From Archivesica marissinica (lineage: Eukaryota; Mollusca; Bivalvia; Venerida; Vesicomyidae): a stretch of DNA of 64,000 nt. How positions within the stretch are numbered: the first letter of the stretch is position 1; each line of letters starts with the position of its first letter. Shown in pieces: positions 1-64,000 of the stretch. Made by a program: the position numbers and the translations under genes. The notes under the pieces are model-generated. The model worked only from the letters and a program-made list of their open reading frames with translations, was not told where the DNA came from and did not search any database. The stretch spans positions 18,814,297 to 18,878,296 of the forward strand of contig CM026402.1 in the NCBI GenBank assembly GCA_014843695.1. Direction: 5' to 3'.

Positions 1-279
1 CTACCACCAGTTTAACACTCTTCATATATTTATGTTATTTTGTTTTTCATTGCATGCACATTGTATATGTATTATTATGATGATGAGCTATGTAATGCTT
101 AAGTCTAATATCCAATATGTTCTGTTCTGTTCTATAAAATATGTAATACATTTTTACAAGTAAATATACATGTACAGTTGTACAATATATGAACGGTGAT
201 CTAATGTCTCGTGGACACGTGAGCAATTTTGTATTTTGTAACATGACAATTCTTCCCTGTTATGAATCGTACTAGTGGA

Positions 280-541
280 TCAGTGGTCCATTGGTTAACC
301 GCCGTATTCGTAAGCCGTGTGTTGGAGGTTCGATCCTCCGCTATGACATACTGATATGACTAATGCACGTATTATGGTCTTTGGGGTGAGACATTAAACC
401 GAGGTCTCGTGGTAGTGCTTTACACTGTGCACATATAGGGGCTACTGTAATGGGGCTCTGTCAGTCTCAACTGACCTCTCCAAGAGGCGTCGATCATGTA
501 GGCAATGAGCAGCGACGATAAATAAACGCAAAAATGCAAAG
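280..541 (+). mobile_element. tRNA-derived SINE, family 1, diverged
   Basis: tRNA-like head with A box (GTCCATTGGTTAACCG) and B box (GGTTCGATCC) at 287-336, a body with CCGAGGTCTCG and GTGCTTTACAC, and a tail GCGTCGATCATG...AGCGACGATAAATAAACG. Confidence 0.8.
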
Positions 542-594
542 GAATAAAATAATCAAGTTCGATATCCATTGGACACATTTATGGTTTTTTAAAA

Positions 595-1105
595 GTTAAT
601 TAAACTTTATTTATTTTACAACGATTGCGAAGCAAGTATTAACAACTTATATTAATCACTCTCGTTGGCGTGGATGAAAGCGTATACAAGTAAAGTGTTT
701 GTTTATTATAGTGTCACCCCTATTTAAAGGGCCAGCCATTTCTGACTTATGAGACACCTCTTTTTTATGAACATCAGTACTTCCCGAATCCTATGCTTGT
801 GTGCCAGACGCCAGACTGGTAGGCAATCGGTAACAATTATTTAACTAGCTGGCGGCTCACCAACCGGCCATATCAGAACGAACCCCTGACGAGATTCGAA
901 CCTTCGACATCCCGCTCCGTAGGCGGACGCCTTAACCACTGGACTACGGAGACGTATATGTGGTCATTCGTGTGGGAGTAAACGGGAGTACCCGGAGAAA
1001 ACCAACCTGTCCGATCTGGCGACCACCGTACCATCTCACATACTTCTCGGTGCGAGGATCGAACCCGAAGGGAGCAGGCTAACCGCTGCGCTAATCGGAC
1101 ACATT
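595..1105 (-). mobile_element. tRNA-derived SINE, family 5, split by another SINE
   Basis: Minus-strand tail (595-681: ACGATTGCGAAGCAAG, CTCTCGTTGGCGTGGATGAA) and head/body (951-1105: TGGTCATTCGTGTGGGAG, GGTACGGTGGTCGCC read in reverse). The 270 bp between are a second SINE. Confidence 0.82.
682..950 (-). mobile_element. tRNA-derived SINE, family 6, nested
   Basis: On the minus strand it begins CCGTAGTCCAGTGGTTAAGG (A box) with GGTTCGAATCTC (B box) 40 bp on. The copy of CGTATA on both sides (about 676-681 and 950-955) looks like its target duplication inside the family 5 SINE. Confidence 0.78.
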
Positions 1106-1464
1106 TATGTTATACATTAACAAAGCTTATTTAAGTGCATACATGAGTATTTGTGATCATATGACATGTTGTGACATGTTTTGTCGATGACTATATAAAA
1201 CCCGGACTTACAAATTGTAACTGATTAAACGATGTCGATAATAAAAATTGATCAATACAAATATCTGAAATAGAAACCACATAGTATCGCTAGGAGTCGC
1301 AATAGACGCGACAACCTGGATATAGTAATACAATAAATGCACGTTCCCGTTCTATAGCCGGTGGCGCTGCGTCAGTAGGTGGACTCGTTTCGTTTTGTCG
1401 GGATCTCTAGAGAATATCACATACTCGATTGTACGCTGCACATGTCTTCAATTCGTAGGTCATA
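1106..1464. other. Unassigned sequence
   Basis: No coding frame, RNA gene or repeat recognised; AT-rich. Confidence 0.5.
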
Positions 1465-1996
1465 TTGTTGTTTGATCTAAAATCTCTCACAAGTGAAAGT
1501 AGTAGTTCATATAACGGTCAGCCACGCTCTGAATTGACGTTTGTCTATCTGCAAGAGTCATTCAGGTTTACTTCCGATGTTCGAACTCAAAACTTGCGAT
1601 CAGCCGCCAATCTCCAAATTTACCCTCATAAGCAAACTACTGAAGCTTTTAGAAAATCTTTCTTATATTCAGGGTCACACTTGTGGAATTCCCTCCCTTA
1701 TCACATCAAAACAGCACATTCTGTTCCACACTTCAAAGCTTTATATATCAGGTGGTGCAACGAACAGACCAATAACCTAATAAACTGATAATTTATAATT
1801 ATACATGAATATAAGTATTAGTTCTTGCAGCTTATATCTTATTTCCTATGGAAGTTTTACTGGTTAATGTTTACATGTTTCATTATGCTATATCATGTTT
1901 TAATTTGTTGGGGGCCTCATGGTAGATTGACTCACTTGTTCAAATGAGTTCTCTCGCTAAATAAAGTCTTTATTATTATTATATTATTATTATTAT
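1465..1996 (+). pseudogene. CR1-like LINE, 3' end with ATT tail
   Basis: The frame 1465-1788 (107 aa) matches the usual C-terminus of CR1/Jockey-type reverse transcriptases: SAANLQIYPHKQTTEAFRKS, then YSGSHLWNSLPYHIK and FKALYIRW. A short 3' UTR with GGGCCTCATGGTAGATT and AATAAAGTCTTTATT leads into an (ATT)n tail at about 1966-1996. The same 3' end recurs at 7100-7490, 9440-9620 and 12025-12420. The copy is 5'-truncated. Confidence 0.75.
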
Positions 1997-2021
1997 AATC
2001 GTTGACAAATAAATATAAAGT

Positions 2022-5000
2022 GTGTACAGTTTTATACACCAATTCTTTATTATGATATTCAATCTTAATCTGATGACTTGGAATTTGACTGGGCTCATGT
2101 CCAGTAGTAAATACTTATGGGACATTCTAAACGAAAATTCTATAGACTTCTGCGGTATATCAGAACATTGGATGTATCCATGTAATGTACATTTTGTTGT
2201 GTTACTAGATACAAATTATAAAAGCTATGCTGTATGTGATCATAAACTCAGCTTAGCGAGCAATCGTCGAGCAGGTTCAGGCGGAGTTTGCTATATTATG
2301 GAATGTGAAATGTGATAATATGGTAACACCGCTTTCTATTGATGACGATCGTATAATTGGTATTCAGCTGCAAATTAAACCTGGATATTTTGTATTTATG
2401 ATACAAGTCTATATTCCATGCACAAAACACTCTATTGGTTTATTCAGGGATCACATAGACACACTATACAATATTTGGAGTATGTACAAAGACCAAGACC
2501 TTGTACTATTCATGGGCGATTTCAATGCGGACTCCTCTACCGGAACAACTGATAGCAGTAGCGCTTATCTGCGTCAGTTTCTAACAGATACAAATCAAAT
2601 ATCTGTATCTAGTATTGACATGTGTACAGGGGCAAACTGTTCATTTGATAGCTATGATGGTAAATATGAAACTTTGATTGATCATCTTATGCTACCTGTA
2701 GAAAAAATGGCATTGTCCGTCAATGTCGAATGGTGAACCTATTTCATGGAAAAGAGTGTCTGAAAGCCATAATCTCGATTATTATTCGAACTTATCTGAT
2801 ATTATACAGAGACATGATATTATACAGAGACATGATTTTTTGTATCGCCTTGAATATATAGACTCCATGTACTCACGTCTTACTGAAATTATGGTATCGT
2901 GCGGTGAAATATGCTTCCCCAAGAAAAACACTCTTAAACCATACTGGAACGCACAGCTATCCGAAATACATACATACATGTTTAAATCAAGAACAGCGTT
3001 GTGTGATGCCGGAAGGCCCAGAGGCTCTACTCATCCTACATACGTCGCATACAAACAAAGCAAACGAGAATTCAGACGCTTGCACAGACTAATGGTACGA
3101 GCTCATCTAACTGAAATGGACCATGAAATAAATGAAACAGCAGAATTTGACAATAATCAATTTTGGAATAAGAAAAACACCCTAATACGAAATCTGGTGC
3201 CGAGATGAAATTTGGAGACACTATTTACAGAGACTGCGGTAGAATAAAAGACCAATGGAAGTACTATTATGAAAACTTATATACCCCTGTAGATAACAGG
3301 AATTATGATCATGAATGGAACACAAGTGTTGATCAGAGAATTATTAATATCATCTCTGAATCTGTACCCCAAACCGATGTTTATGTAACGTCATGATGCC
3401 ATTATGATCATATTATGTATGGCGATCAGACACTATTTGACGCTATTTCCATGCTCTTGACTTCCATGTTAAGGACGGGTTATATCTCCAACGAACTGAA
3501 GAAAGGCGTCATTGTGACAATATTCAAGGGCGGTAATAAACGCAAGGATACTCCTGATAGTTACCGGGCTATAACACTTACTTCCGCACTACTTAAACTA
3601 TACGAGGTTGCTCTTCTTATTAGGTCACAACCAAGTATACTAGCTAAATTAAACACGCAGTAAGGAGGTTTTCAGCAAAATCGTGGCTGCCTAATGACTT
3701 CTTTCTTTCTGAAAGAGTGTGTATTATACAGCAAGGAGTATTCCAGTGATGTTTTCGTCTGCTTCTTGGACGCTAGACAAGCATTTGACAGTTTGGCATA
3801 ATGGAATACTCCTAAAGATCTTTGATTGTGGGGTATATATCAACAGCTTCTTATTCTTTGTGAATATATATACGTAATATGACTAGCTGCGTACGATATA
3901 AAGGACTGACGTTAGAATGTTTCAGCGTCTTGCAAGGAACCAGACAAGGAGGAAAATCGTCTCCATTGCTATACCTCCTATTCATCAATGAACTGATAGA
4001 CACACTAGAAAATAGTAGCCTTGGTGTGTGCATCTACAACCTCAAAGCAAGCTTACCTACAGTTGCAGATGATATGGTCCTTCTTTCATATTGCAAGAGG
4101 GGCCTCCAAAACATGTTGGACATATGCCACAATTATTCTCTGAAGTGGCGCTATCAATAGAATGCTGCCAAATGTTGCGTGATGACTTTTAATAACGCAA
4201 TACATGTTCCAGAACATTCATTTTTATGGACACTAGGTGAACACGTCATTAATACGGACTCCAAGTATAAACATATCGGTGTGATATGTGATGAAATGTA
4301 TAATATGAATGGTGCTATTCGGGCATCTGCTCTCAAATTAAGAGGTACATTTTTAGCCTCGTAAACAGCGGGCTACACCCAAATGGCTTGAATCCTATGA
4401 CCTTTGTTAATATTTACCGGTCAATTGTTATACCCAAAGCAGTATACGGGTGCGATTGTGGAATTCGATTTCAGTATCACAGCTAATTATCATTGTAAGA
4501 GCCCACATACTGTATATTAAATATATGCAACACTTACCGATATCTACATCAACTCTCATGTCCCAATGGTCATTAGGTGTCTACCCAATTGAAGTGGAAA
4601 TTGATAAAAGGAAACTTCAATTGTTTGGCCAACTTTGCCGTTTGCCGTGTACATATTTGTCTAAGCAATTATTCATAAACCGACCGATTAAGTACATCAA
4701 TAACGATAGACAGGTACAAGGGTTTATACCAGACATTTATAGACTTTTGGCAAAATATGATTTAATGGTAGCTGTGGGGTTTGTATCTCCAACGGTCATT
4801 TTCCAAATAAATGTCCTTGGAAAACTTTGGTTAAACGAAAGATTGACAGTGTGTAAAAACGCGAGAATGCAGTTTGTTAATAATTTCCCTTATAATGGGA
4901 TATTTTGCTTAGACAGTCCATGCATGTAAAATATGGTCAGTTTCTAAAAGCAGTCCAAACATGTTAAGGAAATGCTATAAAGCCATTCAAATACTAGGCA

Positions 5001-5711
5001 ATAGCTTGTCCTACCGGAAATTTGCGGTGTGCAAATAATGTAATCAGTGTGTAAATGATATAAACATACATGTTGTTCACCATTGTAGACAGAATATTAA
5101 ATGGAAGCATATGCTATGGACAAAGATTATGGATGTGTGTGGTATACACATCTACTGTCAGTTTATAGAAAGCAGTCCATGCAATCAAGTGTTATATCTT
5201 CTATCAGGGTTGTGTCATTATAAAACTGAGGATGATGAGGATATCATGCTATGTATTGCTATTGATATACTCTATATAAAATGTTTAGTGATCATGCTTA
5301 GAAATGTTATAGCGTTATCAGTGCTACATAGAATGTTACAAAGTTGCACAATCTGTAAACATACACAGGCCGTATACAGACTCATGGTACGGTATCATAT
5401 GGCTTCAACGATCGACATTATTTATGTTCCTTTGCATTTCGTTTCGGCAAGGAGCATCTCTGATGATGATCAAGTTATCTCGCTGCACGTATACCATGAT
5501 GCGTGCATAAACCCAATATCCACACCGTACTTGGATCTCCTTTATACCATATTGATAAAATTGTAACTCCTTAAACACGGTAGCCATGGTAATGTGCGAA
5601 TATAATTTAATATCACAATAATTATATGTTGTCTAACTGGATCAGTCTGCAGACTCGTGATATAGATTCAGTCCTCAACATCATGTATAATTATGTTCCT
5701 TGTATGTATAC

Positions 5712-5746
<35 letters not shown>

Positions 5747-5838
5747 ATTGTATATTCTGTAAATGTGTGCGCTCCTGTGTAATTTGTATATTCGTATATG
5801 TAAATATTTACTGTTGGAGAAAATAAAAGTTATTATTA
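2022..5838 (+). pseudogene. Degenerate CR1-like non-LTR retrotransposon (endonuclease plus reverse transcriptase)
   Basis: Broken frames follow the order of a LINE ORF2. 2052-2315 holds an endonuclease start (MTWNLTGLMS, then GISEHW). 2305-2736 has FMGDFNADS and LIDHLMLP. 2723-3396 is the linker. 3415-3663 has reverse-transcriptase motifs (VTIFKGGNKRKDTPDSYRAI). 3879-4160 has LQGTRQGGKSSPLLYLLFIN and VADDMVLLS, with the catalytic ADD box degenerated from the usual YADD type. 4450-4929 and 5111-5566 are the C-terminal region (GVYPIEVEIDKRKLQLFGQL; LWTKIMDVCGIHIY). Frameshifts and stops separate all parts. The element ends near AATAAAAGTTATTATTAT at 5822-5838. It starts right after the ATT tail of the preceding LINE. 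Confidence 0.82.
5711..5744 (+). repeat. (TA)n microsatellite
   Basis: About 16 TA units in the 3' part of the LINE. Confidence 0.9.
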
Positions 5839-5849
5839 TGGGACTAAGG

Positions 5850-6110
5850 ATAACAGAAGAGTCTGAGACAGGACCATGGAGACTCCGTGGATATGATGTT
5901 GAACAAGCTCATAACCTCGTATGAGAGTATTGAGAACTCGGTGTTCTCCTCGTAATCGAGGAGTTGTGAGCTTGAACCCTTCCGGAACCATGATGGCTGT
6001 GTCCTTAGGCAAGATTCTTATATCCAAATTGGCTCTTTTCTCCTTCATGGCGATGGGTTCCACTAGGAATGGGTTATCGATAGTGGTGGGGTTTACTACA
6101 GTTTACTAAT
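5850..6110 (+). mobile_element. SINE, family 4, diverged
   Basis: Recognised by TCGAGGAGTTGTGAGCTTGAA, GTGTCCTTAGGCAAG, TCTTTTCTCC and ATGGCGATGGGTTCCACTAGG, the body of family 4 with many changes. Confidence 0.6.
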
Positions 6111-6425
6111 GTTGATAGAACTTCTTGCCCAACCCATTTTGCATTTTATCATATATAATGAATGTTAAGTCTATATGTACTATAAATGTTATTGAATTGA
6201 TGACCTCAAAAAATGTTATAATAATTAAAGATTTGGCTATGTATATATACACAAATCATTTCAAGTCAGAAACAACCTGTTCTATGACTAGTGTTCATAT
6301 CTCATTATACGTTATACGCTAGCCAATCGTAAACGTTTTGTATTTGCACGTGTTTTTATTTGCACATTTGCTCTATATAATTATATTACATATTTACACA
6401 AGGCACGCACGTTTGAAAGGTTTAA

Positions 6426-6758
6426 TCCTTTTATTCCCACTTGCTGTTGTCCAGTAGTACTCTTATTCCCACTTTTGGTTTTCATAGGTAAATGACATGT
6501 ACACCCGCATGAAGGCATGTTTTATTCATTATACACAGTGTATTTGGCGAAAAGTGCAGGCCCTGGGACTGAGCACTGTGTACAAGGACAACGAGAATGT
6601 ACACCGCCTTGTGAGAAGGGCGTCCGTTCTACCACTAGTCCTGGAAGATGACGTGGTAGACGTGTGGTTTGAAGCTCTGGACACTTGAAGCTGCAACACA
6701 AATCCTCTTATTCCCACACCCGTTTTTACCTAATTTTATATAAGTGGGAACAATAGGA
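6426..6758 (+). pseudogene. MULE transposase fragment
   Basis: The frame 6497-6688 (63 aa) reads ACFIHYTQCIWRKVQALGL, then LVRRASVLPLVLEDDVVDV, which matches the C-terminal part of MULE transposases (pattern CFFHF.Q.VWRKVQ..GL...Y....VR..AL.F.P...V). It is a scrap with no catalytic part. Flanks carry inverted TCCTTTTATTCCCACTT (6426) and AAGTGGGAACAATAGGA (6758), possibly remnants of terminal repeats. Confidence 0.7.
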
Positions 6759-7099
6759 CTACACCGTTTGAAAGTATGTAATGTGTATATAATGTGTACT
6801 CATGGGAATAGTGTCCATTGTATTTCGAAATAAACTCTCTTGAAGCTCTCTTGTAAACTAGCAAATAAAATAAGATTAAACAGCATGGATAGTGGTTAAA
6901 CTAGAGTTCAATTAAATGTGTATGTAGATAACCGGACTATCCCCGAGTAAGCGAATCGAGCCCGCTTTAATGCGTATATATTAACGACAGTAAACAGTAC
7001 ATTGCTCTATCTCACGTTGTCGTGACTGTGCATATAGTAGTCATCCACTTGTTCATCAAAGTGCATTAATTAGCGATAATTTCCGTTTCTAGCATATCA
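6759..7099. other. Unassigned sequence
   Basis: AT-rich, nothing recognised. Confidence 0.5.
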
Positions 7100-7490
7100 T
7101 TACAGGATCTATGTGAGTATAAACGTATTTCGTGTATATTGTTCAAACCTTGGGTTAGTTATAATAAAACAAGTAAGTTTTGAAGATACCACTACAAGTC
7201 AAATCTGCATATTGTTAGATAGATCTAGTATCATTAATTGTCTCATTCCCATTTTCTACTCTGCTAGCCAATTCCATATATCATCATATTCCATTACATA
7301 TTAAATATAGTTTCTCTATTTTTCAGCTTTTACATTACTATATTATTCCAATGTGCAGTTCTCACTTATAGTGCTATCTTTTGATTGCATTTGATTGTAT
7401 ATATGTTGAGGGCCTCATGGTAGATTAACTTTTGTTAAATGAGTACTCTCGTTAAATAAAGTCTTTATTATTATTATTATTATAGTATAG
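7100..7490 (+). mobile_element. CR1-like LINE 3' UTR copy
   Basis: Ends GGGCCTCATGGTAGATT...AATAAAGTCTTTATTATT, as at 1910-1996. The inverse copy at 12025-12420 is similar over the whole stretch, so this is a 5'-truncated insertion. No coding part remains. Confidence 0.75.
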
Positions 7491-7873
7491 AAATGTATTT
7501 CCTGTGCGTTTTTCTTCTTCAATATACTTAATATAATCTTACCAAATGGTAAACCAATTTAGTTAATAATCCCGTCTTGTTCGAGCTCTTATAATATCAT
7601 CCCTAATGATTGTAGATTTATTCTTTATTTCAGTCTCATCCTAGTTTAAACATATTTTATTGCTTTCAAATAACATACATATACACAGACTGCACAATAA
7701 TTGTACAACAAATGAAATGTAACGAATATTATACGAGTGAAACTGTTATAATTTAGAAGCAAATTTCTCATGTCTTATCGTTGTACAATAAATAAAATAT
7801 ACACAACAAATTATTGTGGCAAAGTACAACACCATTCATTATAAAAGAATTATAAGAGACTAATCTAATCACA
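7491..7873. other. Unassigned sequence
   Basis: AT-rich, nothing recognised between a LINE tail and a SINE. Confidence 0.5.
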
Positions 7874-8151
7874 ACAGACGAATCTGTAGTCCAGTGGTAA
7901 CACGCTGGACTGGTAATCCAGGGATCGCAGGTTCGATCCCCCGCCTGACCCTAATACAATTAACAGACTTTCAGATAAACCGAGGTCTCGTGTCGGTGCT
8001 TTACACCGTGCACGTAAAAGAACCAGATGAGACTCTGTAATGGGTCTCTGTCTGTATCATTGCACTATCCTCCAAAAATCTAAAATGACTAATCTTTCAG
8101 GAGGCGTCGCTCATATGGGCAACCGGTAGCGACGATGAATAAACGTAAAAA
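7874..8151 (+). mobile_element. tRNA-derived SINE, family 1, full length
   Basis: Head GTAGTCCAGTGGTAACACGC / GGTTCGATCCC, CCGAGGTCTCGTGTCGGTGC body, tail hairpin GCGTCGCTCATATGGGCAAC, end AATAAACGTAAAA. The repeat TAATCACA lies on both sides (7867 and 8163), a likely target duplication. Confidence 0.9.
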
Positions 8152-8917
8152 ACGAACAATATAATCACAGATAATCAAACTATCACAGTCTACTGACATA
8201 TTATTATTTACATATTAAAACCGAGGAACAGACGCTAATTGAAAATTAGATACATATTAAAACCAGAAATGTTGATTGTATGAACTATAATATCAAGTAA
8301 TCAGAATTTGAACAGATATACACTCAACACAATTTCTAATATTTGGAGCTAGCCGTGTTTGTTTGTTTGTTTGTTTGTTTGTTTTGGGGGTTTAAAGTCT
8401 CAAGTTTAAAGCTGAGATCATACGGCGACATTCCCACTCTAGCTAATATTGATGGAGGAAGACCCCGGAAGCCACTCAAGTATTTCAGACGCAGTGGCGA
8501 ATACGATATGCCTCACCTCTTGATGCCCACTTGATGTAAACTCGAAGATGTAGCAATATTAGTCTATATCAATTGAATGAAAACTATTGAAGCAGTTGTG
8601 GCCCTGTTGCTTAGCTGTTTATAATACATGTATAATCAAAAACAAACAAACAACATCAGATATTATTTATTGGAACTGAAACAGTTTCGATGACAATACG
8701 CGTATCCACTAATAGTACAAGCAATCTACCTCGTGTGTAAGGTCAACTTAGGAAAAAAAAGAAACATAATTTATTTTTGCCACAGTGCATTTCTATGAAG
8801 TCTCCAAAACACAATAGTAAAATTTCCAAAAAATCCCATCATGCAAATTTGCATAATTTGCATAAATCCAAGATGGCCAGCAAACGTTTTCTCCTTTCTC
8901 AGATGCCATAATAGAGA
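8152..8917. other. Unassigned sequence with (TTTG)n
   Basis: A short (TTTG)6 run at 8357-8382; CAAGATGGCCAGC near 8870. No coding match. Confidence 0.5.
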
Positions 8918-9205
8918 ACAGACGGATCTGTAATCCAGTGGTAACACGCTGGACTGGTAATCCATGGATCGCAGGTTCGATCCCCAGTCTGACCCTAATG
9001 AAATTAACAGTCTTTCAATTGGGATATTAAATCAAGGTCTCGTGTCGGTGCTTTACACCATGCACGTAAAAGAACCCGAGGAGACTCAGGAATGGGTCTC
9101 TGTCTGTATCATTGCACTATCCTCCAACAATCTAAAAATGACTAATCTCTTCAGGAGGCGTCGCTCATATGGGCAACCGGTAGCGACGATAAATAAACGT
9201 AAAAC
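8918..9205 (+). mobile_element. tRNA-derived SINE, family 1, full length
   Basis: Close to the copy at 7874-8151 in all parts; ends AATAAACGTAAAACACACACAC. Confidence 0.9.
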
Positions 9206-9429
9206 ACACACACATCTTAGAGAGGCTTAGGGTTCCTTGTCATTGCTCACGTTATACATCCTTATAAGTGTCGTAGATGTATGAATAATTATTTGCTATT
9301 TGATTGGGTGAACATTGTAGGAGTGTTTAGAATTACTGAGTGACAGACTTTATGTTCCTTGAAATAGTATTTATTTTCTTGTTCCAGAACGCGATCATCA
9401 ATCTCCCTTATACTTGCTGAACAGTAGAG

Positions 9430-9620
9430 CAATTATATATAATTTGTTATGGAATATGATGATATATGGACTTGTCTAGCAGAGTAGAAAAGGGGGAATG
9501 AGACAATTAATGACAATAAATCTATATAACAATGTGCATATATCACTAATAGGGGTATCTTGAAAATAAGTATGAAATCAGCTTAAAGACAGCCATTCAC
9601 AGAATCTAGTAACTATAGCA
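9430..9620 (-). mobile_element. CR1-like LINE 3' UTR fragment
   Basis: Resembles, on the minus strand, the body of the 7100-7490 copy (for example GGAATATGATGATATATGGA and GAATGAGACAATTAATGA). The ATT tail is missing. Confidence 0.65.
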
Positions 9621-9784
9621 ATGGTAATGCGCAAACGTGCTAAAGACTGTGTACACTATCATCTGAAGTAATACTAGTATAACTAGGTGAGTGTACTGTA
9701 ATGTACATACCTATGTATTTTCAAATAAAGTATAATCAATAACATGTGTAGTAATACAACATTGCGCAATGACACTAGCCACAG

Positions 9785-9905
9785 AGCCCGAGGTTATAAA
9801 ACTTTTCACAGATCTCAAACTCAAGCTCAAATGATCTGATTGGTTGATTCTGAGTGTTACTGTCAACTGAACCAATCAGACGCTTGAGACTGGGTTCCAG
9901 TCTGT
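9785..9905. mobile_element. Short palindromic MITE, family C
   Basis: GGTTATAAAACTTTTC...GATCTGATTGGTTGA faces TGAACCAATCAGACGCTTGAG: a roughly 120-bp imperfect palindrome. Copies at 37573-37678 and 48536-48668. Confidence 0.75.
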
Positions 9906-10282
9906 CGATTTTCACTGTTTTACTACTTCTGGCAAAAAGAAAAATTGTATTATCAGAAACCTAATACGGCTCAAGTAATGTCTCGGTGTTAAGCATATAT
10001 ATATATATGACTGACCAGGCAACATATATCAACGCCTGTTCACAGGCTACAATGGCACGTTAAATTTAAGGTAAATAAGTTGCTATCTGATTGGGTCTGG
10101 GATGGCGCACCGCGCTTTGTTTTTGCCGTGTGGGCATTAAGTATTCTCCAGGGATGTGATATACATTCAAACATTGTAGAATTGCATACAGGACACTATG
10201 AATACACCCAGATAGTCGCTCCTCTGCACATTGTTTTCCATTTCTTTGTATGTTTGTTATACTCAGATCTGTACTAATATGT

Positions 10283-10500
10283 ATGTATGTATGTACCATT
10301 AATGCCAAACCCCTTGCGTGGACCTAGACATGTTTTCCTGGGCATGCTTAGCCGACCATAGCGGTTAACCAGTACTAAGCAATGTGTGTGAGGTGCCTTG
10401 CTCAATGACATACGTGGCCTGACTGAGTATCGAACCCGGACCGTTCGATTCCAAATCCGACGCTCTACCTATCTAATAGTATAGCTATGCGGCTATTAGA
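10283..10500 (-). mobile_element. tRNA-derived SINE, family 3
   Basis: Minus-strand head with GGTTCGATACTCAGTCAGGC, body TTAGTACTGGTTAACCGC, GGAAAACATGTCTAGGTC and GTTTGGCATTAATGG. Second copy at 38116-38340. Confidence 0.8.
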
Positions 10501-10682
10501 GGGCCCTAAGGAAGATTAGTTCAGAACTAATTAGGTCACCCTCTATAAATAAAGAAATATATATATCTATAATAGTATGTGTTATGTGATTTAATATGTT
10601 ACATAATTATTTACATGTGAAAGTTGAAACAGGATAAAGTAGGCAGTGCCTAGAGGGCCCTCAATACTCTAGACCTCACCGG

Positions 10683-10895
10683 CCAACCGTGTGTATGTCT
10701 TACGTTTATTTATCGTCGCTACCGGTTGCCCATATGAGCGACGCCTCCTGAAGAGATTAGTCATTTTATACTTTTGGAGGATAGTGCAATGATACAGACA
10801 GAGACACATTCCAGAGTCTCCTCTAGTTCGTTTACGTGCACGGTGTACAGCACCGATACGAGACCTCGGTTTAACGATCCATCTGAAAGACAACC
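10683..10895 (-). mobile_element. SINE, family 1, 5'-truncated
   Basis: Minus-strand copy from the tail (TTACGTTTATTTATCGTCGC) to CGAGACCTCGGTTTAACG. The tRNA-like head is missing. Confidence 0.85.
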
Positions 10896-10899
10896 GATT

Positions 10900-11247
10900 G
10901 CCCCGAAACATATGTATAACTATTTTTTATTATTGTCAATAAAAAACATACACAATAATATAATACATTACAACCAACAGTATAGATAATGGCGGTTGTT
11001 GGTTCACAAGTTGTAAAAACATTAGATTCGATCCTTCCCAATTGTGTGCATTATTTTTATATTTACGTATGACAGAGTAGATATATCATACGAGTACATA
11101 GTAACATAGTACATAGTATTCAGTGAGGTAAATATATGTAGTTACAATGTAAGAGTCAGTAACTGTTCATAGAACAGAACAGAGCAGAACAGAGCATATA
11201 GTTTATTACACTTTTCTCATCATCCTAAGACTACATATACAATGAGA
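10900..11247. other. Unassigned sequence
   Basis: Nothing recognised apart from short AACAGAGC repeats near 11180. Confidence 0.45.
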
Positions 11248-11640
11248 AACATTATTCAGTTACTGCCCCTGAATACTCCTAATATTTGGTCCTCTTAATT
11301 GGTTTCCTCTGTTTTTATCGCTGTTTCCTTTGCACCACATGTTTTCCATCCGTCTTCGCGTATTATAATTATGAAATTATTAAATCTCGACAGATATCCT
11401 TTAGCATGTCCAATAATGGATACCTTACTGTAAAAATTGGTTCAATTAATTAACTAACACGATTTTGATAAAATTACATTTATCCTAATGCTACATCTGT
11501 TTAGACGACAACCGTAAAAACAAAGGAGTCCAACTAAAAGGACAATATTCATTTAGGGATAACTCTGACTTTATCCATCAAGGGAGGTAATAGAAAAACC
11601 AGTAATGTCTCTCATTGCAGGCAATGAAAAAAGGTCATAA
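11248..11640 (+). mobile_element. MITE, family D
   Basis: GTTACTGCCCCTGAATACTCC ... AGGGAGGTAATAGAAA ... CTCTCATT. Internal inverted blocks CTCTGTTTTTATCGCTG and CGTAAAAACAAAGGAG. Copies at 13988-14362 and 50409-50780. Confidence 0.75.
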
Positions 11641-12024
11641 ATATATGTAGACTGTATATATGACGGTCGATCGACATGTAGATTAAAGTGTTTCCAGTGA
11701 GAAATACTAGAGATGAATGCTCTCAGCATCTATATTTTAAGATAATTGTATATAGAGCAGATTAAATTTTAATTAATCTATCAAATTGTGTTATACAGCA
11801 GATTGTTTTCTTGGCACAGCGTGATCCATTCATCAACATAGCATATTATTATGTTTAGCTATACGTTGTTGATGAAGTTATTTTGCCTCCGTCAAATACG
11901 TAAAGAGATAATTAGGAAAATAGATACGATAATAATACAGTTGAATACAGGGTTCATCTTGGTGCCCTATTATTTGCATATAATTATCAGTATTTACTTA
12001 CATTATAGTGCAAATTAATGTGTA
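11641..12024. other. Unassigned sequence
   Basis: AT-rich, nothing recognised. Confidence 0.5.
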
Positions 12025-12031
12025 GTATACG

Positions 12032-12066
<35 letters not shown>

Positions 12067-12420
12067 GACTTTATTTAACGAGAGTACTCATTTAACAAAA
12101 GTTAATCTACCATGAGGCCCTCAACATATATACAATCAATGCAATCAAAAGATAGCACTATAAGTGAGAACTGCACATTGGAATAATATAGTAATTTAAA
12201 AGCTGAAAAATAGAGAAACTATATTTAATATGTAATGGAATATGATGATATATGGAATTGGCTAGCAGAGTAGAAAATAGGAATGAGACAATTAATGATA
12301 CTAGATCTATCTAACAATATGCAGATTTGACTTGTAGTGGTATCTTCAAAATATGTATGAAATTAAAGACAGCAGCAATATTTACGATTCTAATAAATAT
12401 AGCAATACGGAACGATTGTT
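12025..12420 (-). mobile_element. CR1-like LINE 3' UTR copy with AAT tail
   Basis: Minus-strand copy of the same 3' end, beginning with (AAT)n at 12030-12063 and CTTTATTTAACGAGAGTACT. It is closely similar to 7100-7490. Confidence 0.78.
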
Positions 12421-12485
12421 TATATGAGCGAAATTGAGTGGAATTCCCCAACTGCTACTTGTAGGCAAAACAGGGGTCAGGTATA

Positions 12486-12722
12486 TGAGGCACCATTTTG
12501 CTATTTATTCAGTATTTATGGATATCCATAATTCGAGTTATCAATATCCAATTATCAAAAGGAATTATGCATAATCAAAAAACGAATTATGGATATCCAA
12601 TAATCGATTTATGGATATCCAATAATCGATTTATGGATATCCAATAATCGATTTATGGATATTTAAAAATCGAATTATGGATATCGAAAATTAGTGAATA
12701 AATAGCAAAACGGCGCCTCAAA
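12486..12722. mobile_element. Palindromic MITE, family E
   Basis: TGAGGCACCATTTTGCTATT at 12487 faces AATAGCAAAACGGCGCCTCA at 12720. The centre is about four copies of a 22-bp unit with GGATATCCAATAATCGA. Confidence 0.8.
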
Positions 12723-12739
12723 CGATATTAGTAATATTT

Positions 12740-12892
12740 TAATCCGATTTCAGTGGATGCGCGTTCGCTTCAGGTGCAAAAGGTCTGGAGTTCTAGCCCC
12801 ACTGGAGCCGTTACGATCGTGCCCTTAGGCAAGGCATTTAAATTCCACAGCCTCTTCTCTCTCCCTCATGGCGATAAACTAATGCGATAAAC
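12740..12892 (+). mobile_element. SINE, family 4, partial
   Basis: Contains GGATGCGCGTTCGCTTCAGG, GGAGTTCTAGCCCC, GCCGTTACGATCGTGCCC and TTCTCTCTCCCTCATGGCG; the 3' tail is missing. Confidence 0.8.
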
Positions 12893-12987
12893 ACCCGTGT
12901 ATTCTCTCAGCAATACAAGGTACATGGCAAGTTTATTTTCAATATTCCGTCACGGTTACATAGAACATGAACGTTGAGAAGACAAGT

Positions 12988-13591
12988 GCAATACATGCAT
13001 ATATACACAATACATGCATACATATACAATACACGCATACATACACAATACATGCATACATAAACAATACATGCATACATATACAATACATGCATACATA
13101 CACAATACATGCATACATATACAATACATGCATACATATACAATACATGCATACATACACAATACATGCATACATATACAATACACGCATACATATACAA
13201 TACATGCATACATATACAATACATGCATACATATACAATACATGCATACATATACAATACATGCATACATATACAATACATGCATACATACACAATACAT
13301 GCATACATATACAATACATGCATACATACACAATACATGCATACATATACAATACATGCATACATACACAATACATGCATACATATACAATACATGCATA
13401 CATACACAATACATGCATACATATACAATACATGCATACATACACAATACATGCATACATATACAATGCATGCATACATATACAATACATGCATACATAT
13501 ACATGTACAATACATGCATACATATACAATACATGCATACATATACAATACATGCATACATATACAATACATGCATACATATACAATACAA
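12988..13591 (+). repeat. 19-bp minisatellite
   Basis: About 31 copies of ACAATACATGCATACATAT with TAC/TAT variants at the 3' end of the unit. It is stop-free in many frames on both strands, so long frames here are not genes. Confidence 0.95.
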
Positions 13592-13680
13592 TATTGCATA
13601 TTATTACTACTTTCAATTTCTATTGCATAGCTTACTATGCCGATCATATATCCACACGTATGTCTCAAAACCAAACTTAA

Positions 13681-13881
13681 ATACAGTCTACATCCGTTAT
13701 GTCGAATTCCGCCGGACCGAACAAAATACTTCGACATAACCGACGTTTGATGTAACGAGATGTTATATAAACGGAGCCAGTTATATGTAGAATGATAGTG
13801 TCTGAAATCGGACTTTGATCCGACTTCGAGATAACCGGAGAATTCGACATAACCGACTTTGACATAAACGAATGTAGACTG
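13681..13881. mobile_element. Pogo/mariner-like MITE with TA ends
   Basis: TA|CAGTCTACATCCGTTATGTC ... CGAATGTAGACTG|TA. Internal CGACATAACCGA motifs repeat several times in both orientations. Copy at 17413-17656. Confidence 0.75.
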
Positions 13882-13987
13882 TATACATGTATGCCATGGA
13901 CTATCATGGTTGGGACTAGTACGAGCGCTAGACTGTGTTTATCCAATACGCTATATATATATTGTTTGAAGAACATGTAACGTTCAA

Positions 13988-14362
13988 AATAATGAGAGCC
14001 ATCTCTAATTTTCTATTACCTCCCTTCTCAGATAAAGTCTGATTTATTCCAAAATGTGAATAGGTCCTTTTAGTTAGAATCCTTTGTTTTTACTGTTGTT
14101 CCCTAACCAGATGTTGCGGTATGATAAATGTGAATTTATCCACATCGTGTTAATTAACTAATACTATTCTTTTACAAATAAGTACCAATTGCATATACTG
14201 TATGACCTCTGTCGAGATATAATAATTTAATACTCATAAGAAGCGATAGTTGAATAAAATTGCTATCATGTTGTGCAACGGAAACAACGATAAAAACAGA
14301 GGAAAACACTTATAGGATCTATCTACTTTTAGGGAGTATTCAGGGGCAGTAACTCTCATTCT
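13988..14362 (-). mobile_element. MITE, family D, next to the Reeler start
   Basis: Minus-strand copy, from TCTCTAATTTTCTATTACC to AGTATTCAGGGGCAGTAAC. It ends 27 bp before the ATG of the Reeler gene. Confidence 0.8.
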
Positions 14363-14388
14363 TTCTTTACGCAGCTGCTCAAGGAACC

Positions 14389-18522
<4,134 letters not shown>

Positions 18523-19404
18523 TCACTTGATAGTATACAGTGACAATATCGACATAATATATTATTTTATAGTTTTAGTACTTAGATTAATATATGTATT
18601 ACATGCATTGTACAAACTGTATATTATTGATATGTGTAAGCAAGTAGAGTGGTGGAACCTATGCTCGGCGTATTCCTATGCTCGGCATATTTGTCCATTT
18701 ACATCCGTATTTAAAATATTTATATAATTCTAGGCTAATTTCGTTGACAGAGCTGAAGCAGTGTTCAGTAGCATTCCGATGCGTGTATCGGTAGCCTGAT
18801 GCAACTGTCACGTGACTGGTTCAGCAGACGAATATAAGCAAATAATTGGGAGAATATTTCCACCGAAACTGATACGGTGTATGAGCAATTCAGGTAGCTA
18901 TCCGAATTAAAAAAATATACCACTAACACGAACAATAGTTTCTATACCATTTCTGATTAAGACCAATACATGTTTTTATTCAATGATGTACTATATCAAA
19001 ATAAGATATTCAACAAGTTATCGTGAATAAATAAAAAATAGCAAGTACGCCGTGCATAGGTGCCCTGGAGTATTGATTTCCCCATATAAACGGGTGCCTA
19101 CCCGACACCGTTGCGATAGCTGAATTGAGCACCAAGGTCATATGATGAAGCTAAAACTGTCAACAAGAGTTTTTTGAAAGTTGTTTTCACGACTTAAGAA
19201 AATAATAATATACGGGAAGTGCAATTAACATTTTATACTTGTCATTATATGTCGAATTTACACCGAGGTTCCACCACTGTATGTAAATAATGTTATAATT
19301 TATCTCATAACTGTGTTTGTATCCGGTGTAATGCAGCATATATTCGTGTATGCACACACGTGTAATATACCTGGAAGGAGTATGACTGGTCGCGGCATGA
19401 CAGC
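18523..19404. other. Reeler 3' flank
   Basis: Should hold the 3' UTR. AATAAATAAAAAATAG at about 19025 is the first poly(A)-signal-like string noticed. Nothing else recognised. Confidence 0.45.
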
Positions 19405-19416
19405 TTGAATTTTAAT

Positions 19417-19674
19417 TATGTTATATTTCGGGTTTTACGCCTGCATCAGCACCATTTCGGGCTATATCGCCGGCGGGCAGTTTACCTAACAATACCTTTC
19501 CTGGGCAGGCTCCAGCGGTTAACCAGTACTTGGGTGCACCAACCTCCGTAAGAAACTGCCAACTTTCTCATATAAATGAGACACGGCCTGAGCGGGGCTC
19601 GAACCCGTGACCATCAGTGATGATAGGTTACAGTAGTATACAAGTCAGCGACCTTAACCACTCGACCACGGACT
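19417..19674 (-). mobile_element. tRNA-derived SINE, family 2, full length with 12-bp target duplication
   Basis: Minus-strand head CCGTGGTCGAGTGGTTAAGG, B box GGGTTCGAGCCCC, body GGAGGTTGGTGCACCC and tail CCGCCGGCGATATAGCCC. Perfect direct repeats TTGAATTTTAAT at 19405-19416 and 19675-19686 flank it. Confidence 0.92.
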
Positions 19675-20001
19675 TTGAATTTTAATACATTTGACATATA
19701 GTTTGGATTAAACATATTTATTCATTCATAATACACAGTACATATCTATTGTATACAGAATGGAAATGGATGTAATCGAAAGCTTAAAGCGTATTGAGAT
19801 TATTACATACATGTATAGTTTGCAAGCTTGCCTTCGTGTATTCTTTGTTGAAAATCAATACAATGCTAAATATGCACTAGTGGAATACAGTAGAGTGATT
19901 ACAAGTATTGTGTCGATTATTTACGTGGAGTTATTTGATTATCAGGGATTTTCTACGGCGTACGGATAAACCATACCGATTTCCTTCAGATGTAATAAGG
20001 C

Positions 20002-20608
20002 TTAAAGCAACATTACATCGTAAAAAGGATGTTTTGGGTAAAATATAAATACTAATGTGTGTGTGTTAACAAAAATCGAAATAGTCGCTCAGAAACGATA
20101 ACATTCAAATAAATTTAAACCGCCGTATGCGCGAATTTGTTTATCAACACACGAAATGTAAACACGCACAGCGCGCATGCGTGAAACAACAGAGGATGTA
20201 GAAAACAACGTATATATTTTGAACATGAAATACTATCTATCTCCTCTAATGTCGAACCCCTCGCGGGGATGTAGAAATATCCCTAAAAGACGTAGCTAAC
20301 AGAGGTATGAATCAACATATCAAGTAATTCAATTAAAAAAGACAACGTGGGACAAATGGGGACGATGCATTCCGGATGTAAACAAGTGCGGACGATGCGT
20401 TCCGGTTGTAAACAAGTGCGTGACCGATCAACTCGGAAAGTCCTACTTTCGGTTTCAAGTTTGTTTTATCGCAAAAAAAACACTGTTTACCAAATGAACA
20501 TAAGCATACAAAGTATAATGTTAGAATGTGTAGCAGCATTGCTACCCATACGTAAAAATTGAATTTTTCAAATATCTTTGATTTCATACGATGTAATGCT
20601 GCTTTAAA
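20002..20608 (+). mobile_element. MITE, family B
   Basis: Inverted ends CTTAAAGCAACATTACATCG and CGATGTAATGCTGCTTTAAA. Inverse copy at 24242-24697. A small block with GTCGAACCCCTCGCGGGG (about 20252) also occurs at 39709. Confidence 0.8.
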
Positions 20609-20671
20609 AGCATACTTGAAAGCAGAACACGTTTTTACCAAGTGTATAGTTGTTACTGTTGTAATGTGATA

Positions 20672-20838
20672 TACAGGATCTTACACTCATGGTGATTGCA
20701 TGTCATATTTTATGAAACGAGTTTTGGAATTTTGATATTAAGCCCGCCAAAGCGCTCGCTTAGTAGCAACATTCCAAACTCGTTTAATAAATTATGAATA
20801 TGGTATGAAATCACCACGGGCGTAAGATCCTATATTTA
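20672..20838. mobile_element. Palindromic MITE, family F
   Basis: AGGATCTTACACTCATGGTG ... CACCACGGGCGTAAGATCCT, about 165 bp, with ATGAAACGAGTTTTGGAAT facing TTCCAAACTCGTTTAAT. The same arms form the core of the foldback at 53014-54148. Confidence 0.8.
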
Positions 20839-20918
20839 TAGTGGCATTCGTAACATAATCAACATTCATAATATTAACAGAAATACCCGGTCCAGTGAGT
20901 GGGCCTATTGGCCATGCA

Positions 20919-23086
20919 CCTAAACATGATGGTATATACATTGTAAGTGGGCATATATGTCACATAAACATGATGGTATATACATTGAAAGTGGGTATAT
21001 ATGTCACATAAACATGATGGTATATACATTGTAAGTGGGCATATATGTCACATAAACATGATGGTATATACATTGTAAGTGGGTATATATGTCACATAAA
21101 CATGATGGTATATACATTGTAGGTAGGTATATATGTCACATAAACATGATGGTATATACATTGTAGGTGGGTATATATGTCACATAAACATGATGGTATA
21201 TACATTGTAGGTAGGTATATATGTCACATAAACATGATGGTATATACATTGTAGGTAGGTATATATGTCACATACACGTGATGGTATATACATTGTAGGT
21301 AGGTATATATGTCACCTAAACATGATGGTATATACATTGTAAGTGGGCATATATGTCACATAAACATGATGGTATATACATTGAAAGTGGGTATATATGT
21401 TACCTAAACATGATGGTATATACATTGTAAGTGGGCATATATGTCACATAAACATGATGGTATATACATTGTAAGTGGGTATATATGTCACATAAACATG
21501 ATGGTATATACATTGTAGGTAGGTATATATGTCGCATAAACATGATGGTATATACATTGTAGGTAGGTATATATGTCACATAAACATGATGGTATATACA
21601 TTGTAGGTAGGTATATATGTCACATAAACATGATGGTATATACATTGTAGGTAGGTATATATGTCACATACACGTGATGGTATATACATTGTAGGTAGGT
21701 ATATATGTCACCTAAACATGATGGTATATACATTGTAAGTGGGCATATATGTCACATAAACATGATGGTATATACATTGAAAGTGGGTATATATGTCACC
21801 TAAACATGATGGTATATACATTGTAAGTGGGCATATATGTCACATAAACATGATGGTATATACATTGTAGGTAGGTATATATGTCACATAAACATGATGG
21901 TATATACATTGTAAGTGGGTATATATGTCACATAAACATGATGGTATATACATTGTAGGTAGGTATATATGTCACATAAACATGATGGTATATACATTGT
22001 AGGTAGGTATATATGTCACATAAACATGATGGTATATACATTGTAGGTAGGTATATATGTCACATAAACATGATGGTATATACATTGTAGGTAGGTATAT
22101 ATGTCACATAAACATGATGGTATATACATTGTAGATGGGTATATATGTCACATACACGTGATGGTATATACATTGTAGGTAGGTATATATGTCACCTAAA
22201 CATGATGGTATATACATTGTAGGTGGGTATATATGTCACATAAACATGATGGTATATACATTGTAGGTGGGTATATATGTCACATAAACATGATGGTATA
22301 TACATTGTAGGTGGGTATATATGTCACATAAACATGATGGTATATACATTGTAGGTGGGTATATATGTCACATAAACATGATGGTATATACATTGTAGGT
22401 GGGTATATATGTCACATAAACATGATGGTATATACATTGTAGGTAGGTATATATGTCACATAAACATGATGGTATATACATTGTAGATGGGTATATATGT
22501 CACATACACGTGATGGTATATACATTGTAGGTAGGTATATATGTCACCTAAACATGATGGTATATACATTGTAGGTGGGTATATATGTCACATAAACATG
22601 ATGGTATATACATTGTAGGTGGGTATATATGTCACATAAACATGATGGTATATACATTGTAGGTGGGTATATATGTCACATAAACATGATGGTATATACA
22701 TTGTAGGTGGGTATATATGTCACATAAACATGATGGTATATACATTGTAGGTGGGTATATATGTCACATAAACATGATGGTATATACACTGTAAGTGGGT
22801 ATATATGTCACATAAACATGATGGTATATACATTGTAAGTGGGCATATATGTCACATAAACATGATGGTATATACATTGTAAGTGGGTATATATGTCACA
22901 TAAACATGATGGTATATACATTGTAGGTGGGTATATATGTCACATAAACATGATGGTATATACATTGAAAGTGGGTATATATGTCACCTAAACATGATGG
23001 TATATGCGTTGCACGTGGGTATATATGTCACATAAACATGATGGTATATGCGTTGTACGTGGGTATATATGTCACCTAAACATGAC
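20919..23086 (+). repeat. 44-bp satellite, about 49 copies
   Basis: Unit CATGATGGTATATACATTGT + AGGTAGGTATATATGTCACATAAA, with AAGTGGGC, AGGTGGG and other variants. A rare CACGTGATGG variant at 21275, 21671, 22155 and 22507 is spaced 396, 484 and 352 bp, all multiples of 44. Confidence 0.95.
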
Positions 23087-23282
23087 AGTGTAATAGGCCT
23101 ACATCATAGAATTAGATGCAATGGTGAGGTACACAAAGGGCTCTTCTATGAGTTATCCGTATACGTGATCCATACCGTGATATGTTATGCGTAGCACATA
23201 GGGGGGGGGGGATACATTTATATATACGTATGTCCGTGCGTTCGTGTGTGCGTATCACCTGCCATTACTAGTTATTAAAGTT

Positions 23283-23515
23283 GGTCGTCCAATTAGCCCA
23301 GTAGTAAGCACGCTCGCTTCTCACCAATGCAACCCGGGTCCGAACCCCGGACCGGGAATTATGTGAGATGGTACGGTGGTCGCCATATCGGACAGGTGGG
23401 CTTTCCCCGGGAAATGCCCGCATATAAGCTTTCATCCGCGCCAACGAGAATAATTAGTATGTATCAAGGTGTCAAAGCATGTTTCGCATTGTATAATAAA
23501 TAATAAAGTTTATAA
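23283..23515 (+). mobile_element. tRNA-derived SINE, family 5
   Basis: Head CCAATTAGCCCAGTAGTAAG / GGGTCCGAACCCC, body GAGATGGTACGGTGGTCGCC, tail GCTTTCATCCGCGCCAACGA and GCATGTTTCGCATTG. Confidence 0.85.
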
Positions 23516-23914
23516 GGAAAATGACTGAAATAACTCAGTTGACAGCGCATTGAACTATTGCAGATATGTTTTGAACTCTTGTGGGATATGTGAACGACCC
23601 TCAAGTGATGCGAGCATTCGCGAGTTCGAGCATGGCACATGTCGTATTGTTTTCTTGTCTGAATGTGTTAGTGTTATATTTTGTTGCGTGTTGTAGCAAT
23701 TTGTTCCTGAAAATCTCGCAACGAACTCCTGAAAATGTGCACATACGTTAAATAATTTACTGTATTAGGTAATGACCGACTTACCTTTGAAGTAAAAATA
23801 CACATCTTCCTACGAGCCCAGGGCTTCATAGCAGCAACTAAGCGTTTCGAGATCTAATCATTTACCATGAATGTCCGACCTGCGCAGCGTATGAGACAGT
23901 ACCTATTTTGTTCT

Positions 23915-24110
23915 ACTAATCCTCGAACCGGGAAGTATGTGAGATGGTACGGTGGTCGCCAGATCGGACAGGTGGGTTTTCCCCGGGTACTCCGGTTTCC
24001 TCCCCACATGAATGACCACATTTACGCTTTCATCCGCGCAAACTAGAGTGATTAATATGAGTTGTTAAAACTTGCTTCGCAATCGGTGTAAAATAAATAA
24101 AGTTTAAACT
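23915..24110 (+). mobile_element. SINE, family 5, 5'-truncated
   Basis: Starts in the B box (CCTCGAACCGGGAAG) and runs through GGTACGGTGGTCGCCAGATC to CTTCGCAATCGGTGTAAAA. Confidence 0.82.
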
Positions 24111-24241
24111 TTGTTCTACTAATGTTATAAATTAACATTATTTTATTATTAAAATTCAGTATCAAGTTTAAACAAGATCGATTTAATATTAGTCAATGTA
24201 TTAGCCAATACCTACCATCCGCTGACTGACTAGTACATTTA

Positions 24242-24697
24242 TTTAAAGCAGCCCTATATCGTATGAAATAAAAGATATTTGAAAAATTCAAATTTTACGT
24301 ATGGGTGCTACGCATTCTTAAATTATAATTTGTATAATTATGTTCAATTAGTAAAAAGTATGTTTTGCGATAAAACAAACTCGAAACCGAAAGTAGGACT
24401 TTCCGAATCGGTCGGTCAAGCGCAATTATTTACAATCGGAACCTGATTTACATTAGGAATGCATCGTCCCCCTTCGGCAATGATGAAAACAAACATGGCA
24501 TATCCGCTGTTGTTTCACGCATGCGCGCTGTGCGTGTTTAATTTCGTTTGTTGATAAACAAATTCGCGTATACGACGGTTTATATTGATTTGAATTTTAT
24601 CGTTTCTGAGAGACTATTTCGATTTTTGGAAACACACACATATTAGTATTATATTTTACCATAAACACCCTTTATTACGATGTAATGCTGCTTTAAA
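24242..24697 (-). mobile_element. MITE, family B
   Basis: TTTAAAGCAGCCCTATATCG ... CGATGTAATGCTGCTTTAAA. Shares CGCATGCGCGCTGTGCGTG with the copy at 20002-20608. Confidence 0.8.
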
Positions 24698-24831
24698 GTC
24701 GCCACTGCATAAATGCATTTGTGCGACTGTTACATCCATTGACCACTATGTGCTAAATGTATATGTTTGCAAACTCCACTATGGAAAGGAATTAGTATAA
24801 TTAGTTTAATCATATGTTATTACAAATCACA

Positions 24832-25102
24832 GACGGATCTGTAGTCCAGTGATAGCACGCTGGACTGGTAATTCAGGGATCGCAGGTTCGATCCTCCGTC
24901 TGACCCTAATACAATTAACAGTCTTTCAGATGGGACTTTAAACCGTGCTGTACACCGTGCACGTAAAAGAACCAGATGAGACTCTGGAATGGGTCTCTGT
25001 TTGTATCATTACACTATCCTCCAAAAATCTAAAATGACTAAACTCTTCAGGAGGCGTCGCTCATATGGGCAACCGATAGCGACGATAAATAAACGTAAAA
25101 CA
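24832..25102 (+). mobile_element. tRNA-derived SINE, family 1, full length
   Basis: All family 1 parts are present with a small deletion around the CCGAGGTCTCG box. Near-identical TTATTACAAATCA (left) and TTATTGCAAATCA (right) flank it. Confidence 0.9.
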
Positions 25103-25105
25103 CAT

Positions 25106-25536
25106 TTATTGCAAATCAATAGTTAATGTTATGCACATAACGATACAATACATAGTATAAACATGCAAATGGTTTGGGCCACACGTTTTGACAACATTAG
25201 ATAACGGCCCGAACTAGAAAGTCTATCTAACGTATGATTAACTAAATGACAGATTATCCAAAAATAGGATAACAATAAAACTGAACCAAGGGATAATAGA
25301 GAGAAAAAAGATAGATAGATAAAAAATCGATATAGATTGATACAAATGACTCATGATTCTAACGGATGCCCCTCATATCACGCCCAGCCCCGAACCCATG
25401 ACTCCGTCTCAAAGGCACATAACGTATACTTAATTCAAGAGAGCAGTGCCGAAAAACGATGAGAATTAGTACAAACTACAAAGCATTTTAATATGCTTGT
25501 TTTCCAATCCAAATGTTTTCTATTTCACCACTGTAT
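25106..25536. other. Unassigned sequence
   Basis: Purine-rich GATAGATAGAT stretch at 25300-25340; nothing coding recognised. Confidence 0.45.
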
Positions 25537-26389
25537 TTAGTCAAGTCGGTATATGGAAAATACCCCCTCAACCCCCCAAATATTGCTACAAAAGGTTTCT
25601 CAACTGATTCTGGTAGGGCTTAGCATACTTTATAACATACTAAAGGTTTACCAAAGTAGGACCCCCGGAAAAGTTTTTCAAGATGGCCGCCGAAACCTCT
25701 TAATGATCATAACTATGTAACTATCAACTCAAATTTGATAATCTTTGTGACTATCCCAAGGTTTTTGGGGGCAAAGAACACATTAAGATCATACAATATG
25801 ACGTTGGCCTATATATGTAACACAAAACTCCAATATGGCGTAAAAAATGGCCGCTAACACCTCCAAATGACCGCAACTCCATAACTATTGATTCAAATTT
25901 GATGATCTATCCCCAGATATTTGGGGACAAGGAACACATTAAGACAACTTTGGATATCACTTAGCTGTTGAATCATTATGAAATTGAACTCATGACCTAA
26001 TGCACAAACACCTTTGTCCATAGAATAAGTTTCAGAGCGTTCAGTTTTGAGTGTCATACTCCTCCTCAGTATCGACCCCTTGAGTGTTGTTTGGATTGTC
26101 ACAGTTTTCAGTTTGGCAAGGGCCACATGCAGCAGTGCAGGGGAGTCCATAGCGTCTGTATCTACATCGACAGAATTTTGCATCCCCCCGAACAGCTGCA
26201 AAGGATCATTTTCAAGAGTTCGTCGGGCGCAGCATTGTTTTGGGTCATAACTGGAATTCATTGGTTCATTTCATTTGCCATCCTTTGGTAAACTTTTAGT
26301 ATGTTAAAAAGTACACTAAAACCTACCAGAATCAGTTGAGAAACCTTTTTTAGCAATTTGTTTGGGGATAAACTGTATTTTGACCTGAC
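25537..26389. mobile_element. Non-autonomous TIR DNA transposon of about 850 bp
   Basis: TAGTCAAGTCGGTATATGG faces a right end reading TAGTCAGGTCAAAATACAG in reverse. The strongest inverted part is AAAGGTTTCTCAACTGATTC (about 25594) against GAATCAGTTGAGAAACCTTT (about 26348). Two subterminal direct repeats of about 110 bp (25680, 25845) hold ATGGCCGC and GGGGACAAGGAACACATTAAG-like blocks. A 122-aa minus frame (25893-26261) has no recognisable domain. Confidence 0.75.
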
Positions 26390-26423
26390 TAATTATTGTA
26401 TATTATGTTCTGAATAAAATATG

Positions 26424-26938
26424 TTTAAAGCGACATTACATCGGTGAAAACGCAAATGTCTGCAGAATGTAATTTGCTATTATATGGTATAATTTCCCCC
26501 CAAAATAGTATATTAGAATAGTATATTAGTAAATAGTATTTCAACAAATAAACAAACGTCGTATATGCGGTTTGTTGACATAACAAAATAATGTAAATAG
26601 GGGCGACATTCATGCATAATACAACGATTTATCCTGAATAACACGAGATATGGTACATAGTTACCGTTATATCTCACATGTGTGCCAATGCATATTTATT
26701 TGTAGACTAATTTTAGTAAAATTATCTCTAATCAAAAGTATCGCGTGTTTAGTATTGACTCCAATGACAAACAAACGTCAATTCAGGAGCGCACTTTTGA
26801 AAGTTTGTATACGACAACAACTGTTTATTTATTCAATGTTAGTGTTCGAATGTATTCAGAAGAATGTGTAGTAGCTATGCATTTGTACGTGAAAACAATG
26901 CATTTGATTTGATTTTTGCAATGCAATGTCACTTTAAA
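26424..26938 (+). mobile_element. MITE, family A, 515 bp
   Basis: TTTAAAGCGACATTACATCG ... GCAATGCAATGTCACTTTAAA. Internal GTTTGTTGACATAACAAAA. A second copy (54472-55942) is split by a pogo-like element; a partial copy lies at 45197-45350. Confidence 0.82.
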
Positions 26939-27677
26939 ATAAATCCGGAAAATAATAAAAATATTCAAATGATATATAAAAAAAGAAAAGAATACATCTG
27001 TCTTCAAGCGCGTCATTTGTAATATGTGTAACTAACGAGTACTGTGTTTAAATTTAATTAACTCCCTTGTAACTGAGTGTGTACAGATGGAGCTAATATC
27101 TGATTTATCCACATAATTATACAACCTTACGTATTATTGATCTGCAACATGAGTCGCGCTATTTTCTAAGCATTCATGGAATTGCAAAGTGTCTTCTGCT
27201 TATTAAAAAGATATGGAGGATATTTGTGTTTATGGCTTAAGATATGAATTTATTGCATCGAGTGATCACCGACATTTGGATTTCCATGAGCTGCGTGAGC
27301 CATATTTCGATGATCGCGATATGAAATAAAATCATATCTTACAGTAATAAATAGCAACTCTTTTTCTTTTATGATTTCCACAATGATATTGGCTAATACA
27401 ATAATTTGTTATCAAATTGTGTTCATTTTAACTGCCCTATTGGGAGCCTCTTAACACTACAATACACAATCGCACAGTCACTTATGCTAATGTGAACGCT
27501 CGCAATAAAAAAGTTAGGTATAATTTTCAAATATATTACTTTATAATTAACTGTTTATAATTTTCAAAACAGTGAAAGGTAGTATTTTCTTTCGCTGAGA
27601 AAACTTATTTGCGCCAATTTTATTGGCGGAAAGCATAAAGAAAAAACATGACAATGATTATAGATATTATTCAGAGA
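26939..27677. other. Unassigned sequence
   Basis: AT-rich, no coding match on either strand. Confidence 0.5.
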
Positions 27678-27896
27678 TTCATGAGGATTCATTCATGAGG
27701 ATTCATTCATGAAGATTCATTCATGAGGATTCATTCATGAAGATTCATTCATGAAGATCCATTCATGAGGATTCATTCATGAAGATTCATTCATGAAGAT
27801 CCATTCATGAGGATTCATTCATGAAGATTCATTCATGAGGATTCATTCATGAAGATTCATTCATGAGGATTCATTCATGAGGATTCATTCACGAAT
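27678..27896 (+). repeat. 14-bp minisatellite
   Basis: About 16 copies of GARGATTCATTCAT. Confidence 0.93.
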
Positions 27897-28745
27897 CATT
27901 GGTGCAAGGAATTACTCATACCCTAATACTCAAGATTATCGTACATATAGGTCTAAGATAGGATATTATTTCTAACAGCAATGTTGCTGTTTCCGCTAAT
28001 AAATAAAAGTCAGATTGAAAATAATTATGTTAGAATGTGTATTGTTATTACTGGCTCCTTGTATTTGACTGCCCAAAGTGTTATAAGTTACACTCGAACA
28101 GCTCTCATGAAACTTCCGGGGCAATGAATGACGAACATATGTTAACTGCGTTTCTAATCTACCTTACGGTAGCCAACAGTGTGTTCCAAAGGTCATTCGT
28201 CAGAGAAATATGGTTAAAATAGCACATAATCAACGTAGCAATACGTAACCATGTCAGGAATGCAACTCACACAACTTCAAGACGATTGGTTTACCTACTT
28301 TCATCAATCAATCAGAGTCCATCGATCTCCCCATTGCGTACACGTCGCGGTCGGGGCACATCTCGCAGCAGCAGCGTAGGATACTGGAATTGTCACACGC
28401 GTCACCATCGCTGACCACCATCGGAAGTGGTGGAAGTATGGACATACCATGGAGCGACCGAGACGGCCAGATGTCGAACTGTCAGATCCGTTTATATGCT
28501 GCTGCGGGATGACCAACAGTGCGGAGGGTGGCCCTAAAAAGCGCCGTTCAGAAAGAGAAGATCATCAGGACTTGTCGCCCTGGAGATGAAGAAGATACCT
28601 ACCACAGCTGTCGTTTTATCGCACCATCATCGAATACTTCAAGACCATCACACTACAAGACAACAATCTACAACTCTACCAGACACTTCACGAATAATCG
28701 ATGTTGATAATCAACTTAGAATGCTCGTCCACATGGTTCGCCGGC

Positions 28746-28749
28746 GGCG

Positions 28750-28795
<46 letters not shown>

Positions 28796-28796
28796 G

Positions 28797-28830
<34 letters not shown>

Positions 28831-28834
28831 CTTC
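28746..28834 (+). repeat. (CTA)n microsatellite
   Basis: About 29 triplets with one GCT interruption, at the edge of a locally GC-richer segment (28300-28740) that has no recognisable coding match. Confidence 0.95.
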
Positions 28835-29032
28835 TAGCACATACTCATCGTGGACAAGAATATATTTGGGAAAGAACCGACGAAGAACCACATGATCACA
28901 ATATCAAGTTTACATTCCATTAGGCATCAACACCAAGTCACCCAATAATCGACATTGCCTAGCACGTTTTGATCGTTTATATACAAAATGTATATATTTG
29001 TGATGCTGAGGTGATTGGTAAACATTTTTACA

Positions 29033-29272
29033 TAATATTTTACAACGATTGCGAAGCAAGTTTAAACAACTTATATTAACCACTCTCGTTGGCGCGGATG
29101 AAAGCGAATATGTGGTCATTCGTGTGGGAGGAAATCGGAGTACCCGTAGAAAACCCATATGTGCGATCTGGCGATCTGGTTACCACAGTACCATCTCACA
29201 TACTTCCAGGACCGAGGATCGAACGCGGGTTTCATTGGTGAGCGCGCTAATCACTGCGCTAATCGGACAGCC
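29033..29272 (-). mobile_element. tRNA-derived SINE, family 5
   Basis: Minus-strand copy from ACGATTGCGAAGCAAG to the head (GCGCTAATCACTGCGCTAAT). Confidence 0.85.
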
Positions 29273-29587
29273 AAATAAAGCAAATAAAGTTACACACCAC
29301 CATCGACATCCATTTCCAAATAAATCCTTTACTGTGGGTTTCTTTTGAAATTTATAATTACTGTAATATGATACATTGTAATGAAAGGGTCTCAAGTTAT
29401 TGTTGACGATTACTATGCTCTCATTTCATAGTAGAAAGTAATGTATGCGAACTGTTACTGTAACAGCATGGACCACAGAGGATACAGACAATGAAGGGCA
29501 CGGATTAAATTGTACATGCCAGTAATATAATAGGTGGAGATTATAATCTAAAATAAAAATTCACACAAATTTAGACATTATGAATAC

Positions 29588-29785
29588 TTATTATACACAT
29601 TTATTTTAGCTCTATTGCGAAACAAATTCTTACAACTTATATCAATCACTCTCAAGACCTCATTCCGGATGTAATACTAATGCATCGCCACGAAGGAGAG
29701 AGAAGAGGCAATGTGGAATTTAAATGTCATGCCTATGGGCACAATCGTAACGGCTCCAGCGGGGCTCGAACTCCGGACATTTACA
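29588..29785 (-). mobile_element. SINE, family 4
   Basis: Minus-strand tail ATTGCGAAACAAATTC, CTCTCAAGACCTCATTCC, body GGGCACAATCGTAACGGCTC and half of the head (GGGGCTCGAACTCC). Confidence 0.82.
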
Positions 29786-29852
29786 TACTAATATAAACAT
29801 ACAAGTTTGTTACACAATAAACAATACACGAACATGTGATAGGATTATGTAT

Positions 29853-30788
29853 GATCTCAAGAGGCAGCTATTACATGTTCAAGGACCAAATACACGCTCT
29901 GTTCTTAGACTATCTACTGGCAAACTTGTTAATGATCTCAAGAGGCAGCTATTACATGTTCAAGGACCAAATAATGATCTCAAGAGGCAGCTATTACATG
30001 TTCAAGGACCAAATACACGCTCTGTTCTTAGACTATCTACTGGCAAACTTGTTAATGATCTCAAGAGGCAGCTATTACATGTTCAAGGACCAAATACACG
30101 CTCTGTTCTTAGACTATCTACTGGCAAACTTGTTAATGATCTCAAGAGGCAGCTATTACATGTTCAAGGACCAAATACACGCTCTGTTCTTAGACTATCT
30201 ACTGGCAAACTTGTTAATGATCTCAAGAGGCAGCTATTACATGTTCAAGGACCAAATACACGCTCTGTTCTTAGACTATCTACTGGCAAACTTGTTAATG
30301 ATCTCAAGAGGCAGCTATTACATGTTCAAGGACCAAATACACGCTCTGTTCTTAGACTATCTACTGGCAAACTTGTTAATGATCTCAAGAGGCAGCTATT
30401 ACATGTTCAAGGACCAAATACACGCTCTGTTCTTAGACTATCTACTGGCAAACTTGTTAATGATCTCAAGAGGCAGCTATTACATGTTCAAGGACCAAAT
30501 ACACGCTCTGTTCTTAGACTATCTACTGGCAAACTTGTTAATGATCTCAAGAGGCAGCTATTACATGTTCAAGGACCAAATACACGCTCTGTTCTTAGAC
30601 TATCTACTGGCAAACTTGTTAATGATCTCAAGAGGCAGCTATTACATGTTCAAGGACCAAATACACGCTCTGTTCTTAGACTATCTACTGGCAAACTTGT
30701 TAATGATCTCAAGAGGCAGCTATTACATTTTCAAGGACCAAATACACGCTCTGCTCTTAATCTATCTACTGGCAAACTTGTTAATGAT
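29853..30788 (+). repeat. 81-bp tandem repeat, open in two frames
   Basis: About 11.5 near-identical units (GATCTCAAGAGGCAGCTATT ... GGCAAACTTGTTAAT), one of them shortened. Since 81 = 27 codons, a 349-aa frame (29836-30885) and a 319-aa frame (29847-30806) run through it, with repeats containing SRGSYYMFKDQIHALFLDYL or LKRQLLHVQGPNTRSVL. No known domain. The last unit carries several changes. Most likely an intergenic minisatellite. Confidence 0.93.
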
Positions 30789-31009
30789 ATCATCAATACA
30801 TCATGACATTCATCGTCCATCATTAATGCCAATTAACTTCATTCATAAGCTGGCGAGAAGCCATATTCACCAAGACGGGTTTTAACACTATAAGCCCAAT
30901 TATTGACGCCATTTATCTTCCATTGATATTGAACATCAAATTCATATACCTCACATTGAATAGAGAGGTCTGACATTGATGAGCAAAGATCTGCACTGGC
31001 TTTAGTTTG

Positions 31010-31262
31010 AAAAATGAGTGTGTGTATGTTTTATGTTTATTCATCGTCGCTACCAGTTTCCCATATGAGCGACGCCTCGTGGAGAGATTAGTCATTTTAG
31101 ATATGTGGAGGATAGTGCAATGATACAGACAGAGACTCATTGCAGAATCTCCTCTGGTTCTTTTACGTGCACGGTGTTAAGCGCCGACATGAGACCTCGG
31201 TTTAACGTCCTATCTGAAAGACTGTTAATTTTATTAGGGTCAGACGGGGGAACGAACCTGCG
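31010..31262 (-). mobile_element. SINE, family 1, 5' end cut within the head
   Basis: Minus strand; the sequence stops at CCAGGGATCGCAGGTTCG and abuts the 3' end of the LINE at 31266. Confidence 0.85.
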
Positions 31263-32963
31263 ATCCCTGGATAAGATAAATTTTATTTGGAGTCGGCAAG
31301 ACATATCACAAATAACATAAGCTCTGATGAGATTTTATAACAACATGTGTATATGAATAACAGAAGTAAAACAGCTATGGGAAATAAAAATTTGATTTAA
31401 ATTAGACACTCTATGCTAAAACAGAACATGCTTATTTAGTCGAACAGTAAAATTAGACATAAGATGAACATAAGAAGCTACATAATAAAAGAATAAGACA
31501 ACAGCCATGCAGGCAACTAAGATGACGCATAAAAGAAAACTAAAAATGCAATCTAAACTATAGCTGAAATGAACTCCATGCTGATCCTTCATTGTGGACC
31601 CATTACCTGGCATAGTATACTACACACTTACAGTCATTTCCATTCCAAGATGAAATCAAGCTCTTGAAATGACTGAAGCTAGTTGTAGCCCTGAATTCAT
31701 CAGGTAGGAAAATCCACAGCACGGGAGCAGCATAGATGAACGTGTCTTACCGTATGTGCTGGTTCTTACATGTGGTATATTCAAAATATTTGAATATCTA
31801 AAGTTATATTTTGATTCCCTTTTTGCAACTGAATCACATAATACAGGAGGTGCTAGTTTATTTACAATTTTAAATGTTTCTAGTGCCATTGTTCTCATCC
31901 GTGCGTACATGCACAGTTGGAATGTTTGCTCTACACCACAATAGTTCAGCAACTGGTGTTTTATAATTATTGTGCACACATTTTATTGCACGATCCTGAA
32001 TGTGTTCCCATTTTCTTAGTATTTGGCTCGGAACAAAAATGCCATGCATGTGAACAAAAGTTGAAGTTTGACAGAACAAATGTGTGGAAAATTGTTAACC
32101 TGTTAATTTTGCTTAAGTTTTAGTATGTTCACTTGTTGTGCAGCTTTTTTACATACATTACTAATATGAAAGTCAAAGTTTAACTTACAATCAATGTCAA
32201 CACCCAGTAACTTTAACTACTTGGTCACATGAAATATTAGTTTCACCTAGTATAAAAACTGAACACTTACTAGCAGTTTTATTACCTACAGCTATAGACT
32301 GAAATGTATCAGGATTAGCCTGCATACAGTTAAAATGAAACCAGTCTTAAAATTTGACTTTCTGTTTGGAGAACATTTTAACCTCTTCAAAATTTGGAGA
32401 ATTAAACGATAAAGTATTGTCATCGGCATAGTTGTATAATGTGCCTCTTTGAATGAAATAAAATAATAGCATTTATAAATACATTAATTAACAGGGAACC
32501 GAGTATAGATCCTTGTGGCACCCTTTTGTAATATTATCCTTACTTATCCAATACTTACTGCTGCACCTATTTTAATTTGTTGTTTTCTTTTGGTAAGATC
32601 ATATTCTAACATGTTTACAGACTGTTTGGAAAGGCCATAATATGATAATTTTGCCAAGAGAATAATATGAGGCAAACAGTCAGAAGCCTTAGAGAGGTCC
32701 AAATGTATGACTGCTACATCGTCTTTTTTGTCTATGGCAACTTTCCAATATTCTAGTAATTTCAACAAAGTAGTTTGACAACCATGATTTTATTATATGT
32801 TCAAAATATGAAGATAGTTGTTTAGATAAGACTTTCTCAAAAATCTTGGATGGAATAGGCAAGATACTGATTGGCCCAGAGTTACATTTATCCACTGGAT
32901 CCTTCCCTTTAAATATAGGGGTAACTTGAGCTTGCTTTAGTATATCTGGGGAAATGCCATTGG

Positions 32964-35900
32964 TAGTGTGGTACATTTTGTAATGTTGTGGGAATTTTTG
33001 CTCAAGTTTGATTTTTTGTGTTATTTAGGTTATTTAGACACCAAAGAGTAAAAAAAGTATTTTATACATTTTTTTCAATCACTATATTGGCGGCCATCTT
33101 GAATTTCAAAATGGCCACCATTTCCAAACTATTCTGTACAATATCTCTACCTGTAGACAACCTAGGACATTGATGTTGGTGTCTATGCCCACATTTTAAG
33201 GGTACAGGAATCTGAAAATGCCATTATTAAAGTGTTAGTACATATGGATGTTAATATAACAGCTATGTGTGGAATGTGTGTGTACATATTATAGGATTTT
33301 TAGCAAAATAATTTTTTATTTAATATTGCACATGAACTTGTATAATTTATATGGCTTATGAATTTGGCTTACCATCATTTAAAATACTGTGGAAAGAGAC
33401 ATTAATTTATTCCCTATCAGAATCCATATCTACAGTTTGTTGTGTGTTTAAGCAGTTGTCATCACCCTCACATTCACACATCTCTGTACAGCACAGATTG
33501 TTCTGTTTACATGTACATCTACCAGAACACTAACTTTACAGTTGCACTTTAGTAGTTCTACGACTGCTGCTGGGGCAGCTTGCACAGCAGACACCAGCCT
33601 GTCATTGTCTTTCATCCAACATAGGTTACATGGATCAAGGAGTGTTGGATCAAGTACTCTATCCTGAGCCCATATATGTGCTTGAAGGTGAGAGCGCAAT
33701 ATATGTTGAAGCCAATCACCATCATTTGGCGGAAGCCGATCAACGCCTTCATTTGCAGAACGTCTTCTGTACTTCTGCAACCTCAGGGAACCAGGATCAC
33801 TACCGGAGACATTAGTTGTGCTTCCAAGCATACAAAGAAACTCTTTGCACCCAGTAATCACATCTTCCTGTGGCGTATCACCTTCTCCAAGTTGTGAAAG
33901 TGCTAAAATAATATGTTAAGGAGCCTTCATAAACACCTTCAGTCCTGTTTTCTTTCCAACTCTACTAATATGTCCTGTTGTGTCTGCTCCAGTGATGGCA
34001 TGGAACCCAGGCAAAGCAGCTGCCTTTTCTGACCCTAATTTTGTATAAATTGCTTCTAAGTCTACTCTTCTTCGATGTTCACTGGTGCCTGTTACAATAC
34101 CAGACTTTAAACCCAACAGATTTAGTCTTCGTAAAATGAGGACCCACAGTCTATGTCCTGTGTAAAGAAATCAACCTCATTACCATTTTCTTCATTCACC
34201 ACCTCCACTGCATGTAGCATCATGACAGTGTCTGCTTCCTCGTGTGTGCTGATGTCTGTGGTTGGGTGGTAATTTGGTAAGTTGTTTCATGATTTTCATG
34301 CGAGTTGCTGTAACTACTGGCTTCTTACACAGTGCTATTTCTTTCTCAGCTAAGAAGAAGGTAAGCTGATCTTTAGTCTTCTTGCTAGATAGAAACTTTG
34401 TTTTGTCCTTTATAGGAGTGGAAATCTCAATATGTAGGTCTTCACTAGGGCAATCCTTCCCGTATCTGATGTTGTCCTTGATTTGTAATTTCTTGGCATA
34501 ATTGTCAAAAATGTGTCCACCAGTGTATTCATTTAGCATGGCATCAATGTTATTAGCAAAAGTTTTGCCAAGATCTTCACAGGACATAAATGTGACTGCA
34601 TGCACCATCGCCTCAACAACTGCCATGTCATCTATAATGAGGTATCTCTTGTTGATGTTGGATGTAATAGATTGATTGTCATTCGACTTTAGCTGATACT
34701 CGTTGGTGTTACTTTTGATAGTTATCTTCTTGGACAGATTATCCCAGTTTTTATATTTCAGTTTGGTCATACGGCCCCACAAGTTTACATCTCCACGTAT
34801 ACGGTTTTCGACAAAGGATTCCTTTGCATTTTCTCCTCGAACCTCTAAGTTAAGAACACTTTCCTGTGTTTCTTTTCCCAACACTTTCTTGCTCATGCAG
34901 TTAAATAGATGTGCTCCTTTGTCTTTCAATATCTTTAGCTGAATATGCACATGAAGTGAATTCCACAATATTCTGAGCATAATCCAGTCTGTTGTAGGCA
35001 AAAACGTATGTGGAAAGTTTTTCCAAAGATGCTAAATACAATGGTAAGTTGGGATCCTTGACAGATCGATGGAAATACAGAAGTGTCTGGACTTGGTGCA
35101 TGTATATATGAATCCATCTATACATAGGAAATGCGTCATGGCTCTTGTCAAAATCATCCAACTGTTTTTCTATATTTATGCTTTCTATCTGTACCATCAA
35201 TCCTTTGTGGAAAATTTGAATAGCTGTTCTGTCAACAAGGTCACCTCTACATGCTTCAGCCAAAACACCCAAGCTGCTATTTAGAGCTAGTTGCACTTGA
35301 GGATTTTCAGAAAAGTATTCCTGGAACCAAAGGTTAGATAACACTTGTAATGTTGTTTCATGAGCATCCACAGCTCGGTTGTGGTGGCTACCATTTATTA
35401 TTTGATTGATAACAACTGAGCCGTACAGTCCCGATTGAACCCAGGTCTCGTCGATACCACTATGCTCTATAGTCTTCCCTAAACACCTGATAGAACAAAG
35501 ACTGGTGTGAAAAGGGCCTGGCAATATCCACCACTTATCCTTGTACTGGTCACTGAGATGCTTGAATTTAACTTCCCTTTTGTAAAGGTCCATATCAAAA
35601 GTAACCATGATCTTTCTATTGTTCTCAGGACATACAACTCTATGTAGCTGATATAAGTGTTCTAATATTGTCACCAGTGTGGACAACTCATGAGCTGGAT
35701 TATTTATTATGGACAGAGAGTGGTTATAGTCAACATTCAGTAACATTTTAATAGCATTCATTCATATTTTGTTAAACACCTCTATAAAACATGTTAAACC
35801 ATCATCTTAGTACAATTTATATTAGTTTGATGTGTTCTGCAATATTGTTAATGTAATTTCCAGATTCCCAGACTCCTAAAATGTGGGTATATGTACCAAA

Positions 35901-36177
35901 ATCAAGGCCCTATATCATCTACAAGTAGAGATATTGTCCAAAATAGGTTTAAAATGGTGGCCATTTTGAAATCCAAGATGGCCGCGAATATAGTGATTGA
36001 AAAAAAATTCCCACAACTATTTTAAAAGCTACAAAATGTGCCAATATAGTGATTGAAAAAAATGTATAAAATACTTTTTTTACTCTTTGGTAACTAAATA
36101 ACATAAATAACACAAACAATCAAACTTGAGCAAAATTTCCCGCAACTATTTTAAAAGCTACAAAATGTACCACACTA
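32964..36177 (-). mobile_element. 3.2-kb TIR DNA transposon, possibly Academ-like, inserted in a LINE
   Basis: Both ends carry the inverted terminus TAGTGTGGTACATTTTGTA (32964 rightwards, 36177 leftwards). Inverted similarity continues for about 150-250 bp, including CAAGTTTGATT, AAGTATTTTATACATTTTTT and a GCGGCCATCTTG box. TGG flanks both ends (32961-32963, 36178-36180) as a 3-bp target duplication. Removing the element and one TGG restores the reading frame of the surrounding LINE. Inside is one broken gene on the minus strand. A 3-4 bp duplication and a nuclease-like plus Cys-rich protein are what I recall of the Academ superfamily; this was not checked. Confidence 0.85.
33440..35761 (-). 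pseudogene. Transposon protein with FDxxLY, HEEAD, TG(A/C)D and Cys-rich motifs, frameshifted
   Basis: Frame 35761-34901 (286 aa) has VTFDMDLYKREVKFK, LPGPFHTSLCSI and a helical region with DAHETTLQVLSN. It passes by frameshift into 35001-34192, which holds KESFVENRIRGD, YLIIDDMAVVEAM and DNYAKKLQIKDNIRYGKD. HEEADTVMMLHA is read in another frame at about 34240-34205. 34116-33916 has LPGFHAITGADTTGHISRVG, and 33861-33448 has RLPPNDGDWLQHI and PAAVVELLKCNCK. The Cys-rich tail then needs a further frame change (CTCK, CCTEMCECEG) at about 33520-33460. This motif order belongs to an uncharacterised protein type common in marine invertebrate genomes. The middle looks like a PIN/XPG-type nuclease fold and the N-terminal part may be a DDE-type transposase. 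Four or more frameshifts make it a pseudogene, unless some are assembly errors. The usual N-terminal part seems absent. Confidence 0.7.
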
Positions 36178-36180
36178 TGG

Positions 36181-37060
36181 AGATAGGCATATTAACAAGT
36201 TTTGTAATTGGTGGGACTAATGCCTCCTTACCAGGAGATAGACATATTAACAAGTTTTGTAATTGGTGGAACTAATGCCGCCTTACCAGGAGATAGACAT
36301 ATTAACACGTTTTGTAATTGGTGGGACTAATGCCTCCTTACCAGGAGATAGACATATTAACACGTTTTGTGATTGGTGGGACTAATGCCTCCTTACCAGG
36401 AGATAGACATATTAACACATTTTGTAATTGGTGGGACTAATGCCTCCTTACCAGGAGATAGACATATTAACAAGTTTTGTAATTGGTGGAACTAATGCAG
36501 CCTTACCAGGAGATAGACATATTAACAAGTTTTGTAATTGGTGGGACTAATGCCTCCTTACCAGGAGATAGACATATTAACACGTTTTGTAATTGGTGGG
36601 ACTAATGCCTCCTTACCAGGAGATAGACATATTAACAAGTTTTGTGATTGGTGGGACTAATGCCTCCTTACCAGGAGATAGACACATTAACAAGTTTTGT
36701 GATTGGTGGGACTAATGCCTCCTTACCAGGAGATAGACATATTAACAAGTGTTGTGATTGGTGGGACTAATGCCTCCTTACCAGGAGATAGACATATTAA
36801 CAAGTTTTGTAATTGGTGGGACTAATGCCTCCTTACCAGGAGATAGACACATTAACAAGTTTTGTGATTGGTGGGACTAATGCCTCCTTACCAGGAGATA
36901 GACACATTAACAAGTTGTGTGATTGGTGGGACTAATGCCTCCTTACCAGGAGATAGACACATTAACACGTTTTGTGATTGGTGGGACTAATGCCTCCTTA
37001 CCAGGAGATAGACACATTAACAAGTTTTGTAATTGGTGGAACTAATGCCACCTTACCAGC
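36181..37060 (-). repeat. 55-bp tandem array derived from LINE reverse-transcriptase codons
   Basis: About 16 copies of a 55-bp unit (plus-strand core AGGAGATAGACATATTAAC, then GGTGGGACTAATGCCTCC). On the minus strand the unit reads ALVPPITKLVNMSIS, the reverse-transcriptase segment just before the transposon insertion point. As 55 is not a multiple of 3, the array destroys the frame. Confidence 0.9.
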
Positions 37061-37572
37061 TTTTACTAATTTGACTGAGATTTTATCAGCACCAGTTGCT
37101 TTTTTGGGATTAAATTTAGTTATAATTTTTGAGATATCTACCTCTTCTACTGGTTTAAAATTAAAACTAATATCCATAACACATTTTTCTTGGATGATTT
37201 GACTGATCAAACACATAATCCTTGCCAATGTCTTTGGCAACATTTGTTAAAAAAATAATTAAATATCTCAGCAACTTTAGAATTTTCTGACACAGTCTTA
37301 CTAATTTCATTTAGAATATTTTTATGTTGTGTATTTACAGATTGTTTGGACACTTATGGCTTAATAGTACCCCAAAAATCAGAAGTTTTACTTCCACATA
37401 TACATCTTTCCTGGAAATATTTATTTATAGATTTTTTCTTTAGTTTATTTACACAATTCCTACACTTTCTATAATTCATGTTTTAGAGTTTTTGGATTTT
37501 AAAAATTTATTATACTACATTTTCTTTTGGTATATTGCTTTTCATAACTCACTGTTCATGTAAGGTACCTGG

Positions 37573-37678
37573 TCTGGAGGTTATAAAACTTTTCTCCAAT
37601 CTCAAAACTCAGTCTCAAGCATCTGATTGGTTCAGCTGACAGTAACTCTCAGAATCAACCAATCAGATCATTTGAACT
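37573..37678. mobile_element. Short palindromic MITE, family C, inside the LINE
   Basis: GGAGGTTATAAAACTTTTCTC and ATCTGATTGGTTCAGC face TCAACCAATCAGATC. It interrupts the LINE linker. Confidence 0.75.
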
Positions 37679-37877
37679 TTTTTATATATTTGTTTAACTG
37701 GTACATGTTTATCAAAAATAGAAACAACATCAGTTTTTCTCATACACTTGGTTACAACTAGCTCCAACTTGATCCTGTACATCACGTACCTGTAGGCTAC
37801 ATTTCTCAAATCATGAAGGAAGTTCTCAATGTTTAAATTTCTAAAACTTTTGCACTGAATTTTTTTTACAGTCCAGT

Positions 37878-37925
37878 GATTACCAGTCCAACGTGTTACC
37901 ACTGGAGGTCCGTCTTGGAAACGAC
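37878..37925 (-). mobile_element. SINE family 1 head fragment
   Basis: Minus-strand AGTGGTAACACGTTGGACTG and GTAATCACTGGACTG match the family 1 head. It marks the 5' limit of the LINE fragment. Confidence 0.6.
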
Positions 37926-38115
37926 CGTTCTCAGTTGCAATTTGACCCAAAGACAAAAAAGATAAACTTGTAAAGGCGAAACTGCTTACACGATTGTCTT
38001 TGAATATGTTAGTTGCAACATGTCATGCACACACTGTTTGTCTTTGTATATTTGTGAAAACATATCAAATTCATCGACAAAGTTATCTTCAAGTTGAAGA
38101 TGTGAAGGATATGCA

Positions 38116-38340
38116 TGCATGCTTCCGTGGTCCAGTGGCAGGGCGTCTGATTTGGAATCGAACGGCCCCAGGTTCGATACTCGGTCAGGCCACGTATGCA
38201 GTGTTGTTGAGCAAGCACCTCACACACATTGCTTAGTACTGGTTAACCACTTAGGTCGGCTAAGCCTGTCCAGGAAAACATGTCTAGGTCCCCCGCAAAG
38301 GGTTTGACATTAATGGAACATACATGTATACATGCATCAA
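38116..38340 (+). mobile_element. tRNA-derived SINE, family 3
   Basis: Head TTCCGTGGTCCAGTGGCAGG / GGTTCGATACTCGGTC, body CTTAGTACTGGTTAACCAC, AAAACATGTCTAGGTCCCCC, GTTTGACATTAATGG. Confidence 0.85.
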
Positions 38341-39301
38341 TGCCCGTTGAAGTTGAAGTTCCTCGTCTTCAGCATTATAAGGAGGCTATGCTCAGTGAGG
38401 AGTTGAATTTGTCATTCAAAGTGACATGTGCTCTTTCTATGTAAACATTTCAATGAATCCATGCAAATTATAAGGATGATATATCAATTGGGTATCACAT
38501 TTATAAGGTATACAACTACTAAATATTTGATTGCACATGGTGTTATACAACGAAGGGAGATAACTCATGCAATTTCGACACGCCTATAAATGTTGACAAG
38601 GTCTGATGCTTAGCTTAGTATGACACGAGTCTATAGGCGAAATATTCATCAATTTATGTATTCTAAATAACCAATTTTTAAACCGTTTTCTAAAGAAATG
38701 GAAATAATAATACGATGGATGGACCTACATAGCTTCCGTAAGTCCCATTGTGGTGATTGGTTAAATTATTTAGGTAATTCCCCCCTAAGTTGGAATTTCT
38801 CTTCCGTTCTCAAAGTAGATTTTTACTGTCTGTGCATTTTTTTCCATCCGTTTGAAACGGTAATTAGATTAAAACTGCTACAAAAGTAAGTGACAATATT
38901 TGATTAACGATATTTCTTTAAAACGTGTTTGTATTGAGAGTATATTTTTAGTTGTCATTAGTTTTCGCGACACGTTATCCAACGAATGACAGATTGCTCA
39001 ATGTATTACAGTAATCCTAGTATTTTGGATGAGCTTTTGGCCAAGATTTTGCTTCAGTATTTATACCATGCACAGAAAATAACCAGATGAATCTCTGTAC
39101 TTGTAGTGTATAGCATACATGGGTAGAACATTGACATGGGTAGCTCAGTTGCCGACTTGGTAGTGTAAGCTTATGCTGTTAGGGGTTCTTGTGACTGTGT
39201 ATATGTCCAACATCGGGTCACTAACCGTTCTGCTCTTTGTTTTGTCAATTGAAAGATGGCGAAGATATAGGGAAGGCAAAGGACTAGGAATACTAGGATT
39301 G
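38341..39301. other. Unassigned sequence
   Basis: No gene recognised. A tRNA-like GGGTAGCTCAGTTGCCGAC at about 39139 may be another SINE head; a similar one lies near 39570. Confidence 0.45.
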
Positions 39302-39530
39302 TCACTGTGGCTCCAGGAGTTCGAGCTCCGCTGGAGCCGTTATGATTGTGCCCTTAGGCAAGGCATTTAATTTCCACGTTGCCTCGATGGGAAACAAGTT
39401 ATTACAACTTACATTAATCACTCTCGAGACCTCATTCCTGATGGAATCCATCGCCACGAGGGAGAGAGAAGAGGCAAAGTGAAATTTAAATGCCTTACCT
39501 AAGGGCACAATCGTAACGGCTCCAAAAGGG
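39302..39530. mobile_element. Two family 4 SINE pieces in inverted arrangement
   Basis: 39311-39390 is plus-strand (GGAGTTCGAGCTCCGCTGG, GTGCCCTTAGGCAAGGC). 39390-39530 is minus-strand tail and body (GGAAACAAGTTATTACAAC to GGGCACAATCGTAACGGCTC). Together they form a hairpin of about 80 bp arms. Confidence 0.82.
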
Positions 39531-39894
39531 GGAAGAGTGTAATGCATTTTTGGCGTGGGTAGAACATAGGCCTGGCTAGCTCAGGTGATAGAGCTATCCA
39601 ACTAGTGTTCGGTAGAGCTATCCGAGTCCCGACTAGTGTTCGTGAGGTCGTCTGGTCACTAACTTTTCAACACTTTCTAGGCTTGATCACTATCTATCTT
39701 CCTCTATTGTCGAACCCCTCGCGGGGATGTAGACATGTGTGTCAAAAACCGCAAAGATGTTAAAAAGTATGAGTAGTTAAAAGCATAAATATAAGAAAGT
39801 AATGAAAAGTAAGTTGGGTTAAGAGTTTAAACGCAGCTGCACAGAACAACTATGGGCTGGCATGATCACTTCAGTCAATCAGTGTGCATTCAAG

Positions 39895-40045
39895 ACAGAT
39901 GGACAGGTGGGTTTTCTCCGAGTATTCTGGTTTCCTTCCCACATGAATGACCACATATACGCTTTCATCCGAGCCAACGAGAGTGATTAATATAAGTTGT
40001 TAAAACATGCTTCGCAATCGTTGTAAAATAAATTAAAGTTTTAAA
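39895..40045 (+). mobile_element. SINE, family 5, 5'-truncated
   Basis: GGACAGGTGGGTTTTCTCCG, then CGCTTTCATCCGAGCCAACG and CATGCTTCGCAATCGTTG; head missing. Confidence 0.82.
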
Positions 40046-40814
40046 GAAAAAACTATAAAAAAACTGGAGCAATTGACCAGTACATCACATCATACTGCCG
40101 AACAATCAGTAATGATTATGATTGGCAGACGCAGTCTAGAACAGTTAGTTAATCTAAAATGTTATGTGCAAGTTAAAAAGATAAAAGGATCTACAAAGCT
40201 ATAGTTAAAAGCAGACAGTACAAGGATTAGAGAGAGTTCGAGTCGAGTCTGCTGTATATATGTCTGTAGACTGTTCCATAGCCTGATTGTTCTTGGGGAA
40301 AATGAGTTGGCATGATATTGGGCAATGTTTATGAGAGATACTCAAGGATACTACATTTATATGAGTGCTGTTCCAAATCCACGCTCTTATCACGGATGCC
40401 ACACATTCTATAGGTGTTTTACATTCAGAATATTGTGGTGAATTTTAGTTTTGTACGAGAAATTCGAGAATGTACAAATCAAACCTATACTGAATTTAAT
40501 TACTTTTCATAGTACTACTCACTGTCAACAATGTCCCCAATCCTGGCAGGCCATCATTTGGTTACCTAGGGTTCCTGGTGTCGGTCGCTAATGGTGCCAA
40601 TTGCGACAGAAAACAAATATTGGCGCTAAATTTTGTGAATTTGTGAACATATTTGGCGCAATTATTTTGTGTGTGCATATTTTGCAGGCCATATCAATTG
40701 GTCACCTTGTTATGTAATATCTGTTACCGGCATACTAAGGCGTATTTATCCAATATTTCCTGTTATCGTTTTCGCAAGTACATGTATGTCAAGTGTCATT
40801 TCACGAGTGATATT
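40046..40814. other. Unassigned sequence
   Basis: No coding frame or repeat recognised. Confidence 0.45.
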
Positions 40815-41514
40815 CAGGGCTTATATGAAGCTACATCGGTTGTAGGCACATGCCTATACAGGAAATTATAGGAAGCTACATCGGTTGTAGGCACATGCCT
40901 ATACAGGGCCTATATGAAGTTACATCGGTTGTAGGCATATGCCTATACAGGGCCTAGCCGCCTATATGAAGCTACATCGTTTGTAGGCACATGCCTATAC
41001 AGGGCCTATATGAAGCTACATCGGTTGTAGGCATATGCCTATACAGGGCCTATATATGAAGCTACATCGTTTGTAGGCACATGCCTATACAGGGCCTATA
41101 TGAAGCTACATCGGTTGTAGGCATATGCCTATACAGGAAATTATAGGAAGCTACATCGGTTGTAGGCATATGCCTATACAGGGCCTATAGGAAGCTACAT
41201 CAGTTGTAGGCATATGCCTATACAGGGTCTATTATAAGAAGCTACATCGGTTGTAGGCATATGCCTATGCAGGGCCTATAGGAAGCTACATTGGTTGTAG
41301 GCATATGCCTATACAGGAAATTATAGGAAGCTACATTGGTTGTAGGCATATGCCTATACAGAGCCTATTAGGAAGTTACATCGGTTGTAGGCATATGCCT
41401 ATGCAGGGCCTATAGGAAGCTACTTCGGTTGTAGGCATATGCCTATGCAGGGCCTATAGGAAGCTACATCGGTTGTAGGCATATGCCTATGCAGGAATTA
41501 TAGGAAGCTACATT
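40815..41514 (+). repeat. 44-bp minisatellite with short palindromes
   Basis: About 16 units of GGAAGCTACATCGGTTGTAG + GCATATGCCTATACAGGGCC; the TAGGCATATGCCTA palindrome is in most units. Confidence 0.92.
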
Positions 41515-41865
41515 TTGAGAGAAGTGAGAAAGCGCGCGATTGCGTCATCTAATGGTATTATTTGATAAATGTCAACATAATAGAGTTAAAATACACAATA
41601 TGACCGTTAAATAAATAATTGAATATGAGTACTTTACAATGGCCCGTGTATCTTACTGAACAATATTTTGTCTGATAATCGTAAAAATAAAAAATTACAG
41701 AGAAAAAAAGAACATAGCAAGGATAAAATGACCGAATATTCAAGATCTGAAACTTATCATACCATCTGTGATGTATGACGTCACGGTTCAGAGCTATACT
41801 AGCCTAACTCACATAATGCACATAACTTGAAAATACTCTCACTGCTTTACAATTATTGATTTGTT

Positions 41866-42097
41866 GTGGAAGTCGTGATAGTGCAGTGGATGTGCATTCG
41901 CTTCAGGTGCGAAAGGTCCGGAGTTCGAGCCCCGCTGGAGCCGTTACGATTGTGCCCTTAGACAAGGCATTTAATTCCCACGTTGCCTCTTCTCTCTCCC
42001 TCGTGGCGATGGATTCCACCAGGAATGAGGTCTCGAGAGTGATTAATATAAGTTGTAAGAACTTGTTTCGCAATCAAGCTAAAATAAATTTGTATAA
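41866..42097 (+). mobile_element. tRNA-derived SINE, family 4, full length
   Basis: Head GAAGTCGTGATAGTGCAGTG / GGAGTTCGAGCCCCGC, body GTGCCCTTAGACAAGGC, TTCTCTCTCCCTCGTGGCG, tail GAGAGTGATTAATATAAG and TTGTTTCGCAATCAAGC. Confidence 0.9.
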
Positions 42098-42211
42098 ACT
42101 AAATATCAGTGATGTCATTTATGATATCGTCTAAGTGCGGCGTTCTAGTAGCGCCATTTAGCGCATGCATTGTTGCATCGGTTTTTTATTATAATAATGC
42201 TTCAGTGTTCA

Positions 42212-42691
42212 GAATGAAGTAATTAGTTAATGAGTTTTATTTTGACTGAAGAATGAAGTAATTAGTCAATGAGTTTTATTTTGACTGAAGAATGAAGTAA
42301 TTAGTCAATGAGTTTTATTTTGACTGAAGAATGAAGTAATTAGTCAATGAGTTTTATATTGACTGAAGAATGAAGTTATTTTAGTCAATGAGTTTTATTT
42401 TGACTGAAGAATGAAGTAATTAGTCAATGAGTTTTATTTTGACTGAAGAATGAAGTAATTAGTCAATGAGTTTTATTTTGACTGAAGAATGAAGTAATTA
42501 GTCAATGAGTTTTATTTTGACTGAAGAATGAAGTAATTTTAGTCAATGAGTTTTATTTTGACTGAAGAATGAAGTAATTTTAGTTAGCAAGTTTGATTTT
42601 GACTGAAGAATGAAGTTATTTTAGTCAATGAGTTTTATTTTGACTGAAGAATGAAGTTATTTTAGTCAATGAGTTTTATTTTGACTGAAGT
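42212..42691 (+). repeat. 39-bp minisatellite
   Basis: About 12 units of GAATGAAGTAATTAGTCAAT + GAGTTTTATTTTGACTGAA, some with TTATTTTAG insertions. Confidence 0.93.
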
Positions 42692-43170
42692 AAAACATAG
42701 TAAGACAATGTACTAATGTATGCGGTTAAACACCAGTCATGGAAGGGAATATGATATAATAAGATATGCCTGTATATCATAGTGGCTATTAAGTTCTTGC
42801 AATGCTTGATATTGCCAGAGATAGCGTTAATCAGGCAAACATTTCACTTCCTGATATGGATGTCAGAATACCATTACCAAGTGAACTTAGATACAAGCAT
42901 ACAAGGTGAATCTTTTCGATTTTGGTTAGATAACCGTTCTATTCATAATGAATGTAAATTTAAGCTGTAGTGTGTTTTCTCAAAGGTTCTCAGTGTCTCA
43001 GCTCTGTTTATTGGAAATATAGAAACCTTTATCAGTGAAGTACTATGTGTTATTGTACTTGTACAAAGCACTGGATTTACAAGTATTGTTTATTTCTCAT
43101 TGCCGTTGCACTTGTTTTGAAATGTTGTCAACGCTGACGTTTTCGGAATTTTAATTATTTTTTTTTTAGG
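42692..43170. other. Unassigned sequence
   Basis: Nothing recognised; a T10 run directly precedes the SINE at 43171. Confidence 0.45.
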
Positions 43171-43432
43171 TCCGCCTCCGTGGTCGAGTGGTTAAGGTCG
43201 CTGACTTGTATACCACTGTCACCTATCATCACTGATGGTCACGGGTTCGGCCCCGCTCAGACCGTGTCTCATTTATATGAAAAAGTTGGCAGTTTCTTAC
43301 GGAGGTTGGTGCACCCAAGTACTGGTTAACCGCTGGAGCCTGTCCAGGAAAGGTGTTGTTAGGTAAACTGCCCGCCGGCGATATAGCCCAAAAATGGTGC
43401 TGATGCAGGCGTAAAACCCGAAATATAACATC
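43171..43432 (+). mobile_element. tRNA-derived SINE, family 2, full length
   Basis: Head CCGTGGTCGAGTGGTTAAGG, B box GGGTTCGGCCCC, body GGAGGTTGGTGCACCC, tail GCCGGCGATATAGCCC and GGCGTAAAACCCGAAATATA. Confidence 0.9.
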
Positions 43433-43539
43433 ACATAACTATTTTTTAGTCATCTAAGCAAGGCTTTCTTATAGAGTCTGTTGCATCGTTTTTCTATCAT
43501 AAAAACATGCTCCAGTCTATAAATAGAATATTTGTTTGA

Positions 43540-43630
43540 TTAACGGCTCCAGTGGGGCGCGGACTCGGGGGGGGGCCCTTTCACACCTGAAGTGAATACA
43601 TTACCACTGCGCTATCACGACTTCCACTGT
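43540..43630 (-). mobile_element. SINE family 4 head fragment
   Basis: Minus-strand AAGTCGTGATAGCGCAGTGG and GGAGCCG; contains a run of nine G on the plus strand. Confidence 0.75.
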
Positions 43631-43724
43631 CTGTTATACTCTGGAAACACAGCTACAGAGCTCTAACATTTTTCAATATATCTGTTTATGTAAATATTCT
43701 ATTTTTACGTGTGTATTTTCAACT

Positions 43725-43910
43725 ATAATATAACCTGCCTTAAGCAGCCAGCCAAGGTAATCTCAGAAGGTGGCTGCTTAGCACAGGTGGCTGCTTAAAA
43801 GAGGTCAACTGTATAATCAAACGGCATATTGGAAATCTGGAAACTGGCTGCTTAATACAGGTTGGCTGCTTAATGGAGGTGACCACTAACACAGGTTTGA
43901 CTGTATATAC
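43725..43910. mobile_element. Pogo-like short element with GGCTGCTTAA repeats
   Basis: Repeated GTGGCTGCTTA blocks on one strand and TTAAGCAGCCAGCC on the other; ends ACACAGGTTTGACTGTATA. Relatives at 52000-52195 and 52458-52600. Confidence 0.7.
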
Positions 43911-43949
43911 TTTTGTTATTGCGCTAACCTCTGGGGTTTCAGCCAGAAG

Positions 43950-45002
43950 TGCAGTGTAGAGAAACTAAGCACTGGCGTGTGTGGCCTATCTTGTACTTAT
44001 GCTGTGTGAGATCAGTGCAGTGTAGAGAAACTAAGCACTGGCATGTGTGGCCTATCTTGTACTTATGCTGTGTGAGATCAGTGCAGTGTAGAGAAACTAA
44101 GCACTGGCGTGTGTGGCCTATCTTGTACTTATGCTGTGTGTGATCAGTGCAGTGTAGAGAAACTAAGCACTGGTGTGTGTGGCCTATCTTGTACTTATGC
44201 TGTGTGAGATCAGTGCAGTGTAGAGAAACTAAGCACTGGTGTGTGTGGCCTATCTTGTACTTATGCTGTGTGAGATCAGTGCAGTGTAGAGAAACTAAGC
44301 ACTGGCGTGTGTGGCCTATCTTGTACTTATGCTGTGTGAGATCAGTGCAGTGTAGAGAAACTAAGCACTGGCGTGTGTGGCCTATCTTGTACTTATGCTG
44401 TGTGTGATCAGTGCAGTGTAGAGAAACTAAGCACTGGTGTGTGTGGCCTATCTTGTACTTATGCTGTGTGAGATCAGTGCAGTGTAGAGAAACTAAGCAC
44501 TGGTGTGTGTGGCCTATCTTGTACTTATGCTGTGTGAGATCAGTGCAGTGTAGAGAAACTAAGCACTGGCGTGTGTGGCCTATCTTGTACTTATGCTGTG
44601 TGAGATCAGTGCAGTGTAGAGAAACTAAGCACTGGCGTGTGTGGCCTATCTTGTACTTATGCTGTGTGTGATCAGTGCAGTGTAGAGAAACTAAGCACTG
44701 GCGTGTGTGGCCTATCTTGTACTTATGCTGTGTGAGATCAGTGCAGTGTAGAGAAACTAAGCACTGGCGTGTGTGGCCTATCTTGTACTTATGCTGTGTG
44801 TGATCAGTGCAGTGTAGAGAAACTAAGCACTGGTGTGTGTGGCCTATCTTGTACTTATGCTGTGTGAGATCAGTGCAGTGTAGAGAAACTAAGCACTGGT
44901 GTGTGTGGCCTATCTTGTACTTATGCTGTGTGAGATCAGTGCAGTGTAGAGAAACTAAGCACTGGCGTGTGTGGCCTATCTTGTACTTATGCTGTGTGAG
45001 AT
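43950..45002 (+). repeat. 66-bp satellite with a four-unit higher-order repeat
   Basis: Sixteen units of GATCAGTGCAGTGTAGAGAA ... TACTTATGCTGTGTGA. C/T and GA/GT variants recur every 264 bp (four units). The 22-codon frames found here are repeat translations. Confidence 0.95.
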
Positions 45003-45196
45003 CCAGGAATGAGGAAGTTGCTAAATATTATATTGATCTTTAAGGTGACTTTGATTTGCATGATTGTATATAATGCTGTGTGAACCTGTCACTTCCTCCA
45101 TCAAGTTTAACCAATCATCCGCCTATGTACAGTTAGTAGGTCAGTATTGCACAATGCATTGTGTGTAATTTGAATATTTGAATATTTCAGTCACTA

Positions 45197-45350
45197 AAGC
45201 GACACTCGGTGAAAGAATTAATTTCTACAGACTGTAATTTCCTATTATATGTTTATATTGGGTTATCTTTTTTTAAATATCTGCTACAGATACTCGAGTA
45301 TTTCAATTAGTAAACAAACGTTGTATATGACTATTGTGTGACATTATACA
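45197..45350 (+). mobile_element. MITE family A, partial
   Basis: CTAAAGCGACACTCGGTGAAA then CAGACTGTAATTTCCTATTA and AACAAACGTTGTATATG; the right part is missing. Confidence 0.65.
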
Positions 45351-46099
45351 GTTATATAAACATAAATTCACATTGCCTCTTCTCCCATAACCTCATGGCG
45401 ATTGGTAGCCTGGGTTACAGTCTGTTAATTTTTCACTAATTTACTTCTGGCAATATGACAGCCTGTGGAAACTTGATTTTCGAACGTAGCGCCACCTACA
45501 TTACACCCGTCTTTTCTAGGGTGTTGATTGAAGAACGACAACTCTTATCTGCAAGATACGATCGCTAAAAATAGAAACGGAAGTCTTTCGGAAATCACCG
45601 AACAGGCATGGTTATACACGATCATTTCCGAAAATTCACGAATGTTCCCGTAGCCTCATTTACATTGCATAATTGTGTCAACATTTAATTTCACGTTTCT
45701 GCCTTATATCGCAGTGATGGCGGATTTGATCTATTTATGTGGTAACGGATCGATTCGGCGTAATTGAAGTAAGGACGACTTAAATCTTGAGTAAATATGT
45801 CAAATCAGATGCACACTGTACTTTTTAAAACTATTTACCATTCCGTCGACCCGTAAAAAATGGCGACCAATTATACAGTTTTATCAACATTGCATTGCCT
45901 CGCTCTCGATTCAAGTACGTCATTAATTAAGTCACATGCTAATAGGCCTATTAATAGGATTAATGATAATAAATAATTACATGGAATACCCCTCAAGTTT
46001 CCCCAGCACAGCACGTGCATCAAGAATAAAGATGTGCTATCAATGATCACATAGAGTTTTTGTACACATTTTCCATTATATCTCACACTTTCCACTTAT
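45351..46099. other. Unassigned sequence
   Basis: A short SINE family 4 scrap (CATTGCCTCTTCTCCC...ATGGCGAT, 45371-45402). No gene seen; CpG content is somewhat higher at 45480-45860. Confidence 0.45.
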
Positions 46100-46212
46100 C
46101 TTAAACTTTATTTGTTTTTACAACAATTGCGAAGCAAGCTTTAACAACTGATATTAATCAGTCTCGTTGGCGTGGATGAAAGTGTAAATGCGGTCATTTG
46201 TGGAAGGAAACC
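46100..46212 (-). mobile_element. SINE, family 5 tail, cut by the start of a satellite
   Basis: Minus-strand tail CAATTGCGAAGCAAGC and CTCGTTGGCGTGGATGAAAG; the rest of the element is replaced by the 39/43-bp array. Confidence 0.8.
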
Positions 46213-48480
46213 AAGCTAGCATGCTATTTGGGAGTAGTACATATAGGGCTCAAGCCATCGATCATGCTATTTGGGAGTAGTACATATTGGGCTCAAGCTA
46301 GCATGCTATTTGGGAGTAGTACGTATTGGGCTCAAGCCATCGATCATGCTATTTGGGAGTACTACATATTGGGCTCAAGCTAGCATGCTATTTGGGAATA
46401 GTACATATTGTGCTCAAGCTAGCATGCTATTTGGGAGTAGTACATATTGGGCTCAAGCTAGCATGCTATTTGGGAGTAGTACATATAGGGCTCAAGCTAT
46501 CGATCATGCTATTTGGGAGTAGTACATATTGGGCTTAAGCTAGCATGCTATTTGGGAGTAGTACATACAGGGCTCAAGCTAGCATGCTATTTGGGAGTAG
46601 TACATACAGGGCTCAAGCTATCGATCATGCTATTTGGGAGTAGTACATATAGGGCTTAAGCTAGCATGCTATTTGGGAGTAGTACATATAGGGCTCAAGC
46701 TAGCATGCTATTTGGGAGTAGTACATACAGGGCTCAAGCTAGCAGGCTATTTGGGAGTAGTACATATAGGGCTCAAGCTATCGATCATGCTATTTGGCAG
46801 TAGTACATACAAGGCTCAAGCTAGCATGCTATTTGGTAGTAGTACATATTGAGTTCAAGCTATCGATCATGCTATTTGGGAGTAGTACATATAGGGCTCA
46901 AGCTAGCATGCTATTTGGGAGTAGTACATATTGGGCTCAAGCTAGCATGCTATTTGGTAGTAGTACATATTGGGTTCAAGCTATCGATCATGCTATTTGG
47001 GAGTAGTACATATTGGACTCAAGCTAGCATGCTATTTGGGAGTAGTACATATTGAGCTCAAGCTAGCATGCTATTTGGGAGTAGTACATACAGGGCTCAA
47101 GCTATCGATCATGCTATTTGGGAGTAGTACATATAGGGCTCAAACTATCGATCATGCTATTTGGGAGTAGTACATATTGGGCTCAAGCTAGCATGCTATT
47201 TGGTAGTAGTACATACAGGGCTCAAGCTAGCATGCTATTTGGGAGTAGTACATACAGGGCTCAAGCTAGCATGCTATTTGGGAGTAGTACATACAGGGCT
47301 CAAGCTAGCATGCTATTTGGGAGTAGTACATACAGGGCTCAAGCTATCGATCATGCTATTTGGGAGTAGTACATATAGGGCTCAAGCTATCGATCATGCT
47401 ATTTGGGAATAGTACATATAGGGCTCAAGCTAGCATGCTATTTGGGAGTAGTACATACAGGGCTCAAGCTAGCAGGCTATTTGGTAGTAGTACATATTGG
47501 GTTCAAGCTAGCATGCTATTTGGGAGTAGTACATATTGGGTTCAAGCTAGCATGCTATTTGGGAGTAGTACATACAAGGCTCAAGCTAGCATGCTATTTG
47601 GTAGTAGTACATATTGGGCTCAAGCTAGCATGCTATTTGGTAGTAGTACATATTGGGTTCAAGCTAGCATGCTATTTGGGAGTAGTACATATTGAGCTCA
47701 AGCTAGCATGCTATTTGGTAGTAGTACATATTGGGCTCAAGCTAGCATGCTATTTGGGAGTAGTACATATTGGGTTCAAGCTATCGATCATGCTATTTGG
47801 CAGTAGTACATATCGGGTTCAAGCTAGCATGCTATTTGGGAGTAGTACATATTGAGCTCAAGCTAGCATGCTATTTGGGAGTAGTACATATTGGGTTCAA
47901 GCTATCGATCATGCTATTTGGGAGTAGTACATATTGGGTTCAAGCTAGCATGCTATTTGGTAGTAGTACATATTGGGCTCAAGCTAGCATGCTATTTGGT
48001 AGTAGTACATATTGGGCTCAAGCTAGCATGCTATTTGGTAGTAGTACATATTGGGCTCAAGCTAGCATGCTATTTGGTAGTAGTACATATTGGGCTGCGC
48101 TCAAGCTAGCATGCTATTTGGTAGTAGTACATATTGGGCTCAAGCTAGCATGCTATTTGGGAGTAGTACATATTGGGTTCAAGCTAGCATGCTATTTGGT
48201 AGTAGTACATATTGGGCTCAAGCTAGCATGCTATTTGGGAGTAGTACATATTGGGCTCAAGCTATCGATCATGCTATTTGGGAGTAATACATACAGGGTT
48301 CAAGCTAGCATGCTATTTGGTAGTAGTACATACAGGGCTCAAGCTAGCATGCTATTTGGTAGTAGTACATACAGGGCTCAAGCTAGCATGCTATTTGGTA
48401 GTAGTACATACAGGGCTCAAGCTAGCAGGCTATTTGGTAGTAGTACATACAGAGCTCAAGCTAGAAGGTTATTTGAGAGA
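46213..48480 (+). repeat. Satellite of two interspersed monomers, 39 and 43 bp
   Basis: About 56 units. The common unit has CTCAAGCTAGCATGCTATTT; the longer has CAAGCTATCGATCATGC in that place. Both continue GGGAGTAGTACATATTGGG with GGT/GGG, CAGGG and TTGGG variants. Confidence 0.94.
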
Positions 48481-48535
48481 ATCTCCCTGAACTGAACGTT
48501 TAAAACTACTCACTGTCTTGCATGTATAACCTATA

Positions 48536-48668
48536 CCATGTTCAGAATGTTTCTCAAATCTCAAACACGAGCTCAAGTGATTTGATTGGTTAATTCTGAG
48601 ATTTACACTCAGCTGAACCAATCAGAAGCTTGAGACTGAGTTTGATATTGGAGAATAGTTTTATAACT
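48536..48668. mobile_element. Short palindromic MITE, family C
   Basis: Arms TCTCAAATCTCAAAC.../...GAGAATAGTTTTATAAC with GATTTGATTGGTTAA facing TGAACCAATCAGAAG in the centre. Confidence 0.75.
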
Positions 48669-48801
48669 ACACAAAGGTGAATGTACATGTATGTAAATGT
48701 ATCCCAAGTGTTACGCTTCGTAATCCACGATTTACTGTGTATAGTGATTATATCAATGAATATACATAGGGAGATGAATAATAGTGTTTTATTTACAAAT
48801 A

Positions 48802-48894
48802 AGCCTGCCCAGGAAAGGTGTTGTTAGGTAAACTGCCCGCCGGCGATATAGCCCAAAATGGTGCTGATGCAGGCGTAAAACCCGAAATATAACA
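48802..48894 (+). mobile_element. SINE family 2, 93-bp 3' piece with 14-bp target duplication
   Basis: Only the 3' part (GCCTGCCCAGGAAAGGTG to GGCGTAAAACCCGAAATATA) is present. Perfect TTTATTTACAAATA repeats at 48788-48801 and 48895-48908 show that it inserted in truncated form. Confidence 0.9.
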
Positions 48895-49015
48895 TTTATT
48901 TACAAATAGCAGTTTTACAATAACCAGATCATTTGTTGGCATATCTTTTGAAATTTTGCTGAAAATGTGAATCATTTTAGTATTGAAAAACTGCAAATAT
49001 TATTGTAAGAAATAA

Positions 49016-49172
49016 ATTAATATATAATTTACATAAATATGGGAAATATTATATGAAATTGCAAATATTATTGAGAAATTAGAAATATTATAAGAAATTG
49101 AAAATATTATAAGAAATTAAAAATATTATAAGAAATTGAAAATATTATAAGAAATTGAAAATATTATATAAG
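49016..49172 (+). repeat. About 19-bp AT-rich repeat
   Basis: About 7 copies of AAGAAATTGAAAATATTAT, decaying at the left. Confidence 0.8.
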
Positions 49173-49324
49173 ATAAGCACGATTTCTAGCTCACAGTACA
49201 TGTATGTAGCAAATTCTAAATACATGCACAGTGGAGCTAGCTATAAATGTTTTATGTGTTACTGTATAATAGGTTATTGATCAGTGTTCCCGAGCATAAC
49301 AACCATAGCACTTATTGTTCATCA

Positions 49325-49965
49325 TGAATCACAGGGTGCACCTCTCATCATGAGTCCAAGGGTGTACCTCTCATCATGAGTCCAAGGGTGCACCTCTCAC
49401 CATATGTCCAAGGGTACACCTCTCACCATATGTCCAAGGGTACACCTCTCACCATGAGTCCAAGGGTGCACCTCTCACCATGAGTCCATGGGTGCATCTC
49501 TCATCATGTGTCCAAGGGTGCACCTCTCACTATGTGTCCAAGGGTGCACCTCTCACCATGAGTCCAAGGGTGCACCTCTCACCATGAGTCCAAGGGTGCA
49601 ACTCTCACCATGAGTCCAAGGGTGCATCTCTCATCATGTGTCCAAGGGTGCACCTCTCATCATGATACCAAGGGTGCACCTCTCACCATGTGTCCAAGGG
49701 TGCACCTCTCACCATGTGTCCAAGGGTGCACCTCTCACCATGTGTCCAAGGGTGCACCTCCCATCATGTGTCCAAGGGTGCACCTCATATCATGTGTCCA
49801 AGGGTGCACCTCTCATCATGTGTCCAAGGGTGCACCCCTCATCATGAGTCCAAGGGTGCACCTCTCATCATGAGTTCAAGGGTGCACCTCTCACCATGAG
49901 TCCAAGGGTGCACCTCTCACCATAAGTCCAAGGGAGCCTCTCTCATCATGAGTCCCAAGGATGTA
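49325..49965 (+). repeat. 26-bp minisatellite
   Basis: About 24 copies of CATGAGTCCAAGGGTGCACC + TCTCAC. Confidence 0.94.
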
Positions 49966-50408
49966 ACATATGGTGTCCCATAATGTACGATATGTAGTTA
50001 AGGATGTTGTAAATAATAGCAATTAATCTTGTCCTCGTAGACCAATGAACAGCGTGTATCCTCATTTATGTACGTTGTGGTTCTTTGTGGTTGGTACTGG
50101 TTGTCCCACCATCTTATAACATTCTTCCTTGATGGATGATGTCATCGTGGTCTTGCATATTTCAGTTCAGGTGGGGCTCACAGCCAGGCACTGACATGTC
50201 ATGCATGTTTGAGCTCTGGTTGACCTCAAACTCGTCCAGGCATTGGTTTTACTTGTATTTGTTTTGTGTTATTGATTTATTGTCTCACAAGAGGCTCATG
50301 ATGCAGTGTTTTCATTTACTTTGGACTGCAAATCCACAAGTCACGAGTTTGATCCCCTCTTCCCATCATAATAATATTAACTGATTTTGGATGGGACTCA
50401 ACTGGGAT

Positions 50409-51020
50409 GGGTGCATGAGTTACTGCCCCTAAATACTCCCTAAATATAGATAGGTGCTATGAAGTGTTTTCCTCTGTTTTTATCGTTGTTTCCTTTGCAT
50501 AACATACTAGCAATTTTATTCCACTATCGCTTCTTATGAGTATTAAATTACTATGTCTCTCCTACAGTATATGCAATGGGTACTTATTTGTAAAACAATG
50601 GTATCAGTTAATTAACACGATTTGGATAAAATCACACTTATCATACCGCAACATTTGGTTAGGGAACAACAGTAAAAACAAAGGATTCTAATTAAAAAGG
50701 ACCTATTCACATTTTGGAATAAATCAGACTTTATCTGCCAAGGGAGGTAATAGAAAATTAGAGATTCCTCTCATTCGGATGGGACTCAACTGTACAACAT
50801 GTATGAAAAACAATGGTATCAGTTAATTAACACTATTTTGATAAAATCACATTTATCATACCGCAACATCTGGTTAGGGAACAACAGTAAAAACAAAGGA
50901 TTCTATTTAAAAAGGATCTATTCACATTTTGGAATAAATCAGACTTTATCTGCCAAGGGAGGTAATAGAAAATTAGAGATTCCTCTCATTCGGATGGGAC
51001 TCAACTGTACAACAATTATG
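50409..51020 (+). mobile_element. MITE, family D, with a tandem duplication of its right half
   Basis: A full copy (50409-50780) is followed by a second right half (50805-51020: AACAATGGTATCAGTTAATT to GGGACTCAACTGTACAAC). The two halves are almost identical, so the duplication is young. Confidence 0.8.
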
Positions 51021-51242
51021 TAAAACAAGCAGGGACATTTGTAGAATTGGGGTGTTAACTATCCTCCAAGCAATGAAATAACTAACAAGACTATCCCTCA
51101 TTCATGTACCACTGTCAACGTGTAATAGGCAGAACACAGTGAAATTAATCCGTAGATATATTTTATTACATTATTGTAACACCCTAGAATGTGTTATTAG
51201 GATAGTTTATCAGATCCATTGTAATGCTATTTTATAATAAGA

Positions 51243-51492
51243 CCGCCTTCCTTCGTGATCGAGTGCTTAAGGTCGCTGACTTGTATTCCACTGTAACCTA
51301 TCATCTCTGATGGTCACGGGTTCGAGCCCCGCTCAGACCGTGTCTCATTTATATGAAAAAGTTGGCAGTTTCTTACGGAGGTTGGTGCACCAAGTACTTG
51401 TTAACTGCTGGAGCCTGCCCAGGAAAGGTGTTGTTAGGTAAACTGCCCGTCGCTCAAATGGGAAACCGGTAGCGACGTTAAATAAAATATTT
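51243..51492 (+). mobile_element. SINE with family 2 head and family 1 tail
   Basis: Head and body are family 2 (GGTTGGTGCACCAAGTACTT). After AACTGCCC the tail changes to CGTCGCTCAAATGGGAAACC / AGCGACGTTAAATAAA, the family 1 tail type. Confidence 0.85.
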
Positions 51493-51774
51493 TTTAAATA
51501 ATATTATATTACCTGTTTATTAACCATTTAAAGGCCCATTATGCGTTTACTTAGAATGTGCTGCACACCGAGATATTGTAAGGAGCAGATGATTAGATAT
51601 TGTGATTATATATTCAATAATAAATTATTACAGTAACATGCAAAAGTCATAAAATATGCCCACAAACTAACATGTTTTTGTGGAATTGCCATTTGTATAT
51701 TACCTTCTTAACAAAGTCACCAAAAACTCTATAAACAGTAAAGGAAAATAATGCACAATCATACATGTGTTGAA

Positions 51775-51970
51775 CCTATCATCATTGATTGTCTCTGGTT
51801 CGAGCCCCGCTCAGACCGTGTTTCTTTATATGTAAAAGTTGGCAGTTTCTTACGGAGGTTGGTACACCAAGTACTGGTTAACCGCTGGCGTCTGCCCAGG
51901 AAAGGTGGTGTTAGGTAAACTTCCCGTCGCTCAAATGGGCAACCGATAACGACGTTAAATAAACTTTAAA
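51775..51970 (+). mobile_element. SINE with family 2 body and family 1 tail, 5'-truncated
   Basis: Starts at the B box (GGTTCGAGCCCCGC) and ends CGTCGCTCAAATGGGCAACC / AACGACGTTAAATAAAC, then A10. Confidence 0.85.
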
Positions 51971-51999
51971 TAAAAAAAAAAAACATGTAGACTACAGTC

Positions 52000-52195
52000 C
52001 AACCTGTGTTAGTGGTCACCTCCATTAAGCAGCCAACCTGTATTAGTACAGTCTAACCTGTGTTAGTGGTCACCTCCATTAAGCAGCCAACCTGTGTTAG
52101 TGGTCACCTCCATTAAGCAGCCACCTGTGCTAAGCAGCCACTTTCTTTGATTCCCTTTGCCGGCTGCTTAAGACAGGTTTGACTGTATATACCAG
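52000..52195. mobile_element. Pogo-like short element with TTAAGCAGCC repeats
   Basis: TACAGTCCAACCTGTGTTAG ... GACAGGTTTGACTGTATA. The unit TTAGTGGTCACCTCCATTAAG is repeated two to three times at the left end. Confidence 0.78.
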
Positions 52196-52457
52196 GGTAC
52201 ATTTCACTTATGCATGTAGGTAGGTATAGGCTATCTTAGCAAAACAAATTTGATTATGAATTATTGTTTGTAGATTTAACACCTTTGTTAACTTATATTT
52301 ATTTACGATGCCATTAATGACTTTACAAATGTTGGTTTTCTGAGGTTAAAAATAGTCAATATTTGCATATTTATTATAGTTTCATTTTTTTTGAAGAAAA
52401 ATATGTATTATAGAATCTTCAAATATGACTGTTGTGGAAGGAAGAAATGAAAAGATG

Positions 52458-52600
52458 TACAGTCAAACCTGTCATAAGCAGCCAGCAAAGAGAATCATAG
52501 AAAGTGGCTGCTTAACCCAGGTGGCTGCTTAATAGAGGTCAGGTCATATGTATAATAAAACAACATTTTGGGAACCTGAAATTGGCTGGAGGTGACACAT
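52458..52600. mobile_element. Pogo-like short element, right end decayed
   Basis: TACAGTCAAACCTGTCATAAG then GTGGCTGCTTAACCCAGG; the right terminus is not clear. Confidence 0.65.
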
Positions 52601-53013
52601 GTGTACATGACTTTTTACACACACCCACAACCAGGAAGTTTTAATACATAGTAACGCTTGCTTGTTTACGGTAACAGGATATAAGAAATGCACCCTATAT
52701 TATACATTTAGGACAGTTATTATCTCTAGTTTTTCTAAGCATACCGTGGAACAAAGACGTGTTAGTTTCAATCAAACAGTTTTCCAGTAATTTATAAATT
52801 GTGTGGATATTTCATAAGGTATGATTTTGAAGTTCATATCTACAGAATTACCTTTATCACATAACTGCTTGTATACAGTGTAATACAGTCATATCATTGC
52901 TTATATGTACACACGTGTAAATAACTCCTGGAAGGATTCTGAATAATCCTTATAATTTATAAATTAAACTTTAAAGTATGCATATTTCTATTTGAATTGG
53001 TACATAATGTTAA

Positions 53014-54148
53014 TGGTACACAAGCTTCGATTTAAAAGAAGTATTGACGCAATTATAACGCTGTTTAAAACATTAAATTAATGCTGCTTTGCGTAGTGAC
53101 ATCATGAGAATTTAGTGACATCATGAGAATTTAGTGACGTCATGAGAATTTAGTGACGTCATGAGAATTTAGTGACGTCATGAGAATTTATTGACGTCAT
53201 GAGAATTTAGTGACGTCATGAGAATTTAGTGACGTCATGAGAATTTAGTGACATCATGAGAATTTAGTGACGTCATGAGAATTTAGTGACGTCATGAGAA
53301 TTTAGTGACGTCATGAGAATTTAGTGACGTCATGAGAATTTATTGACGTCATGAGAATTTAGTGACGTCATGAGAATTTAGTGACGTCATGAGAATTTGC
53401 TCTGATCTTTGGCGCCAAAATGACAGTAGCAGCATTATTCTTTGCAAAAATATGAAAACCCAATATGGTAATGTGGGTAAAAAGGATCCTACACTCGTTG
53501 TGATTTCCTACCATATTTTATGAAACTTGTTTTGGAATTTTGCTATTTAATTCAATTCAACAAGTTTATTGCATAAAACATGTATGTTTATAGCAAATAC
53601 AAACATTTTCAATACAAAGACATGGATTTTTTTAACAAAGAGCATATAATTCCAGTGGATATTTCAATGCTATTGGCATATAACAGCAATTTTTACGACG
53701 TTACATTTCTTAACAGGTTAGCATGGTAAATGAATTTGCAAAGATTGTTCAGAGTAATTTTGGAGTTTGTTGACATAAGACTGGCACATTTTTGATTGTG
53801 TTGGCCATGTGTAATTGTAGCGTTTTATGTATTTTCATCGCAATGTTGAATATTTCGGATAACTTAATAGCAAACTTCCAAAACAAGTTCCATAAAATAT
53901 GGTAGGAAATCACCACAAGTGTAAGATCCTTTTTACCCACATTACCATATTGGGTTTTCATATTTTTGCACAAAATAATGCTGCTACTGTCATTATGGCG
54001 CCAAAGATCAGCGCAACTTCTCATAAACGTCACTAAATTCTCATGACGTCACTAAATTCTCATGACGTCACTATGCAAAGCAGCATTGTATTTATGTTTT
54101 AAACAGTGTTATAATTAATACTTCTTTTAAATCGAAGCTTGTGTACCA
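53014..54148. mobile_element. Large foldback element, arms of about 280-530 bp
   Basis: Left arm 53014-53549 (TGGTACACAAGCTTCGATTT ... TTGGAATTTTGCTATTTAA) is inverted at 53862-54148 (TTAATAGCAAACTTCCAAAAC ... AAATCGAAGCTTGTGTACCA). The loop is about 310 bp. The left arm is longer because its 19-bp repeat has expanded to 16 units against about two or three in the right arm. Confidence 0.87.
53094..53398 (+). repeat. 19-bp tandem array carrying CRE palindromes
   Basis: Sixteen units of GTGACGTCATGAGAATTTA. Thirteen hold the perfect cAMP-response-element palindrome TGACGTCA and three have TGACATCA. Two more palindromes sit in the opposite arm at about 54043 and 54062. Confidence 0.93.
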
Positions 54149-54471
54149 TTATGGTATGAAATCACCACTCGAGTTTAAGATCTCTATGTTTATTGGGATA
54201 ATAGTATCAAAACGGATAAGCAATAATATTGTAATATTGTGTTGGCTTTTATTTGAGACATTATACAGTATAATTATGCAAGAGGAAGGAAGGTACAATT
54301 TCATAAATCATATTTACCTTGTATAAATTCAAAGACGATTTTCTAAAGTCCCGCCTCATTAGAATCTGCAGTCCATAATAATAAAAATAATAAAAATGTA
54401 AATTTTGTTCAAACTATGTTATTCTAGGCAGAAAAAAAATATAGAGAAAATCTAATTTTTTGTTATCCCAA

Positions 54472-55942
54472 TTTAAAGCGACACTACATCGGTGAAAACG
54501 CACAATGTCTGCACAATGTCTGCACAATGTAATTTGTTATTACAAAAATGTATATGGTATAATTATTTTCCAAATATTTGCCTCAAAAATGAGTATTTCA
54601 AGTTCAAACAATAAAGAAACGTTGTATACGCGGTTTGTTGACATAACAAAATAATGTAAATAGGGTCGATATTCATGCGTAATACAACGCGTTATCCTGA
54701 ATAACACGAGTTATGGTACAGATTTATCATGATATCTCACATGTGTTATGCATATTTATTTTATTTTATTAAATGATCTCTAAACGAAAGTAAAGCGTGT
54801 TTAGTATTGACTTCAATGACAACAAACGTGAATTCAGGAGCCTGGATGACCGTTATATGAAATCCTACTTTCACGTTTGAAAGTTTGTATACCACAAAAA
54901 CACTGTTAAATTTATTCAATGTTAGTGTTCGATATGTTCAGAAGAATTTGTAGAGCAATGAATTTATACTTGAATTTTTTTTATTTGCTTTTTGCGATGT
55001 ACAGTCAAACCTCTCTAGAGCAAACACCATCATGATACATCGAGATTGGTTGTTGTAGAGAGGTTGTTGTTCTAGGGAGGTTCAACATTTTGAAGTCTGG
55101 AAATGCGCGAATAGTCAGTGGCTCATACTGATTTGAATATAGAGTATACAGAATGGGGTCCTATGTACAATTGTACTTTCGGTAAATATTCAAACAAATT
55201 CTAAAACTGACTCAAAGCATTGAAAATTCACCTTCTTTTTAATACATATAACTATACAGTATACATATATCAGTCTGAAACTAAACACAGATTTTATGTT
55301 TGCTTAAAAAAGTCACTGATTTTACTCTGAGGTCCAGCACAATGTGTTAAAATCTCCCAAATTATGCAAATCTAGACAATTGTGTACATTTAACGATTTA
55401 TGTTTTCAATTCATCAAAGTCAAAACATCTGATAAATTACGCATTTCAATTGTAACAAACAACATATCTGTCGCATCACGGCAATTATCACTTACATGCT
55501 AATAAAAGAAGCTACATAAATAGCACTAATTGTAAGTTTGTTTTCAAAATATGGTCGGCCTTTTATAATTGATCACATAAATGGCTTCCAAATAACCTGG
55601 TTCCCATCCGCAATTTATATATATATATATATATATATTCAAACATATAACTGTTAGGAAACCAGACGAATACATAGTGTGATTCTATTGTTAGCTATTT
55701 TTAGAATTGGGAAATACATGTACAATATATTTTGGTATTTTGGGATTATTGTCTGTTCTTGGGATGTTTTACGCATCGATGGGTGGGAAATTGACTGTTG
55801 TTGTGCGTTGTTGAGAGGTGTCGTTCGTGAGAGGTGAAAATACATTAAAATCCAACGGGAGGGAATAAAAGTGACGTTATAAAGAGGGTGTCGCTCCTTG
55901 GAGGTGACGTTTGGGGAGGTGGGACTGTAATGTCGCTTTAAA
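54472..55942 (+). mobile_element. MITE, family A, split by a pogo-like element
   Basis: Left part 54472-55001 (TTTAAAGCGACACTACATCG to TTTTGCGATGTA) and right end 55928-55942 (TAATGTCGCTTTAAA). The paralogue at 26424-26938 reads GCAATGCAATGTC there, giving an empty-site comparison. Confidence 0.82.
55002..55927 (+). mobile_element. Pogo/mariner-like element, 926 bp, TA target
   Basis: TA|CAGTCAAACCTCTCTAGAGC ... GAGGTGGGACTG|TA. No transposase frame is seen. An inverse relative is at 60043-61053. Confidence 0.82.
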
Positions 55943-56064
55943 TACAAAAGCTATTGCGCTATTTCTTCCATAATAAGCATTTAATTTAAACATGTGTTAT
56001 TTCCCAAAATTATACAGTTTAAACAATGCATACATTACACATATATCAAAATACGGAAACAGGA

Positions 56065-56432
56065 TTAGAATGAACGCCATCGCCTTATATAGTTCTTCTC
56101 CTCTGCAGGGTTTGGGGTTTGTATGGAACGCCATCGCCTTATATAGTTCTTTTCCTCTGCAGGGTTTGGGGTTTGTATGGAACGCCATCGCCTTATATAG
56201 TTCTTCTCCTCTGCAGGGTTTGGGGTTTGTATGGAACGCCATTGCCTTATATAGTTCTTCTCCTCTGCAGGGTTTGTATGGAACGCCATCGCCTTATATA
56301 GTTCTTCTCCTCTGCAGGGTTGGGTTTGTATGGAATGCCATCGCCTTATATTCTCCTCTGCAGGGTTTGGGGCTTGTATGGAACGCCATCGCCTTATATA
56401 GTTCTCCTCTGCAGGGTTTGGGGTTTGTATGT
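56065..56432 (+). repeat. 54-bp minisatellite upstream of TRAF6
   Basis: About 7 copies of GAACGCCATCGCCTTATATA + GTTCTTCTCCTCTGCAGGG with internal deletions. Confidence 0.92.
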
Positions 56433-56516
56433 CTTTCGTTGAGCTTTTTGCAATTGTTTTTATAAAGTTAGTAGAGTTTGACAAATGAATCTGAAAGTAG
56501 TATGAAATAGAATGAA

Positions 56517-56942
56517 ATAAACCCGAATTCATTCGGATCAAACTTTCAGTACCCGGTACACTTATTTGTGTAAATCTGCCTGAATTCATTCGGATCAAAC
56601 TTTCATTACATTTATTCGTGTAAATCTGCCCGAATTCATTCGGATCAAACTTTCATTACACTTATTCGTGTAAATCTGCCCGAATTCATTTGGATCAATC
56701 TTTCAGTAACCGGTACACTTATTTGTGTAAATCTGCCCGAATTCATTCAGATCAAACTTTCATTACACTTATTCGTGTAAATCTGCCCGAATTCATTCAG
56801 ATGAAACTTTCATTACACTTATTCGTATAAATCTGCCCGAATTTATTCAGATCAAACTTTCATTACACTTATTCGTGTAAATCTGCCCGAATTCGTTTGG
56901 ATCAAACTTTCATTATACTTATTCATGTAAATCTGCCCGATA
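56517..56942 (+). repeat. 50-bp minisatellite abutting the TRAF6 exon
   Basis: About 8.5 copies of CCCGAATTCATTCGGATCAA ... TTATTCGTGTAAATCTG. It ends directly at the pyrimidine tract of the TRAF6 exon acceptor. Confidence 0.93.
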
Positions 56943-56949
56943 TTTCAGG

Positions 56950-57386
56950 TGGATACTGTCTTAGCCCATTATGCATGTGGGCCACTGGAATGGCAGGCGA
57001 TTATAAACATTAGCAGATGGATAATTTGTGCCAAGCAGGATTGATACTACCTCCAACTACGGGTCAAGATGTCACAACATCGAGCAGCACCCGCCTGTCA
57101 TCGACACCGAGTTCCCATCATCCACGGGTTCAAGCTGCTAGGGCACTAGGGAATAGCTCAAGCAGTAGTCTACCAACAGCTTATAATTCCTCTTGGCCAC
57201 CTAGTGATGGAAGCTTGTTTAATCCCTCGTCTGAAGTAAACACAGGAGCCTTGTCAGCACCGAATACCGGTCAATTTGCCACACCGAGCGCGAGTCAATT
57301 TTCAGTGCCGATTGACAATCAATTTGCTGCATCAGCTGCAGGAAACCGTGGTAGTGGCAGCAGTAGCAGCAGTGGAGATAGTGCAG
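56950..57386 (+). CDS. TRAF6: TRAF6 first coding exon with 5' UTR
   Basis: Acceptor ATATTTCAG ends at 56949, so an upstream non-coding exon is expected. The 5' UTR is 56950-57016 and the ATG is 57017. The encoded 123 residues are Ser-rich, with loose repeats of an N/S-Q-F-A/S pattern. Donor GCAG|GTAAAG in phase 1. Confidence 0.82.
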
Positions 57387-59416
57387 GTAAAGTCCAATTC
57401 TAACTATGTATGGTACTTGTAATGTAGATAAATTTGTATTTTTCGTGGGAATATACCTACATGCGTCTTTTTGTCTGTAAATACACCGGTTTAGTTTATA
57501 CAAATTTATTTTATCTCGATTGCGAAACAAGTTCTTATAACTTATATTAATCACTCTCGAGACCTCATTCCTGATGGAATCCATCGCCATGAGGGAGAGA
57601 GAAGAGGCAACGTGGAAATTAAATGCCTTGCCTAAGGGCACAATCGTAACGACTCCAGCGGGGCTCAAACTCCGGACCTTTCGCACCTGAAGTGAACGCG
57701 CATCCACTGCGCTATCACGACTTCCACCAGTTTAACCCATTCAACACCAGGTAACTGACATGGACTTGAGCACGATATTTTTAGACCAATGAATTAATAA
57801 GAAAATTACATTTGGATTAGTTCATTTATCGTAATGGTTAATTTTGTCTAAAAATAGTAATATTACTTGCAAAAAGTGCAGATCTTGATGAGACGGCTCA
57901 TCTGGATCTACACTTTTTTGTAAGCCTATTTAGAGATCTGTAGTGTAGGCCGTCAAGTATCCTATTTTTTGAGCAATTCCTATTTTTTTCCTATTTTTTG
58001 AGCAATTCCTATTTTTTTCCTATTTTTTGAGCAATTCCTATTTTTTCCCTATTTTTTGAGCAATTCCTATTTTTTCCCTATTTTTTGAGCAATTCGCAAT
58101 TCCTATTTTTATCCTATTCTTTGAGCAATTCCTATTTTTTGAGCAATTCCTATTTTTATCCTATTTTTTGAGCAATTCCTATTTTTTGAGCAATTCCCAT
58201 TTTTTCACCTTTGGAATTCCTATATTCCTACTTTTTTTTAGACCAATCCCTCACTTGACGGCCTGGTAGTGTTGAAAGGGTTAACTGGGGATGATAGCAT
58301 CATGTACATGTGTTTTGTAGGTGCGGATTACACAAATATCTTGAACAATGAGGAAGGCTGGGATCTGGAGTTTGTTCCGCGTCGCTCGGAGAAACACGAC
58401 TGTCCAATATGTCTGCTAGTACTGCGGGAACCAATGCAGACGGAATGTGGACACAGATTCTGTCGGGCGTGTATATTGAAATGGCTCAGGTACATTAACC
58501 CTTTCCTTCATAGAGATTTAGTTTATACAAATGTATTTTAGCTCGATTGCGAAAGAAGTTCTTACAACTTATATTAATCACTCTCGAGACCTCATTCCTG
58601 ATGGAATCCATCGTCACGAGGGAGAGAGAAGAGGCAACGTGGAATTTAAATGCCTTGCCTAAGGGCACAATCATAATGCTCCATCAGGGCTCGAACTCTG
58701 GACCATCCCAAGATGAACAAAGGGTCATCACCATACCAACAACCTTGGCAGTAGTATGGTTTCAAAAATAATTGATGCATCAAACTTGATCTGAATGCTG
58801 TCGTTTATTGACACAATAACTGATCCTATTCAACCACTTTTCTCTATACTAATCTCGTCTTCTTCTCGTGCTCCGATTTGATAGTTCATGTTCTGGAACT
58901 TTCTTCAAATATTCAATTAAATATTAACTATTTTCTTTTTAACATCCAAAACTATTGACTCACTAATACAATAACTTCTGAAATTCTTTAGCATATACCT
59001 AGAATAGATTTCACATATTTTCATTGTTATATATATATATATATTATTCTCCTGCCTATTGTATATCAATCAATTGATAGGGAGTAGAACTATATAAGTT
59101 TTCTTTCGTTCTAATCCCTTTCAGTCTACTGCTGTTAAATTATACGTAAAATGTTCATTTCTTGATTACATGTACAAATACTGAAATAAATAATCTTTAA
59201 ACTAAACTTGATCTTTTTTTATCAAAAATTGTCTTTAAGATATTATTTGCATATTTTAGGGAATCCGAGTCGAGATGTCCTGTGGACAATCAGGCATTAG
59301 AGGAACGCCAGCTATTTCCTGATAACTTTGCTAAAAGAGAAATCCTTGCTTTAACTGTTAAATGTCCCAACTATACAAAAGGCTGTGATCAAATTGTTGT
59401 CCTTAAACACTTACAG
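56950..59416 (+). CDS. TRAF6: TNF receptor-associated factor 6 (TRAF6-like), 5' exons, partial
   Basis: Three coding exons (57017-57386, 58321-58489, 59260-59416) join in phases 1, 2 and 0 to give 232 residues. Residues 1-124 are Ser/Thr/Ala-rich and disordered. Residues 151-189 are a RING finger with ligands C151, C154, C166, H168, C171, C174, C186 and D189, the C3HC3D pattern of TRAF6. The following [12 protein letters not shown] block (198-209) is nearly diagnostic of TRAF6 among TRAFs. The first TRAF-type zinc finger begins at C215 and C222, and the exon ends at KHLQ. TRAF6 is a Lys63-type ubiquitin ligase acting after Toll/IL-1 and TNF-family receptors towards NF-kB and MAP kinases. The remaining zinc fingers, coiled coil and MATH domain must lie beyond the window. 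The N-terminus before the RING is about 80 residues longer than in human TRAF6. Introns hold SINEs and tandem repeats. Confidence 0.88.
57495..57730 (-). mobile_element. SINE, family 4, in TRAF6 intron 1
   Basis: Full minus-strand copy from ATTGCGAAACAAGTTC to GCGCTATCACGACTTCCAC. Confidence 0.9.
57955..58215 (+). repeat. About 28-bp T-rich repeat in TRAF6 intron 1
   Basis: Units of TCCTATTTTTTGAGCAAT with TTTTTCC spacers, roughly nine copies. Confidence 0.9.
58321..58489 (+). CDS. TRAF6: TRAF6 RING exon
   Basis: Acceptor TGTTTTGTAG; donor CTCAG|GTACAT. Encodes [12 protein letters not shown], then the RING from CPIC to RACILKWLR. Phases fit the exons on both sides. Confidence 0.92.
58520..58700 (-). 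mobile_element. SINE, family 4, in TRAF6 intron 2, 5'-truncated
   Basis: Minus-strand tail and body to the B box (GGGCTCGAACTCTGG); it begins 30 bp after the RING exon donor. Confidence 0.88.
58701..59259. other. TRAF6: TRAF6 intron 2, right part
   Basis: AT-rich with a short (TA)n at 59030; no feature besides the acceptor at its end. Confidence 0.6.
59260..59416 (+). CDS. TRAF6: TRAF6 RING end and first zinc-finger exon
   Basis: Acceptor ATATTTTAG; donor TACAG|GTTAGT. Encodes the last RING ligands (CPVDN), [12 protein letters not shown] and the start of the first TRAF zinc finger (VKCPN...GC...KHLQ). No further coding exon was seen up to the window end. Confidence 0.92.
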
Positions 59417-59574
59417 GTTAGTGTTATTTCTTTCCTTTTTTGAAATGAATTTTTTTATATGATTTTTTATGTTTTTTATGTTTCATTTCTTTGTAACCTG
59501 AGTTTGTTGATCCTCAGCCACAAGGAAGCATAGAGTCTGTCAAACCTTTGCCAACAAAGTACAGTGTTTGTAGA

Positions 59575-59990
59575 TCAGCGGTCATGAAAGTACAGAGCTT
59601 GTTGAATTTCAACCATGCAAGTACATCGTTTTGTCTATCCTCGGTCATGAAAGTACATAGCTTGTTGAATCTCAACCATGCAAGCACATAATTGTTTTGT
59701 CTATCCTCGGTCATGGAAGTACATAGCTTGTTGAATCTCAACCATGCAAGCACATCATTGTTTTGTCTATCCTTGGTCATGAAAGTACATAGCTTGTTGA
59801 ATCTCAACCATGCAAGCACATCATTGTTTTGTCTATCCTCGGTCATGAAAGTACATAGCTTGTTGAATCTCAACCATGCAAGCACATCATTGTTTTGTCT
59901 ATCCTCGGTCATGAAAGTACATAGCTTGTTGAATCTCAACCATGCAAGCACATCGTTTTGTCTATCCTCTGTCATGGAAGTACAGGGCTG
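59575..59990 (+). repeat. 66-bp minisatellite in TRAF6 intron 3
   Basis: About 6.5 copies of CGGTCATGAAAGTACATAGC ... GTTTTGTCTATCCT. Confidence 0.93.
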
Positions 59991-60042
59991 GTTGAATATT
60001 CACATGGGAAGTACAGTTTGTCGTAACTTTGAGTAGGAAGTA

Positions 60043-61053
60043 CAGTGCCACCTCCACAAATGTCACCTCCCATGAGCGACACCCTCTTTATAATGTCCCA
60101 CCCGTTGCGTTTTAATACAATTTCACCTCTCATGAATGACACCTCCCAACAACACACAACGACAGTCAATTTCCCACCCAACGATGCAGAAAACCTCCCA
60201 AGAACAGACAAAAATGTGGCTGAAAAAAGAAACAGTCTGTACTCTGTACATGTATGTGTCATCGGACGTAAATAATCGCTAATTGTTCCTTTCAATTTTC
60301 AATAAACAGTAATTATCTTAATCTGAGGCCATATCCGGCGGGGGGGGGGGGGGGCAATAATCTACAGACTGGACCGTAAGTGTGAAAATAATCATTGTTT
60401 ACGGGTATTCTTTCAATAAACAGCTTGACATGATTGGCAGGTTGTTTTAAATACCACGTATATCTATTGATCTCTTAAGATGAAGCAAAAATGAATTTTG
60501 CATGTGAATATACGGTCATGCCTCGTCTGTCAATAGAGGAGACTGTTTATAAACTTTATATGTTTGTTTAATAATTATCTCATACTGTAATAAGATAATT
60601 TATCATCAGACACGCCTCATCCGAAATACCTACCAAATATCTGAAATTAAATCAAGCATACGATCCCAAAAATCAATTGATCTTTTTCCGAGCACTCTTG
60701 TACTCGATCGGAACTGTGTCTGAGTACCTGAGTATCAAAATTGTTAGTCGTTTAACTTTGATGTATTGAAAACATTAATTAATGTACACAATTGTCATCA
60801 ATTTGCATAATTTGGCAATTTTAACACATTGCATCCATAGATATTCAATCTTAGTTCAATCTATCATATAATGAAAGTAGTACCCCCATTCTGTATACTC
60901 TATATTCAAATAAGTATGAGCAATTATAACTGACAAAACTGACTATTCCCGCAATTTCCAAACTTCAAAAAGTTGAACCTCCCTAAAACGACCTCTCTAC
61001 AACAACAATATTGTGTGTATCCGGATGGTGTTTGCTCTGGAGAGGTTTGACTG
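60043..61053 (-). mobile_element. Pogo/mariner-like element, about 1 kb, in TRAF6 intron 3
   Basis: TA|CAGTGCCACCTCCACAAATG ... GGAGAGGTTTGACTG|TA, in the opposite orientation to 55002-55927. A run of 14 G (about 60339-60354) lies inside. Confidence 0.82.
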
Positions 61054-61056
61054 TAC

Positions 61057-61352
61057 ATAGTTTGTCAGCTCTGTAGCAACATCTGAGGTAGCTCTGTAGA
61101 AACCTCTGATATAGCTCTGTAGCAACATCTTAGGTAGCTCTGTAGAAACCTCTTAGGTAGCTCTGTAGCAACATCTGAGGTAGCTCTGTAGCAACCTCTG
61201 ATATAGCTCTGTAGCAACATCTTAGGTAGCTCTGTAGCAACATCTTAGGTAGCTCTGTAGCAACATCTTAGGTAGCTCTGTAGCAACATCTTAGGTTGCT
61301 CTGTAGCAACATCTTAGGTTGCTCTGTAGCAACATCTTTGTTAGCTCTGTAG
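61057..61352 (+). repeat. 23-bp minisatellite
   Basis: About 13 copies of GTAGCTCTGTAGCAACATCT + TAG, directly after the pogo-like element. Confidence 0.92.
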
Positions 61353-61424
61353 CAGAATCGGCGAATTGCTTGTCAATGTATATTTGCTAGCCATTGTTCA
61401 TATTTCTATGGTGTGCTTTGCATA

Positions 61425-64000
61425 TATTGCTTGTTAATGTATATATTGCTTGTTAATGTATATATTGCATGTATATATTGCTGGTTAATGTATATATTGC
61501 TGGTTAATGTATATATTGCTTGTTAATGTATATATTGCTGGTTAATGTATATATTGCTGGTTAATGTATATATTGCTGGTTAATGCATATATTGCTGGTT
61601 AATACATATATTGCTTGTTAATGTATATATTGCTTGTTAATGTATATATTGCTGGTTAATGTATATATTGCTGGTTAATGTATATATTGCTTGTTAATGT
61701 ATATATTGCATGTATATATTGCTGGTTAATGTATATATTGCTGGTTAATGTATATATTGCTTGTTAATGTATATATTGCTGGTTAATGTATATATTGCTG
61801 GTTAATGTATATATTGCTGGTTAATGCATATATTGCTGGTTAATACATATATTGCTTGTTAATGTATATATTGCTTGTTAATGTATATATTGCTGGTTAA
61901 TGTATATATTGCTGGTTAATGTATATATTGCTGGTTAATGTATATATTGCTGGTTAATGTATATATTGCTGGTTAATGTATATATTGCTGGTTAATGTAT
62001 ATATTGCTGGTTAATGTATATATTGCTGGTTAATGTATATATTGCTGGTTAATGTATATATTGCTGGTTAATGTATATATTGCTGGTTAATGTATATATT
62101 GCTGGTTAATGTATATATTGCTGGTTAATGTATATATTGCTTGTTAATGTATATATTGCTGGTTAATGTATATATTGCTGGTTAATGTATATATTGCTGG
62201 TTAATGTATATATTGCTGGTTAATGTATATATTGCATGTATATATTGCTGGTTAATGTATATATTGCTGGTTAATGTATATATTGCTTGTTAATGTATAT
62301 ATTGCATGTATATATTGCTGGTTAATGTATATATTGCTGGTTAATGTATATATTGCTGGTTAATGTATATATTGCTGGTTAATGTATATATTGCTGGTTA
62401 ATGTATATATTGCTGGTTAATGTATATATTGCTGGTTAATGTATATATTGCTGGTTAATGTATATATTGCTGGTTAATGTATATATTGCTGGTTAATGTA
62501 TATATTGCTGGTTAATGTATATATTGCTGGTTAATGTATATATTGCATGTATATATTGCTGGTTAATGTATATATTGCTGGTTAATGTATATATTGCTGG
62601 TTAATGTATATATTGCATGTATATATTGCTGGTTAATGTATATATTGCTGGTTAATGTATATATTGCTGGTTAATGTATATATTGCTGGTTAATGTATAT
62701 ATTGCTGGTTAATGTATATATTGCTGGTTAATGTATATATTGCTGGTTAATGTATATATTGCTGGTTAATGTATATATTGCATGTATATATTGCTGGTTA
62801 ATGTATATATTGCTGGTTAATGTATATTGCTGGTTAATGTATATATTGCTGGTTAATGTATATATTGCTGGTTAATGTATATATTGCTGGTTAATGTATA
62901 TATTGCTGGTTAATGTATATATTGCTGGTTAATGTATATATTGCTGGTTAATGTATATATTGCTGGTTAATGTATATATTGCTGGTTAATGTATATATTG
63001 CTGGTTAATGTATGTATTGCTGGTTAATGTATATATTGCTGGTTAATGTATATATTGCTGGTTAATGTATATATTGCTGGTTAATGTATATATTGCTGGT
63101 TAATGTATATATTGCATGTATATATTGCTGGTTAATGTATATATTGCTGGTTAATGTATATATTGCTGGTTAATGTATATATTGCTGGTTAATGTATATA
63201 TTGCTGGTTAATGTATATATTGCTGGTTAATGTATGTATTGCTGGTTAATGTATATATTGCTGGTTATGTATATTTGCTGGTAATGTATATATTGCTGGT
63301 TAATGTATATATTGCTGGTTAATGTATATATTGCTGGTTAATGTATATATTGCTGGTTAATGTATATATTGCATGTATATATTGCTGGTTAATGTATATA
63401 TTGCTGGTTAATGTATATATTGCTGGTTAATGTATATATTGCTGGTTAATGTATATATTGCTGGTTAATGTATATATTGCATGTATATATTGCTGGTTAA
63501 TGTATATATTGCTGGTTAATGTATATATTGCTGGTTAATGTATATATTGCTGGTTAATGTATATATTGCTGGTTAATGTATATATTGCTGGTTAATGTAT
63601 ATATTGCTGGTTAATGTATATATTGCTGGTTAATGTATATATTGCTTGTTAATGTATATATTGCATGTATATATTGCTGGTTAATGTATATATTGCTGGT
63701 TAATGTATATATGCTGGTTAATGTATATATTGCTGGTTAATGTATATATTGCTTGTTAATGTATATATTGCTGGTTAATGTATATATTGCTTGTTAATGT
63801 ATATATTGCTGGTTAATGTATATATTGCTGGTTAATGTATATATTGCTGGTTAATGTATATATTGCTGGTTAATCATATATTGCTGGTTAATGTATATAT
63901 TGCTGGTTAATGTATATATTGCTGGTTAATGTATATATTGCTGGTTAATGTATATATTGCTGGTTAATGTATATATTGCTGGTTAATGTATATATTGCTG
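61425..64000 (+). repeat. 19-bp satellite with a 13-bp variant, running off the window
   Basis: More than 120 units of TTGCTGGTTAATGTATATA, with TTGCTTGTTAATGTATATA and short TTGCATGTATATA units interspersed. It continues to the last base. Confidence 0.96.

Follow-up and report, generated by a model that had tools for sequence, protein, structure and literature searches.

The nuclease of Academ transposons is called XPG, and the target-site duplications of other superfamilies of DNA transposons are 8 bp long in hAT and P, TTAA in Kolobok, and TA in Tc1/mariner. To our knowledge, the transposases of the P element, hAT (Hermes) and RAG1/Transib carry no FEN-type nuclease domain, and their duplications differ in length from the one described here. 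Within Academ, AcademX and AcademH are placed in the same superfamily, with duplications of 3 or 4 bp in AcademX and 9 or 10 bp in AcademH, a difference that the published description relates to the encoded nuclease and helicase (PMC10045372). For bivalves, amplification of Academ elements is described in a second study, in which the mean length of the curated elements is 5,565 bp (PMC10294476).

Within the 64-kb window that we analyzed (the term denotes the whole stretch of DNA), the 3,214-bp element at positions 32964-36177 is very probably what remains of a cut-and-paste DNA transposon of the AcademX type, whose insertion into a LINE would have followed the mechanism proposed below. It resembles AcademX in the combination of DDE transposase and nuclease and in its 3-bp duplication, against the 3 or 4 bp printed (PMC10045372), and its long relatives of 1,625-1,688 aa would suit the mean length of the bivalve elements (PMC10294476); in contrast, the copy in the window is only 3,214 bp long, internally deleted and broken. 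AcademH was rejected, since it is described with a helicase and duplications of 9 or 10 bp (PMC10045372), whereas the duplication here measures 3 bp and the 15 Pfam families with matches in 29 relatives include no helicase. The Academ label that the original prediction had offered tentatively fits the printed AcademX rule of a 3- or 4-bp duplication with a nuclease (PMC10045372); we infer Academ membership from the anatomy and this one rule, the comparison with Academ being one of description rather than of sequence.

Ends of the element and the interrupted LINE

The terminal sequence TAGTGTGGTACATTTTGTA on the plus strand (32964-32982) is complementary at 19 of 19 positions to that on the minus strand (36159-36177), and with up to 3 mismatches it occurs at 2 sites in the 64-kb window, both of them ends of the element, against a chance expectation of 0.04. 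Since the window is repetitive and perfect inverted 19-mers are frequent in it (1,650 pairs), the matching ends that had been predicted are by themselves weak evidence, and the case is carried by the empty site. The long subterminal inverted similarity of the original prediction was likewise recovered: it extends inward over 263 nt from the left end and 329 nt from the right, with 231 of 263 aligned positions identical and an alignment score of 348.5, whereas 2,000 random pairs of ends drawn from the window reached at most 222, the scored end stretches having been picked after the BLAST match had been seen. The right arm exceeds the left mainly because part of the end is duplicated inside the element: a second, partial terminal copy lies at 35997-36062, and 35997-36043 matches 36126-36172 at 89%.

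When the flanks were joined with a single TGG, the minus strand gave a continuous LINE reverse-transcriptase reading (...VPPITKLVNMPISNGISPDILKQAQVTPIFKG...). Of 17 candidates for a 128-aa query across this junction, 11 proteins reached E ≤ 0.001, and the LINE is identified by these 11 homologues, 4 of which have a precomputed PF00078 assignment; in Pfam, neither two LINE pieces of the window nor the joined peptide had a significant match. All 11 homologues align without gaps over a stretch starting 5 residues ahead of MPIS and reaching about 20 residues past the junction, and therefore both boundaries and the 3-bp length of the duplication are fixed. A TA duplication, conceivable because the ends start with TA, is excluded by the same alignments, as five surplus bases would then remain and disrupt the LINE frame and the spacing kept in 11/11 relatives; a 4-bp reading was also rejected, with TGG giving the gap-free alignment. 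The TGG duplication, the restored LINE frame and the base-exact boundaries of the original prediction are thus confirmed by the ends, the duplication and the empty site together (Table 1), and this single insertion shows a duplication length within the AcademX range. For one nuclease-type, Academ-like element, the exact ends and duplication are now established.

Table 1. Features of the element and its surroundings, in window coordinates
Feature	Position	Strand	Remarks
Interrupted LINE reverse-transcriptase ORF, downstream part	32689..32963	-	
TGG target-site duplication, left copy	32961..32963	.	
Left terminal inverted repeat	32964..33226	+	outer 19 bp perfect
Cys-rich CXC-like tail	33431..33550	-	frameshift at about 33529
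FEN1/EXO1-like nuclease piece	33598..34653	-	approximate limits; IDDMA, FDNY, KDNIR, EEAD, QDID and GAD retained; fold from a relative's model
In-frame stop codon within nuclease piece	33916..33918	-	
Frameshifts in nuclease piece	34264-34283 and 34146	-	
Second internal deletion	34653..34684	-	P0001 residues 519-588 without counterpart
Segment between transposase and nuclease	34684..34932	-	P0001 residues 436-518
Internal deletion junction	34932..34934	-	P0001 residues 322-435 absent, including DQxxEH motif with catalytic Glu
DDE-transposase piece	34934..35734	-	second catalytic Asp (FDMDLY), GxFH, part of helical insertion; P0001 residues 53-321, 61%
Right terminal inverted repeat	35849..36177	-	outer 19 bp perfect; internal duplication (35997-36043 / 36126-36172)
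TGG target-site duplication, right copy	36178..36180	.	
Minisatellite derived from LINE coding sequence	36179..37058	.	16 units of 55 bp
Interrupted LINE reverse-transcriptase ORF, upstream part	37059..37246	-	

The broken gene and its relatives

The gene lies on the minus strand, where pieces in three frames resemble relatives and correspond to residues 53-321 (61% identity), 436-518 and 589-1002 of one of these, P0001. Everything before residue 53 of P0001 is absent, which amounts to about 725 residues when judged against the 1,688-aa relative P0008, and the DDE set is reduced to its second Asp, the first Asp and the Glu being missing. While the motifs listed in the original prediction are present, they are distributed among three frames, interrupted by a stop, in an internally deleted copy, a condition that the prediction had not stated. 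Judged from its sequence, the copy is a relic, deleted in part and broken, from which a working protein is not expected. Pfam searches with its broken transposase pieces gave nothing significant, and a sequence search of solved structures gave no match for its nuclease piece.

A read-through query detected 7 proteins, and an alignment of 6 of these (A1) then detected 58, 5 of them already known, for at least 60 relatives of the transposase; this is a lower bound, as the searches scored the approximately 7,990 candidates that shared most words and were 0.55-1.75 times the length of the query, missing longer proteins. At least 11 of the relatives have 1,625-1,688 aa and are presumably near full length. 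P0006, by contrast, has 480 aa and lacks the DDE part. Two further alignments were used, A2 with 29 of the 60 relatives (omitting P0004, P0005, P0007 and P0033-P0060) and A3 with 32 of the 60. DUF6589 of Pfam was found in 24 of the 29 relatives scanned at E ≤ 1; it was precomputed for 29 of the 58 matches listed and passed the curated cut-off in 2 of the first 7 relatives. Pfam matches of the Cys-rich tail were weak: 4 of 29 relatives matched the Tesmin/TSO1 CXC domain and one matched MSL2-CXC. Viral contigs contained no exact copy of the 19-bp end and no relative detectable with P0001 or A2 as query, and prokaryote genome contigs searched with A2 yielded a single match, L001 (32% over residues 1-71 of 480), which was not used. 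Both L001 (1-3067; Poribacteria MAG) and P0040 (Sedimenticola MAG) are relatives within bacterial symbiont assemblies, into which animal host DNA may have been carried over.

Predicted folds and proposed mechanism

In the model of a relative, the DDE core has an RNase H fold carrying a helical insertion, a combination shared with the P element, hAT (Hermes) and RAG1/Transib, at moderate Z; Foldseek alone, run on this model, returned nothing at E ≤ 0.001. Among the members of A2 and A3, to which the conservation counts refer, D77 is conserved in 26/26 relatives, and Glu is absent from column E522 in 2 of 30, namely P0005 (Asp, near the fragment end) and P0059 (Arg). By fold (moderate Z) and D-D-E conservation, the relatives possess the DDD/E transposase that characterizes AcademX. 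DUF6589, a Pfam family of unknown function, gains a structural reading from the model: in the relatives scanned, it is predicted to overlap that part of a P/hAT/RAG1-like DDE core which extends to the catalytic Glu. The literature searched contained nothing relevant on DUF6589 or PF20231, and no paper combining Academ, XPG, transposon and target site duplication, or at least four of XPG, FEN1, transposase, DDE and Academ.

The protein had been called nuclease-like, and the nuclease part of a second relative was indeed modelled as a FEN1/EXO1/XPG fold, with 9-15% identity in the listed structural alignments. Its acidic residues form a set that is invariant in the relatives, and fold and acidic set together place it in the FEN1/EXO1/XPG superfamily and supply the nuclease expected of AcademX. 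Compared with FEN1, EXO1, XPG and GEN1, which share the modelled fold and the invariant acidic residues, the family differs in its low identity and in the fusion of the nuclease to the DDE core in long relatives. From their order and motifs, single residues would be equivalent to those of FEN1, and nuclease activity is predicted. Searches of solved structures with A2 or A3 gave no meaningful match.

We propose that the long relatives encode a single protein of about 1,650 aa that comprises the DDE core, the nuclease and the CXC-like tail. The DDE core (the DUF6589 region) would bind the approximately 260-bp inverted ends, excise the element, and transfer its 3′ ends into a target cut with a 3-bp stagger, leaving the TGG duplication. 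The FEN-type fold of the fused nuclease suggests that it most likely removes 5′ flaps or overhangs, either at the termini of the element or at gaps; the tail would bind DNA. The order of cleavage, the substrate of the nuclease and the role of the tail are our suggestions. The copy in the window would have been mobilized by protein from a complete element, or its decay would postdate the move.

Alternative explanations

It seems improbable that the element belongs to another DDE superfamily (hAT, P, Kolobok or Tc1/mariner), or to an undescribed one that merely resembles Academ, even though the DDE fold is common to the P element and Hermes and the Academ label given here comes from a comparison of descriptions. 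hAT and P were rejected because their duplications are 8 bp long rather than the 3 bp of TGG, which also differs from the TTAA of Kolobok. For Tc1/mariner, the initial TA of the ends makes a TA duplication imaginable, yet this would shift the LINE frame that TGG leaves free of gaps, and this candidate too was rejected. The nuclease and the 3-bp duplication agree, on the other hand, with AcademX as described (PMC10045372). A host gene fragment or domesticated nuclease lying between unrelated repeats, with no transposon at all, would explain why the conserved residues of the nuclease are kept while the transposase part is cut down; we consider it extremely improbable, given the base-exact ends, the TGG duplication and the clean empty site in the LINE, and given that the nuclease part itself carries frameshifts and a stop.

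The adjacent minisatellite and other features of the window

Added to the AcademX explanation rather than replacing it is the idea that the 55-bp array next to the element is a product of the insertion, formed by repair slippage at the element end. The left edge of the array (36179) falls inside the right copy of TGG, and 0.5% of all positions in the window are no more than 2 bp away from the edge of an array, which makes the coincidence notable, though as a single case noticed after the fact. Because arrays occupy 26% of the window (34 of period ≥ 10, selected by hand from the array listing), a LINE array that preceded the insertion is easily believed, and we regard an origin in the insertion as unlikely. 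More doubtful still is the specific suggestion that the flap nuclease of the element, or unfinished repair of its ends, seeded the minisatellite, with strand-transfer gaps extended by slippage over a 55-bp stretch of the LINE; if this were true, AcademX insertions would leave tandem arrays starting at the target duplication. The 15 extra units (825 bp) happen to preserve the register of the LINE frame.

Elsewhere in the window, tandem arrays are located at 20917-23085 (44 bp), 46212-48479 (39 bp) and 61422-64000 (19 bp), and an 81-bp repeat at 29972-30792 (approximately 10 copies, 99% matches) contains long plus-strand open frames. At 2257-2736 lies a fragment of another retroelement, whose Exo_endo_phos_2 match was weak (E 0.0022) and did not reach the curated cut-off. 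Two tRNA-like sequences (7880-7952 and 24835-24907) scored at the Rfam gathering threshold, and the far flank of the LINE also matched, by BLAST, short pieces within these loci (7890-7918 and 24845-24872), which may point to tRNA-derived SINEs.
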